A model generated the notes under the pieces. That model was not told where the DNA came from, ran no database searches, and worked only from the letters and a program-made list of their open reading frames with translations. Below, piece by piece: positions 1-64,000 of a stretch of DNA of 64,000 bases. The first letter of the stretch is position 1; the number at the start of each line of letters is the position of its first letter. Source of the DNA: Aurelia coerulea (lineage: Eukaryota > Cnidaria > Scyphozoa > Semaeostomeae > Ulmaridae); NCBI GenBank assembly GCA_039566865.1, contig CM076958.1:10020501-10084500 (forward strand), given 5' to 3'. Both the position numbers and the translations under genes were made by a program.

Positions 1-151
1 TTGCGAAATTCTGTTGTAGTTACAATAAAGTACCGCCCCAAAAGCAGTCACAAAATCAAAAATGTAACAAGAATCCATGCTTGCTGGCCCCATGACTTGG
101 CCTCGCTTGTCTTTTTAACCCCTTTGACACAGGAACACAACCTGCACCAAA
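1..151. other. unassigned flank, no gene seen
   Basis: Ordinary AT-rich sequence with no open frame of note and no repeat that I recognise. Confidence 0.5.
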
Positions 152-450
152 GCCCCGGGGGGGCTACTTAGTATATTTTGCTGACGGGATGTGCACTCCT
201 TTCTGGGTATCGTTTTCGCCTCTTTTTTCTAACGTCGGGTATCAAAAGAAGGCAATCTTTCTAAAGCCGGACGTCAAAAGTGTTATTTCATTGTTTTTCG
301 ACGAAATTTTACGTTTTGGGGTATGCTTTTCACCAATTTTCTCTAAAGCCGGCTATCATTTCAAGGGAAAATTTCTAAAGCCGGGTGAAAATTTTTTTTC
401 TTGGAGTGCACATCCCCGTACAATTGAAATTCAAGTACACCCCCCGGGAC
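152..450. mobile_element. small inverted-repeat element with CCCGGGGGG ends
   Basis: The left arm (152-199) and right arm (403-450) are imperfect inverted repeats of about 48 bp. Both ends read CCCCGGG-rich followed by TACTT, and both arms finish with the block GGATGTGCACTCC. Between them a short motif resembling TCTAAAGCCGGGTATC recurs several times as a degenerate internal repeat. The length (about 300 bp) and lack of coding sequence fit a miniature inverted-repeat transposable element. Elements with CCCGGGGGG-TACT ends are, to my knowledge, common in coral genomes; I do not assign a superfamily. The small open frame across 189-563 runs through this element and is probably meaningless. Confidence 0.6.
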
Positions 451-1535
451 CAAAGCATAAATTCAATGACATTACAAAAGAATATACATTCCTGTATACC
501 CTTAAAATATTATTACATTTCTCCCAATATAGTACGAACTCTCATAAAGCAGCTTACAATTAGTCGATTTCTAAATCCCAAATCACCACGAAAAAGTTTT
601 CTCTTTGTCCATTCATATCGATTCTTTAGAAAGCTTGATCGATGTTTTTTTATCGTTTTCAGTGTTTTCGAAAACGAAAATTTTAAGAAACTCGCTTGTA
701 GCTCTAAAAACTGAAAGCAGAAAAATTTGCAAAAAATCCTAGAATCTAATTCAGGCTTTCTGCTAACTATTAAGTCACAAATCTTCAAACTCGGTCCTGT
801 TTACGATTTATCGTGGCCTGCCAAACGTGCATAGTTTGTTTTGGCGCACCCGGTAGTAACAAAACGATAAGATATCGGGACTTTCCGAAGACAAAGCTAC
901 ATTTGTTTATATTCAAGTTGAATGCACATACCTTGCATTTTAGAATCGTCTACCAAAGCTCACAAAGTCGAAATTTAGAGTACACCTAAAAACTGCCTAA
1001 CCATATTTGAGAAACGGCCTAGCCATATGATCAGATATTACCGGCAATGTGCAAAGGAATTTTAAATTGTGTTCAAATTTCGATTTTTAGGTTTTACTTT
1101 TGAAAAGAATTATACGTTGAGATGCTTCAATCGTTTATGATATTGTTTTTCTTTTGAGGAATCGATCCTTGCGTTGCATTCCATTGAACACGCTATTCTT
1201 ATCAAAGAAAAAGAAAAGGGGTACATGCACGCTTATTTTGAACACGTGGCACGAGTTTATCATTCATATCACTTTTTTTTAATTCTATTTGCTTAGTTAG
1301 AGTCGTGGTCATGCGTCCATAATTTTTTTAAAAATAGAGGCTGAAAAATTAAAGTTTGCAGGTATGCAGGTGTGCTTTGTAAAATGCCCATGATATCAAA
1401 TCATGGCTAGGCCCTTTTTCGAAACTTCGCGCAGTCATACGGCCGGTTTTTTATGTGTCTGTTTTGTGACTCAATGCTTACATTTGATTTTTGAACATAT
1501 GATTTGTATCACATTTTATCATTGGCGGAAACCAT
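451..1535. other. no gene seen
   Basis: AT-rich sequence with short overlapping frames on both strands (385-714 plus, 513-788 minus) that lack any recognisable domain and are rich in Phe, Lys and Ser as expected of chance frames in AT-rich DNA. No repeat structure noticed. Confidence 0.4.
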
Positions 1536-1539
1536 GGAA

Positions 1540-1931
1540 TGTTCACTACACGTATTTTTTATAAGAAACTGCTTGTAAGAAACTCTCAGATCGCCAAAAA
1601 ATTAAGGAACTCCAGTACAGGGAGAATATAAGTTAAGAATCTATTTACTTTGATGAAGGAAATCCTTGACCTTTTTCACTTTGTTTTCATTTGTTTCCAT
1701 TATCATATTACTCGTTAAGGTACTTCAGTAATGTCTAAACATTGGAAAGGCTCAAACAATATTTTTTTGAAGTGTTCACGAGGGCACGGGTAGTGAACAT
1801 GAAGATTGTTATGGAACCTCTAAGAAACTCGTAAGAAACTCTGAGTACTCAAAATCTGATAATTTTAAGAAACTTTCAGTACTGGTCCAAATTCTTAGTT
1901 TCTTATGAAAGAAATACGTGTACATGTTCAG
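1540..1931. repeat. weak fold-back (inverted repeat) pair
   Basis: The segment at about 1540-1572 (GTTCACTACACGTATTT then ATAAGAAACT) is matched in inverted orientation by about 1896-1931. The stretch between them repeats the word TAAGAAACT several times. This could be a decayed inverted-repeat transposon. The arms are short and imperfect, so the call is tentative. Confidence 0.3.
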
Positions 1932-2276
1932 TTATGCGCGCTTCTGCAATGCAGCGTAAATGAACAAAACTTCATCCAGGAGTTCTGCATTTAGAAGGCT
2001 ACATATAGCTCCAAACAGCTCCCAGCGCAAAGCTTCCTGCGCCTATGCCTGTGTGTGAACCAGTGGCGTGCTGGCAGGGGGGGCAGGGGGGCAGGGGGGG
2101 CAACTGCCCCCCCCCCTGCTGGTTGATTTTGAGGGGCGCCAGAGAGAATATCTATTTTAGGGGGCGCCGAAGGCGCCCTGATCAATTAGTTAGTGAACGA
2201 AGAGAACTTCTTGAAACATCGCAATGATACTAGGATATCAAATCAAATGGAAACTCAAAGAATTCGCTGTTTAATA

Positions 2277-2880
2277 CCAGGTGTCCCAAAAAATGTATAC
2301 AGATTTGGTTGACTCCAGCGATGTGAATTTAGTTTTATTTACTCTCAAAATGTTCCTCGATAGTCAACTTGAACATAGATACCTCGATTGTTGGTATTGG
2401 TGCTTTGAGAGCAGAAATATTAATCTTGAAAGCTCAAATTTGCGTCCACTTGCAAACCAGAGTTTTGGCCTTTTCGCCTAAGCAAATTCCTGAACCACAT
2501 CGAAATTAAGAACTGAAATCAGTGAAAAATTAAGAAACATCCTAATGGGTGACTGGGGGGGGGGGGGGTTGACTTCTGCAAAACGTAATAATACAAGATC
2601 TAATATTGCTCCAATTTCATCAAGGACCTCGTTGATTTATACACTGTGCCTTAAGAAATTGCTTACGCCAAAAGGCTAAAGCTCTGGTTTGCAGGAAAAG
2701 GCAAATTTGAGCTTTCAAGATTGATATTTCTGCTCCCAAAGCACCAATACCAACAAACGAGGTATCTATGTTCAAGTTAACTATCGAGGAACATTTGGAG
2801 AGTGATTAGCCATTGATTAAAGCTAAATTCACAGCGCTAGAGTCAACCAAATCCGTATACTTGGGTTTTGGGACACCCGG
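2277..2880. mobile_element. nested palindromic element, Tc1/mariner-like ends
   Basis: The ends read CCAGGTGTCCCAAAA and TTTTGGGACACCCGG, and both are flanked by TA (2275-2276 and 2881-2882), the target preference of Tc1/mariner transposons. The two halves are long inverted copies of each other: about 2277-2500 pairs with about 2650-2880, sharing blocks around GATTTGGTTGACTC and ACATAGATACCTCG. It therefore looks like a fold-back MITE inserted into the hAT element. The short frame at 2281-2481 is only one arm of this palindrome and is not a gene. The same insertion is present in the second hAT copy at 52583-53183, so it predates the spread of this hAT version. Confidence 0.7.
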
Positions 2881-2912
2881 TACTTCTCACGTTATTATCT
2901 TTTAGATCATAA

Positions 2913-3476
2913 ATCATTGCGTATCTATTCAAGTATGATTCCAATCAAATAATTAGCAGTCAAACGTCGAATTTGATTTTGATGTGTAGACCAGCCAAAC
3001 AGAAAACGAACCAACGAATACATGATGACTATGATTATGATGGCTATGATGATTATTATGAAGATTTTGATTGGCCAGGTGCGATACACAGAAAGCAAAT
3101 TGACGAAAAGTGCAAGCTGCCATCCTTTTCTGATGCCTTGCAGCTATGCTATGTCACTCCACGTACCATCTAATGGATGCATATCCCATCTTGCTTAGGG
3201 TACGTTTATGCTATTGCAATTGCCATTCCTGTGAGCTCCTCAACCGCTGAGCATTCGTTTTCCACGTCGCGGATACGCTCAACGATGGTTCAAGAGCTCC
3301 TTGAGTGCCTTCTGATGATGGCGTTTGGAAAAAAGATTTTTCTCTCCCTCGACAAAGACGAGCTCATTGACAGTTTAGAATTAGAAAAAAGTTTTCGTGA
3401 ACTTTCAATAGCATTTTATCATGAAAAAACTGGCATTCACTTCCTTCCCTTGCAAAGAAAATCTGTATTGGTATGA
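2913..3476 (+). pseudogene. hAT transposase C-terminal remnant (dimerisation domain)
   Basis: One reading frame runs from 2913 to 3476 with a single in-frame TAA at 3171-3173. The second half contains IPVSSSTAEHSFS followed by RSTM and a leucine-rich tail (LLECLLMMAF). This matches the hAT C-terminal dimerisation region, in which the pattern IPVSSASAERSFS...LRSTMGQERL is typical. The spacing between SFS and RSTM is shorter than usual by several residues, suggesting a small in-frame deletion. The upstream half, with an acidic DYDYDGYDDYYEDFDWPG stretch, is in the same frame but I do not recognise it. No N-terminal zinc finger or RNase-H-like catalytic core is present, because the element is only 2.0 kb long. 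The other copy carries the same stop codon, so the frame was broken before the copies separated. Not functional as a transposase. Confidence 0.8.
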
Positions 3477-3509
3477 ACAAATGAACTGGAATAGACGAAT
3501 TCAGCTAAC

Positions 3510-3952
3510 GCTGCTATCACTTGGTCAAAGGGATTCATACCATTACTCTTACAAAGTGGGCCCCCTTTAGGCCCACATAGAGTGGTTCCGTTTTTACCCA
3601 TCCAATTGCTAGAATTTAGTTTTCAACCAATAAGGACAATTGTTGTAATTGCTATTTAGACAGTTGTTGTTGTTGCATCCAAAAAACGGTTGATACGGCC
3701 TAGAGTTCTCGTAGCTGCGATGGATCTATTTTGTTTCTACAGAGGAAGATTACTGCTTTGAAAGGTATATTGTCTGTGATGCGTAGGTCAGGAAAACATT
3801 ATTTTTTTAACTAAAGTTTGCTTTTCAATGTTTAAGCTCCAAGCGATTTTGTTGTGTGTACGAGAACTCCCGCTTGTTTACGCCGTTTTGAAACAGGGGA
3901 CCCACTTTATAAGATGAATGGTGCGAGTCCCTATTGAGCAACTGATATCAGC
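3510..3952. repeat. nested fold-back element inside hAT copy 1
   Basis: The block at 3510-3567 (GCTGCTATCAC...CATACCATTACTC...AAAGTGGG) is repeated in inverted orientation at about 3895-3952, at roughly 80 percent identity by eye. Between the arms is about 330 bp of non-coding sequence. The arms may be the ends of another small inverted-repeat transposon; no clear target duplication was found. The equivalent 443-bp segment lies at 51511-51953 in the second hAT copy. Confidence 0.55.
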
Positions 3953-4200
3953 AAATCAAAGGACACGGGGAAACAAGGGACGATAAGTCATAAGTCTAGC
4001 AAGGGGCGCAATTTTGACCTATTGCCCCCCCTGCGATCTCATCCCCAGCACGCCACTGGTGTGAACACACAAATCTGTGCCATTTTATTCCCATTCCTTT
4101 ATCGGAAAGTCTATAAGTCCCGGTTTGAGTAAAATTACGAGACAAGGAATTTAGAAAACTAGCTTCCTTCTGTGTGTAAGAAACTCCCTCTTTATCTGAT

Positions 4201-4354
4201 AGGGCGTTTCCGTGAAAAATTGAAAAAGGGGCGTTGTCTGAGAGTCTGAAGGGCGTGGCCCCAAAAAAATTTTCCGGGGGCTACGCCCCCGGACCCCCGT
4301 TTTTCCTCGCGCTCGTTCGTGCGTACATCTGATTTTGGGCTGGATCCGCCCCTG
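4201..4354. mobile_element. terminal fragment of a second hAT-like family
   Basis: The segment ends TGGATCCGCCCCTG, the inverse of the hAT-style start CAGGGGCGGATCC. It includes a GC-rich hairpin at 4273-4293 (TCCGGGGGC, TAC, GCCCCCGGA) and the words GGGCGTGGCCCC and GGACCCCCGTTTTTC. In inverted orientation the same words form the left end of the insertion at 41281. No matching left end or target duplication was found nearby, so only a fragment may remain, or the partner end lies outside what I could align. Confidence 0.5.
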
Positions 4355-4360
4355 AATTAT

Positions 4361-4408
4361 GTTGTCGTTGTTGTTGTTGTTGTTATTGTTGTTATTGTTG
4401 CTGTTGTG
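4361..4408. repeat. GTT trinucleotide microsatellite
   Basis: Imperfect run of GTT units with occasional ATT and GCT variants, directly after the hAT-like end fragment. Confidence 0.85.
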
Positions 4409-5190
4409 ATGCGATAACTGGGACTATCATAGAGTCTATTAAACGGAGTAATGCGATGATGGTGCGCAGATAAAAGCAAGTTCTTAGGGGAACAGTGAAA
4501 AATAACAAAAAATTGTATGAAGATCACCCAAATTTAGGTGCAGGTATTACTGTATGACTTCCCGTGAAGTACGTAGTTAATGGAGCAGATGTGGATTAAG
4601 TGAATTGAAATGGGGAAACAGATTGGTTTATTATTTCATTACAGGATCAGAGCCTTGCCACAAACCACTGCCGGAAAAAGATCATTGAAGACGGGAGAAA
4701 CCAAACTGCAGATTACACGTTATTTTTATTAGACTGGCAGGCAGTTTCTTAAATTTTTGGGTCATTAGTTTCAGAGATAATTTGAAACTATAATTCAGCT
4801 TTGACAAAAAAATGTAAAAACAAAAATTTTGCTTTTTAAATTCAGCTTTCGAAAAATTGAGCCTACTATTTCGTATAAGCGGTTTCTTATGCAACTGGAA
4901 AATATTGAAAAAAGATCACAACAAACTTTACGTACTTCCTTCCATCAAGAACATAGTCAATCGATTTTCCTTTCTGTTGCAATTTAATTTCCTTTTTTCG
5001 TTAGGATAGGAATAATTAAAATTAGGTTTTTTTTAGGGAATTTATCTGACAATGTATTAAGTAGAATTTGGAGTTTATTGAGTAATTAATTTTTTTTCTT
5101 TTTGTTTTTCTTTTCTGTTTTAACAGGGCACATTGTAAAGCAGTTTTTTTTTCAGTATGAACTGAATGTTTTTACCCTGTATAAATAATT
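4409..5190. other. no gene seen, AT-rich
   Basis: AT-rich sequence with long T and A tracts (around 5080-5150). The minus-strand frame at 4682-4894 is rich in Lys, Asn and Phe and has no recognisable domain. Confidence 0.4.
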
Positions 5191-5194
5191 AAAA

Positions 5195-5276
5195 ATGAAA
5201 TGAATGAAATGAATGAAATGAATGAAATGAATGAAATGAATGAAATGAATGAAATGAAATGAAATGAAATGAAATG
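5195..5276. repeat. ATGAA/ATGAATGAA minisatellite
   Basis: About seven copies of a 9-bp ATGAATGAA unit followed by several 5-bp ATGAA units. The apparent HFISF/HSFHSF peptides on the minus strand are translation of this repeat. Confidence 0.9.
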
Positions 5277-5300
5277 TCCACAAGATAATCGGTTGTTTGC

Positions 5301-5628
5301 CGGTCGGTGGTAAGTGGTTTCCTTGGTCGGTGGTCGGTGGTCGGTGGTCGGTGGTCGGTGGCCGGTGGTCGGTGGAAAGTGGTTTCCATGGTCGGTGGTA
5401 ATTGGTAAGTGGTTTTCTTGGTCGGTGGTAAGTGGTAAGTGGATTGTTGGTCGGTGGTCGGTGATAAGTATGGTCGGTGGTAAGTGGTTTGTTGGTCGGT
5501 GGTCGGTGGTCTTCGTGGTCGGTGGTCGGTGGTGTGGGTCGATGGTCGGTGGTCGGTCTGGTCGGTGGTCGGTGCGGTCGGTGGTATTTGGTCGCTGCAC
5601 TGGTCGGTGTGGTCGGTGGTAAGTGGTT
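5301..5628. repeat. TCGGTGG minisatellite, G-rich strand on plus
   Basis: Tandem 7-bp units GGTCGGT, interrupted by variants such as GGTAAGTGG, GGTTTCC and GGTTTTCTTGG, with longer-period reuse of those variants. The plus strand is G-rich with GG doublets every few bases, so two-tetrad G-quadruplexes are conceivable. The open frames on both strands here (for example 5152-5637 minus and 5314-5622 plus) are low-complexity translations, not genes. Confidence 0.9.
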
Positions 5629-6086
5629 GTACACCACGCCAGAGATTTAAGCCTGGCTTCCATTAAATGGTAAGGGGATCGGCGACAGTCTGCGATCGTC
5701 GGCGATCCCTATCTTTCATCTTCCAGCATCTTCCATTTGCGATTTCAGCTGAGTGTTTCCATTAGTCGGTGACCAGTCGGCGACAGTCTGCGACGCACCT
5801 ATACCATGATCCTTTTCAAACTCACAGATGGTGCGCAAGCACAGCAACAACAACTACTATCATCTAATTGGCTAATTTTCATTTCATTTATTTTCATTTT
5901 TAAATATTTATACAGGTTACAGATTTCAGTATAATAGATAACTGTTTTACAAATTGACCTGTGCAAAAATAGGAAAGCCTAAATTAAAGAAAATTACAAT
6001 ATATACAATATCTAGATATGGCTTATATGATATACTTGTGATCGAGTATAAAAAACTAAATTAAATAGAAAAATAAAATGTACCTC

Positions 6087-6800
6087 TCATATGGATTTTT
6101 TAAAGGTAGCCAGGGACGGTGCCAATTTAGTTTCCGTATTTAGCTCATTCCATACTTTTGCTCCTCGATAAGAAAATGCTTTTTGACCTGTGCATGTTCT
6201 TAATAGAGGTATCTGCAAATTTTGTGTGTCGGTAGAGCGAAGATTGTGATCACTACTCTCTGAGCATTTAGTGAAAAGTTCCCCTAAATATTGAGGAGCA
6301 AGTGAGTTCAATGCTTTATAGGTCAGCGATGCTGTTTCTTTTTCTGATAAGATCTTTAATTGATGGCCAGCCAAGGTTTTTGAGCAGAGGGACAGCAGAA
6401 GCATCGTAAGGACTATTTGTAGTTATTCTTGCAGCTCTATTCTGGATCTTTTGGAGAGAATTAAGTTTGGTTTCACTACAACAACCCCAAACCGAGCAGT
6501 AATAACTAAAATGTGGCTCAACAATTCCTCTATACATTTTCTGCAGATCACCTGATGGAAGAAATTTCTTGGCATGCTTAATGAGACCGAGAGCTCGTAG
6601 TGCCTTAGCCTTAACTTGTTCAATATGGCGATCCCATTGGAGTTTGTCATCAATTTTAAACCCCCAGATACTTTGTATCGGTTATCATATTGATCTTTTG
6701 ATCACCTATTTCAAAACTAGGCTTAGCGTCAGTCTGCTTTTCGATCTTTTGAATATTTGGTCTGGATCCTATTATCAGAGACTGTGTTTTTACAACGTAA
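6087..6800 (-). pseudogene. non-LTR retrotransposon (CR1/L2-like) reverse transcriptase C-terminus, broken
   Basis: On the minus strand, starting near 6800, the translation runs VVKTQSLIIGS, then KYLG, then IDDKLQWDRHIEQVKAKAL, then QKMYRGIVEPHFSYYCSVWG, then LQKIQNRAARI. It continues with LNSLAPQYLGEL and GQKAFSYRGAKVWNEL to a stop at 6087. These are the thumb and C-terminal motifs of metazoan LINE reverse transcriptases: the KYLGV-IDxxLxWxxHI block, the PxFxYxxxVWG block, the LQKxQNRAARI block and the terminal GxxxFSYRGAKxWN block. At least two frameshifts break it, one extra base after KYLGV (near 6659) and one near 6350. The endonuclease, the RT catalytic FADD motif and everything upstream are absent, consistent with 5' truncation. 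The 3' flank down to about 5880 is AT-rich and is probably its UTR. Inactive. Confidence 0.85.
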
Positions 6801-6841
6801 TCAGATCCGCGTGATCATAGTTTAACAAAAGCGCGTCTGCG

Positions 6842-7172
6842 ATGATCGCCAATCGTCTGCGATGTGTGCAGATTGATACAAAGTTTAGGTTGGCACACGA
6901 TCAAGGAGCTGATAGATAGACAGACGAAACTAATGGTTTTTAAATGCATCAACGACCTTGCTCCTACCTATCTTTGCAATCTTTTCACCAAAAAAGCTGA
7001 TTGCACCGAGCGTAGCCTACGAAATACAAACACTGACTTGAGGCTGCCTTTGAAAAGTTCCGCTAATGGACAAAAATGCTTTTCATTCAAGGGTGCAAAA
7101 AGCTGGAACGCCTTTCAACTGAGGTTAAACAGGCATCTTCGGTCAATGATCGCCAATCGTCTGCGATGTGTG
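6842..7172 (+). repeat. 27-bp perfect direct repeats flanking a LINE fragment
   Basis: The word ATGATCGCCAATCGTCTGCG plus ATGTGTG occurs at 6842-6868 and again, without mismatch, at 7146-7172. It brackets exactly the 277 bp that translate as LINE sequence. It resembles a target duplication, but the LINE piece stops inside its coding region and has no tail, so ordinary target-primed insertion does not explain it. Confidence 0.85.
6869..7145 (+). pseudogene. non-LTR retrotransposon ORF2 C-terminal piece
   Basis: The plus-strand frame containing 6864-7181 reads SLGWHTIKELIDRQTKLM, then LAPTYLCNLF, then NTNTDLRLPL, then GQKCFSFKGAKSWNAF. This is the same C-terminal LINE region as the minus-strand relic beside it (SLGW-IxxL, LAPxYL, GQKxFSxxGAKxWN), but from a different, more distant copy and in the opposite orientation. 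It has no start, no RT core and no 3' UTR. Coding similarity ends abruptly near 7130 and the fragment lies between 27-bp direct repeats. It is a captured fragment, not a gene. Confidence 0.8.
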
Positions 7173-7473
7173 TTTCCATAAAGCACATTTTCCCAGATCG
7201 GGACAGTCGTAACGATCGGGAAAGTTGAACTTAGTTCAACTCTCCCGACGCTTACGATCCACGATCGCCGACGGTCTTAAGGATCGTAAGCAAGTGCTTC
7301 CATTAAATCGGGAACGCAACGCAGACGATCGCAGACGATCGCAGACTGTCGCCGATCTCCTTACGATCGCTCTACGATTTAATGGAAACCAGGCTTTACA
7401 ATGTAATTAGGACCTATCTCTAATTGCTTAATTACGCTCGTGAGTAGAATTTAAACTGAACTAACTTTAGATA

Positions 7474-9597
7474 CTTTAATCCACACTTTTTATGTGGAAA
7501 ATTTGATTTACTTCAGAAAATAAACATTTAATTAATCGATGTTTGTTAATGCGGTAATGCTAACTTGAAACTTAAGAAAAAACTAATGGCTATGGTGAAG
7601 TTTGAAAAAATGGCGGCTGCATCACTTAAAAAGTGCTCTGAAAGAAGTTAATAGCAGAACTAAAGTTAAAAAGAATGATGAGTGCAATACTCAATAAACT
7701 CTAAATTGTAGCTACGAAGTTGCTTTAATCCACACTTTTTATGTGGAAAATTTGTTTTCCTTGAGAAAATAAACAGATGATTAATCGATGTCTGAGATGC
7801 AGTAAAGCTAACATAAGACTGAAGAAAAGACTAATGTCTTTAGTAATGTTTCAACAAATGGCGGCTGCATCACTAAAATAATGCTCTGAAAGAAGTTAAT
7901 AGCAGAACAAAAGTTTTAAGGTATGATGAGTGCAATACTCAATAATTTCTTAATTGTAGCTACTAAGTTACTTTAATCTACACTTTTTATGTGAAAAATT
8001 TGATTTACTTTGAAAAATAAGCATTTAAATAATCGATGTTTGTTAATGCGGTAAAGATAACATAGGACTAAAGAAAAAACTAATAGCTATGGTAAAAATT
8101 CAAAAAATGGCGGATGCATCACTTAAGAAATGCTCTGAAAGAAGTTAATAGCAGAACTAAAGTTTAAAAGAATTACGACTGCTATACTCAATAAACTCTT
8201 AATTGTAGCTACCAAGTTGCATTAATCCACACTTTCTATGTGGAAAATTTGTTTTCCTTGAGAAAATAAACAGATGATTAATCGATGTTTGTACATGCAG
8301 TAAAGCTAACATAAGACTAAAGGAAAGACTAATGTCTTTAGTAATGTTTCAACAAATGTCGGCTGCACCACTAAAATAATGCTCTGAAAGAAGTTAATAG
8401 CAGAACAAAAGTTTTAAGGTATGATGAGTGCAATACTCAATAATTTCTTAATTGTAGCTACTAAGTTACTTTAATCTACACATTTTATGTGGAAAATTTG
8501 ATTTACTTCAGAAAATAAACATTTAATTAATCGATGTTTATTAATGCGGTAAAGCCAACTTGAAAGTTAAGAAAAAACTAATGGCTATGGTAAAGTTTCA
8601 AAAAATGGCGCCTGCATCACTAAAATAGTGCTCTGAAAGAAGTTAATAGCAGAGGTTTAAAAGAATGATGAGTGCAATACTCAATAAACGCTTAATTGTA
8701 GCTACCAAGTTGCTTTAATCCACACTGTCTATGTGGAAAATTTGTTTTCCTTGAGATAATAAACAGATAATTAATCGATGTTCGTATATGCAGTAAAGCT
8801 AGCATAAGACTAAAGAACAGACTAATGTCTTTAGAAATATTTCAACGAATGGTGGCTGCATGACTAAAATAATGCTCTGAAAGAAGTTAATAGCAGAACT
8901 AACTTTTTAAGGTATGATGAGTGCAATACTTTTTAAACTCTTAATTGTAGCTACTAAGTTACTTTAATCCACACTATTTACATTCTAAATTTCATTTACC
9001 TCATGAAATAAACATTTAAATAATCGATGTTTGTTAATGCGGTAAAGCTAACTTGAAACTTAAGAAAAAACTAATGGCTATGGGAAAGTTTCAAAAAATG
9101 GCGGCTGCATCACTAAAATAGTGCTCTGAAAGAAGTTAATAGCAGAACTAAAGTTTAAAAGAATGATGAAAGCAATACTCTTTAAACTCTTAATTGTAGC
9201 TACCAAGTTGCTTTAATCCACACTTTCTATATGGAAATATTGTTTTCCTTGAGAAAATAAACAGATAATTCATCGATGTTTGTATATGTATTAAAGCTAC
9301 CATAAGACTAATGAAAAGACCAATGTCTTTGGTAATATTTCAATGAATGGTGGTTGCAGATCTAATATAGTGCTCTAAAAGAAGTTAATTGCAGAACTAC
9401 AGTTTTAAAGAATGATGAGTGCAATACTTTTTAAACTCCTAATTGTAGCTACTAAATTACTTTAATTTGCATTTTTTATATTGTAAATTTGATTTACTTC
9501 AGAAAGTAAGCATTTAAATAATCTATGTTTGTTAATGCGGTAAAGTTAACATGAAACTTAAGAAAAAACTAATGGCTATGAGAAAGTTTCAAAACTA
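7474..9597 (+). repeat. satellite array, left edge; strict A/B alternation
   Basis: Tandem monomers begin (at the word CTTTAATCC or its variants) at 7474, 7723, 7971, 8220, 8469, 8713, 8962, 9211 and 9460, so the spacing is 244-249 bp. Two types alternate without exception. Type B has TTTGATTTACTTCAG, GTTAATGCGGTAA and CTAATGGCTATGG. Type A has TTTGTTTTCCTTGAG, ATATGCAGTAA and CTAATGTCTTTAG. The order is B-A-B-A-B-A-B-A-B. Monomer landmarks shared by both types are TTAATCGATG, GGCGGCTGCATCAC, TGCTCTGAAAGAAGTTAAT and CTTAATTGTAGCTAC. No coding potential. The array edge abuts, within about 80 bp, the GCCTGG-ended element. Confidence 0.97.
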
Positions 9598-11606
9598 GCT
9601 GTTAACGCAGTTAAGTAAGTGCTGCTCATAGCATTATTGATAATAGCATTCCGCAGATTGTGAAAAGAATAAATGTCAGAGTGGATATTTCGGAGCATGT
9701 GGTTGAAACCAAGTTAAATTGCAGCTTTTTAAGGTAAAACAATTAAAAAAACCATGAGAACTGTTTGTAAATGTCAAGACTGCATCAAACGACTATAATA
9801 ATCATTAAAATTCAATGCGATATTAATCTCACTTCAAGTCTTCAATTGCAATTTCAAGACTCAGTTAATCAATGTCAGTTCATTTTGTACTTTCTTGGAC
9901 TGCAAGGCTTTCTTTCTCCTAGGTGGCACCTCAAATAGTGTATGGTTTTCTTTCTCATTTGGCCATAGATCAACACTGCTATTTTGAAGTAAAAATAGTT
10001 TTGATGTTTTAGTAATACAGAGCTTTGATCATTTCTTTGTAATTAGCTCAGAATGTCAATTATCTGCTTCCATCTGCATTAATCAGCCTCTTCGATAATA
10101 TTCAAACAACTTGATACATGATGGCAACACACAAAGTGTTCCCCATTTCAATTCTGTGTCAAATAACAAGCTTTGTACTTTGCCTCAAATGAAAGCAAGT
10201 CTTGAGGGTATATGATGCACAACAGTTGAGCACAACAATTCTTCAAAAGTTAATCTGGTGACAGTTTGTATCAAAGTTAAAAGGTTGCAAGGTGTGAAGA
10301 ATGGTCACAGAGGCAATGCTGATCCAATGCTTTTTGGTTTTTGTAATAATTTGCCTCCAGATAACTAATTTGTAAGATAACTTTCTTATGCTGCGTTGGT
10401 CTTTGAATGTCAATGGTTAAAGAAGCAAATACTGATCCAATGCTGTGCAAACTGTTACAGGAATATGAACAGCTCATATGTAGAATGTGATCCAATGCTG
10501 TGTTAATTTTTACATGGGCTGTCACAAATTAATAACGTTACCTTTCACTTCTGCAACAAAATACATGAGATATTAAGCTTTCGTTTATGAGATGTATATG
10601 TGCATGGTCATATGGCAACATTAAAGGGGCCTTTGCAAGGAGCATGGTTTGTGAACACACCATTGTGTGGTCTTTTCGTTGTTGCCATTTTTACAGTTCA
10701 CAAAAATGACCACCAATAAAAAGATGGCACATGCAAGGTATGGTGGTTGGAAAGGCCGATTTAAGTACATATATAAAACCCTGAGTTTGTATTGAAAATT
10801 GCATGGTTGTTATCTGTGAAAATCTGTAAGTGCTGTATGCAAGGAAATGAATGGTGAATCATTACATTATCATCTTGTGTATTACTAAAAAAAGAGCCTT
10901 GACAAATATTTCCAAAATTGAGCATCCTGAATGATCAGATTCATTTAATTTGCTGTTTGTTTCAGTTGGTTGCGAAGTAGTAACTTTTGTTGCCACAATA
11001 ATGGGCAATTCACTGTTTATAACCACAATGGGTGATTCACTTTTTCTTTCCACAATGGAAAGTCACTGTTGTCAGGTGCCTCAGTGGGAATTTCTGATAT
11101 ATTGGCTTTTGTTGCTACAAGTGGCAATACCACAATGGGTTTATACGTTTAATTTTGTGCCACAAAGGGCAGGTCATTGCTGTTTATTTGTGAAAGTGTA
11201 AGAAATGCTTAGGTAGGCCTAGTCTAGGCCTTCGTTGATGACATCTTCCTGGAACCTGTCCGCTGCAGAAGAACACATTTTCAACACAACAGAGAGCATA
11301 AAGAGAAACCCTCTCTTATTTACTATGAAATGAGATGTAAAAAATGATTTGATACGTACCAGAGTCCGTGAAAATTCCCTTCCTCTTCTCGCAATGAACG
11401 TGAGCCAACTCCTTGCATCCAAAATCAAAGCGGTGGGTGGGGAAGCATTTCAGTCGGCCAGCACGATGCTTGTTTGGTTGCGTGGGCAGCATTTCAGTCG
11501 GCGAGCACGATGCTTGTTTGGTTTTTGCATCCATACAAACACCGCCATCGACACAGGAATTTCACTGAACCCGTCTAAATTCTGCTACGCGCATGCACTT
11601 TGCAGC
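9598..11606. other. non-satellite block inside the array, no gene recognised
   Basis: Satellite sequence stops within the word AAAGTTTCAAAA and resumes at AATAATCGATG; the 2.0 kb between is unrelated. It contains locally repeated words: CTGATCCAATGCT near 10320 and 10430 with a related TGATCCAATGCTGTG near 10487, and several CACAATGGG/GATTCACT variants between 10990 and 11170. Frames of up to 94 codons (for example 11349-11633 plus, 10277-10525 minus) have no recognisable domain. No inverted ends or target duplication were found. It could be an older insertion or a piece of pre-existing unique DNA. The monomer on the left (9460-9597) closely matches one at 12537-12673 to the right. Confidence 0.6.
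11445..11525. repeat. 44-bp tandem duplication
   Basis: The word GCATTTCAGTCGG followed by CAGCACGATGCTTGTTTGGTT (one mismatch) starts at 11445 and again at 11489, a 44-bp offset, inside the non-satellite block. Confidence 0.85.
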
Positions 11607-14600
11607 AATAATCGATGTTTGTTAATGCGGTAAAGCTAACAAGAAAGTTAAGAAAAAAGTAATGGCTATGGGAAAGTTTCAAAAACAGGCGGCTGCATCA
11701 CTTAAAAAGTGCTATGAAAGAAGTTAATAGCGGAACTAAAGTTTTAAGGTATGATGAGGGCAATACTCAATGAACTCTCAATCGTAGCTACCAAGTTGCA
11801 TTAATCCACACTTTCTATGTCGAAAATTTGTTTTCCTTGAGAAAATAAACAGATAATTAATCGATGTTTGTATATGCAGTAAAGCTAACTTAAGAGTAAA
11901 GCTGTCTTTAGCAATGTTTCAACGAATTGCGGCTGCATCACTAAAATAATGCTCTGAAAGAAGTTAATAGCAGAACTAAAGTTTTAAGGTATGATGAGTG
12001 CAACAATCAATAAGTTCTTAATTGTAGCTACCAAGTTACTTTAATCCACACTTTCTATGTGGAAAATTTGATTTACTTCAGAAAATAAACATTTAATTAA
12101 TCGATGTTTATTAATGCGGTAAAGCTAACATCAAAGTTAAGAAAAAACTAATGGCTATGGGAAGGTTTCAAAAAATGGCGGCTGCATCACTAAAATAGTG
12201 CTCTGAAAGAAGTTAATAGCAGAACTAAAGTTTTAAAGAATGATGAAAGCAATACTCTTTAAACTCTTAATTGTCGCTACTAAATTACTTTAATCCTCAG
12301 TTTCTATGTGGAAAATTTGATTTACTTCAGAAAATAAACATTTAATTAATCGATGTTTTTTAATGCGGTAAAGCTAACTTGAAACTTAAGAAAAAACTAA
12401 TGGCTATGGGAAAGTTTCAAAAAATGGCGGCTGCATCACTAAAATAGTGCTCTGAAAGAAGTTAATAGCAGAACTAAAGTTTTAAAGAATGATGAAAGCA
12501 ATACTCTTTAAACTCTCAATTGTAGCTACTAAATTACTTTAATTTGCACTTTTTATATTGTAAATTTGATTTACTTCAGAAAGTAAGCATTTAAATAATC
12601 TATGTTTGTTAATGCGGTAAAGTTAACATGAAACTTATGAAAAAACTAATGGCTATGAGAAAGTTTCAAAAAATGGAGGCTGCATCAGTAAAATAGTGCT
12701 CTGAAAGAAGTTAAAAGCAGAACTAAAGTTTTAAAGAATGATTAAAGCAATACTCTTTAAACTCTTAATTGTAGCTACCAAGTTGCTTTAATCAACACTT
12801 TCTATGTCGAAAATTTGTTTTCCTTGAGAAAATAAACAGATAATTAATCGATGTTTGTATATGCAGTAAAGCTAACATAAGTGTAAAGCTGTCTTTAGTA
12901 ATGTTTCAACGAATTGCGGCTGCATCACTAATATAATGCTCTGAAAGAAGTTAATAGCAAAACTAAAGTTTTAAGGTATGATGAGTGCAATAATCAATAA
13001 TTTCTTAATTGTAGCTACCAAGTTACTTTATTCTAAACTTTTTATGTGGAGAATTTGATTTCCTTAAGAAAATAAACAGATAGTTCATTGATGTTTGCTT
13101 ATGCAGTAAAGCTAACATAAGACTAAAAAAAAACTTATGTCTTTAGTAATGTTTCAAAGAATGGTGGCTGCAGATCTAATATAGTGCTCTTAAAGAAATT
13201 AATTGCAGAACTAATGTTTAAAAGAATGATTAGGGCAATACTTTTTAAACTCTTAATTGTAGCTACTATGTTATTTTAATCCAAACATTTTACATTGTAA
13301 ATTTGATTTAGTTCAGAAAATAAATATTTAAATAATCGATGTTTGTTAATGCGGTAAAGCTAACATGAAAGTTAAGAAAAAACTAATGGCTATGGGAAAG
13401 TTTCAAAAAATGGCGGCTGCATCACTAAAATAGTGCTCTGAAAGAAGTTAATAGCAGAACTAAAGTTTTAAAGAATGATGAAAGCAATACTCTTTAAACT
13501 CTTAATTGTCGCTACTAAGTTACTTTAATCCTCAGTTTCTATGTGGAAAATTTGATTTACTTCAGAAAATAAACATTTAATTAATCTATGTTTGTTAATG
13601 CGGTAAAGCTAACTTGAAACTTAAGAAAAAACTAATGACTATGGGAAAGTTTCACAAAATGGCGACTGCATCACTAAAATAGTGCTCTGAAAGAAGTTAA
13701 TAGCAGAACTAAAGTTTTAAAGAATGATAAGTGCAATACTCAATAAACTCTTAACTGTAGCTACTACGTTATTTTAATCTACACTTTTTATGTGATAAAT
13801 TTGATTTAAGCATTTAAATAATCGATGTTTGTTAATGCGGTAAAGATAACATAGGACTAAAGAAAAAACTAATAGCTATGATAAACATTCAAAAATGGCG
13901 GCTGCATCACCTAAAAAATGCTCTCAAAGAAGTTAATAGCAAAACTAAAGTTTAAAAGAATTACAACTGCAATACTCAATAAACTCTTAATTGTAGATAC
14001 CAAGTTGCTTGAATCCACACTTTCTATGTGGAAAATTTGTTTCCTTGAGAAAATAAACAGATGATTAATCGATGTTTGTATATGCAGTAAAGCTAACATA
14101 AGACTAAAGGAAAGACTAATGTCTTTAGCAATTTTTCAACAAATGGCGGCTGCATCACTAAAATAGTGCTCTGAAAGAAGTTAATAGCAGAAGTTTAAAA
14201 GAATGATGAGTGCAATACTCAATAAACTCTTAATTGTAGCTACCAAGTTGCTTTAATCAACACTTTCTATGTGGAAAATTTGTTTTCCTTAAGAAAATAA
14301 ACAGATAGTTCATCGATGTTTGCTTATGCAGTAAAGCTAACATAAGACTAAAAAAAACCAATTTCTTTAGTATAGACTCAAAGAATGATGGTTGCAGATC
14401 TAATATAGTGCTCTGAAAGAAGTTAATTGCAGAACTAACTTTTAAAAGAATGATACGTGCAATACTCAATAAACTCTTAATTGTAGCTACCAAGTTGCTT
14501 AAATCCACACTTTCTATGTGGAAAATTTGTTTTCCTTGAAAAAATAAAAAGATAGTTCATCGATGTTTGCTTATGCAGTGAAGCTAACATAAGACTAAAG

Positions 14601-17600
14601 AAAAGACTAATGTCTTTAGTAATGTTTCAACAAATGGCGGCTGCACCACTAAAATAGTGCTCTGAAAGAAGTTAATAGCAGAACAAAAGTTTTAAATAAT
14701 GATGAAAGCAATACTCTTTAAACTCTTAATTGTGGCTACTAAGTTACTTTAATCCTCAGTTTTTATGTGGAAAATTTGATTTACTTCAGAAAATAAACAT
14801 TTAATTAATCGATGTTTGTTAATGCGATAAAGCTAACTTGAAACTTAAGAAAAAACTAATGTCTTTAGTAATACTTCAAAGAATGGTGGTTGCAGATCTA
14901 ATACAGTGCTCTGAAAGAAGTTAATTGCAGAACTAAAGTTTTAAAGAATGGTTAGTGCAATACTCAATAAACTCTTAATTGTAGCTACCAAGTTGCTTTA
15001 ATCCACACTTTCTATGTGGAAAATTTTATTTGCTTCAGAAAATAAACATTTTAGTAATCGATGTTTGTTAATGCGGTAAAGCTAACTTGAAAGTTAAGAA
15101 AAAACTACTGGCTATGAGAAAGTTTCAAAAAATGGCGGCTGCATCACTAAAATAGTTCTCTGAAAGAAGTTAATAGCAGAACTAAAGTTCAAAAGAATGG
15201 TGAAAGCAATACTCTTTAAACTCTTAATTGTAGCTACTAAGTTACTTTAATCCACAGTTTCTATGTGGAAAAACCTTTTTTCCTTCAGAAGATAAATATT
15301 TAATTATTCGATGTTTGTTAATGCAGTAAAGCTAACATAGGACTGAAGAAAATGTTTATGTCTTTAGTAATGTTTCAAAGAATGGTGGCTGCAGAACTAA
15401 TATAGTGCTCTGAAAGAAGTTAATTGCAGAACTAGAGTTTTAAGGTAGGATCAGTACAATACTCAATAATTTCTTAATATTAGCTACTAAGTTACTTTAA
15501 TCTACACTTTTTATGTGGAAAATATAATTTACTTCAGAAAATAAACATTCAATTAATCGATGTTTGTAAAGCTAACTTGAAACTTAAGAAAAAACTAATG
15601 GCTATGGTAAAGTTTCAAAAAATGGCACCTGCATCACATAAAAAGTGCTCCGAAAGAAGTTAATAGCAGAACTAAAGTTTTAAAGAATGACGAGTGCAAT
15701 ACTCAATAAACTCTTAATTGTAGCTACCAAGTTGCTTTAATCCACACTTTCTATGTGGAAAATTTGTTTTCTTTTAGAAAATGAAACAGATAATCAATCG
15801 ATGCTTGTATATGCAATAAAGCTAACATAAGACTAAAAAAACTTATGTCTTTTGTAATGTTTCAAAGAATGGTGGCTGCAGATCTAATAAAGTTCTCTGA
15901 AAGAAGTTATTTGCAGAACTAAAGTTTTCAAGAATGATGAGTGCAATACTTTTTAAACTCTTAATTGTAGCTACTAAGTTACTTTAATCCATACTTTTTA
16001 CATTGTAAATTTGATTTACTTCATGAAACAAACATTTAACTTATCGTTCTTTGCTAATGCAATAAATCTAACATGAAAGTTAAGAAAAAACAAATGCCTA
16101 TGGGAAAGTTTCAAAAAATGGCGGCTGCATCACTAAAATAGTAATCTGAACGAAATTAATAGCAGAACTAAAGTTTTAAAGAATGATGACAGCAATACTC
16201 TTTAAACTCTTAATTGTTGCTACTAAGTTACTTTAATCCTCAGTTTTTATGTGGAAAATTTGATTTACTTCAGAAAATAAACATTTAATTAATCGATGTT
16301 TGTTAATGCGATAAAGCTAACATGAAACTTAAGAAAAAACTAATGTCTTTAGTAATACTTCAAAGAATGGTGGTTGCAGATCTAATACAGTGCTCTGAAA
16401 GAAGTTAATAGCAGAACTAAAGTTTTAAAGAATGGTTAGTGCAATACTCAATAAACTCTTAATTGTAGCTAACAAGTTGCTTTGGTCCACACTTTCTTTG
16501 TGGAAAATTTGATTTACTTCAGAAAACAAACATTTTGTTAATCGATGTTTGTTAATGCGGTAAAGCTAACAAAGGACTAAAGAGAAAACTAATATCTTTA
16601 GTAATTTTTCAAAGAATGGCGGCTGCATCACTAAAATAGAGCTTTGAAAGAAGTTTAGAACAGAACTAAAGTTTAAAAGAATGATAAGTGCAATACTCAA
16701 TAAACTCTTAATTGTAGCTACTAAGTTACTTTAATCTACACTTTTTATGTGAAAAATTTGATTTACTTTAAAAAATAAGCATTTAAATAATCGATGTTTG
16801 TTAATGCGGTAAAGCCAACTTGAAAGTTAAGAAAAAGCTAATGGATATGGTAAAGTTTCAAAAAATGGCGGCTGCATCACTAAAATAGTGCTCTGAAAGA
16901 AGTTAATAGCAGAAGTTTAAAAGAATGATGAGTGCAATACTCAATAAACTCTTAATTGTAGCTACCAAGTTGCTTTAATCCACACTTTCTATGTGGAAAA
17001 TTTTTTTTCCTTTAGAAAATAAACAGGTAATTAATCGATGTTTGTATAAGCAGTAAAGCTAGCATAAAACTAAAGAAAAGACTAATGTCTTTAGAAATGT
17101 TTCAACGAATGGCGGCTTCATCACTAAAATAATACTCTGAAAGAAGTTAATAGCAGAAATAAAGTTTTAAGGTATGATGAGTGTAATACTTTTTAAACTC
17201 CTAATTGTAGCTGCTAAGTTACTTTAATCCTCAGTTTCTATGTGGGAAATTTGATTTACTTCAGAAAATAAACATTTAATTAATCGATGTTTGTTAATGC
17301 GGTAAAGCTAACATAAGACTAAAGAAAAAACTAATGTCTTTAGTAATGTTTCAAAAATGGTGGCTGCATCACTTAAAAAGTGCTCTGAAAGAAGTTAATA
17401 GCAGAACTAAAGTTTAAAAGAATGATGAGTGCAATACTCAATAAACTCTTAATTGTAGCTACTAAGTTGCTTTAATCCACACTTTCTATATGGTAAATTT
17501 GTTTTCCTTGAAAAAATAAACAGATAATTCACCGATGTTTGCTTATACAGTAAAGCTAACATAAGACTAAAGAAAAAACTAATTTCTTTAGTATAGTTTC

Positions 17601-19949
17601 AAAGAATGATGGTTGCAGATCTAATATAGTGCTCTGAAAGAAGTTAATTGCAGAACTAAAGTTTAAAAGAATGATGTGTGCAATACTCAATAAACTCTTA
17701 ATTGTAGCTACTAAGTTGCTTTAATCCACACTTTCTATATGGTAAATTTGTTTTCCTTGAAAAAATAAACAGATAATTCATCGATGTTTGCTTATACAGT
17801 AAAGCTAACATCAGACTAAAAAAAACTAATGTCTTTAGTAATGTTTCAAAGAATGGTGGCTGCAGAACTAATATAGTGCTCTGAAAGAAGTTAATTGCCG
17901 AACTAGAGTTTTCAAGAATGATGAAAGCAATACTCTTTAAACTCTTAATTGTAGCTACTAAGTTACTATTTTTTTCCTAGTTTTTATGTGTAAAATCTTT
18001 TTTCGTTTAGAAAATAAACATTTAATTATTCGATGTTTGTTAATGCTGTAAAGCTGACATAGGACTAAAGAAAAAACTAATATCTTTAGTAATGTTTCAA
18101 ATAATGGTGGCTGCAGAACTAATATAGTGCTCTGAAAGAAGTTAATTGAAGGACTACAGTTTTCAATAATGATAAGTGCAATACTCAATAATTTCTTAAT
18201 ATTAGCTACTAAGTTACTTTAATCTACACTTTTTATGTGGAAAATTTAATTTACTTCAGAAAATAAACATTCAATGAATTGATGGTTGTAAAGGTAACTT
18301 GAAACTTAAGAAAAACTAATGGCTATGGTAAAGTCTCAAAAAATGGCGGCTGCATCACATAAAAAGTGCTCTGAAAGAAGTTAATAGCAGCACTAAAGTT
18401 TTAAAGAATAACGAGTGCAATACTCAATAAACTCTTAACTGTAGCTACCAAGTTGCTTTAATCCACACTTTCTATGTGGAAAATTTGTTTTCTTTGAGAA
18501 AATGAACAGATATTTAATCGATGTTTGTATATGCAGTAAAGCTAACATAAGACTAAAGAGAAAACTAATCTCTTTAGTAATGTTTCAAATAATGGTGGCT
18601 GCAGAACTAATATGGTGCTCTGAAAGAAGTTAATTGAAGAACTACAGTTTTCAATAATGATGAGTGCAATACTTTTTAAACTCTTGATTGTAGCTACTAA
18701 CTTACTTTAATCTATACTTTTTACATTGTAAATTTAATTTACTTCAGAAAATAAACATTTAAATAATCGATGTTTGTTAATGCGGTAAAGCTAACATCAA
18801 AGTTAAGAAAAAACAAATGGCTATGGGAAAGTTTCAAAAAATGGCGGCTACATCACTAAAATAGTGCTCTGAAAGAAGTTAATAGCAGAACTAAAGCTTT
18901 AAAGAATGATGAAAGCAATACTCTTTAAACTCTTAATTGTAGCTACTAAGTTACTTTAATTCCCAGTTTCTATGTGGAAAAACCTTTTTTCCTTCAGAAA
19001 ATAAATATTTAATCATTCGATCATTGTTAATGCAGAAAAGCTAAATAGGACTTCAGAAAATGCTTATGTCTTTAGTAATGTTTCAAAGAATGGTGGCTGC
19101 AGAACTAATATAGTGCTCTGAAAGAAGTTAATTGCAGAACTACAGTTTTAAGGTATGATGAGTGCAGTACTCAAAAAATTCTTAATATTAGCTACTAAGT
19201 TACTTTACTCTACACTTTTTATGTGGAAAATTTAATTTACTTCCAGAAAATAAACATTCAATTAATTGATGTTTGTAAAGCTAAATTGAAACTTAAGAAA
19301 AAACTAATGGCTATGGTAAAGTTTCAAAAAATGGCGGCTGCATCACATAAAAAGTGCTCTGAAAGAAGTTAATAGCAGAAATAAAGTTTTAAAGAATGAC
19401 GAGTGCAATACTCAATAAACTCTTAATTGTAGCTACCAAGTTGCTTTCATGCACACTTTCTATGTGGAAAATTTGTTTTCCTTCAGAAAATAAACAGATA
19501 ATTAATCGATGTTTGTATATGCAGTAAAGCTAACATAAAACTAAAGAGAAAACTAATGTCTTTAGTAAAGTTTCAAAAAATGGCGGCTGCATCACTAAAA
19601 TAGTGCTCTGAAAGAAGTTAATAGCAGAACTAAAGTTTTAAAGAATGATGAAAGCAATACTCTTTAAACTCTTAATTGTGGCTACTAAGTAACTGTAATC
19701 CTCAGTTTCTATGTGAAAATTTTGATTTACTTCAGAAAATAAACATTTGATTAATCGATGTCTGTTAATGCTGTAAAGCTAACTTGAAACTTAAGAATAA
19801 ACTAATGTCTTAAGTAATGCTTCAAAGAATGGTGGTTGCAGATCTAATACAGTGCTCTGAAAGAAGTTAATTGCAGAACTAAATTTTTAAAGAATGATTA
19901 GTGCAATAATCAATTAACTCTTAATTGTAGCTACCAAGTTGCTTTAATC

Positions 19950-22900
19950 CACACTTTTTATGTGGAAAATTTGATTTACTTCAGAAAAAAAACATTTGAA
20001 TAATTGATGTTTGTTAATGCTGTAAGGATAACATAGGACTAAAGAAAAAACTAGTAGCTATGGTAAAAATTCAAACAATGGCGGCTGCATCACCTAAATA
20101 ATGCTCTGAAAGAAGTTAATAGCAGAACTAAAGTTTAAAAGAATGACGACTGCAATACTCAATAAACTCTTAATTGTAGCTAGCAAGTTGCTTTAATCCA
20201 CACTTTCGAAGTAGAAAATTTGTTTTCCTTGAGAAAATAAACAGATGATTAATCGATGTTTGTATATGCAGTAAAGCTAACATAAGACTAAAGAAAAGAC
20301 TAATGTCTTTAGTAATGTTTCAACAAATAGTGGTTGCAGATCTAATACAGTGCTCTGAAAGAAGTTAATTGCAGAACTAAAGTTTTAAAGAATGATTAGT
20401 GCAATACTCAATAAACTCTTAATTGTAGCTACCAAGTTGCTTTAATCCACACTTTTTATGTGGAAAATTTGATTTACTTCAGAAAATAAACATTTTATTA
20501 ATCGATGTTTGTATATGCAGTAAAGCTAACATAAGACTTAAGAAAATGCTGATGTCTTTAGTAATGTTTCAAAGAAAGGTGGCTGCAGAACTAATATAGT
20601 GCTCTGAAAGAAGTTAATTGCAGAACTACAGTTTTAAGGTATGATAAGTGCAATACTCAATAATTTCTTAATATTAGCTACTAAGTTATTTTAATCTACA
20701 CTTTTTATGTGGAAAATTTAATTCACTTCAGAAAATAAACATTTAATTAATCGATGTTTGTTAATGCGTTAAAGCTAACTTGAAACTTAGGAAAAAACTA
20801 ATGTCTTTAGTAATACTTCAAAGAATGGTGGTTGCAGATCTAATACAGTGCTCTGAAAGAAATTAATTGCAGAACTAAAGTTTTAAAGAATGATTAGTGC
20901 AATACTCAATAAACTCTTAATTGTAGCTACCAAGTTGCTTTAATCCACACTTTCTATGTGGAAAATTTGATTTAATTCAGAAAATAAACATTTAATTAAT
21001 CGATGTTTGTTAATGCGGTAAAGCTAACTTGAAACTTAAGAAAAATCTAATAGCCATGGTAAAAATTCAAAAAATGGCGGCTGCATCACATCAAAAATGC
21101 TCTGAAAGAAATTAATTGCAGAACTAAAGTTTTAAAGAATGATTAGTGCAATACTCAATAAACTCTTAATTGTAGCTACCAAGTTGCTTTGATCCACACT
21201 TTCGAAGTGGAAAATTTGTTTTCCTTGAGAAAATAAACAGATGATTAATCGATGTTTGTATATGCAGTAAAGCTAACATAGGACTAAAGAAAAGACGAAT
21301 GTCTTTAGTAATGTTTCAACAAATGGTGGTTGCAGATCTAATACAGTGCTCTGAAAGAAGTTAATTGCAGAACTAAAGTTTTAAAGAATGATTAGTGCAA
21401 TACTCAATAAACTCTTAATTGTAGCTACCAAGTTGCTTTAATCAAAACTTTCTATGTGGAAAATTTCTTTTCCTTGAGAAAATAAACATTTTATTAATCG
21501 ATGTTTGTATATGCAGTAAAGCTAACTTGAAACTTAAGAAAAAACTAATGTCTTTAGTAATGTTTCAAAGAAAGGTGGCTGCAGAACTAATATAGTGCTC
21601 TGAAAGAAGTTAATTGCAGAACTACAGTTTTACGGTATGATAAGTGCAATACTCAATTATTTCTTAATATTAGCTACTAAGTTATTTTAATCTACACTTT
21701 TTATGTGGAAAATTTAATTAACTTCAGAAAATAAACATTTAATTAATCGATGTTTGTTAATGCGTTAAAGCTAACTTGAAACTTAGGAAAAAACTAATGT
21801 CTTTAGTAATACTTCAAAGAATGGTGGTTGCAGATCTAATACAGTGCTCTGAAAGAAATTAATTGCAGAAATAAAGTTTTAAAGAATGATTAGTGCAATA
21901 CTCAATAAACTCTTAATTGTAGCTACCAAGTTGCTTTAATCCACACTTTTTATGTGGAAAATTTGATTTACTTCAGAAAAAAAACATTTGAATAATTGAT
22001 GTTTGTTAATGCTGTAAGGATAACATAGGACTAAAGAAAAAACTAGTAGCTATGGTAAAAATTCAAACAATGGCGGCTGCATCACCTAAATAATGCTCTG
22101 AAAGAAGTTAATAGCAGAACTAAAGTTTAAAAGAATGACGACTGCAATACTCAATAAACTCTTAATTGTAGCTACCAAGTTGCTTTGATCCACACATTCG
22201 AAGTGGAAAATTTGTTTTCCTTGAGAAAATAAACAGATGATTAATCGATGTTTGTATATGCAGTAAAGCTAACATAGGACTAAAGAAAAGACTAATGTCT
22301 TTAGTAATGTTTCAACAAATGGTGGTTGCAGATCTAATACAGTGCTCTGAAAGAAGTTAATTGCAGAACTAGAGTTTTAAAGAATGATTAGTGCAATACT
22401 CAATAAACTCTTAATTGTAGCTACCAAGCTGCTTTAATCAAAACTTTCTATGTGGAAAATTTCTTTTCCTTGAGAAAATAAACATTTTATTAATCGATGT
22501 TTGTATATGCAGTAAAGCTAACATAAGACTAAAGAAAAAATTAATGTCTTTAGTAATGTTTCAACAAATGGTGCTTGCAGATCTAATACAGTGCTCTGAA
22601 AGAAGTTAATTGCAGAACTAAAGTTTTAAAGAATGATTAGTGCAATACTCAATAAACTCTTAATTGTAGCTACCAAGTTGCTTTAATCAAAACTTTCTAT
22701 GTGGAAAATTTCTTTTCCTTGAGAAAATAAACATTTTATTAATCGATGTTTGTATATGCAGTAAAGCTAACTTGAAACTTAAGAAAAAACTAATGTCTTT
22801 AGTAATGTTTCAAAGAAAGGTGGCTGCAGAACTAATATAGTGCTCTGAAAGAAGTTAATTGCAGAACTACAGTTTTACGGTATGATAAGTGCAATACTCA

Positions 22901-23760
22901 ATTATTTCTTAATATTAGCTACTAAGTTATTTTAATCTACACTTTTTATGTGGAAAATTTAATTAACTTCAGAAAATAAACATTTAATTAATCGATGTTT
23001 GTTAATGCGTTAAAGCTAACTTGAAACTTAGGAAAAAACTAATGGCTATGGTAAAGTTTCAAAAAATGGCGGCTGCATCACTAAAAAAGTGCTCTGAAAG
23101 AAGTTAATTGCAGAAATAAAGTTTTAAAGAATGATTAGTGCAATACTCAATAAACTCTTAATTGTAGCTACCAAGTTGCTTTAATCCACACTTTTTATGT
23201 GGAAAATTTGATTTACTTCAGAAAAAAAACATTTGAATAATTGATGTTTGTTAATGCTGTAAGGATAACATAGGACTAAAGAAAAAACTAGTAGCTATGG
23301 TAAAAATTCAAACAATGGCGGCTGCATCACCTAAATAATGCTCTGAAAGAAGTTAATAGCAGAACTAAAGTTTAAAAGAATGACGACTGCAATACTCAAT
23401 AAACTCTTAATTGTAGCTACCAAGTTGCTTTGATCCACACATTCGAAGTGGAAAATTTGTTTTCCTTGAGAAAATAAACAGATGATTAATCGATGTTTGT
23501 ATATGCAGTAAAGCTAACATAAGACTAAAGAAAAAATTAATGTCTTTAGTAATGTTTCAACAAATGGTGCTTGCAGATCTAATACAGTGCTCTGAAAGAA
23601 GTTAATTGCAGAACTAAAGTTTTAAAGAATGATTAGTGCAATACTCAATAAACTCTTAATTGTAGCTACCAAGTTGCTTTAATCCACACTTTCTATGTGG
23701 AAAATTTGATTTACTTCAGAAAATAAACATTTAATTAATCGATGTTTGTTAATGCGGTAA
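19950..23760 (+). repeat. mosaic higher-order repeat patch
   Basis: Diagnostic words recur at monomer multiples. TTCGAAGT occurs near 20205, 21201, 22197 and 23442 (offsets 996, 996 and 1245). GAAAAAAAACATTTGAATAA occurs near 19984, 21976 and 23221 (offsets 1992 and 1245). GGTGCTTGCAG occurs near 22570 and 23566 (offset 996). The patch therefore mixes 4-, 5- and 8-monomer duplications. Confidence 0.8.
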
Positions 23761-26755
23761 AGCTAACTTGAAACTTAAGAAAAATCTAATAGCTATGGTA
23801 AAAATTCAAAAAATGGCGGCTGAATCACATAAAAAATGCTCCGAAAGAAGTTAATAGCAGAACTAAAGTTTTAAGGTATGATGGGTGCAATACCCAATAA
23901 TTTCTTAATTGCAGCTACTAAGTTACTTTAATCTACACATTTTATGTAGAAAATTTGTTTCCCTTGAGAAAATGAACATATAATTAATCGATGTTTTTTA
24001 ATGCGGTAAAGCCAATTGAAAGTTAAGAAAAAACTAATGGCTATGGTAAAGTTTCAAAAAATGGCGGCTGCATCACTAAAAAAGTGCTCTGAAAGAAGTT
24101 AAGAGCAGAATTTTAAAAGAATGATGAGTGCAATACTCAATAAACTCTTAATTGTAGCTACCAAGTTGCTTTAATCCACACTTTCTATGTGGAAAATTTG
24201 TTTTCCTTGAGAAAATAAACAGATAATTAATCGATGTTTGTATATGCAGTAAAGCTAACATAAGACTAAAGAAAAGATTAAGGTCTTTAGAAATATTTCA
24301 ACGAATGGCGGCTGCATCACTAAAATAATGCTCTGAAAGAAGTTAATAGCAGAACTAAAGTTTTAAGGTATGATGAAAGCAATGCTTTTTAAACTCCTAA
24401 TTGTAGCTACTAAGTTACTTTAATTCACAAATTTTTTTTTTACATTGTAAATTTGATTTACTTCAGAAAATAAACATTTAAATAATCGATGTTTGTTAAT
24501 GCGGTAAAGCTAACATGAAAGTTAAGAAAAAACAAATGGCTATGGGAAAGTTTCAAAAAATGGCGGCTACATCACTAAAATAGTGCTCTGAAAGAAATTA
24601 ATAGCAGAACTAAAGTTTTAAAGAATGATGAAAGCAATACTCTTTAAACTCTTAATTGTGGTTACTGAGTTACTTTAATCCTCAATTTTTATGTTGAAAA
24701 TTTATTTACTTCAGAAAATAAACATTTAATTAATCGATGTTTGTTATTGCAGTAAAGCTAACTTGAAACTTAAGAAAAATCTAATAGCTATGGTAAAAAT
24801 TCAAAAAATGGCGGCTGAATCACATAAAAAATGCTCCGAAAGAAGTTAATAGCAGAACTAAAGCTTTAAGGTATGATGGGTGCAATACCCAATAATTTCT
24901 TAATTGCAGCTACTAAGTTACTTTAATCTACACATTTTATGTAGAAAATTTGTTTCCCTTGAGAAAATGAACATATAATTAATCGATGTTTTTTAATGCG
25001 GTAAAGCCAATTGAAAGTTAAGAAAAAACTAATGGCTATGGTAAAGTTTCAAAAAATGGCGGCTGCATCACTAAAAAAGTGCTCTGAAAGAAGTTAAGAG
25101 CAGAATTTTAAAAGAATGATGAGTGCAATACTCAATAAACTCTTAATTGTAGCTACCAAGTTGCTTTAATCCACACTTTCTATGTGGAAAATTTGTTTTC
25201 CTTGAGAAAATAAACAGATAATTAATCGATGTTTGTATATGCAGTAAAGCTAACATAAGACTAAAGAAAAGATTAAGGTCTTTAGAAATATTTCAACGAA
25301 TGGCGGCTGCATCACTAAAATAATGCTCTGAAAGAAGTTAATAGCAGAACTAAAGTTTTAAGGTATGATGAAAGCAATGCTTTTTAAACTCCTAATTGTA
25401 GCTACTAAGTTACTTTAATTCACAAATTTTTTTTTTACATTGTAAATTTGATTTACTTCAGAAAATAAACATTTAAATAATCGATGTTTGTTAATGCGGT
25501 AAAGCTAACATGAAAGTTAAGAAAAAACAAATGGCTATGGGAAAGTTTCAAAAAATGGCGGCTACATCACTAAAATAGTGCTCTGAAAGAAATTAATAGC
25601 AGAACTAAAGTTTTAAAGAATGATGAAAGCAATACTCTTTAAACTCTTAATTGTGGTTACTGAGTTACTTTAATCCTCAATTTTTATGTTGAAAATTTAT
25701 TTACTTCAGAAAATAAACATTTAATTAATCGATGTTTGTTATTGCAGTAAAGCTAACTTGAAACTTAAGAAAAATCTAATAGCTATGGTAAAAATTCAAA
25801 AAATGGCGGCTGAATCACATAAAAAATGCTCCGAAAGAAGTTAATAGCAGAACTAAAGTTTTAAGGTATGATGGGTGCAATACCCAATAATTTCTTAATT
25901 GCAGCTACTAAGTTACTTTAATCTACACATTTTATGTAGAAAATTTGTTTCCCTTGAGAAAATGAACATATAATTAATCGATGTTTTTTAATGCGGTAAA
26001 GCCAATTGAAAGTTAAGAAAAAACTAATGGCTATGGTAAAGTTTCAAAAAATGGCGGCTGCATCACTAAAAAAGTGCTCTGAAAGAAGTTAAGAGCAGAA
26101 TTTTAAAAGAATGATGAGTGCAATACTCAATAAACTCTTAATTGTAGCTACCAAGTTGCTTTAATCCACACTTTCTATGTGGAAAATTTGTTTTCCTTGA
26201 GAAAATAAACAGATAATTAATCGATGTTTGTATATGCAGTAAAGCTAACATAAGACTAAAGAAAAGATTAAGGTCTTTAGAAATATTTCAACGAATGGCG
26301 GCTGCATCACTAAAATAATGCTCTGAAAGAAGTTAATAGCAGAACTAAAGTTTTAAGGTATGATGAAAGCAATACTTTTTAAACTCCTAATTGTAGCTAC
26401 TAAGTTACTTTAATTCACAAATTTTTTTTTTACATTGTAAATTTGATTTACTTCAGAAAATAAACATTTAAATAATCGATGTTTGTTAATGCGGTAAAGC
26501 TAACATGAAAGTTAAGAAAAAACAAATGGCTATGGGAAAGTTTCAAAAAATGGCGGCTACATCACTAAAATAGTGCTCTGAAAGAAATTAATAGCAGAAC
26601 TAAAGTTTTAAAGAATGATGAAAGCAATACTCTTTAAACTCTTAATTGTGGTTACTGAGTTACTTTAATCCTCAATTTTTATGTTGAAAATTTATTTACT
26701 TCAGAAAATAAACATTTAATTAATCGATGTTTGTTATTGCAGTAAAGCTAACTTG
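23760..26755 (+). repeat. 995-bp (4-monomer) higher-order repeat, three copies
   Basis: The unusual word AATGAACATATAATTAATCG occurs at 23971, 24966 and 25961, exactly 995 bp apart. The surrounding sequence is nearly identical in all three copies, including the AATTTTTTTTTTACATTG variant monomer and the CTGAATCACATAAAAAATGC variant. I noticed only isolated substitutions between copies (for example AGCTTTAAGG near 24863 against AGTTTTAAGG). The boundaries are approximate. Confidence 0.92.
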
Positions 26756-29160
26756 AGACTTAAGAAAAAACTAATGTCTTTAGTAATACTTCAAAGAATG
26801 GTGGTTGCAGATCTAATACAGTGCTCTGAAAGAAATTAATTGCAGAACTAAAATTTTAAAGAATGATTAGTGCAATACTCAATAAACTCTTAATTGTAGC
26901 TACGAAGTTGCTTTAATCCACACTTTCTATGTGGAAAATTTTATTTGCTTCAGAAAATAAACATTTTATTAATCGATGTTTGTTAATGCGGTAAAGCTAA
27001 CATAGGACTAAAGAAAAAACTAATATCTTTAGTAATGTTTCAAAGAATGACGGCTGCATCACTAAAATAGTGCTTTGAAAGAAGTTAATAGCAGAACTAA
27101 AGTTTAAAAGAATGATTAGTGCAATACTTTTTAAACTCTTAATTGTAGCTACTAAGTTACTTTAATCCACACTTTCTATGTGGAAAATTTGATGTACTTC
27201 AGAAAATAAACATTTAATTAATCGATGTTTGTTAATGCGGTAAAGCTAACTTGAATCTTAAGAAAAAATTAATGGCTATGGTAAAGGTTGAACAAATGGC
27301 GGCTGTATCACTTAAAAAGTGCTCTGAAAGAAGTTAATAGCAGAACTAAAGTTTTAAAGAATGACTTGTGCAATACTCAATAAACTCTTAATTGTAGCTA
27401 CTAAGTTATTTTAATTCCCAGTTTCTATGTGGAAAAACCTTTTTTCCTTCAGAAAATAAATATTTAATCACTCGATCTTTGTTAATCCAGTAAAGCTAAC
27501 ATAGGACTTCAGAAAATGTTTATGTCTTTAGTAATGTTTCAAAGAATGGTGGCTGCAGAACTAATATAGTGCTCTGAAAGAAGTTAATTGCAGAACTACA
27601 GTTTTAAGGCAGATGAGTGCAATACTCAAAAAATTCTTAATATTAGCTACTAAGTTACTTTAATCTACACTTTTTATGTGGAAAATTTAATCTACTTCAG
27701 AAAATAAACATTCAATTAATTGATGTTTGTAAAGCTAACTTGAAACTTAAGAAAAAACTAATGGCTATGGTAAAGTTTCAAAAAATGGCGGCTGCATCAC
27801 ATAAAAAGTGCTCTAAAAGAAGTTAATAGCAGAACTAAAGTTTTAGATAATGACGAGTGCAATACTCAATAAGTTCTTAATTGTAGCTACCAAGTTGCTT
27901 TAATCCACACTTTCTATGTGGAAGATTTGTTTTCCTTGAGAAAATAAACAGATAATTAATCGATGTTTGTATATGCAGTAAAGCTAACATAAGACTAAAG
28001 AGAAAACTAATGTCTTTAGTAATGTTTCAAAGAATGGAGGCTTAATCACTAAAATAGTGCTCTTAAAGAAGTTAATAGCAGAACTAAAGTTTTAAAGAAT
28101 ACAATACTCTTTAAACTCTTAATTGTAGCTACCAAGTTGCTTTAATCCACACTTTCTATGTGGAAAATTTGTTTTCCTTGAGAAAATAAACAGATAATTA
28201 ATAGATGTTTGTATATGCAGTAAAGCTAACTTAAGACTAAAAAAAACTTATGTCTTTAGTAATGTTTGAAAAGAATGGTGGCTGCAGATCTAATAAAGTT
28301 CTCTGAAAGAAGTTAATTGCAGAACTAAAGTTTTAAAGAATGATGAGTGCAATACTTTTTAAACTCTTAATTGTAGCTACTAAGTTACTTTAATCTATAC
28401 TTTTTACATGGTAAATTGATTTACTTCAGAAAATAAACATTTAAATAATCGATGTTTGTTAATGCGGTAAAGCTAACATGAAAGTTAAGAAAAAACAAAT
28501 GCCTATGGGAAAGTTTCAAAAAATGGCGGCTGCATCACATAAAAAGTGCTCTGAAAGAAGTTAATAGCAGAACTAAAGTTTTAAAGAATGACGAGTGCAA
28601 TACTCAATAAACTCTTAATTGTAGCTACTAAGTTACTTTAATCCTCAGTGTTTATGTGGAAAATTTGATTTACTTCAGAAAATAAACATTTAATTAATCG
28701 ATGTTTGTATATGCAGTAAAGCTAACATAAGACTAAAGAAAAGACTAATGTCTTTAGTAATGTTTCAACAAATGGCGGCTGCATCAGTAAAATAGTGCTC
28801 TGAAAGAGGTTAATAGCAGAACTAAAGTTTTAAAGAATGATGAAAGCAATACTCAATAAACTCTTAACTGTAGCTACCAAGTTGCTTTAATCCACACTTT
28901 CTATGTGGAAAATTTGTTTTCCTTGAGAAAATAAACAGATGATTAATCGATGTTTGTATATGCAGTAAAGCTAACATAAGACTAAAGAAAAGACTAATGT
29001 CTTTGGTAATGTTTCAACAAATGGCGGCTGCATCACTAAAATAATGCTCTGAAAGAAGTTAATAGGAGAACTAAAGTTTTAAAGAATGATTAGTGCAATA
29101 CTCAATTAACTCTTAACTGTAGCTACCAAGTTGCTTTAATTCACACTTTCTATATGGAAA

Positions 29161-29656
29161 ATTTGTTTTACTTCAGAAAATAAACATTTAATTAATCGAT
29201 GTTTTTTAATGCGGTAAAGCCAACTTGAAACTTAAGAAAAAACTAATGGCTATGGTAAAGTTTCAAAAAATGGCGGCTGCATCACATAAAAAGTGCTCTG
29301 AAAGAAGTTAATAGCAGAACTAAAGTTTAAAAGAATTAAGACTGCAATACTCTTTAAACTCTTTATTGTAGCTACTAAGTTACTTTAATCCACAGTTTTT
29401 TGTGTAAAATTTGTTTTACTTCAGAAAATAAACATTTAATTAATCGATGTTTTTTAATGCGGTAAAGCCAACTTGAAACTTAAGAAAAAACTAATGGCTA
29501 TGGTAAAGTTTCAAAAAATGGCGGCTGCATCACATAAAAAGTGCTCTGAAAGAAGTTAATAGCAGAACTAAAGTTTAAAAGAATTAAGACTGCAATACTC
29601 TTTAAACTCTTTATTGTAGCTACTAAGTTACTTTAATCCACAGTTTTTTGTGTAAA
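29161..29656 (+). repeat. recent single-monomer duplication
   Basis: The segments 29161-29408 and 29409-29656 are 248 bp each and look almost identical, sharing the rare variants GATGTTTTTTAATG, GAATTAAGACTGC and CACAGTTTTTTGTG. Confidence 0.85.
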
Positions 29657-31069
29657 ATTTGATTTACTTCAGAAAATAAACATTTAGTTAATCGATGTTT
29701 GTTATTGCGGTAAAGCTAACTTGAGACTTAAGAAAAAACTAATGTCTTTAGTAATACTTCAAAGAATGGTGGTTGCAGATCTAATACAGTGCTCTGAAAG
29801 AAGTTAATAGCAGAACTAAAGTTTAAAAGAATGATAAGTGCAATACTCAATAAACTCTTAATTGTAGCTACTAAGTTACTTTAATCTACACTTTTTATAT
29901 GAAAATTTTGATTTACTTTAAAAAATAAGCATTTAAATAATCAATGTTTGTTAATGCGGTAAAGATAACATAGGACTAAAGAGAAATCTAATAGCTATTG
30001 TAAAAATTCAAAAATTGGCGGCTGCATCACTTAAAAAATGCTCTGAAAGAAGTTAATAGCAGAACTAAAGTTTAAAAGAATGATGACTGCAATACTCAAC
30101 AAACACTTAATTGCAGCTACCAAGTTGCTTTAATCCACACTTTCTATGTGGAAATTTTCTTTTCCTTGAGAAAATAAACAGATGATTAATCGATGTTTGT
30201 ATATGCAGTGAAGCTAACATAAGACTAAAGAAAAGACTAATGTCGTTGGTAATGTTTCAACAAATGGCGGCTGCATCACTAAAATATTGCTCTGAAAGAA
30301 GTTAATGGCAGAACAAAAGTTTTAAGGTATGATGAGTGCAATACTCAATAATTTCTTAATTGTAGCTACTAAGTTACTTTAATCTACACATTTTATGTCG
30401 AAAATTTGATTTACTTCAGAAAATATACATTTAATTAATCGATGTTTATTAATGCGGTAAAGCCAACTTGAAAGTTAAGAAAAAACTAATGGCTATGGTA
30501 AAGTTTCAAACAATGGAGGGCTGCATCACTAAAATAGTGCTCTGAACGAAGTTAATTGCAGAACTAAAGTTTTAAAGAATGACGAGTGCAATACTCAATA
30601 AATTCTTAATTGTAGCTACCAAGTTGCTTTAATCTACACTTTCTATGTGGAAAATTTGTTTCCCTTGAGAAAATGAACAGATAATTAATCGATGTTTGTA
30701 TATGCAGTAAAGCTAACATAATACTAAAGAGAAAACTAATGTCTTTAGTAAAGTTTCAAAAAATGGCGGCTGCATCACTAAAATAGTGCTCTGAAAGAAG
30801 TTAATAGCGGAACTAAAGTTTTAAAGAATGATGAAAGAAGTACTCTTTAAACTCTTAATTGTAGCTACTAAGTTACTTTAATTTGCATTTTTTATGTGGA
30901 AAATTTGATGTACTTCAGAAAATAAACATTTAATTAATAGATGTTTGTTAATGCGGTAAAGCTAACTTGAAACTAAAGAGAAAACTAATGTCTTTAGTAA
31001 TTTTTCAAAGAATGGTGGCTGCATCACCAAAATAGTGCTCTGAAAGAAGTTAATAGCAGAACTAAAGTT

Positions 31070-34000
31070 TAAAAGAATGATCAGTGCAATACTCAATCAA
31101 CTCTTAATCGTAGCTACTAAATTACTTTAATCCACACTTTCTATGTGGAAAATTTGATGTACTTCAGAAAATAAACATTTAATTTTTAGATGTTTGTTAA
31201 TGCGGTAAAGCTAACTTGAAACTAAAGAGAAAACTAATGTCTTTAGTAATTTTTCAAAGAATGGTGGCTGCATCACCAAAATAGTGCTCTGAAAGAAGTT
31301 AATAGCAGAACTAAACTTTAAAAGAATGATGAGTGCAATACTCAATAAACTCTTAATTGTAGCTTCCAAGTTGCTTAAATCCACACTTTCTATGTGGAAA
31401 ATTTGTTTTCCTTGAAAAAATAAAAAGATAGTTCATCGATGTTTGCTTATGCAGTGAAGCTAACATCAGATTAAAGAAAAAACTAATGTCTTTAGTAATG
31501 TTTCAAAGAATGGTGGCTGCATCACTAAAATAGTGCTCTGAAAGAAGTTAATAGCAGAACTAAAGTTTAAAAGAATGATGAGTGCAATACTCAATAAACT
31601 CTTAATTGTAGCTACTAAGTTACTATTTTTTTTCCTTGTTTTTATGTGGAAAATCTTTTTTCGTTTATAAAATAAACATTTAATTATTCGATGTTTTTTA
31701 ATGCTGTAAAGCTAACATAGGACTAAAGAAAAAACTAATGGCTATGTTAAAGTTTCAAAAAAGGGCGGCTGCATCACATAAAACGTGCTTTGAAAGAAGT
31801 TAATAGCAGAACTAAAGTTTTAAAGAATGATGAGTGCAATACTCAATAAACTCTTAAATGTAGCTACTAAGTTACTATTTTTTTCCCTAGTTTTTATGTG
31901 GAAAATCTTTTTTCGTTTATAAAATAAACATTTAATTAATCGATGTTTGTTAATGCTGTAAAGCTAACATAGGACTAAAGAAAAAACTAATGTCTTTAGT
32001 AATGTTTCAAATAATGGTGGCTGCAGAACTAATTTAGTGCTCTGAAAGAAGTTAATTGAAGAACTACAGTTTTCAATAATGATGATTGCAATACTTTTTA
32101 AACTCTTGATTGTAGCTACTAAGTTACTTTAATCTATACTTTTTACATTGTAAATTTGATTTACTTCAGAAAATAAACATTTAAAAAGTCGATGTTTTTT
32201 AATGCGGTAAAGCTAACATCAAAGTTAAGAAAAAACAAATGGCTAAGGGAAAGTTTCAAAAGAGGTTGGCTACATCACTAAAATAGTGCTCTGAAAGAAG
32301 TTAATAGCAGAACTAAAGTTTTAAAGAATGATGAAAGCAGTACTCTTTAAACTCTTAATTGTAGCTACTAAGTTACTTTAATTTCCAGTTTCTATGTGGA
32401 AAAACCTTTTTTCCTTCAGAAAATAAATATTTAATCATTCGATCTTTGTTAATGCAGTAAAGCTAACATAGGACTTGAGAAGATGTTTATGTCTTTAGTA
32501 ATGTTTCAAAGAATGGTGGCTGCAGAACTAATATAGTGCTCTGAAAGAAGTTAATATCAGAACTAAAGTTTTAAAGAATGATGAAAGCAGTACTCTTTAA
32601 ACTCTTAATTGTAGCTACTAAGTTACTTTAATTTGCAGTTTCTATGTGGAAAACCCTTTTTTCCTTCAGAAAATAAATATCTAATCATTCGATCTTTGTT
32701 AATGCAGTAAATCTAACATAGGACTTCAGAAGATGTTTATGTCTTTAGTAATGTTTCAAAGAATGGTGGCTGCAGAACTAATATAGTGCTCTGAAAGAAG
32801 TTAATAGCATAACTAAAGTTTAAAAGAATGATTAGTGCAATACTCAATTAACACTTAATTGTAGCTACGAAGTTGCTTTAATCCACACTTTTTATGTGGA
32901 AAATTTTATTTGCTTCAGAAAATAAACATTTTATTAATCGATGTTTGTTAATGCGGTAAAGCTAACATAGGACTAAAGAGAAAACTAATATCTTTAGTAA
33001 TGTTTCAAAGAATGGCGGCTGCATCACTAAAAAAAGTGCTTTGAAAGAAGTTAATAGCAGAACTAAAGTTTAAAAGAATGATCAGTGCAATACTCAATTA
33101 ACTCTTAATCGTAGCTACTAAGTTACTTTAATCCACACTTTCTATGTGGAAAATTTGATTTACTTCAGAAAATAAACATTTAATTAATCGATGTTTGTTA
33201 ATGCGGTAAAGCTAACTTGAAACTAAAGAGAAAACTAATGTCTTTAGTAATTTTTCAAAGAATGGTGGCTGCATCACCAAAATAGTGCTCTGAAAGAAGT
33301 TAATAGCAGAACTAAAATTTAAAAGAATGATGAGTGCAATACTCAATAAACTCTTAATTTTAGCTTCCAAGTTGCTTAAATCCACACTTTCTATGTGGAA
33401 AATTTGTTTTCCTTGAAAAAATAAAAAAGATAGTTCATCGATGTTTGCTTATGCAGTGAAGCTAACATCAGATTAAAGAAAAAACTAATGTCTTTAGTAA
33501 TGTTTCAAAGAATGGTGGCTGCATCACTAAAATAGTGCTCTGAAAGAAGTTAATAGCAGAACTAAAGTTTAAAAGAATGATGAGTGCAATACTCAATAAA
33601 CTCTTAATTGTAGCTACTAAGTTACTATTTTTTTTCCTTGTTTTTATGTGGAAAATCTTTTTTCGTTTATAAAATAAACATTTAATTATTCGATGTTTTT
33701 TAATGCTGTAAAGCTAACATAGGACTAAAGAAAAAACTAATGGCTATGTTAAAGTTTCAAAAAAGGGCGGCTGCATCACATAAAACGTGCTTTGAAAGAA
33801 GTTAATAGCAGAACTAAAGTTTTAAAGAATGACTTGTGCAATACTCAATAAACTCTTAATTGTAGCTACCAAGTTACTATTTTTTTTCCTAGTTTTTATG
33901 TGGAAAATCTTTTTTCGTTTATAAAATAAACATTTAATTATTCGATGTTTGTTAATGCTGTAAAGCTAACATAGGACTAAAGAAAAAACTAATGTCTTTA

Positions 34001-35090
34001 GTAATGTTTCAAATAATGGTGGCTGCAGAACTAATTTAGTGCTCTGAAAGAAGTTAATTGAAGAACTACAGTTTTCAATAATGATGATTGCAATACTTTT
34101 TAAACTCTTGATTGTAGCTACTAAGTTACTTTAATCTATACTTTTTACATTGTAAATTTGATTTACTTCAGAAAATAAACATTTAAAAAGTCGATGTTTT
34201 TTAATGCGGTAAAGCTAACATCAAAGTTAAGAAAAAACAAATGGCTATGGGAAAGTTTCAAAAGAGGTAGGCTACATCACTAAAATAGTGCTCTGAAAGA
34301 AGTTAATAGCAGAACTAAAGTTTTAAAGAATGATGAAAGCAGTACTCTTTAAACTCTTAATTGTAGCTACTAAGTTACTTTAATTTCCAGTTTCTATGTG
34401 GAAAAACCTTTTTTCCTTCAGAAAATAAATATTTAATCATTCGATCTTTGTTAATGCAGTAAAGCTAACATAGGACTTGAGAAGATGTTTATGTCTTTAG
34501 TAATGTTTCAAAGAATGGTGGCTGCAGAACTAATATAGTGCTCTGAAAGAAGTTAATATCAGAACTAAAGTTTTAAAGAATGATGAAAGCAGTACTCTTT
34601 AAACTCTTAATTGTAGCTACTAAGTTACTTTAATTTGCAGTTTCTATGTGGAAAACCCTTTTTTCCTTCAGAAAATAAATATCTAATCATTCGATCTTTG
34701 TTAATGCAGTAAATCTAACATAGGACTTCAGAAGATGTTTATGTCTTTAGTAATGTTTCAAAGAATGGTGGCTGCAGAACTAATATAGTGCTCTGAAAGA
34801 AGTTAATTGCAGAACTACAGTTTTAAGGTATGATCAGTGCAATACTCAATAATTTCTTAATTGTAGCTACTAAGTTACTTTAATCTACACATTTTATGTG
34901 GAAATTTTGATTTACTTCAGAAAATAAACATTTAATTATTCGATGTTTTTTAATGCGGTATTAATGCGGTAAAGCTAACATAGGACTAAAGAGAAAACTA
35001 ATATCTTTAGTAATGTTTCAAAGAATGGCGGCTGCATCACTAAAAAAAGTGCTTTGAAAGAAGTTAATAGCAGAACTAAAGTTTAAAAGA
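31070..35090 (+). repeat. about 2.0-kb (8-monomer) higher-order repeat, two copies
   Basis: The word GATCAGTGCAATACTCAAT lies at about 31079, 33080 and 35093 (offsets about 2001 and 2013), and TCGTTTATAAAATAAAC lies near 31671 and 33663. Shared rare variants, including AAAAGGGCGGCTGCATC, TAAAACGTGCTTTG and the paired AAAACCTTTTTTCC and AAACCCTTTTTTCC monomers, appear in the same order in both copies. Identity is lost locally around 32810-32950 and 34805-34970, where monomers were replaced. A short duplication, ATGCGGTA, occurs at 34954-34972. Confidence 0.88.
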
Positions 35091-37074
35091 ATGATCAGTG
35101 CAATACTCAATCAACTCTTAATCGTAGCTACTAAATTACTTTAATCCACACTTTCTATGTGGAAAATTTGATGTACTTCAGAAAATAAACATTTAATTAA
35201 TAGATGTTTGTTAATGCGGTAAAGCTAACTTGAAACTAAAGAGAAAACTAATGTCTTTAGTAATGTTGCAAAGAACGGTGGCTGCATCACTAAAATAGTG
35301 CTCTGAAAGAAGTTAATAGCAGAACTAAAGTTTAAAAGAATGATGAGTGCAATACTCAATAAACTCTTAAATGTAGCTGCTAAGTTACTATTTTTTTCCC
35401 TAGTTTTTATGTGGAAAATCTTTTTTCGTTTATAAAATAAACATTTAATTAATCGATGTTTGTTAATGCTGTAAAGCTAACATAGGACTAAAGAAAAAAC
35501 TAATGTCTTTAGTAATGTTTCAAATAATGGTGGCTGCAGAACTAATATAGTGCTCTGAAAGAAGTTAATTGAAGAACTACAATTTTCAATAATGATGAGT
35601 GCAATACTTTTTAAACTCTTGATTGTAGCTACTAAGTTACTTTAATCTATACTTTTTACATTGTAAATTTGATTTACATCAGAAAATAAACATTTAAATA
35701 ATCGATGTTTGTTAATGCGGTAAAGCTAACATGAAAGTTAAGAAAAAACTAATGGCCATGAAAAAGTTTCAAAAACTGGCGGCTGCATCACTAAAATAGT
35801 GCTCTGAAAGAAGTTAATAGCAGAACTAAAGTTTTAAAGAATGACTTGTGCAATACTCAATAAACTCTTAATTGTAGCTACCAAGTTACTTTAATCCACA
35901 CTTTCTATGTGGAAAATTTGTTTTCCTTGAGAAAATAAACAGATAATTAATCGATGTAGGTATATGCAGTAAAGCTAACATAAGACTAAAGAAAAAACTA
36001 ATGTCTTTAGTAATGTTTCAAAGAATGGAGGCTTAATCACTAAAATAGTGCTCTGAAAGAAGTTAATAGCAGAACTAAAGTTTAAAAGAATGATGAGTGC
36101 AATACTCAATAAACTCTTAATTGTAGCTACTAAGTTACTATTTTTTTCCTAGTTTTTATGTGGAAAATCTTTTTTCGTTTATAAAATAAACATTTAATTA
36201 TTCGATGTTTGTTAATGCTGTAAAGCTAACATAGGACTAAAGAAAAAACTAATGTCTTCAGTAATGTTTCAAATAATGGTGGCTGCAGAACTAATATAGT
36301 GCTCTGAAAGAAGTTAATTGAAGAACTACAGTTTTCAATAATGATGAGTGCAATACTTTTTAAACTCTTGATTGTAGCTACTAAGTTACTTTAATCTATA
36401 CTTTTTACATTGTAAATTTGATTTACTTCAAAAAATAAACATTTAAATAATCGATGTTTGTTAATGCGGTAAAGCTAACATGAAAGTTAAGAAAAAACTA
36501 ATGGCCATGAAAAAGTTTCAAAAACTGGCGGCTGCATCAATAAAATAGTGCTCTGAAAGAAGTTAATTGCAGAACTAAAGTTTTAAAGAATGACGAGTGC
36601 AATACTCAATAAACTCTTAATTGTAGCTACCAAGTTGCTTTAATCCACACTTTCTATGTGTAAAACTTGTTTTCTTTTAGAAAATAAACAGATAATTAAT
36701 AGATGTTTGTATATGCAGTAAAGCTAACATAAGACTAAGAAAACTTATGTCTTTAGTAATGTTTCAAAGAATGGTGGCTGCAGATCTAATAAAGTTCTCT
36801 GAAAGAAGTTAATTGAAGAACTAAAGTTTTAAAGAATGATGAGTGCAATACTTTTTAAACTCTTAATTGTAGCTACTAAGTTACTTTAATCTATACTTTT
36901 TACATTGTAAATTTGATTTACTTCATGAAACAAACATTTAAATGATCGTTCTTTGTTAATGCGGTAAAGCTAACATGAAAGTTAAGAAAAAACAAATGCC
37001 TATGGGAAAGTTTCAAAAAATGGCGGCTGCATCACTTAAAAAGTGCTCTGAAAGAAGTTAATAGCAGAACTAAA

Positions 37075-37440
37075 GTTTAAAATAATGACGAATGCAATAC
37101 TCAATAGACACTTAATTGCAGCTACCAAGTGGCTTTAATCCACACTTTCTATGTGGAAAATATCTTTTCCTTGAGAAAAAAAAACAGATGATTAATCGAT
37201 GTTTGTATATGCAGTAAAGCTAACATAAGACTAAAGAAAAAACTAATAGCTATTGTAAAACTTCAAAAATGGCGGCTGCATATCTTAAAAAGTGCTCTGA
37301 AAGAAGTTAGTAGCAGAACTAAAGTTCAAAATAATGACGAATGCAATACTCAATAGACACTTAATTGCAGCTACCAAGTGGCTTTAATCCACACTTTCTA
37401 TGTGGAAAATTTCTTTTCCTTGAGAAAAAAAAAGCAGATA
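37075..37440 (+). repeat. one-monomer duplication with shared rare variants
   Basis: The words AATAATGACGAATGC, CAATAGACACTTAATTGCAG and CCAAGTGGCTTTAATCC appear at about 37080 and again 249 bp later at about 37330, pointing to a local duplication. Confidence 0.7.
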
Positions 37441-40400
37441 ATTAATCGATGTTTGTATATGCAGTAAAGCTAACATAAGACTAAAGAGAAAACTAATGTC
37501 TTTAGTAAAGTTTCAAAAAATGGCGGCTGCATCACTAAAAAAGTTCTCTGAAAGAAGTTAATAGAAGAACTAAAGTTTTAAAGAATGACGAGTGCAATAC
37601 TCAATAAACTCTTAATTGTAGCTACCAAGTTCCTTTAATCCATACTTTCTATGTGGAAAATTTGTTTCCCTTGAGAAAATGAACAGATAATTAATCGATG
37701 TTTGTATATGCAGTAAAGCTAACATAAAACTAAAGAGAAAACTAATGGCTATGGTAAAGTTTCAAAAAATGGCGGCTGCATCACATAAAAAGTGCTCTGA
37801 AAGAAGTTAATAGCAGAACTAAAGTTTTAAAGAATGACGAGTGCAATACTCAATAAACTCTTAATTGTAGCTACCAAGTTGCTTTAATCCACACTTTCTA
37901 TGTGGAAAATATGTTTTCCTTGAGAAAATAAACGGATAATTAATCGATGTTTGTATATGCAGTAAAGCTAACTTGAAACTTAAGAAAAAACTAATGTCTT
38001 TAGTAATGCTTCAAAGAATGGTGGTTGCAGATCTAATACAGTGCTCTTAAATAAGTTAATTGCAGAACTACAGTTTTAAAGAATGATTAGTTCAATACTC
38101 AATTAACTCTTAATTGTAGCTACCAAGTTGCTTTAATCCACACTTTCTATGTGGAAAATTTGTTTTCCTTGAGAAAATTAACAGATAATTAATCGATGTT
38201 TGTATATGCAGTAAAGCTAACATAAGACTAAAGAAAAGACTAATGTCTTTAGAAATGTTTCAACGAATGGTGGCTGCATCACTAAAATAGTGCTTTGAAA
38301 GAAGTTAATAGCAGAACTAAAGTTTAAAAGAATGATAAGTGCAATACTCAATCAACTCTTAGTTGTAGCTACCAAGTTACTTTAATCTACACATTTTATA
38401 TGAAAAATTTGATTTACTTTAAAAAATAAGCATTTAAATAATCGATGTTTGTTAATGCGGTAAAGATAACATAGGACTAAAGAAAAAACTAATAGCTATT
38501 GTAAAATTTCAAAAAATGGCGGCTGCATCACTTAAAAAGTGCTCTGAAAGAAGTTAATAGCAGAACTAGAGTTTAAAAGAATGACGAATGCAATACTCAA
38601 TAATTTCTTAATTGTAGCTACTAAGTTACTTTATATACTATTACTAAGTCACTATGTGGAAAATTTGATTTACTTCAGAAAATAAACATTCAATTAACTG
38701 ATGTTTGTAAAGCTAACTTGAAATTTAAGAAAAAACTAATGGCTATGGTAAAGTTTCAAAAAATGGCGGCTTCATCACTTAAAAAGTGCTCTGAAAGAAG
38801 TTAAAAGCAGAACTAAAGTTTAAAAGAATGACGAATGCAATACTCAATAAACACTTAATTACAGCTACCAAGTGGCTTTAATCCACACTTTCTATGTGGA
38901 AAATTTTTTTTTCCTTGAGAAAAAAACAGATGATTAATCGATGTTACTATATGCAGTAAAGCTAACATAAGACTAAAGAAAAGACTAATGTCTTTGGTAA
39001 TGTTTCAACAAATGGCGGCTGCATCACTAAAATAATGCTCTGAAAGAAGTTAATAGCAGAACAAAAATTTTAAGGTATGATGAGTGCAATACTCAATAGT
39101 TTCTTAATTGTAGCTACTAAGTTACTTTAATCTACACATTTTATGTGGAAAATTTGATTTACTTCAGAAAATAAACATTCAATTAATTGATGTTTGTAAA
39201 GCTAACTTGAAACTTAAGAAAAAACTAATGTCTTTAGTAATGCTTCAAAGAATGGTGGTTGCAGATCTAATACAGTGCTCTGAAATAAGTTAATTGCAGA
39301 ACTACAGTTTTAAAGAATGATTAGTTCAATACTCAATTAACTCTTAATTGTAGCTACCAAGTTGCTTTAATCCACACTTTCTATGTGGAAAATTTGTTTT
39401 CCTTGAGAAAATTAACAGATAATTAATCGATGTTTGTATCTGCAGTAAAGCTAACATAAGACTAAGAAGAGACTAATGTCTTCAGAAATGTTTCAACGAA
39501 TGGCGGCTGCATCACTAAAATAATGCTCTGAAAGAAGTTAATATCAGAACTAAAATTTTAAGGTATGATGAAAGCAATACTTTTTAAACACCTAATTGTA
39601 GCTACTAAGTTACTTTAATTCACAAATGTTTTTTTTTTTACATTGTAAATTTGATTTACTTCAGAAAATAAACATTTAAATTATCGATGTTTGTTAATGC
39701 GGTAAAGCTAACGTGAAAGTTAAGAAAAAACAAATGGCTATGGGAAAGTTTCAAAAAATGGCGGCTGCATCACTAAAATAGTGCTCTGAAAGAAGTTAAT
39801 AGCAGAAGTTTAAAAGAATGAAGAGTGCAATACTCAATTAACTCTTAATTGTAGCTACCAATTTGCATTAATCCACACTTTCTATGTGGAAAATTTGTTT
39901 TCCTTGAGAAAATAAACAGATAATTAATCGATGTTTGTATATGCAGTAAAGCTAAAATAAGACTAAAGAAAAGACTAATGTCTTTAGAAATGTTTCAACG
40001 AATGGTGGCTGCATCACTAAAATAATGCTCTGAAAGAAGTTAATAGCAGAACTAAAGTTTTAAGGTATGATGAGTGCAATACTTTTTAAACTCCTAATTG
40101 TAGCTACTACGTTACTTTAAACCACAAATTTTTTTTTTTTACATTGTAAATTTGATTTACTTCAGAAAATAAACATTTAGATAATCGATGTTTGTTAATG
40201 CGGTAAAGCTAACATGAAAGTTAAGAAAAAACAAATGGCTATGGGAAAGTTTCAAAAAATGGCGGCTACATCACTAAAATAGTGCTCTGAAAGAAATTAA
40301 TAGCATAACAAAAGTTTTAAAGAATGATGAAAGCAATACTCTTTAAACTCTTAATTGTGGCTACTAAGTTACTTTATTCCTCAGTTTCTATGTGGAAAAT

Positions 40401-41664
40401 TTTGATTTACTTCAGAAAATAAACATTTAATTAATCGATGATTGTTAATACGTTAAATCTAACTTGAAACTTAAGAAGAAACTAATGTCTTTAGTAATGC
40501 TTCAAAGAATGGTGGTTGCAGTGCTAATACAGTGCTCTGAGAGAAGTTAATTGCAGAACTAAAATTTTAAAGAATGGTTAGTGCAATACTCAAATAACTC
40601 TTAATTGTAGCTGCCAAGTTGCTTTAATCCACACTTTCTATGTGGAAAATTTGATTTACTTCAGAAAATGAACATTTTATTAATCGATGTTTGTTAATGC
40701 GGTAAAGCTAACATAGGACTAAAGAGAGAACTAATATCTTTAGTAATGTTTCAAAGAATGGCGGCTGCATCACTAAAATAGTGCTTTGAAAGAAGTTAAT
40801 AGCAGAACTAAAGTTTAAAAGAATGATAAGTGCAATACTCAATCAACTCTTAATTGTAGCTACCAAGTTACTTTAATCTACACATTTTATATGAAAAATT
40901 TGATTTACTTTAACAAATAAGCATTTAAATAATCGATGTTACTATATGCAGTAAAGCTAACATAAGTCTAAAGAAAAGACTAATGTCTTTGGTAATGTTT
41001 CAACAAATGGCGGCTGCATCACTAAAATAATGCTCTGAAAGAAGTTAATAACAGAACTAAAGTTTTAAAGCATGACGCGTGCAATACTCAATAAACTCTT
41101 AATTATAGCTACCAAGTTGCTTTAATCCACACTTTCTATGTGGAAAATTTGTTTCCCTTGAGAAAATAAACAGATAATTAATCGATGTTTGTATATGCAG
41201 TAAAGCTAACTTGAAACTTAAGAAAAAACTAATGTCTTTAGTAATGCTTCAAAGAATGGTGGTTGCAGATCTAATACAGTCAGGGGCGGCTGGGAGGCAG
41301 AATGAGTTGCTATTTGTCGCGAGCGAAGCGATCGAAAAACGGGGGTCCGGGGGCTTGCCCCCGGAAAAATTTTGGGGCCACGCCCTCTAGTCTCCCGGAG
41401 GAACGCCCTTTTTTCTGGGAAAAGTTTCTTATAGCCTATTGGATAGCGCTTATTTAACGTTTGAAATTTGCTTACAAGCCTGAGACCTCTTAGGAGCAAC
41501 AACTCTGTTCATTTGGCTGAAGACCTTGAATGTTGAAACCATAGAAACAGAAGTTCGAATTACTACGGTTACGGGGTGATATGCTGAACGGCTGAGAGTT
41601 AAACCTATGAATAGATAGATCGAGTTGATAATCTGCGGCTCTCAGCCTTCCATACCAGAGCCGT

Positions 41665-41690
41665 GCTATTAGAATCATGATTCTAATAGC
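41665..41690. repeat. perfect 26-bp palindrome, GCTATTAG dyad 1
   Basis: GCTATTAG, AATCATGATT, CTAATAGC is a perfect palindrome over 26 bases. The same 8-bp arms with a 10-bp centre recur at 42102-42127 and 42217-42242. Confidence 0.9.
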
Positions 41691-42098
41691 AAGTAGCCTG
41701 GTGTGAACGCATGGACAGCCAAAGCTACGTTTTGTCTCGGTCTGGGTCTGCCATTACCAACTCCTCAGTAGCGTTCCAAATTTTACCTAAAGTAAATACG
41801 ATTTCTCATGACAATCAAAATCACTGTTTACCCGATCTATTTTACTGTAATAGTAACGATTTTGAAGACCTGTCCTTACTTCGAGCCTTGATTGTAAACT
41901 TTTTGGGCACGGTCTGCCCTGTTTCAGTTGTAAGCGCTGTGCATGCCCGAGTCTATATTGGGTTAAAAGTAAGGAAAAAACCTTAGCAACACTCCAAAGA
42001 GAAGAGCTATCAACAATACAGTTTATTTCGAAAACTTCTGTTCAAAATTATTTCCTATTTTCGTGCGTACTTCGAGAAGGCTTATGACTGAAGTTGCC

Positions 42099-42297
42099 CG
42101 TGCTATTAGATTTGGAAAACTAATAGCGTGGCTGCCCTCAGTCATTGATGAAGAATTTGACTGACAGATGGAAACAAAGGTTTACGTAGCTGCGGCATCT
42201 TTGATAGAGAGTTCCTGCTATTAGAATCAGGAAACTAATAGCGTGGCTGCCCTCAGTCATTGATGAAAAATTTGACTGACAGATGAAAACAAAGGTT
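42099..42297. repeat. 115-bp direct duplication carrying GCTATTAG dyads 2 and 3
   Basis: Two units start about 115 bp apart. Each holds GCTATTAG-N10-CTAATAGC (42102-42127 and 42217-42242), then GTGGCTGCCCTCAGTCATTG, then a smaller dyad TCAGTCA...TGACTGA, then ACAGATG and AAACAAAGGTT. The second unit ends exactly at the right boundary of the insertion. The conserved dyads look like protein-binding or cleavage sites of the element, but that is inference. Confidence 0.85.
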
Positions 42298-45200
42298 AAT
42301 ACAGTGCTCTGAAATAAGTTAATTGCAGAACTACAGTTTTAAAGAATGATTAGTTCAATACTCAATTAACCATTAATTGTAGCTACCAAGTTGCTTTAAT
42401 CCACAGATAATTAACAGATAACTAATCGATGTTTGTATATGCAGTAAAGCTAACATAAGACTAAAGAAGAGACTAATGTCTTCAGAAATGTTTCAACGAA
42501 TGGCGGCTGCATCACTAAAATAATGCTCTGAAAGAAGTTAATAGCAGAACTAAAATTTTAAGGTATGATGAAAGCAATACTTTTTAAACTCCTAATTGTA
42601 GCTACTAAGTTACATTAACTCACAAATTTTTTTTTTTACATTGTAAATTTGATTTACTTCAGAAAATAAACATTTAAATAATCGATGTTTGTTAATGCGG
42701 TAAAGCTAACGTGAAAGTTAAGAAAAATCAAATAGCTATGGGAATGTTTCAACGAATGACGGCTGCATCACTAAAATAATGCTCTGAAAGAAGTTAATAG
42801 CAGAACTAAAGTTTTAAGGTATGATGAGTGCAATACTTTTTAAACTCCTAATTGTAGCTACTAAGTTACTTTAATCCACAATTTTTTTATTTTACATTGT
42901 AAATTTGACTTACTTCAGAAAATAAACATTTAATTAATCGATGTTTGTTAATGCGGTAAAGCTAACTAGAAACTTAAGAAAAAACTAATTACTTTAGTAA
43001 TGCTTCAAATAATGGTGGTTGCAGATCTAATATAGTGCTCTGAAAGAAGTTAATTGCAGAACTAAAGTTTTAAAGAATAATTCATGCAATACATTTTACA
43101 CTCTTAATTGTAGCTACTAAGTTGCTTTCATTCACACTTTCTATGTAGAAAATTTGATTTACTTCTGAAAATAAACATTTTATTAATCGATGTTTGTTAA
43201 TGCGGTGAAGCTAACATAGGACTAAAGAGAAAACGAATGTCTTTAGTAATGTTTCAAAGAATGGCGGCTGCATCACTAAAATAGTGCTCTGAAAGAAGTT
43301 AATAGCAGAAAAAAAGTTTAAAAGAATGATGAGTGCAATACTCAATAAACTCTTAATTGTAGCTACCAAGTTGCTTTAATCCACACTTTCTATATGGAAA
43401 ATTTGTTTTCCTTGAGAAAATAAACCGATAGTTCATCGATGTTTGCTTATGCAGTAAAGCTAACATAAGACTAAAAAAACTAATGTCTTTAGTAATGTTT
43501 CAAAGAATGGTGGCTGCAGAACAAATATAGTGCTCTGAAAGAAGTTAATTGCAGAACTACAGTTTTAAAGAATGATGAGTGCAATACTCAATAATTTCAA
43601 TAATCGATGTTTATTAATGCGGTAAAGCCAACTTGAGAGTTAAGAAAAAACTAATGGCTATGGTAAAGTTTCAAAAAATGGTGGCTGCATCACTAAAATA
43701 GTGCTCTGAAAGAAGTTAATAGCAGAACTAAAGTTTAAAAGAACTACGACTGCTATACTCAATAAACTCTTAATTGTAGCTACCAAGTTGCATTAATCCA
43801 CACTTTCTATATCGAAAATTTGTTTTCCTTGAGAAATAAACGTTTTATTAATCGATGTTTGTTAATGCAGTGAAGCTAACATAGGACTAAAGAGAAAACT
43901 AATGTCTTTAGTAATGCTTCAAGGAATGGTGGTTGCAGATCTAATTTAGTGCTCTGAAAGAAGTTAATTGCAGAACTAAAGTTTTAAAGAATAATTAGTG
44001 CAATACATTTTACACTCTTAATTGTAGCTACTAAGTTGCTTTCATTCACACTTTCTATGTAGAAAATTTGATTTACTTCTGAAAATAAACATTTTATTAA
44101 TCGATGTTTGTTAATGCGGTGAAGCTAACATAGGACTAAAGATAAAGCGAATGTCTTTAGTAATGTTTCAAAGAATGGCGGCTGCATCACTAAAATAGTG
44201 CTCTGAAAGAAGTTAATAGCAGAAAAAAAGTTTAAAAGAATGATGAGTGCAATACTCAATAAACTCTTAATTGTAGCTACCAAGTTGCTTTAATCCACAC
44301 TTTTTATATGGAAAATTTGTTTTCCTTGAGAAAATAAACAAAAAATGGTGGCTGATAGTTAATCTAAAGTTTAAAAGAATCGATGTTTGCATTAATCCAC
44401 ACTTTCTATTATGCAGTAAAGCTAACATAAGACTAAAGAAAGGACTAATGTCTTTAGAAATGTTTCAACGAATGGCGGCTGCATCACTAAAATACTGCTC
44501 TGAAAGAAGTTAATAGCAGAACTAAAGCTTTAAAGAATGACGAAAGCAATACTCTTTAAACTCTTAATTGTAGCTACTAAGTTACTTTAATCCACACTTT
44601 CTATGTGGAAAAACCTTTTTTCCTTCAGAAAATAAATATTTAATTATTCTTTGTTTGTTAATGCAGTAAAGCTAACATAGGACTTAAGAAAATGCTTATG
44701 TCTTTAGTAATGCTTCAAAGATTGGTGGTTGCAGATCTAATATAGTGCTCTGAAAGAAGTTAATTGCAGAACTAAAGTTTTAAAGAATGATTAGTGCAAT
44801 ACTTTTTAAAACTCTTAATTGTAGCTACTAAGATACATTAATCCACACTTTCTATGTGGAAAATTTGATTTCCTTGAGAAAATAAACAGATAATTAATCG
44901 ATGTTTGTATATGCAGTAGAGTTAACATAAGACTAAAGAAAAGACTAATGTCTTTAGAAATGTTTTAACGAATGGCGGCTGCATCACTAAAATAATGCTC
45001 TGAATGAAGTTAATTGCAGAACTAAAGGTTTAAGTCTTAATTGTAGCTACTAAGTTTCTTTAATCCACACTTTCTATGTGTAAAAAAATTTGATTTACTT
45101 CAGAAAATAAACATTTAATTAATCGATGTTTTTCAGTGCGGTAAAGCTAACTTGAAACTTAAGAAAAAACTAATGGCTATGGTAAAGTTTCAACAAATGG

Positions 45201-46385
45201 CGGCTGCATGACTTAAAAAGTGCTCTGAAAGAAGTTAATAGCAGAACTAAAGTTTAAAAGAATGATGAGTGCAATACTCAATAAACTCTTAATTGTAGCT
45301 ACCAAGTTGCTTTAATCCACACTTCTTACGTGGAAAATTTGATTTACTTCAGAAAATAAACATTTTATTAATCGATGTTTGTTTATGCGGTAAAGCTAAC
45401 TTGAAACTTAAGAAAAAACTAATGGCGATGGTAAAGTTTTAACAAATGGCGGCTGCAGCACTTAAAAAGTGCTCTGAAAGAAGTTAATAGCAGAACTAAA
45501 GTTTAAAAGAATGATGAGTGCAATACTCAATAAACTCTTAATTGTAGCTACCAATATGCTTAAATCCACTCTTTCTATGTGGAAAATTTTATTTACTTCA
45601 GAAAGTAAACGTTTTATTAATCAATGTTTGTTAATGCGGTGAAGCTAACAAAGGATTAAAGAGAAAATTAATGTCTTTAGTAATGTTTTAAAGAATGGCG
45701 GCTGCATCACTAAAATAGTGCTCTGAAAGAAGTTAATAGCAGAACTAAAGTTTAAAAGAATGATGAGTGCAATACTCAATAAACTCTTAATTGTAGCTAC
45801 TAAGTTGCTTTAATCCACACTTTCTATATGGAAAATTTGTTTTCCTTGAGAAAATAAACAGATAGTTCATCGATGTTTGCTTATGCAGTAAAGCTAACAT
45901 AAGACTAAAAAAAAACTAATGTCTTTAGTAATGTTTTAAAGAATGGCGGCTGCATCACTAAAATAGTGCTCTGAAAGAAGTTAATAGCAGAAAAAAAGTT
46001 TAAAAGAATGATGAGTGCAATACTCAATAAACTCTTAATTGTAGCTACCAAGTTGCTTTAATCCACACTTTCTATATGGAAAATTTGTTTTCCTTGAGAA
46101 AATAAACCGATAGTTCATCGATGTTTGCTTATGCAGTAAAGCTAACATAAGACTAAAAAAAAACTAATGTCTTTAGTAATGTTTCAAAGAATGGTGGCTG
46201 CAGAACTAATATAGTGCTCTGAAAGAAGTTAATTGTGAATGTTAATGATGAAAGCAATACTCTTTAAACTCTTAATTGTAGCTACTAAGTTACTATTTTT
46301 TTTCCTAGTTTTTATGTGGAAAATCTTTTTTCCTTTAGACAATAAACATTTAATTATTCGATGTTTGTTAAAGCTGTAAAGTTAA
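42298..46385 (+). repeat. satellite array, subfamily 1, between two insertions
   Basis: About 16 monomers. Several are internally deleted or rearranged: near 42403-42425 (most of the CTTTCTATGTGG segment is missing), near 43598 (fusion of ATAATTTC to AATAATCGATG), near 45030 (loss between GTTTAAG and TCTTAATTG) and the scrambled monomer at 44337-44411. This block is visibly more disordered than the main array. Confidence 0.95.
43000..44339 (+). repeat. 914-bp duplication within the satellite
   Basis: The rare words ACATTTTACACTCTTAATTG and CTTTCATTCACACTTTC occur near 43091 and 44005, 914 bp apart, with matching neighbours. 914 bp is not a whole number of 249-bp monomers, because one copy spans the deleted monomer near 43598. 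Confidence 0.75.
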
Positions 46386-46530
46386 TGTGAGATTAACGCC
46401 CCAAGCCCGAATCTCAGGGTAGATCCCAGTCCCCTGGATTGATAAAGGAATCTCACTCATACGTCAAACTGTTTCCGCTATCCCGTCAGTTGTTCTCGTA
46501 TATGGTTCAAGAAAGTCATCAAAGTTTCTT
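46386..46530 (+). repeat. split direct repeat A1
   Basis: Begins TGTGAGATTAACGCCCCAAG and ends TCATCAAAGTTTCTT. It abuts satellite on the left. It differs from A2 by three substitutions. Confidence 0.95.
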
Positions 46531-49500
46531 GTGGTACTGAAGATTTTGCTGTATACTGGCTTCTAGTAACGAGATGTCGACTACTGTTTAACCGAACCAT
46601 CGCACAGATAAAAGATTTGCCCGTTCAATTCGTGCACACACACTAGAAGGATCTATCAAGATCAGAATTACTTGGCACATCAACAAGCCAGCCAATCAAT
46701 GTGTATGACAATTAGCAAACGAAAGAGTAAACATCGGAATGGTTCATTTATAGCCCATTTGATATGCCTGCTGCCGATAATGAATCAATAAATTCTGAAA
46801 CTGAACCACAAGCAGCAAAGCTGGACAATCGCCCGAGTTGGCAACAACATTCTTGATGCCCACTACCCTTACTGCAGCCGTCAAACAAAGGGAATTCGCC
46901 AGTCAAATTAAGCCTAGAAGTCGTACAAAATCGGATGACAGAAGTTTTTCTCTCCAAAGTGAAGGAACACGTGAACCCAAGCATCCCCACCCCAAGCAGA
47001 TCTAGTTGCCACCCCCCTCACACAGAGCCTGAAACAGCCATGTAAGCCACAACAGCCACTGCAGTTCCATTTGTCCTTTAACCAAGGTAACATTCCTTCT
47101 TTATTTCAGTTGCCTCGTCGCCCATTGCCTCGTTGCTCATTATAGCACTTTCACGACGTTACGCCTAAAAGATTTATATCGAATTGATCACCTCTCTGTA
47201 TTCATCAGCCAAAAAAAAAACAATGTATAAAAGCCTGAACATGTTTTATATGGCGAGCAAGGAGACATAGATATGAGTTCTTGTATGGTGCATTCTTTAA
47301 CCCTTTCTCGGCCCCCCCTTCTTGGCTCCTCGATTTTTTGCACACCTAGAATACCCTTGCTTGGCTAAGCAACATCGACAAATTTCAGGCGTGACATACT
47401 GTGTCAGCACTGTGAGGGTCCCAATAGCTTAGGCCTCACTAGTAGGCCTGCAACTCAAATGTCATGTGCCTGATCACTTTGTGGCATACAGCGTAAATCA
47501 AAGCTACAAGACGGGAACACCATCCCTCCCAGGGCACCATTTTTTTTTCAAGGCAACTAATTCACCAGCAAGCCCCCCTCTCTATTGCCAGTTACCCCCC
47601 TCTTATTTTTCAGGTAAAACAAACGCCTACCCCATTATTGCGTCAATATTTAGTCGCCTGTTCTTTATCAATCACCAGATTCGCGTTTATCTGTGTTTTT
47701 ATGAGGGTCATTGAAGCCCGGAATCTTTTCAAATATTGCAGATAATTGGCCGTCTTCGTTCATGCGGAGTGGTGCCACATTATTATAAAACACATCATTA
47801 AATTTACTCCCATGGTGACCGAACTGTCTTCACCAAAGGATTTAGATGCGCTCTCTCTCTGCAGTTTCCGTGTATTTCAAAACCTGGAATTTTCGGTTTT
47901 CATTTGCGTGTATCTTCACTCAGGGCTAAATTAAACCATGACGATGATTTACGTAAGAGCACATCCGGCGATACATAATATGGTTTCATACCTCTCCAGC
48001 AAATACAAAATAGTTGAATACATTTATTTATTATTCATTTAGTTATAATTATCATATCATCATTCGATATTCCTATTTATTACCTGAATGTTTCGATTTT
48101 ATTACCATTTAATTTTGTTATTTAATTGTGTTGTTGGTCAGGGACCCGCCGTTGTTCTTCTGCGCCTTCCGCAAGGTTCTTATTGAGCGTTTTACACAGT
48201 CATCCGGATACATACACCCCTATGGTTATGAAACACAACTGCAAGGTCATGGTCTGTACCATGGGTCTACGCCCACCCCTGTTTCCCCTCCAGTCTCGTT
48301 TTGTAATGCAAATAAGAAATCCTTGAAAGATCACCCTGTGTGGTTGCATTACACTAGCTCCTTACAAATCGTAGGCTGAATAACACCCATCATATCTTAT
48401 TCCTCGAAAAAAAAAATTTATATATATATATATCATATATATACAATTTTTGAAAGCACGAGAAAACTGACCTACTGAACTGACCCACTCCTACTGAACT
48501 AGTCTGGGTCTATAGGGTCTGAAGCGTTGAATTCATAAGTTCCTCCCAAGATTGAAACAGGACAGTCAGCAAAGAATTGCGATTAAACCACAGAGTTTCG
48601 TTAATATCTGAAGCGAGCAAAGACATTCTCGATGGGCAGAATACTTTCATACCTGGAAGGAAAGTTATCAGATCGTTGAGCCTTTAACTATCCCACCAAC
48701 TGCTCATTTTCACTGCTGTTTCAAGGGATGTCGGCTTTGGTTCCCACAACAACAATCAATGGGTGTGTGCACCTGTATGTGAACGAACTGAAATCGATCC
48801 ACTGGAAGGAAATTTCCTTGTCTGAGTCCGTGTTGCTTGTGGAAAAATGATTTTAAATAAATTATAGGGCAAACGTTCAAACCTATAACCGCAACAAACA
48901 CACGTAACCTGTGAAACGATAAATGCAACGCAAGGAGCAACAACCAAAATGAACTCCTAACTAGTGAAAAGCTGTTATACATTCTGCAAGAGAAAACGAC
49001 TTACTCAACAACCCTGAAGAAAAACAAAATATTAACTTGCAGCTACAGTAAAGAGCAACGTGTAATAACCAAAACGCGTTTTGGTCGCACATTCGTCGGT
49101 TCGGCTTGTGCGAAGAACAATCTTGTACCCCCTCTCTGCGGTAACCGCAGCTTGGACATTTGGTCAGCCCAATCTTGAAAATCATCAGAAATCATGGCCG
49201 TCCTGCGAAGATCACTCTTCGTTCCTGACAATCACAGATTCAAAATCACAAGCATATACCGGGAATCGTCAATGTCATAGCTGATTGCAAGATAAAATAA
49301 GACAATTTCTTCAGCACATTCTTCAAACTGAAGCCTGTGGCCAGCAAGGATCTAATAGAAGTTTCAAAGGAGACTTGGAAACTTTAGAGCTGACCAAGTC
49401 GCGTCCAGGATGTTTGTTTTGTTTTTATAACTTAACTCGTTTTATTTTTATAAATTTTTATAACCATAACTTGAGCTCGACCTACATTAGGCCCCCCCCC

Positions 49501-49552
49501 CACCAGCACCAGGTTCCGTTGAGCTTTGGGGCGTATCTTGGCGTATCTTGGC
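46531..49552. other. interior of the split-direct-repeat element, no recognised gene
   Basis: About 3.0 kb, richer in GC than the satellite. Open frames reach about 115 codons (49285-49629 plus, 48710-48982 minus, 48128-48379 plus, 46748-46990 minus) and none shows a domain I know. Two short plus-strand stretches, ending MPAADNESINSETEP...WQQHS and containing VKQREFASQIKPRSRTKSDD, look more protein-like than chance and could be decayed gag-like or cargo sequence. The minus strand between 49231 and 48700 has several pyrimidine-rich AG sites (for example TTCTTCAG near 49011 and TCTTGCAG near 48984) that could be splice acceptors. I cannot tell captured host sequence from decayed element coding sequence. 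Confidence 0.5.
48417..48443. repeat. TA dinucleotide microsatellite
   Basis: Alternating TA run interrupted by CA, preceded by a run of A. Confidence 0.85.
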
Positions 49553-50094
49553 GGTTAGGCCACCAAATATGGTGGCGAAAATTTACAATTTATCAGTCCT
49601 TAGGCCCGATATATAACCTTATCATCTAGTTTAGGCCTAAGTCTATATTATTTGTAGTGTAGTTCTTGTGGCTCATTATGAGTCGCCATCTTTAAAGCTT
49701 ATGTTTACGAAAAGAGGCATGTCTGGTACCCTCGCTGTTGGGACAGAGGACCTGAGGGCAGGAAAAATCCCTGCAGCTGGCCTCACAAGTACCCACTACG
49801 GGGGACCAAGAAAGATGCAAAGAAAAATTCAAAGGAAAAAGAAAAAGAAAAATAACACAATCAGCTGGGGCAACTGATACCTCAGGTACTTCATGGCAGG
49901 ACAAAATGTACCTCCTATGCTGACCTAGGGGATCTTAAAGTTTCTTAATTGTTTACATATCGAATGCCAGATGCGACCCCAAAAGCTGCCAAACTGTGTC
50001 TCTTTTCTTAGTCCTATCTTCAGGTTCGGTGCAAAGGGGGTTCCGAAATGGTCTCAGGGCGATAGGGGAGTTAATCTGCCGTTTACGGAGTAAA
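49553..50094 (+). repeat. split direct repeat B1
   Basis: Begins GGTTAGGCCACCAAATATGG and ends GTTTACGGAGTAAA, running straight into A2. It contains a 69-codon frame (49668-49877, including TKRGMSGTLAVGTEDLRAGK and a Lys/Arg-rich tail). The equivalent frame in B2 has a shifted and altered tail, so I do not call it a gene. Confidence 0.95.
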
Positions 50095-50239
50095 TGTGAG
50101 ATTAACGCCCCAAGCCCGAATCTCAGGGTAGATCCCAGTCCCCTGGTTTGATAAAGGAATCTCATTCATACGTCAAACTGTTTCCGCTATCCCGTCAGTT
50201 GTTCTCGTATATGGTTCAAGACAGTCATCAAAGTTTCTT
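50095..50239 (+). repeat. split direct repeat A2
   Basis: Second copy of the 145-bp A repeat, immediately after B1. The B1/A2 junction reads GGAGTAAA-TGTGAG, which would be the joint of a circular form of the element. Confidence 0.95.
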
Positions 50240-50357
50240 CCTCCCACCCTCCCTTACATATTAGGTTTCTAGTACACCCAATAATTCCCGTAGTCCCTTC
50301 TCTCGGGTCGTTCTGGCCAAAAGACCTAGCAATAGTGTCCAATAGTCTCTGGTCGTC
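50240..50357. other. 118-bp linker between A2 and B2
   Basis: Begins CCTCCCACCCTCCC. It matches neither the sequence after A1 nor that before B1 and is found only once in the window. Confidence 0.7.
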
Positions 50358-50908
50358 GGTTAGGCCACCAAATATGGTGGCGAAAATTTACAATTTATCA
50401 GTCCTTAGGCCCGATATATAACCTTATCATCTAGTTTAGGCCTAAGTCTATATTATTTGTAGTGTAGTTCTTGTGACTCATTATGAGTCGCCATCTTTAA
50501 AGCTTATGTTTACGAAAAGAGGCATGTCTGGTACCCTCGCTGTTGGGACAGAGGACCTGAGGGCAGGAAAAATCCCTGCAGCTGGCCTCACAAGTACCCA
50601 CTACGGGGGACCAAGAAAGATGCAAAGAAAAAATTCAAAAGGAAAAAGAAAAAGAAAAAGAAAAATAACACAATCAGCTGGGGGCAACTGATACCTCAGG
50701 TACTTCATGGCAGGACAAAATGTACCTCCTATGCTGACCTAGGGGATCTTAAAGTTTCTTAATTGTTTACATATCGAATGCCAGATGCGACCCCAAAAGC
50801 TACCAAACTGTGTCTCTTTTCTTAGTCCTATCTTCAGGTTCGGTGCAAAGGGGGTTCCGAAATGGTCTCAGGGCGATAGGGGAGTTAATCTGCCGTTTAC
50901 GGAGTAAA
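50358..50908 (+). repeat. split direct repeat B2
   Basis: Second copy of the B repeat (551 bp against 542 bp in B1, the 9-bp difference lying in A and G runs and one extra AGAAAA unit). It ends GGAGTAAA directly against satellite sequence CATAAGACTAAAG. It includes the frame 50473-50691. Confidence 0.95.
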
Positions 50909-51404
50909 CATAAGACTAAAGAAAAAACTAATGTCTTTAGTAATGTTTCAAAGAATGGTGGCTGCAGAACTAATATAGTGCTCTGAAAGAAGTTAATTGA
51001 AGAACTACAGTTTTCAAGAATGATGAGTGCAATACTTTTTAAACCTTGATTGTAGCTACTAAGTTACTTTAATCAACACTTTTTATGTGGAAAATTTAAT
51101 TTACTTCAGAAAATAGACTTTCAATTAAACGATGTTTGTAAAGCTAACTTGAAAGTTAAGTAAAAACTAATGGCTATGGTAAAGTTTAAAAATATGGCGG
51201 CTGCATCACTATAATAGTGCTCTGAAAGAAGTTAATAGAAGAACTAAAGTTTTAAAGAATGATGAAAGCAATACTTTTTAAACTCTTAATTGTAGCTAGT
51301 AAGTTACTTTAATCCTCAGTTTCTATGTGGAAAATTTGATTTACTTCAGAAAATAAACATTTAGTTAATCGATATTTCTTAATGCAGTAAAGCTAACTTG
51401 AAAC
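50909..51404 (+). repeat. short satellite block between two insertions
   Basis: About two monomers of subfamily 1, continuing the interrupted monomer at CATAAGACTAAAG and ending at GCTAACTTGAAAC, where the inverted hAT copy begins. Confidence 0.95.
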
Positions 51405-51510
51405 CAGTGGCGTGCTGGGGATGAGATCGCAGGGGGGGCAATAGGTCAAAATTGCGCCCCTTGCTAGACTTATGACTTATCGTCCCTTGTTTCCCCGTGT
51501 CCTTTGATTT

Positions 51511-51953
51511 GCTGATATCAGTTGCTCAATAGGGACTCGTACCATTCATCTTATAAAGTGGGTCCCCTGTTTCAAAACGGCGTAAACAAGCGGGAGTTCT
51601 CGTACACACAACAAAATCGCTTGGAGCTTAAACATTGAAAAGCAAACTTTAGTTAAAAAAATAATGTTTTCCTGACCTACCCATCACAGACAATATACCT
51701 TTCAAAGCAGTAATCTTCCTCTGTAGAAACAAAATAGATCCATCGCAGCTACGAGAACTCTAGGCCGTATCAACCGTTTTTTGGATGCAACAACAACAAT
51801 TGTCTAGATAGCAATTACAACAATTGTCCTTATTGGTTGAAAACTAAATTCTAGCAATTGGATGGGTAAAAACGGAACCACTCTATGTGGGCCTAAAGGG
51901 GGCCCACTTTGTAAGAGTAATGGTATGAGTCCCTTTGACCAAGTGATAGCAGC
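51511..51953. repeat. nested fold-back element inside hAT copy 2
   Basis: Exact positional equivalent (443 bp) of 3510-3952, with inverted arms beginning GCTGATATCAGTTG and ending GTGATAGCAGC. Confidence 0.55.
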
Positions 51954-51986
51954 GTTAGCTGAATTCGTCTATTCCAGTTCATTTGT

Positions 51987-52550
51987 TCATACCAATACAG
52001 ATTTTCTTTGCAAGGGAAGGAAGTGAATGCCAGTTTTTTCATGATAAAATGCTATTGAAAGTTCACGAAAACTTTTTTCTAATTCTAAACTGTCAATGAG
52101 CTCGTCTTTGTCGAGGGAGAGAAAAATCTTTTTTCCAAACGCCATCATCAGAAGGCACTCAAGGAGCTCTTGAACCATCGTTGAGCGTATCCGCGACGTG
52201 GAATACGAATGCTCAGCGGTTGAGGAGCTCACAGGAATGGCAATTGCAATAGCATAAACGTACCCTAAGCAAGATGGGATATGCATCCATTAGATGGTAC
52301 GTGGAGTGACATAGCATAGCTGCAAGGCATCAGAAAAGGATGGCAGCTTGCACTTTTCGTCAATTTGCTTTCTGTGTATCGCACCTGGCCAATCAAAATC
52401 TTCATAATAATCATCATAGCCATCATAATCATAGTCATCATGTATTCGTTGGTTCGTTTTCTGTTTGGCTGGTCTACACATCAAAATCAAATTCGACGTT
52501 CGACTGCTAATTATTTGATTGGAATCATACTTGAATAGATACGCAATGAT
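51987..52550 (-). pseudogene. hAT transposase C-terminal remnant (dimerisation domain), copy 2
   Basis: Same frame and length as the remnant at 2913-3476, read on the minus strand, with IPVSSSTAEHSYS then RSTM. It carries one amino-acid difference in the downstream half (Phe to Tyr after AEHS) and the same in-frame TAA between the two halves (52287-52289). The upstream half is identical in translation to that of copy 1. The shared stop shows that both copies descend from an already broken source. Not functional. Confidence 0.8.
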
Positions 52551-52582
52551 TTATGATCTAAAAGATAATAACGTGAGAAGTA

Positions 52583-53183
52583 CCGGGTGTCCCAAAAAAA
52601 TGTATACGGATTTGGTTGACTCTAGCGCTGTGAATTTAGCTTTAATCAATGGCTAATCACTCTCCAAATGTTCCTCGATAGTTAACTTGAACATAGATAC
52701 CTCGTTTGTTGGTATTAGTGCTTTGGGAGCAGAAATATCAATCTTGAAAGCTCAAATTTGCCTTTTCCTGCAAACCAGAGCTTTAGCCTTTTGGCGTAAG
52801 CAATTTCTTAAGGCACAGTGTATAAATCAACGAGGTCCTTGATGAAATTGGAGCAATATTAGATCTTGTATTATTACGTTTTGCAGAAGTCAACCCCCCC
52901 CCCCAGTCACCCATTAGGATGTTTCTTAATTTTTCACTGATTTCAGTTCTTAATTTCGATGTGGTTCAGGAATTTGCTTAGGCGAAAAGGCCAAAGCTCT
53001 GGTTTGCAAGTGGACGCAAATTTGAGCTTTCAAGATTAATATTTCTGCTCTCAAAGCACCAATACCAACAAACGAGGTATCTATGTTCAAGTTGACTATC
53101 AAGGAACATTTTGAGAGTAAATAAAACTAAATTCACATCGCTGGAGTCAACCAAATCTGTATACATTTTTTTGGGACACCTGG
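52583..53183. mobile_element. nested palindromic element in hAT copy 2
   Basis: Ends CCGGGTGTCCC and GGGACACCTGG with TA on both sides (52581-52582 and 53184-53185). It is the same insertion as at 2277-2880. Confidence 0.7.
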
Positions 53184-53387
53184 TATTAAACAGCGAATTC
53201 TTTGAGTTTCCATTTGACTTGATATCCTAGTATCATTGCAATGTTTCAAGAAGTTCTCTTCGTTCACTAACTAATTGATCAGGGCACCTTCGGCGCCCCC
53301 TAAAATAGATATTCTCTCTGGCACCCCTCAAAATCAACCAGCAGGGGGGGCAGTTGCCCCCCTGCCCCCCCTGCCAGCACGCCACTG

Positions 53388-56192
53388 CTTGAAACTTAAG
53401 AAAAGATTAATGTCTTTAGTAATGTTTCAACGAATGGCGTCTGCATCACTAAAATAGTGCTCTGAAAGAAGTTAATAGCAGAACTAAAGTTTTAAGGTAT
53501 GATGAGTGCAATACTAATTTAACTCCTAATTGTAGCTACTAAGTAACTTTAATCCACAATTTTTTTTTTCATTGTAAATTTGATTTACTTCAGAAAATAA
53601 AAATTTAAATAATCGATGTTTGCTAATACGGTAAAGCTAACATGAAAGTTAAGAAAAACAAATGGCTATGGGAAAGTTTCAAAACTTGGCGGCTGCATCA
53701 CTAAAATAGTGCTCTGAAAGAAGTTAATAGCAGAACTAAAGTTTTAAAGAATGATGAAAGCAATACTCTTTAAACTCTTAAATGTAGCTAAAAAGTTACT
53801 TTAATCCACACTTTCTATGTGGAAAATTTGATTTACTTCAGAAAATAAACATTTAATTAATCGATGTTTGTTAATGCGGTAAAGCTAACATAGGACTAAA
53901 GAGAAAATTAATGTCTTTAGTAATGTTTCAAAGAATGGCGGCTGCATCACTAAAATAGTGCTCTGAAAGAAGTTAATAGCAGAACTAAAGTTTTAAAAAA
54001 TTATGAAAGCAATATTCTTTAAACTCTTAATTGTAGCTACCAAGTTGCTTTAATCCACACTTTCTACATGGAAATATTGTTTTCCTTGAGAAAATAAACA
54101 CATCGATGCTTGCTTATGCAGTAAAGCTAACATAAGACTAAAAAAAACATAATGTCTTTAGTATTGTTTCAAAGAATGGTGGTTGCAGATCTAATATAGT
54201 GCTCTAAAAGAAGTTATTTGCAGAACTAATGTTTTAAAGAATGATTATTGGAATACTTTTTAAACTCTTAATTGTAGCTACTATGCTATTTTAATCCACA
54301 CATTTTACATTGTAAATTTGATTTATTTCAGAAAATAAAAATTTAAATAATTGATGTTTGTTAATGCCGTAAAGATAACATGATTATGGGATTATGGGAA
54401 AGTTTCAAAAAATAGCGGCTGCAGCACTAAAATAGTGCTCTGAAAGAAGTTAATTGCAGAACTACAGTTTTAAGGTATAATGAAAGCAATACTCTTTAAA
54501 CTCTTAATTGTAGCTACCAAGTTGCTTTAATCCACACTTTCTATATGGAAAATTTGTTTTCCTTGAGAAAATAAACAGATAGTTCATCGATGTTTGCATA
54601 TGCAGTAAAGCTAACATAAGACTAAAAAAAAGACTAATGTCTTTAGTAATGTTTCAACGATTCGCGGCTGTATCACTAAAATAATGCTCTGAAAGAAGTC
54701 AATAGCAGAACTGAAGTTTTAAGGTATGATGAGTGCAATACTCAATAATTTCGTATTTGTAGCTACTAAGTTACCTTATTCTACACTTTTTATGTGGAAA
54801 ATTTGATTTCCTTGAGAAAAAAAACAGATAGTTCATCGATGTTTGCTTAAGCTGTAAAGCTAACATAAGACTAAATAGAAACTTATGTCTTTAATAATGT
54901 TTCAAAGAATGGTGGCTGCAGATCTAATAAAGTTCTCTGAAAGAAGTTAATTGCAGAACTAAAGTTTTAAAGAATGATGAGTGCAATACTTTTTAAACTC
55001 TTAATTGTAGCTACTAAAATACTTTAATCCACACTTTTTACATTGTAAATTTGATTTACTTCATGAAACAAACATTTAAATAATCGTTATTTGTTAAAAC
55101 GGTAAAGCTAACATGAAAGTTAAGAAAAAACAAATGGCTATGGGAAAGTTTCAAAAAATGGCGGCTGCATCACTAAAATAGTGCTCTGAAAGAAGTTAAT
55201 AGCAGAACTAAAGTTTTAAAGAATGATGAAAGCAATGCTCTTTAAACTCTTCATTGTGGCTACTAAGTTACTTTAATCCTCATTTTCTATGTGGAAAGTT
55301 TGATTTACTTCAGACAATAAACATTTAATTAATCGATGTTTGTTAGTGCGGTAAAGCTAACTTGAAACTTATGAAAAAACTAATGTCTTTAGTAATGCTT
55401 CAAAGAATGGTGGTTGCAGATCTAATATAGTGCTCTGAAAGAAGTTAATTGCAGAACTTAAGTTTTAAAGAATGATTAGTGCAATACACAATAAACTCTT
55501 AATTGTAGCTTACCAAGTTGCTTTAATCCACACTTTCTAGATGGAAAATTTGTTTTCCTTGAGAAAATAAACAAATAGTTCATCGATGTTTGCTTATGCA
55601 GTAAAGATAACATAAGACTAAAAAGAAAAATAATGTCTTTAGTTATGTTTCAAAGAATGGTGGTTTTAGAACTAATATAGTGATCTAAAAGAAGTTAATT
55701 GCAGAACTACAGTTTTCAAGAATGATGAAAGCAATACTCTTTAAATTTTTAATTGTTGCTACTAAGTTACTTTAATCCACAGTTTCTATATGGAAAATCT
55801 TTTTTCCTTTAGAAAATAAACATTTAATTATTCGTTGTTTGTTAATGCGAATAAGGCTAACATAGGACTAAAGAAAAAACTAATATCTTTAGTAATGTTT
55901 CAAAGAATGGTGGCTGCAGAACTAATATAGTGCTCTGAAAGAAGTTAATTGCAGAACTACAGTTTTCAAGAATGATGAGTTCAATACTCAATAATTTCTT
56001 AATATTAGCTACTAAGTTACTTTAATCAACACTTTTTTTGTGGAAAATTTGTTTTCCTTGAGAAAATAAACAGATAGTTCATCGATGTTTGCTTATGAAG
56101 TAAAGCTAACATAAGACTAAAGAAAAAACTAATTTCTTTAGTTATGTTTCAAAGAATGGTGGTTGCAGATCTAATATAGTGCTCTGAAAGAA
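53388..56192 (+). repeat. satellite array, subfamily 1, right part
   Basis: About 11 monomers of mixed A-like and B-like type with several truncated or altered copies (for example 54093-54110 lacks the AGATAATT segment, and 54375-54400 has a duplicated GATTATGG). It begins with the second copy of the hAT target duplication. Confidence 0.95.
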
Positions 56193-57940
56193 GTAACTGG
56201 CAGAACTAAAGTTTTAAAGAACGATGAGTGCAATATTTTTTATAATATAAATTGTAGCTACTACATTACGTTAATCCACACTTTTGGTGTTTATATTTGT
56301 TTTCTTTGAGAAAGTTAACATTTGATTAAGCGATGTTTGTTTATACAATAAAGCTAAAATGAGACTAAAGAAAAAACTTATGTCTATAAAAATGTTTCAG
56401 GAATGGTTGCTGCAGCACTAATATAGTGCTTTAAAAGAAGTTACTGGTAGAACTAAAGTTTTAAAGGACGATGAATGCTATACTCTTTATAATATAAATT
56501 GTAGCTGCTAAAGTACGTTAATCCTCACTTTTTGTTTTTATATTTGTTTCTTTGAGAAAATAAACATATAATTAATTGATGTTTGTTTATGCACTAAAGC
56601 TAAAATGTAGTTAAAAATTAGGTTGATGCAGCACTAATGTAGTGCTATAAAAGAAGTAAGAGGCAGAACTAAAGTTTTAAGAACGATGAGTGCAATACTG
56701 TTTATACTATAAATTGTAGCTACTAAAGTAGGTTAATCCACCCTTTTTGTGTTTATATTTTGTTTTTTTTTTTCAAAAATAAACATTTTCTTAATCGATG
56801 TTTGTTTATACTGTAAAGCTAAAATGATACTAAAGAAAAAACTAATGTCTATAAAAATGTTACTAGGAATGGTTGTTGCAGCACAAATGTAGTGCTATGA
56901 AAGAAGTAACTGGTAAAACTAAAGTTTTAAAGAACGATGAGTGCAATATTCTTTATAATATAAATTGTAGCTACCACGTTACGTTAATCCACACTTTTGG
57001 TGTTTATATTTGTTTTCTTTGAGAAAATAAACATTTAATTAATCGATGTTTGTTTATGCAGTGAAGCAAAATTGAGACTGAACATAAAGCTAATGTCTAT
57101 AGTAATGTTTCCAAGAATAGTTTTGCAGCACTAATGTAGTGCTATAAAAGAAGTAACAGGCAGAACTAAAGTTTTAAAAAACGATAAATGCAATACTTTT
57201 TATATAATAAATTGTAGCTACTACGTTACGTTAATCCACACTTTTTGTGTTTATATTTTGTTTTCTTTGAGAAAATAAACATTTAAATAATCGATGTGTG
57301 TTTATGCAGAAAAGCTTAAATGAAACAAAAGACAAAACTAATGTCTATAGTAATGTTTCCAAGAATGGTTGCTGCAGCACTAATATAGTGTTATAAAGGA
57401 AGTAGCTGGCAGAAGTAAAGTTTTGAAGAACGATGAGTGAAATACTGTTTATAATATAAATTGTAGCTGCTAAAGTACGCTAATCTACACTTTTTGTTTT
57501 ACATTTTACTTTCTTTGAGAAAATAAACATTTAATTAATCGATGTTTGTTAATGCTGTTTGTTAATGCTGTAAAGCTAAAATGAGACTAACGAGAAAACT
57601 AGATTCTATAGTAATTTTTCCAAGAATGTTTGATGCAAGACGAATATAGTGCTATAAAAGAAGTAACTGGCAGAACTAAGATTTAAAGAATGATGAGTGC
57701 AATACTCTTTATAATATAACTTTTAGCTCCTAAAGTACGTTAATCCACACTTTTTGTTTTGAAATTTGTATTCTTTGAGAAAATAAACATTTAATTTTAC
57801 TGCATGAACATAAACATAAACATAGAGAAAATAAACATTTAATTAATCGATGTTTGTTTATGCTGTAAAGCTAAAATGAGACTAAAGAAAAAACTAATGT
57901 CTATAAAAATGTTTCCAGGAATGGTTGTTGCAGCACTAAG

Positions 57941-60900
57941 ATAGTGCTATACAAGAAGTAACAGGCAGAAATAAAGTTTTAAAGAACGATGAGTGCAATC
58001 TTTTTTATGATATAAATTGCAGCTGTTAAAGTACGTTAATCTACACTTTTTGTTTAATATTTGTTTTCTTTGTGAAAATAAACATTTAAATAATCGATGT
58101 TTGTTTATGCAGTAAAGCTAAAATGTAATTAAAAATTAGTTTGCTGCAGCACTAATATAGTGCTATAAAACAAGTAACTTGCAGAATTAAAGTTTTAAAG
58201 GACGATGAGTGCAATACTCTTTATAATGTAAATTGTAGCTATTAAAGTACGTTAATCCACACTTTATGTGTTTCCATTTTGATTTCTTTGAGCAAATAAA
58301 CATTTAATTAATCGATGTTTGTTTATACAGTAAAGCTAAAACGAGACCAAAGAAAAAACTTATGTCTATAAAAATGTTTCAGGAATGGTACTAGTAGAAC
58401 AAAAGTTTTAAAGGACGATGAGTGAAATACTGTTTATAATATATATTGTAGCTGCTAAAGTACGTTAATCCACACTTTTTGTTTTTATATTTTGTTTTCT
58501 TTGAGAAAATTAACATTTAATTAATCGATGTTTGTTTATGCAGTAAAGCAAAAATTAGACTGAAGAAAAAACTAATGTCTATAGTAATGTTTCCAAGAAT
58601 GGATTCTGCAGCACTAATATAGGGCTATAAAAGAAGTAACTGGCAGAACTAAGTTTCAAAGAACGATGAGTGTAATACTTTTTAAAATATAAATTGTACC
58701 TTCTAAGTTACGTTAATCCACACTTCTTGTCTTTATATTTTGTTTTCTTTGAGAAAATAAACATTTAAATAATCGATATTTGTTTATGCAGAAAAGCTAA
58801 AATGAAACTAAAGACAAAACTAATATCTATAGTAATGTTTCCAAGAATGGTTGCTGCAGCACTAATATAGTGTTATAAAGGAAGTAGCTGGCAGAAGTAA
58901 AGTTTTAAAGAATGATGAGTGCAATACTCTTTATAATATAACTTTTAGCTGCTAAAGTACGTTAATCCACACTTTTTGCTTCGAAATTTGTTTTCTTTGA
59001 GAAAATAAACATTAATTTTACTGCATAAACATAAACATAAACATAGAGAAAATAAACATTCAATTAATCGATGCTTGTTTTTGCTGTAAAGCTAAAATGA
59101 GACTAAAGGAAAAACTAATGTCTATAAAAATGTTTCCAGGAATGGTTATTGCAGCATTAATATAGTGCTATACAAGAAGTAACCGGCAGAACTACAGTTT
59201 TAAAGAACGATGAGTGCAATATTTTTTATAATATAATTTGTAGCTGCTAAAGTACGTTAATCTACACTTTTTGTTTTATATTTGCTTTCTTTGTGAAAAT
59301 AAACATTTAATTAATCGATGTCTGTTAATGCAGTAAAGCTAAAATGTAATTAAAAATTAGGTTGCTGCAGCACTAATATAGTGCTATAAAACAAGTAGCT
59401 TGCAGAATTAAAGTTTTAAAGGACGATGAGTGCAATACTCTTTATAATGTAAATTGTAGCTATTAAAGTACGTTAATCCACACTTTATGTGTTTTCATTT
59501 TGTTTTCTTTGAACAAATAAACATTTAAGTAATCGATGTTTGTTTATGCAGTAAAGCTAAAACGAGACTAAAGAAAAAACTTATGTCTATAGTAATGTTT
59601 CAGTAATGGTTGCTGCAGCACTAATATAGTGCTATTAAAGAAGTTACTGGTAGAACAAAAGTTTTAAAGGACGGTGAGTTAAATGCTGTTTATAATTTAT
59701 ATTGTAACTGCTAAAGTACGTTAATCCACACTTTTGTTTTTACATTTTGTTTTCTTTGATAAAATAAACATTTAAATAAGCGATGTTTGTTTATGCAGTA
59801 AAGCTAAAATGTAATTAAAAATTAGGTTGCTGCAGCACTATTATAGTGCTATAAAACAAGTAGCTTGCAGAATTAAAGTTTTAAAGGACGATGAGTGCAA
59901 TACTCTTTATAATGTAAATTGTAGTTATTAAAGTACGTTAATCCACACTTTATGTGTTTCCATTTTGTTTTCTTTGAGCAAATAAACATTTAATTAATCG
60001 ATGTTTGTTTATGCAGTAAAGCTAAAACGAGACCAAAGAAAAAACTAATGTTTATAAAAATGTTTCAGGAATGGTTGCTGCAGCAATAATATAGTGCTAT
60101 TAAAGAAGATACTATTAGAACAAAAGTTTTAAAGGACGATGAGTGCAATACTGTTTATAATATATATTGTAACTGCTAAAATACGTTAATCCACACTTTT
60201 TGTTTTTATATTTTGTTTTCTTTGAGAAAATAAACATTAAATTAATCGATGTTTGTTTATGCAGTAAAGCTAAAATTAGACTAAAGAAAAAACTAATGTC
60301 TATAGTAATGTTTCCAAAAATGGATGCTGCAGCAATAATATAGTGCTATTAAAGAAGATACTAGTAGAACAAGAGTTTTAAAGGACGATGAGTGCAATAC
60401 TGTTTATAATATATATTGTAACTGCCAAAGTACGTTAATCCACACTTTTTGTTTTTATATTTTGTTTTCCTTGAGAAAATAAACATTTAATTAATCGATG
60501 TTTGTTTATGCAGTATAGCTAAAATTAGACTAAAGAAAAAACTAATGTCTATAGTAATGTTTCCAAGAATGGATGCTGCAGCACTAATATAGTGCCATAG
60601 AAGAAGTTACTGGTAGAACTAAAGTTTTAAAGGACGATGAGTGCAATACTGTTTATAATATATATTGTAACTGCTAAAGTACGTTAATCCACACTTTTTG
60701 TTTTTATATTTTGTTTTCTTTGAGAAAATAAACATTAAATTAATCGATGTTTGTTTATGCAGTAAAGCTAAAATTAGACTAAAGAAAAAACTAATGTCTA
60801 TAGTAATGTTTCCAAAAATGGATGCTGCAGCAATAATATAGTGCTATGAAAGAAGTAACTGGCAGAACTAAAGTTTTAAAGAACGATGAGTGCAATATTT

Positions 60901-61085
60901 TTTGTAATATAAATTGTAGCTACTACGTTACGTTAATCCACACTTTTGGTGTTTATATTTGTTTTCTTTGAGAAAATAAACATTTAAATAATCGATGTAT
61001 GTTTATGCAGAAAAGCTAAAATGAAACAAAAGTCAAAACTAATGTCTATAGTAATGTTTCCAAGAATGGTTGCTGCAGCACTAAT
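57941..61085 (+). repeat. 3145-bp higher-order repeat, copy 1
   Basis: The words AAATGTAATTAAAAATTAG (58121 and 61266) and ATTAATTTTACTGCATAAAC (59011 and 62156) recur 3145 bp apart, and the order of all intervening variants is the same. The unit contains about 13 monomers. These include one with a deletion of about 35 bp (near 58388) and one with an extra ACTGCATAAACATAAACATA segment of about 45 bp (near 59015). Confidence 0.92.
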
Positions 61086-64000
61086 ATAGTGCTATACAAG
61101 AAGTAACAGGCAGAAATAAAGTTTTAAAGAACGATGAGTGCAATCTTTTTTATGATATAAATTGCAGCTGTTAAAGTACGTTAATCTACACTTTTTGTTT
61201 AATATTTGTTTTCTTTGTGAAAATAAACATTTAAATAATCGATGTTTGTTTATGCAGTAAAGCTAAAATGTAATTAAAAATTAGTTTGCTGCAGCACTAA
61301 TATAGTGCTATAAAACAAGTAACTTGCAGAATTAAAGTTTTAAAGGACGATGAGTGCAATACTCTTTATAATGTAAATTGTAGCTATTAAAGTACGTTAA
61401 TCCACACTTTATGTGTTTCCATTTTGATTTCTTTGAGCAAATAAACATTTAATTAATCGATGTTTGTTTATACAGTAAAGCTAAAACGAGACCAAAGAAA
61501 AAACTTATGTCTATAAAAATGTTTCAGGAATGGTACTAGTAGAACAAAAGTTTTAAAGGACGATGAGTGAAATACTGTTTATAATATATATTGTAGCTGC
61601 TAAAGTACGTTAATCCACACTTTTTGTTTTTATATTTTGTTTTCTTTGAGAAAATTAACATTTAATTAATCGATGTTTGTTTATGCAGTAAAGCAAAAAT
61701 TAGACTGAAGAAAAAACTAATGTCTATAGTAATGTTTCCAAGAATGGATTCTGCAGCACTAATATAGGGCTATAAAAGAAGTAACTGGCAGAACTAAGTT
61801 TCAAAGAACGATGAGTGTAATACTTTTTAAAATATAAATTGTACCTTCTAAGTTACGTTAATCCACACTTCTTGTCTTTATATTTTGTTTTCTTTGAGAA
61901 AATAAACATTTAAATAATCGATATTTGTTTATGCAGAAAAGCTAAAATGAAACTAAAGACAAAACTAATATCTATAGTAATGTTTCCAAGAATGGTTGCT
62001 GCAGCACTAATATAGTGTTATAAAGGAAGTAGCTGGCAGAAGTAAAGTTTTAAAGAATGATGAGTGCAATACTCTTTATAATATAACTTTTAGCTGCTAA
62101 AGTACGTTAATCCACACTTTTTGCTTCGAAATTTGTTTTCTTTGAGAAAATAAACATTAATTTTACTGCATAAACATAAACATAAACATAGAGAAAATAA
62201 ACATTCAATTAATCGATGCTTGTTTTTGCTGTAAAGCTAAAATGAGACTAAAGGAAAAACTAATGTCTATAAAAATGTTTCCAGGAATGGTTATTGCAGC
62301 ATTAATATAGTGCTATACAAGAAGTAACCGGCAGAACTACAGTTTTAAAGAACGATGAGTGCAATATTTTTTATAATATAATTTGTAGCTGCTAAAGTAC
62401 GTTAATCTACACTTTTTGTTTTATATTTGCTTTCTTTGTGAAAATAAACATTTAATTAATCGATGTCTGTTAATGCAGTAAAGCTAAAATGTAATTAAAA
62501 ATTAGGTTGCTGCAGCACTAATATAGTGCTATAAAACAAGTAGCTTGCAGAATTAAAGTTTTAAAGGACGATGAGTGCAATACTCTTTATAATGTAAATT
62601 GTAGCTATTAAAGTACGTTAATCCACACTTTATGTGTTTTCATTTTGTTTTCTTTGAACAAATAAACATTTAAGTAATCGATGTTTGTTTATGCAGTAAA
62701 GCTAAAACGAGACTAAAGAAAAAACTTATGTCTATAGTAATGTTTCAGGAATGGTTGCTGCAGCACTAATATAGTGCTATTAAAGAAGTTACTGGTAGAA
62801 CAAAAGTTTTAAAGGACGATGAGTTAAATGCTGTTTATAATATATATTGTAACTGCTAAAGTACGTTAATCCACACTTTTGTTTTTACATTTTGTTTTCT
62901 TTGATAAAATAAACATTTAAATAAGCGATGTTTGTTTATGCAGTAAAGCTAAAATGTAATTAAAAATTAGGTTGCTGCAGCACTATTATAGTGCTATAAA
63001 ACAAGTAGCTTGCAGAATTAAAGTTTTAAAGGACGATGAGTGCAATACTCTTTATAATGTAAATTGTAGCTATTAAAGTACGTTAATCCACACTTTATGT
63101 GTTTCCATTTTGTTTTCTTTGAGCAAATAAACATTTAATTAATCGATGTTTGTTTATGCAGTAAAGCTAAAACGAGACCAAAGAAAAAACTAATGTTTAT
63201 AAAAATGTTTCAGGAATGGTTGCTGCAGCAATAATATAGTGCTATTAAAGAAGATACTATTAGAACAAAAGTTTTAAAGGACGATGAGTGCAATACTGTT
63301 TATAATATATATTGTAACTGCTAAAATACGTTAATCCACACTTTTTGTTTTTATATTTTGTTTTCTTTGAGAAAATAAACATTAAATTAATCGATGTTTG
63401 TTTATGCAGTAAAGCTAAAATTAGACTAAAGAAAAAACTAATGTCTATAGTAATGTTTCCAAAAATGGATGCTGCAGCAATAATATAGTGCTATTAAAGA
63501 AGATACTAGTAGAACAAGAGTTTTAAAGGACGATGAGTGCAATACTGTTTATAATATATATTGTAACTGCCAAAGTACGTTAATCCACACTTTTTGTTTT
63601 TATATTTTGTTTTCCTTGAGAAAATAAACATTTAATTAATCGATGTTTGTTTATGCAGTATAGCTAAAATTAGACTAAAGAAAAAACTAATGTCTATAGT
63701 AATGTTTCCAAGAATGGATGCTGCAGCACTAATATAGTGCCATAGAAGAAGTTACTGGTAGAACTAAAGTTTTAAAGGACGATGAGTGCAATACTGTTTA
63801 TAATATATATTGTAACTGCTAAAGTACGTTAATCCACACTTTTTGTTTTTATATTTTGTTTTCTTTGAGAAAATAAACATTAAATTAATCGATGTTTGTT
63901 TATGCAGTAAAGCTAAAATTAGACTAAAGAAAAAACTAATGTCTATAGTAATGTTTCCAAAAATGGATGCTGCAGCAATAATATAGTGCTATGAAAGAAG
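61086..64000 (+). repeat. 3145-bp higher-order repeat, copy 2 (cut by window end)
   Basis: The first 2915 bp of a second copy. By eye I found only four substitutions against copy 1: near 59594/62739 (T/G), 59675/62820 (G/A), 59696/62841 (T/A) and 59934/63079 (T/C). This indicates a very recent duplication. Confidence 0.92.

Follow-up and report, generated by a model that had tools for sequence, protein, structure and literature searches.

Split direct repeats are known from two described groups of tyrosine recombinase retrotransposons. In the sections of the Cafeteria (PMC8547959) and Xenopus Ngaro-like (PMC9210276) accounts used here, Ngaro elements have the structure A1-[ORFs]-B1A2B2 and carry gag, RT/RNase H and recombinase genes, and solo AB copies are reported for Cafeteria. 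Pat1-like (PAT) elements are described, in the relevant part of PMC4157794, with split direct repeats and a Gag zinc knuckle. DIRS1-like elements also combine RT with a tyrosine recombinase, and an excerpt of PMC9210276 states that DIRS-1 accumulates at Dictyostelium centromeres. Cryptons integrate by a tyrosine recombinase without ordinary target duplication but encode no RT, according to the portion of PMC3212892 drawn on here.

The window, the entire 64,000-nucleotide stretch of Aurelia coerulea DNA that was analyzed, contains an element that is very probably a non-autonomous member of the Ngaro-type lineage of split direct repeat, tyrosine recombinase retrotransposons. The order A1-interior-B1-A2-S-B2 was mapped to the single base:

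46386..50908, + strand: whole element, probably non-autonomous and Ngaro-type, 4523 bp (repeat and flank analysis)
46386..46530, + strand: A1, 5' terminal repeat, opening with the 7-base donor core TGTGAGA
46531..49551, + strand: interior without readable genes, common to long copies
46746..47243, + strand: degenerate gag remnant (tblastn with L037 gag)
48339..48631, + strand: segment found in 7/29 loci
48580..48765, + strand: degenerate remnant of pol residues 467-530 (tblastn with L038 pol)
49137..49384, + strand: degenerate RNase H remnant in two frames, pol residues 571-653 (tblastn)
49552..50094, + strand: B1, internal counterpart of the 3' terminal repeat
50095..50239, + strand: A2, internal counterpart of the 5' terminal repeat, joined directly to B1; junction AAA-TGTGAGA-TTA
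50240..50356, + strand: S, spacer between A2 and B2, also present in the short units read
50357..50908, + strand: B2, 3' terminal repeat with the end CCGTTTACGGAGTAAA
50909..50915, + strand: target 7-base core adjoining the right end, unduplicated; followed by C, T instead of TT

The first-pass annotation had described A and B as each present twice, with B1 fused to A2, and the exact coordinates and identities bear this out. A1 and A2 are 97.9% identical, B1 and B2 are about 97-98% identical with indels, and B1 joins A2 directly with no spacer; the spacer S between A2 and B2 is a difference from Ngaro. The element interrupts a 249-bp satellite at exact boundaries (46385/46386 and 50908/50909), and its joined flanks give a 94%, ungapped match to a satellite stretch. 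Unlike DIRS1-like elements, it has no inverted terminal repeats (0 inverted repeat pairs at a minimum length of 40 bases). Folding of 50850-50906 for a 3' hairpin gave nothing special (z -0.48), and Rfam and tRNA scans over the window returned zero matches.

The arrangement is not a product of chance, since other loci in this genome show it too. The host-genome search for full copies that had been proposed recovered the A1-interior-B1-A2-S-B2 order there. The census counted 79 A starts and 80 B ends (97 ends were split 80 + 17 by sequence), which gave 76 chains when A and B were joined only if at most 8 kb apart, so that some lone A or B ends may belong to longer copies. Multi-unit chains led by the long unit (A-I-B) comprised 16 long-short, 1 long-short-short and 1 long plus A. 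Single units were long in 15 chains and short (A-S-B) in 9; the remainder consisted of 1 short-short, 15 lone A, 17 lone B and 1 other. The long unit comes first in all 18 multi-unit chains that hold one, and short-long was never seen. A-I-B and A-S-B units standing alone have the same ends as the full form, and single-B copies are roughly equal in number to full ones (15 vs 17), a frequency that sets this family apart from Ngaro; solo copies are a feature shared with Cafeteria Ngaro. The first-pass annotation had named a plain 814-bp tandem unit lacking a shared interior as one contrary outcome. A tandem unit of 793-814 bp does exist, and a short A-S-B unit of ~0.8 kb can stand alone, but this plain unit occurs beside the full form, and the interior is common to genomic copies of the element.

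Longer relatives with RT, RNase H and recombinase genes between A1 and B1, which the earlier reading had anticipated, were found in the same genome. L037 and L038 share the order A1-gag-RT/RNase H-tyrosine recombinase-B1-A2-S-B2, with the internal repeats downstream of the recombinase. In L038 the RT is open (Pfam RVT_1, 4.9e-12), as is the RNase H, while the zinc knuckle, RNase H (RVT_3) and recombinase (Phage_int_SAM_4) score below Pfam curated cutoffs; the RT-RNase H and recombinase frames overlap, and the gag start is broken by a 472-base insertion. The pol of L037 is open only across two overlapping frames. The relatives' recombinase has 551 homologues, with PF00589 present in 23 among the 120 listed, and an alignment of 11 sequences keeps R197, H309, R312 and Y343, H309 in 10/11. 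No SGNH hydrolase was found in the relative's ORFs, a further difference from Ngaro.

Repeat order and end motifs match between the window family and L037/L038. The B repeats share 70% identity over 458 columns (E 3e-52), and the interiors share five colinear stretches (E 3e-10 to 1e-3). In blastn at E 1e-3, A and S of the window family matched nothing in the relatives apart from the shared end motif. The relative is a separate family from the window element, with the core TAAAAGA.

The window copy has lost its coding capacity, unlike Ngaro. The first-pass annotation had found no readable RT, RNase H or recombinase in the interior, and this stands for the RT palm region (RVT_1 part; best tblastn E 0.13, not significant), for the recombinase domain (not found by tblastn; weak N-terminal trace, E 0.009) and for Pfam over six frames of the element (nothing above cutoff, one chance match below). 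It does not extend to gag and the RNase H end, whose remnants are visible only with the relative's protein as query and are colinear with the relative's genes. The gag remnant matches L037 gag at E 3.5e-5 and L038 gag at 0.002, and L037 gag also matched 8 of the 9 further loci examined, at E 5e-8 to 6e-4. The remnant at 48580-48765 matches L038 pol at E 2.8e-9, residues 467-530 extending into the RNase H start (TDASG motif at 512), and the two pieces at 49137-49384 reach a combined E of 3.9e-13; pol matches were obtained in 9/9 other loci searched. The best E in a reversed-protein control was 0.05. Because the recombinase was not found, weak trace aside, the window copy is taken as non-autonomous, and the degenerate gag and RNase H remnants support the earlier view of a decayed element. 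Judged on these matches, it looks like a deleted derivative of the gene-bearing lineage.

Empty sites provide further evidence. Joined flanks had a spanning match in 24/27 cases, 19/24 of them ungapped within 10 bases of the junction; those of L023 and L026 had none, and the miss of L038 is uninformative because its row started from A2, the wrong left end. At 24 target sites (different loci, but not fully independent, as several occupy similar positions within one satellite), the test against flank composition showed A at -2 in 23 (binomial P 1e-9), T at +8 in 20 (P 2e-6) and T at +9 in 22 (P 2e-8), with A at -1 in 14/24 only (P 0.02) and no excess of W at +10 (P 0.16). This test omits L015 (left relic end), L017 (duplicated), L029 (which shares the L028 site), and L016 and L033 (no complete right end). 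In the gene-bearing family, TT stands at +8/+9 in 5/5 right ends read. The A/TT spacing of the target equals that of the element's own junction, AAA-TGTGAGA-TTA.

Within each locus, B1 and B2 vary together. Across 14 composites, 68/70 informative cells agree, a value reached in 0/10000 shuffles (mean 43.5, maximum 60), and B divergence is 0.32% within copies and 0.69% between. For A, the one informative column agrees in 15/15, which 20/10000 shuffles reach. Both tests omit L017 and L029, and the B test also omits L016 (truncated B2). B1 and B2 of each copy thus look as if made from one template, although gene conversion could also have produced their likeness.

These data bear on three other readings. 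A PAT-type rather than Ngaro-type element is improbable: the split direct repeats and Gag zinc knuckle would suit it, but the methyltransferase domain of PAT was not found when the L038 ORFs, with their overlapping RT-RNase H and recombinase frames, and the gag of L037 were compared with Pfam at E <= 0.01, a search that a distant domain could escape, and none of the 120 RT homologues listed has one in its precomputed Pfam annotation. The relation to Ngaro or PAT proposed earlier thus holds for a split-repeat recombinase lineage through L037 and L038, and probably narrows to Ngaro on the methyltransferase result; the Ngaro name reflects repeat order, gag, RT/RNase H, recombinase and this result.

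Two elements with shared ends, A-I-B and A-S-B, lying head to tail as Helentron-like rolling-circle or Crypton-like insertions, would account for the units that occur alone, for the zero target duplication and for the motif AGATTAAC[G/T]CCCC, inverted near both element ends. This is highly unlikely given the invariable long-then-short order, the within-locus B1/B2 co-variation, the RNase H remnants in the interior and the equal repeat order of relatives that encloses gag, RT, RNase H and recombinase. Helentron/Helitron2 elements have a Rep/helicase gene and T-T insertion, and the insertion sites here do not obey the T-T rule. The first 28 loci had made Helentron/Helitron2 and Crypton readings worth considering, but the RT/recombinase relatives with shared ends speak against them; unlike Cryptons, the lineage here includes RT and RNase H. 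An LTR retrotransposon or tandem duplication artefact is scarcely credible: direct repeats (A and B) do lie close to the ends and the 793-814 bp unit exists, but the arrangement recurs at other sites with a shared interior, the relatives carry a recombinase gene and not an integrase, and the joined flanks show no target duplication, the sign of an LTR element for which the first-pass annotation had allowed.

On the preferred Ngaro-type reading, proteins from a gene-bearing relative would act in trans on the window element. Trans mobilisation is something we infer, because the relative is a different family and 0/70 RT rows (68 of 1291 candidates scored) lay inside the 33 long-unit chains. The internal B1-A2 junction would be used in reverse transcription to rebuild both ends, and the recombinase would recombine the B-A junction with a target of equal spacing. 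Both the single-B (A-I-B) and the solo (A-S-B) copies may derive from the full form: the recombinase could have resolved a circle at its two B-A junctions, or ordinary recombination (B1 x B2 or A1 x A2) could have followed insertion; the routes to single-B copies are indistinguishable because B1 and B2 are nearly identical. Against this model, single-B copies lack the required internal junction, yet are nearly as common as full ones. To our knowledge, accounts of how split direct repeat retrotransposons rebuild and integrate their ends are largely models. Here a non-autonomous family and a gene-bearing relative occur in one genome, together with full, single-B and solo forms and with clear empty sites in a satellite, and the footprint of a 7-base spacer, a polarized core and B1/B2 alike per copy turns these models into testable predictions.

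The point of greatest novelty is the polarity of the core. It stays at the A end in 30/30 terminal A copies read (window and L009-L036 only, 28 loci; three copies at the duplicated L017, and L028 and L029 sharing one site). The remaining 19/49 A copies lie just after a B end (18 within multi-unit copies, 1 after the L015 relic end) and do not test polarity, since their core is kept by position. The loci are all 40 scored matches (82 candidates), picked by similarity to A with the core included, which could have placed copies with a different core lower in the ranking; the core begins at query base 7, and each of the 40 starts there or earlier. By inference, the polarity fits a single-stranded or strand-biased donor. 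Tentatively, and by analogy with integron cassettes, the recombinase might link the chromosome to a cDNA junction that is single-stranded or strictly strand-biased, recognizing in the target a 7-base spacer between A and TT. Such a donor would always leave its own 7 bases at the A end and the target's 7 beyond the B end, whereas a double-stranded circle whose 7-bp core is mismatched would be expected to leave the donor core at one end about as often as at the other.

Repeat analysis bore out, to its exact ends, the extent assigned to the element in the first-pass annotation (46386-50908, + strand). The terminal repeats A and B each occur twice, and a spacer (S) of 117 bases lies between A2 and B2. 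A 249-bp satellite is present on either side of the element.

Terminal repeats of the window element
46386-46530, + strand: A1, 97.9% identical to A2
49552-50094, + strand: B1, 97-98% identical to B2
50095-50239, + strand: A2, fused to B1
50357-50908, + strand: B2, parted from A2 by S

The annotation had also suggested a search for longer relatives with RT, RNase H and recombinase genes between A1 and B1. Such relatives are present as two copies of a second family (L037 and L038), both with the order A1, Gag, RT-RNase H, recombinase, B1, A2, S, B2. The Gag frame spans 438 residues in L037, and its start is broken by a 472-base insertion in L038; the RT-RNase H frame spans 653 residues in L038 and is represented by two overlapping frames in L037; the recombinase frame has 361 residues. 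The 3' end of this family is GTTAATCCGCGATTTACGGAGTAAA, and paired ends lie 828-832 bases apart at five places. A Pfam search of the relative's frames returned RVT_1 at 4.9e-12, matches under the curated cutoffs for zf-CCHC, RVT_3 and Phage_int_SAM_4, and no methyltransferase. For the recombinase, 551 homologues were recovered at E <= 0.001; the PF00589 label is carried by 23 of the 120 listed. In an alignment of 11 sequences, R197, R312 and Y343 are kept in all and H309 in 10; these are presumably the catalytic positions of a tyrosine recombinase. By the published criteria in passages of PMC4157794 and PMC9210276 and in section 11 of PMC8547959, the gene-bearing relative is a Ngaro-type element. 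The genome is rich in RT matches: the 70 Ngaro-like ones listed (68 of 1291 candidates scored) range from 40 to 100% in identity, and many of them have frames open over 500-970 codons. Several families may be young in this genome.

The window family is linked to this relative by both repeat and coding sequence. Over 458 columns, B of one family is 70% identical to B of the other (E 3e-52). The window interior is colinear with the relative in five stretches (E 3e-10 to 1e-3); A and S gave no blastn match in the relative besides the end motif. Searches with the relative's proteins recovered from the window a gag remnant (E 3.5e-5) and remnants of pol residues 467-530 (E 2.8e-9) and 571-653 (E 3.9e-13), all on the + strand and in gene order, against a best E of 0.05 for reversed proteins. 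Because the RNase H motif TDASG begins at pol residue 512, the pol remnants represent the RNase H end; the same search gave no significant match to the RT palm in the window, and the recombinase left only a weak N-terminal trace (E 0.009). At nine other loci of the window family, pol was detected in 9/9 and L037 gag in 8/9. A 293-base segment of the window (48339-48631) is found in 7/29 loci.

The 574-Mb assembly (294 contigs) was searched with A as query, and the 40 matches scored among 82 candidates come from 29 loci, one of them the window's own; the other 28 were all retrieved for comparison. The order A-I-B-A-S-B, with I the interior, occurs in 16/29 loci (B2 truncated in one, an extra A-S-B in one), A-I-B alone in nine (B interrupted in one and partly lost in another) and A-S-B alone in two; the remaining two are a duplicated A-S-B locus and a truncated one. 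The satellite flanks both sides at 19/29 loci, which is a count of locations and not a measure of preference for satellite. At L017, A-S-B copies lie ~3.0-3.3 kb apart with identical left flanks, which suggests duplication of the element along with the surrounding satellite; satellite was seen on one side here, where the right flank of the sequence was cut short. At L015, the composite copy follows the final 16 bases (CCGTTTACGGAGTAAA) of the end of another element, which suggests that it inserted at a relic end or that an upstream copy has been lost.

A genome census that allowed at most 3 mismatches in the 5' start listed 79 such starts (reversed patterns gave 0 and 2). It also listed 97 3' ends (reversed patterns, 1 and 0), the latter divided by sequence into 80 of the window family and 17 of the second. 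Chaining of starts and ends gave 76 chains.

Chains of long (A-I-B) and short (A-S-B) units
Several units: 16 long-short; 1 long-short-short; 1 long plus A; 1 short-short
One unit: 15 long; 9 short
Lone ends or other: 15 lone A; 17 lone B; 1 other

In two places (C15:10119929-10127628 and C6:12714507-12726636), an A start lies 6.9 and 12.1 kb, respectively, ahead of the next B end, the usual distance being 3.4-3.7 kb. The first contains none of the 70 RT matches listed (68 of 1291 candidates scored).

Had two separate elements landed next to each other independently, both orders would be expected, and the short-then-long order is absent among the 76 chains. Across 14 composite loci, the two B repeats of the same copy agree in 68/70 informative cells, whereas shuffled partners average 43.5 agreements and never exceed 60 (10000 trials); B divergence is 0.32% within copies versus 0.69% between. 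The single informative column of A agrees in 15/15 cases, a value reached by 20 of 10000 shuffles. Gene conversion could also make B1 and B2 alike. Given their agreement within copies, both B copies of one insertion seem to share a single template, which is what the split-repeat model calls for.

Joined flanks gave a spanning match in 24/27 cases; 19 of these matches are ungapped around the junction, and no target duplication was found in these comparisons. The other five carry 1 to 9 gap letters there, which adjoin T runs in L009, L024 and L037, accompany a poor match in L013, and in L027 are three letters exactly at the junction in a match to a related repeat. Across 24 target sites (numbered + beyond the B end and - before the A start), only A or T occurs at -3, -2 is A in 23, -1 is A in 14, +8 is T in 20 and +9 is T in 22; +10 is not above background, and +1 to +7 show some preference at +1 only (0.43 bits). 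The strong positions are symmetric about +4, indicating a 7-base spacer; a passage of PMC3212892 describes inverted arms parted by 6 to 8 bases as typical of tyrosine recombinases. The B-A junction of the window family, AAA-TGTGAGA-TTA, has the same spacing as the target, and that of the second family reads AAA-TAAAAGA-TTA. TT occupies +8/+9 in 5/5 second-family right ends examined (L037-L040, L042); the window's own insertion site has C then T at these positions.

TGTGAGA, the seven-base core, starts all 49 A copies of the 29 loci, including the 30 terminal copies (28 loci) used as the polarity test, and begins no right flank (0/24 sites). From the known reaction, replication of a double-stranded donor with an unmatched 7-bp core should put the donor core at either end; the one-sided core fits a single-stranded donor or biased repair.

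Solo AB copies are reported for Cafeteria Ngaro (PMC8547959, section 11), and A-S-B alone likewise occurs in the window family. Single-B copies are frequent in the window family (15 chains). Among four single-end copies of the gene-bearing family sampled at 3' ends, L039, L040 and L042 run from ORF sequence through B directly into the flank and are thus single-B, and in L041 B continues into A2. Single-B copies were not met in the literature passages searched, a statement about those passages and not about print at large.

Elsewhere in the window, two copies of another interspersed element, ~2 kb long, face opposite ways (2058-4060 and 51403-53390; 98% identity), each copy with an internal inverted pair of ~220 bases. 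A minus-strand ORF (51987-52289) looks hAT-like by eye and has no Pfam match. The satellite forms a higher-order repeat at 57003-64000 (57003-60855 versus 60205-64000 at 95%, offset about 3.1-3.2 kb), and GGTCGG-like units form an array at 5302-5585.
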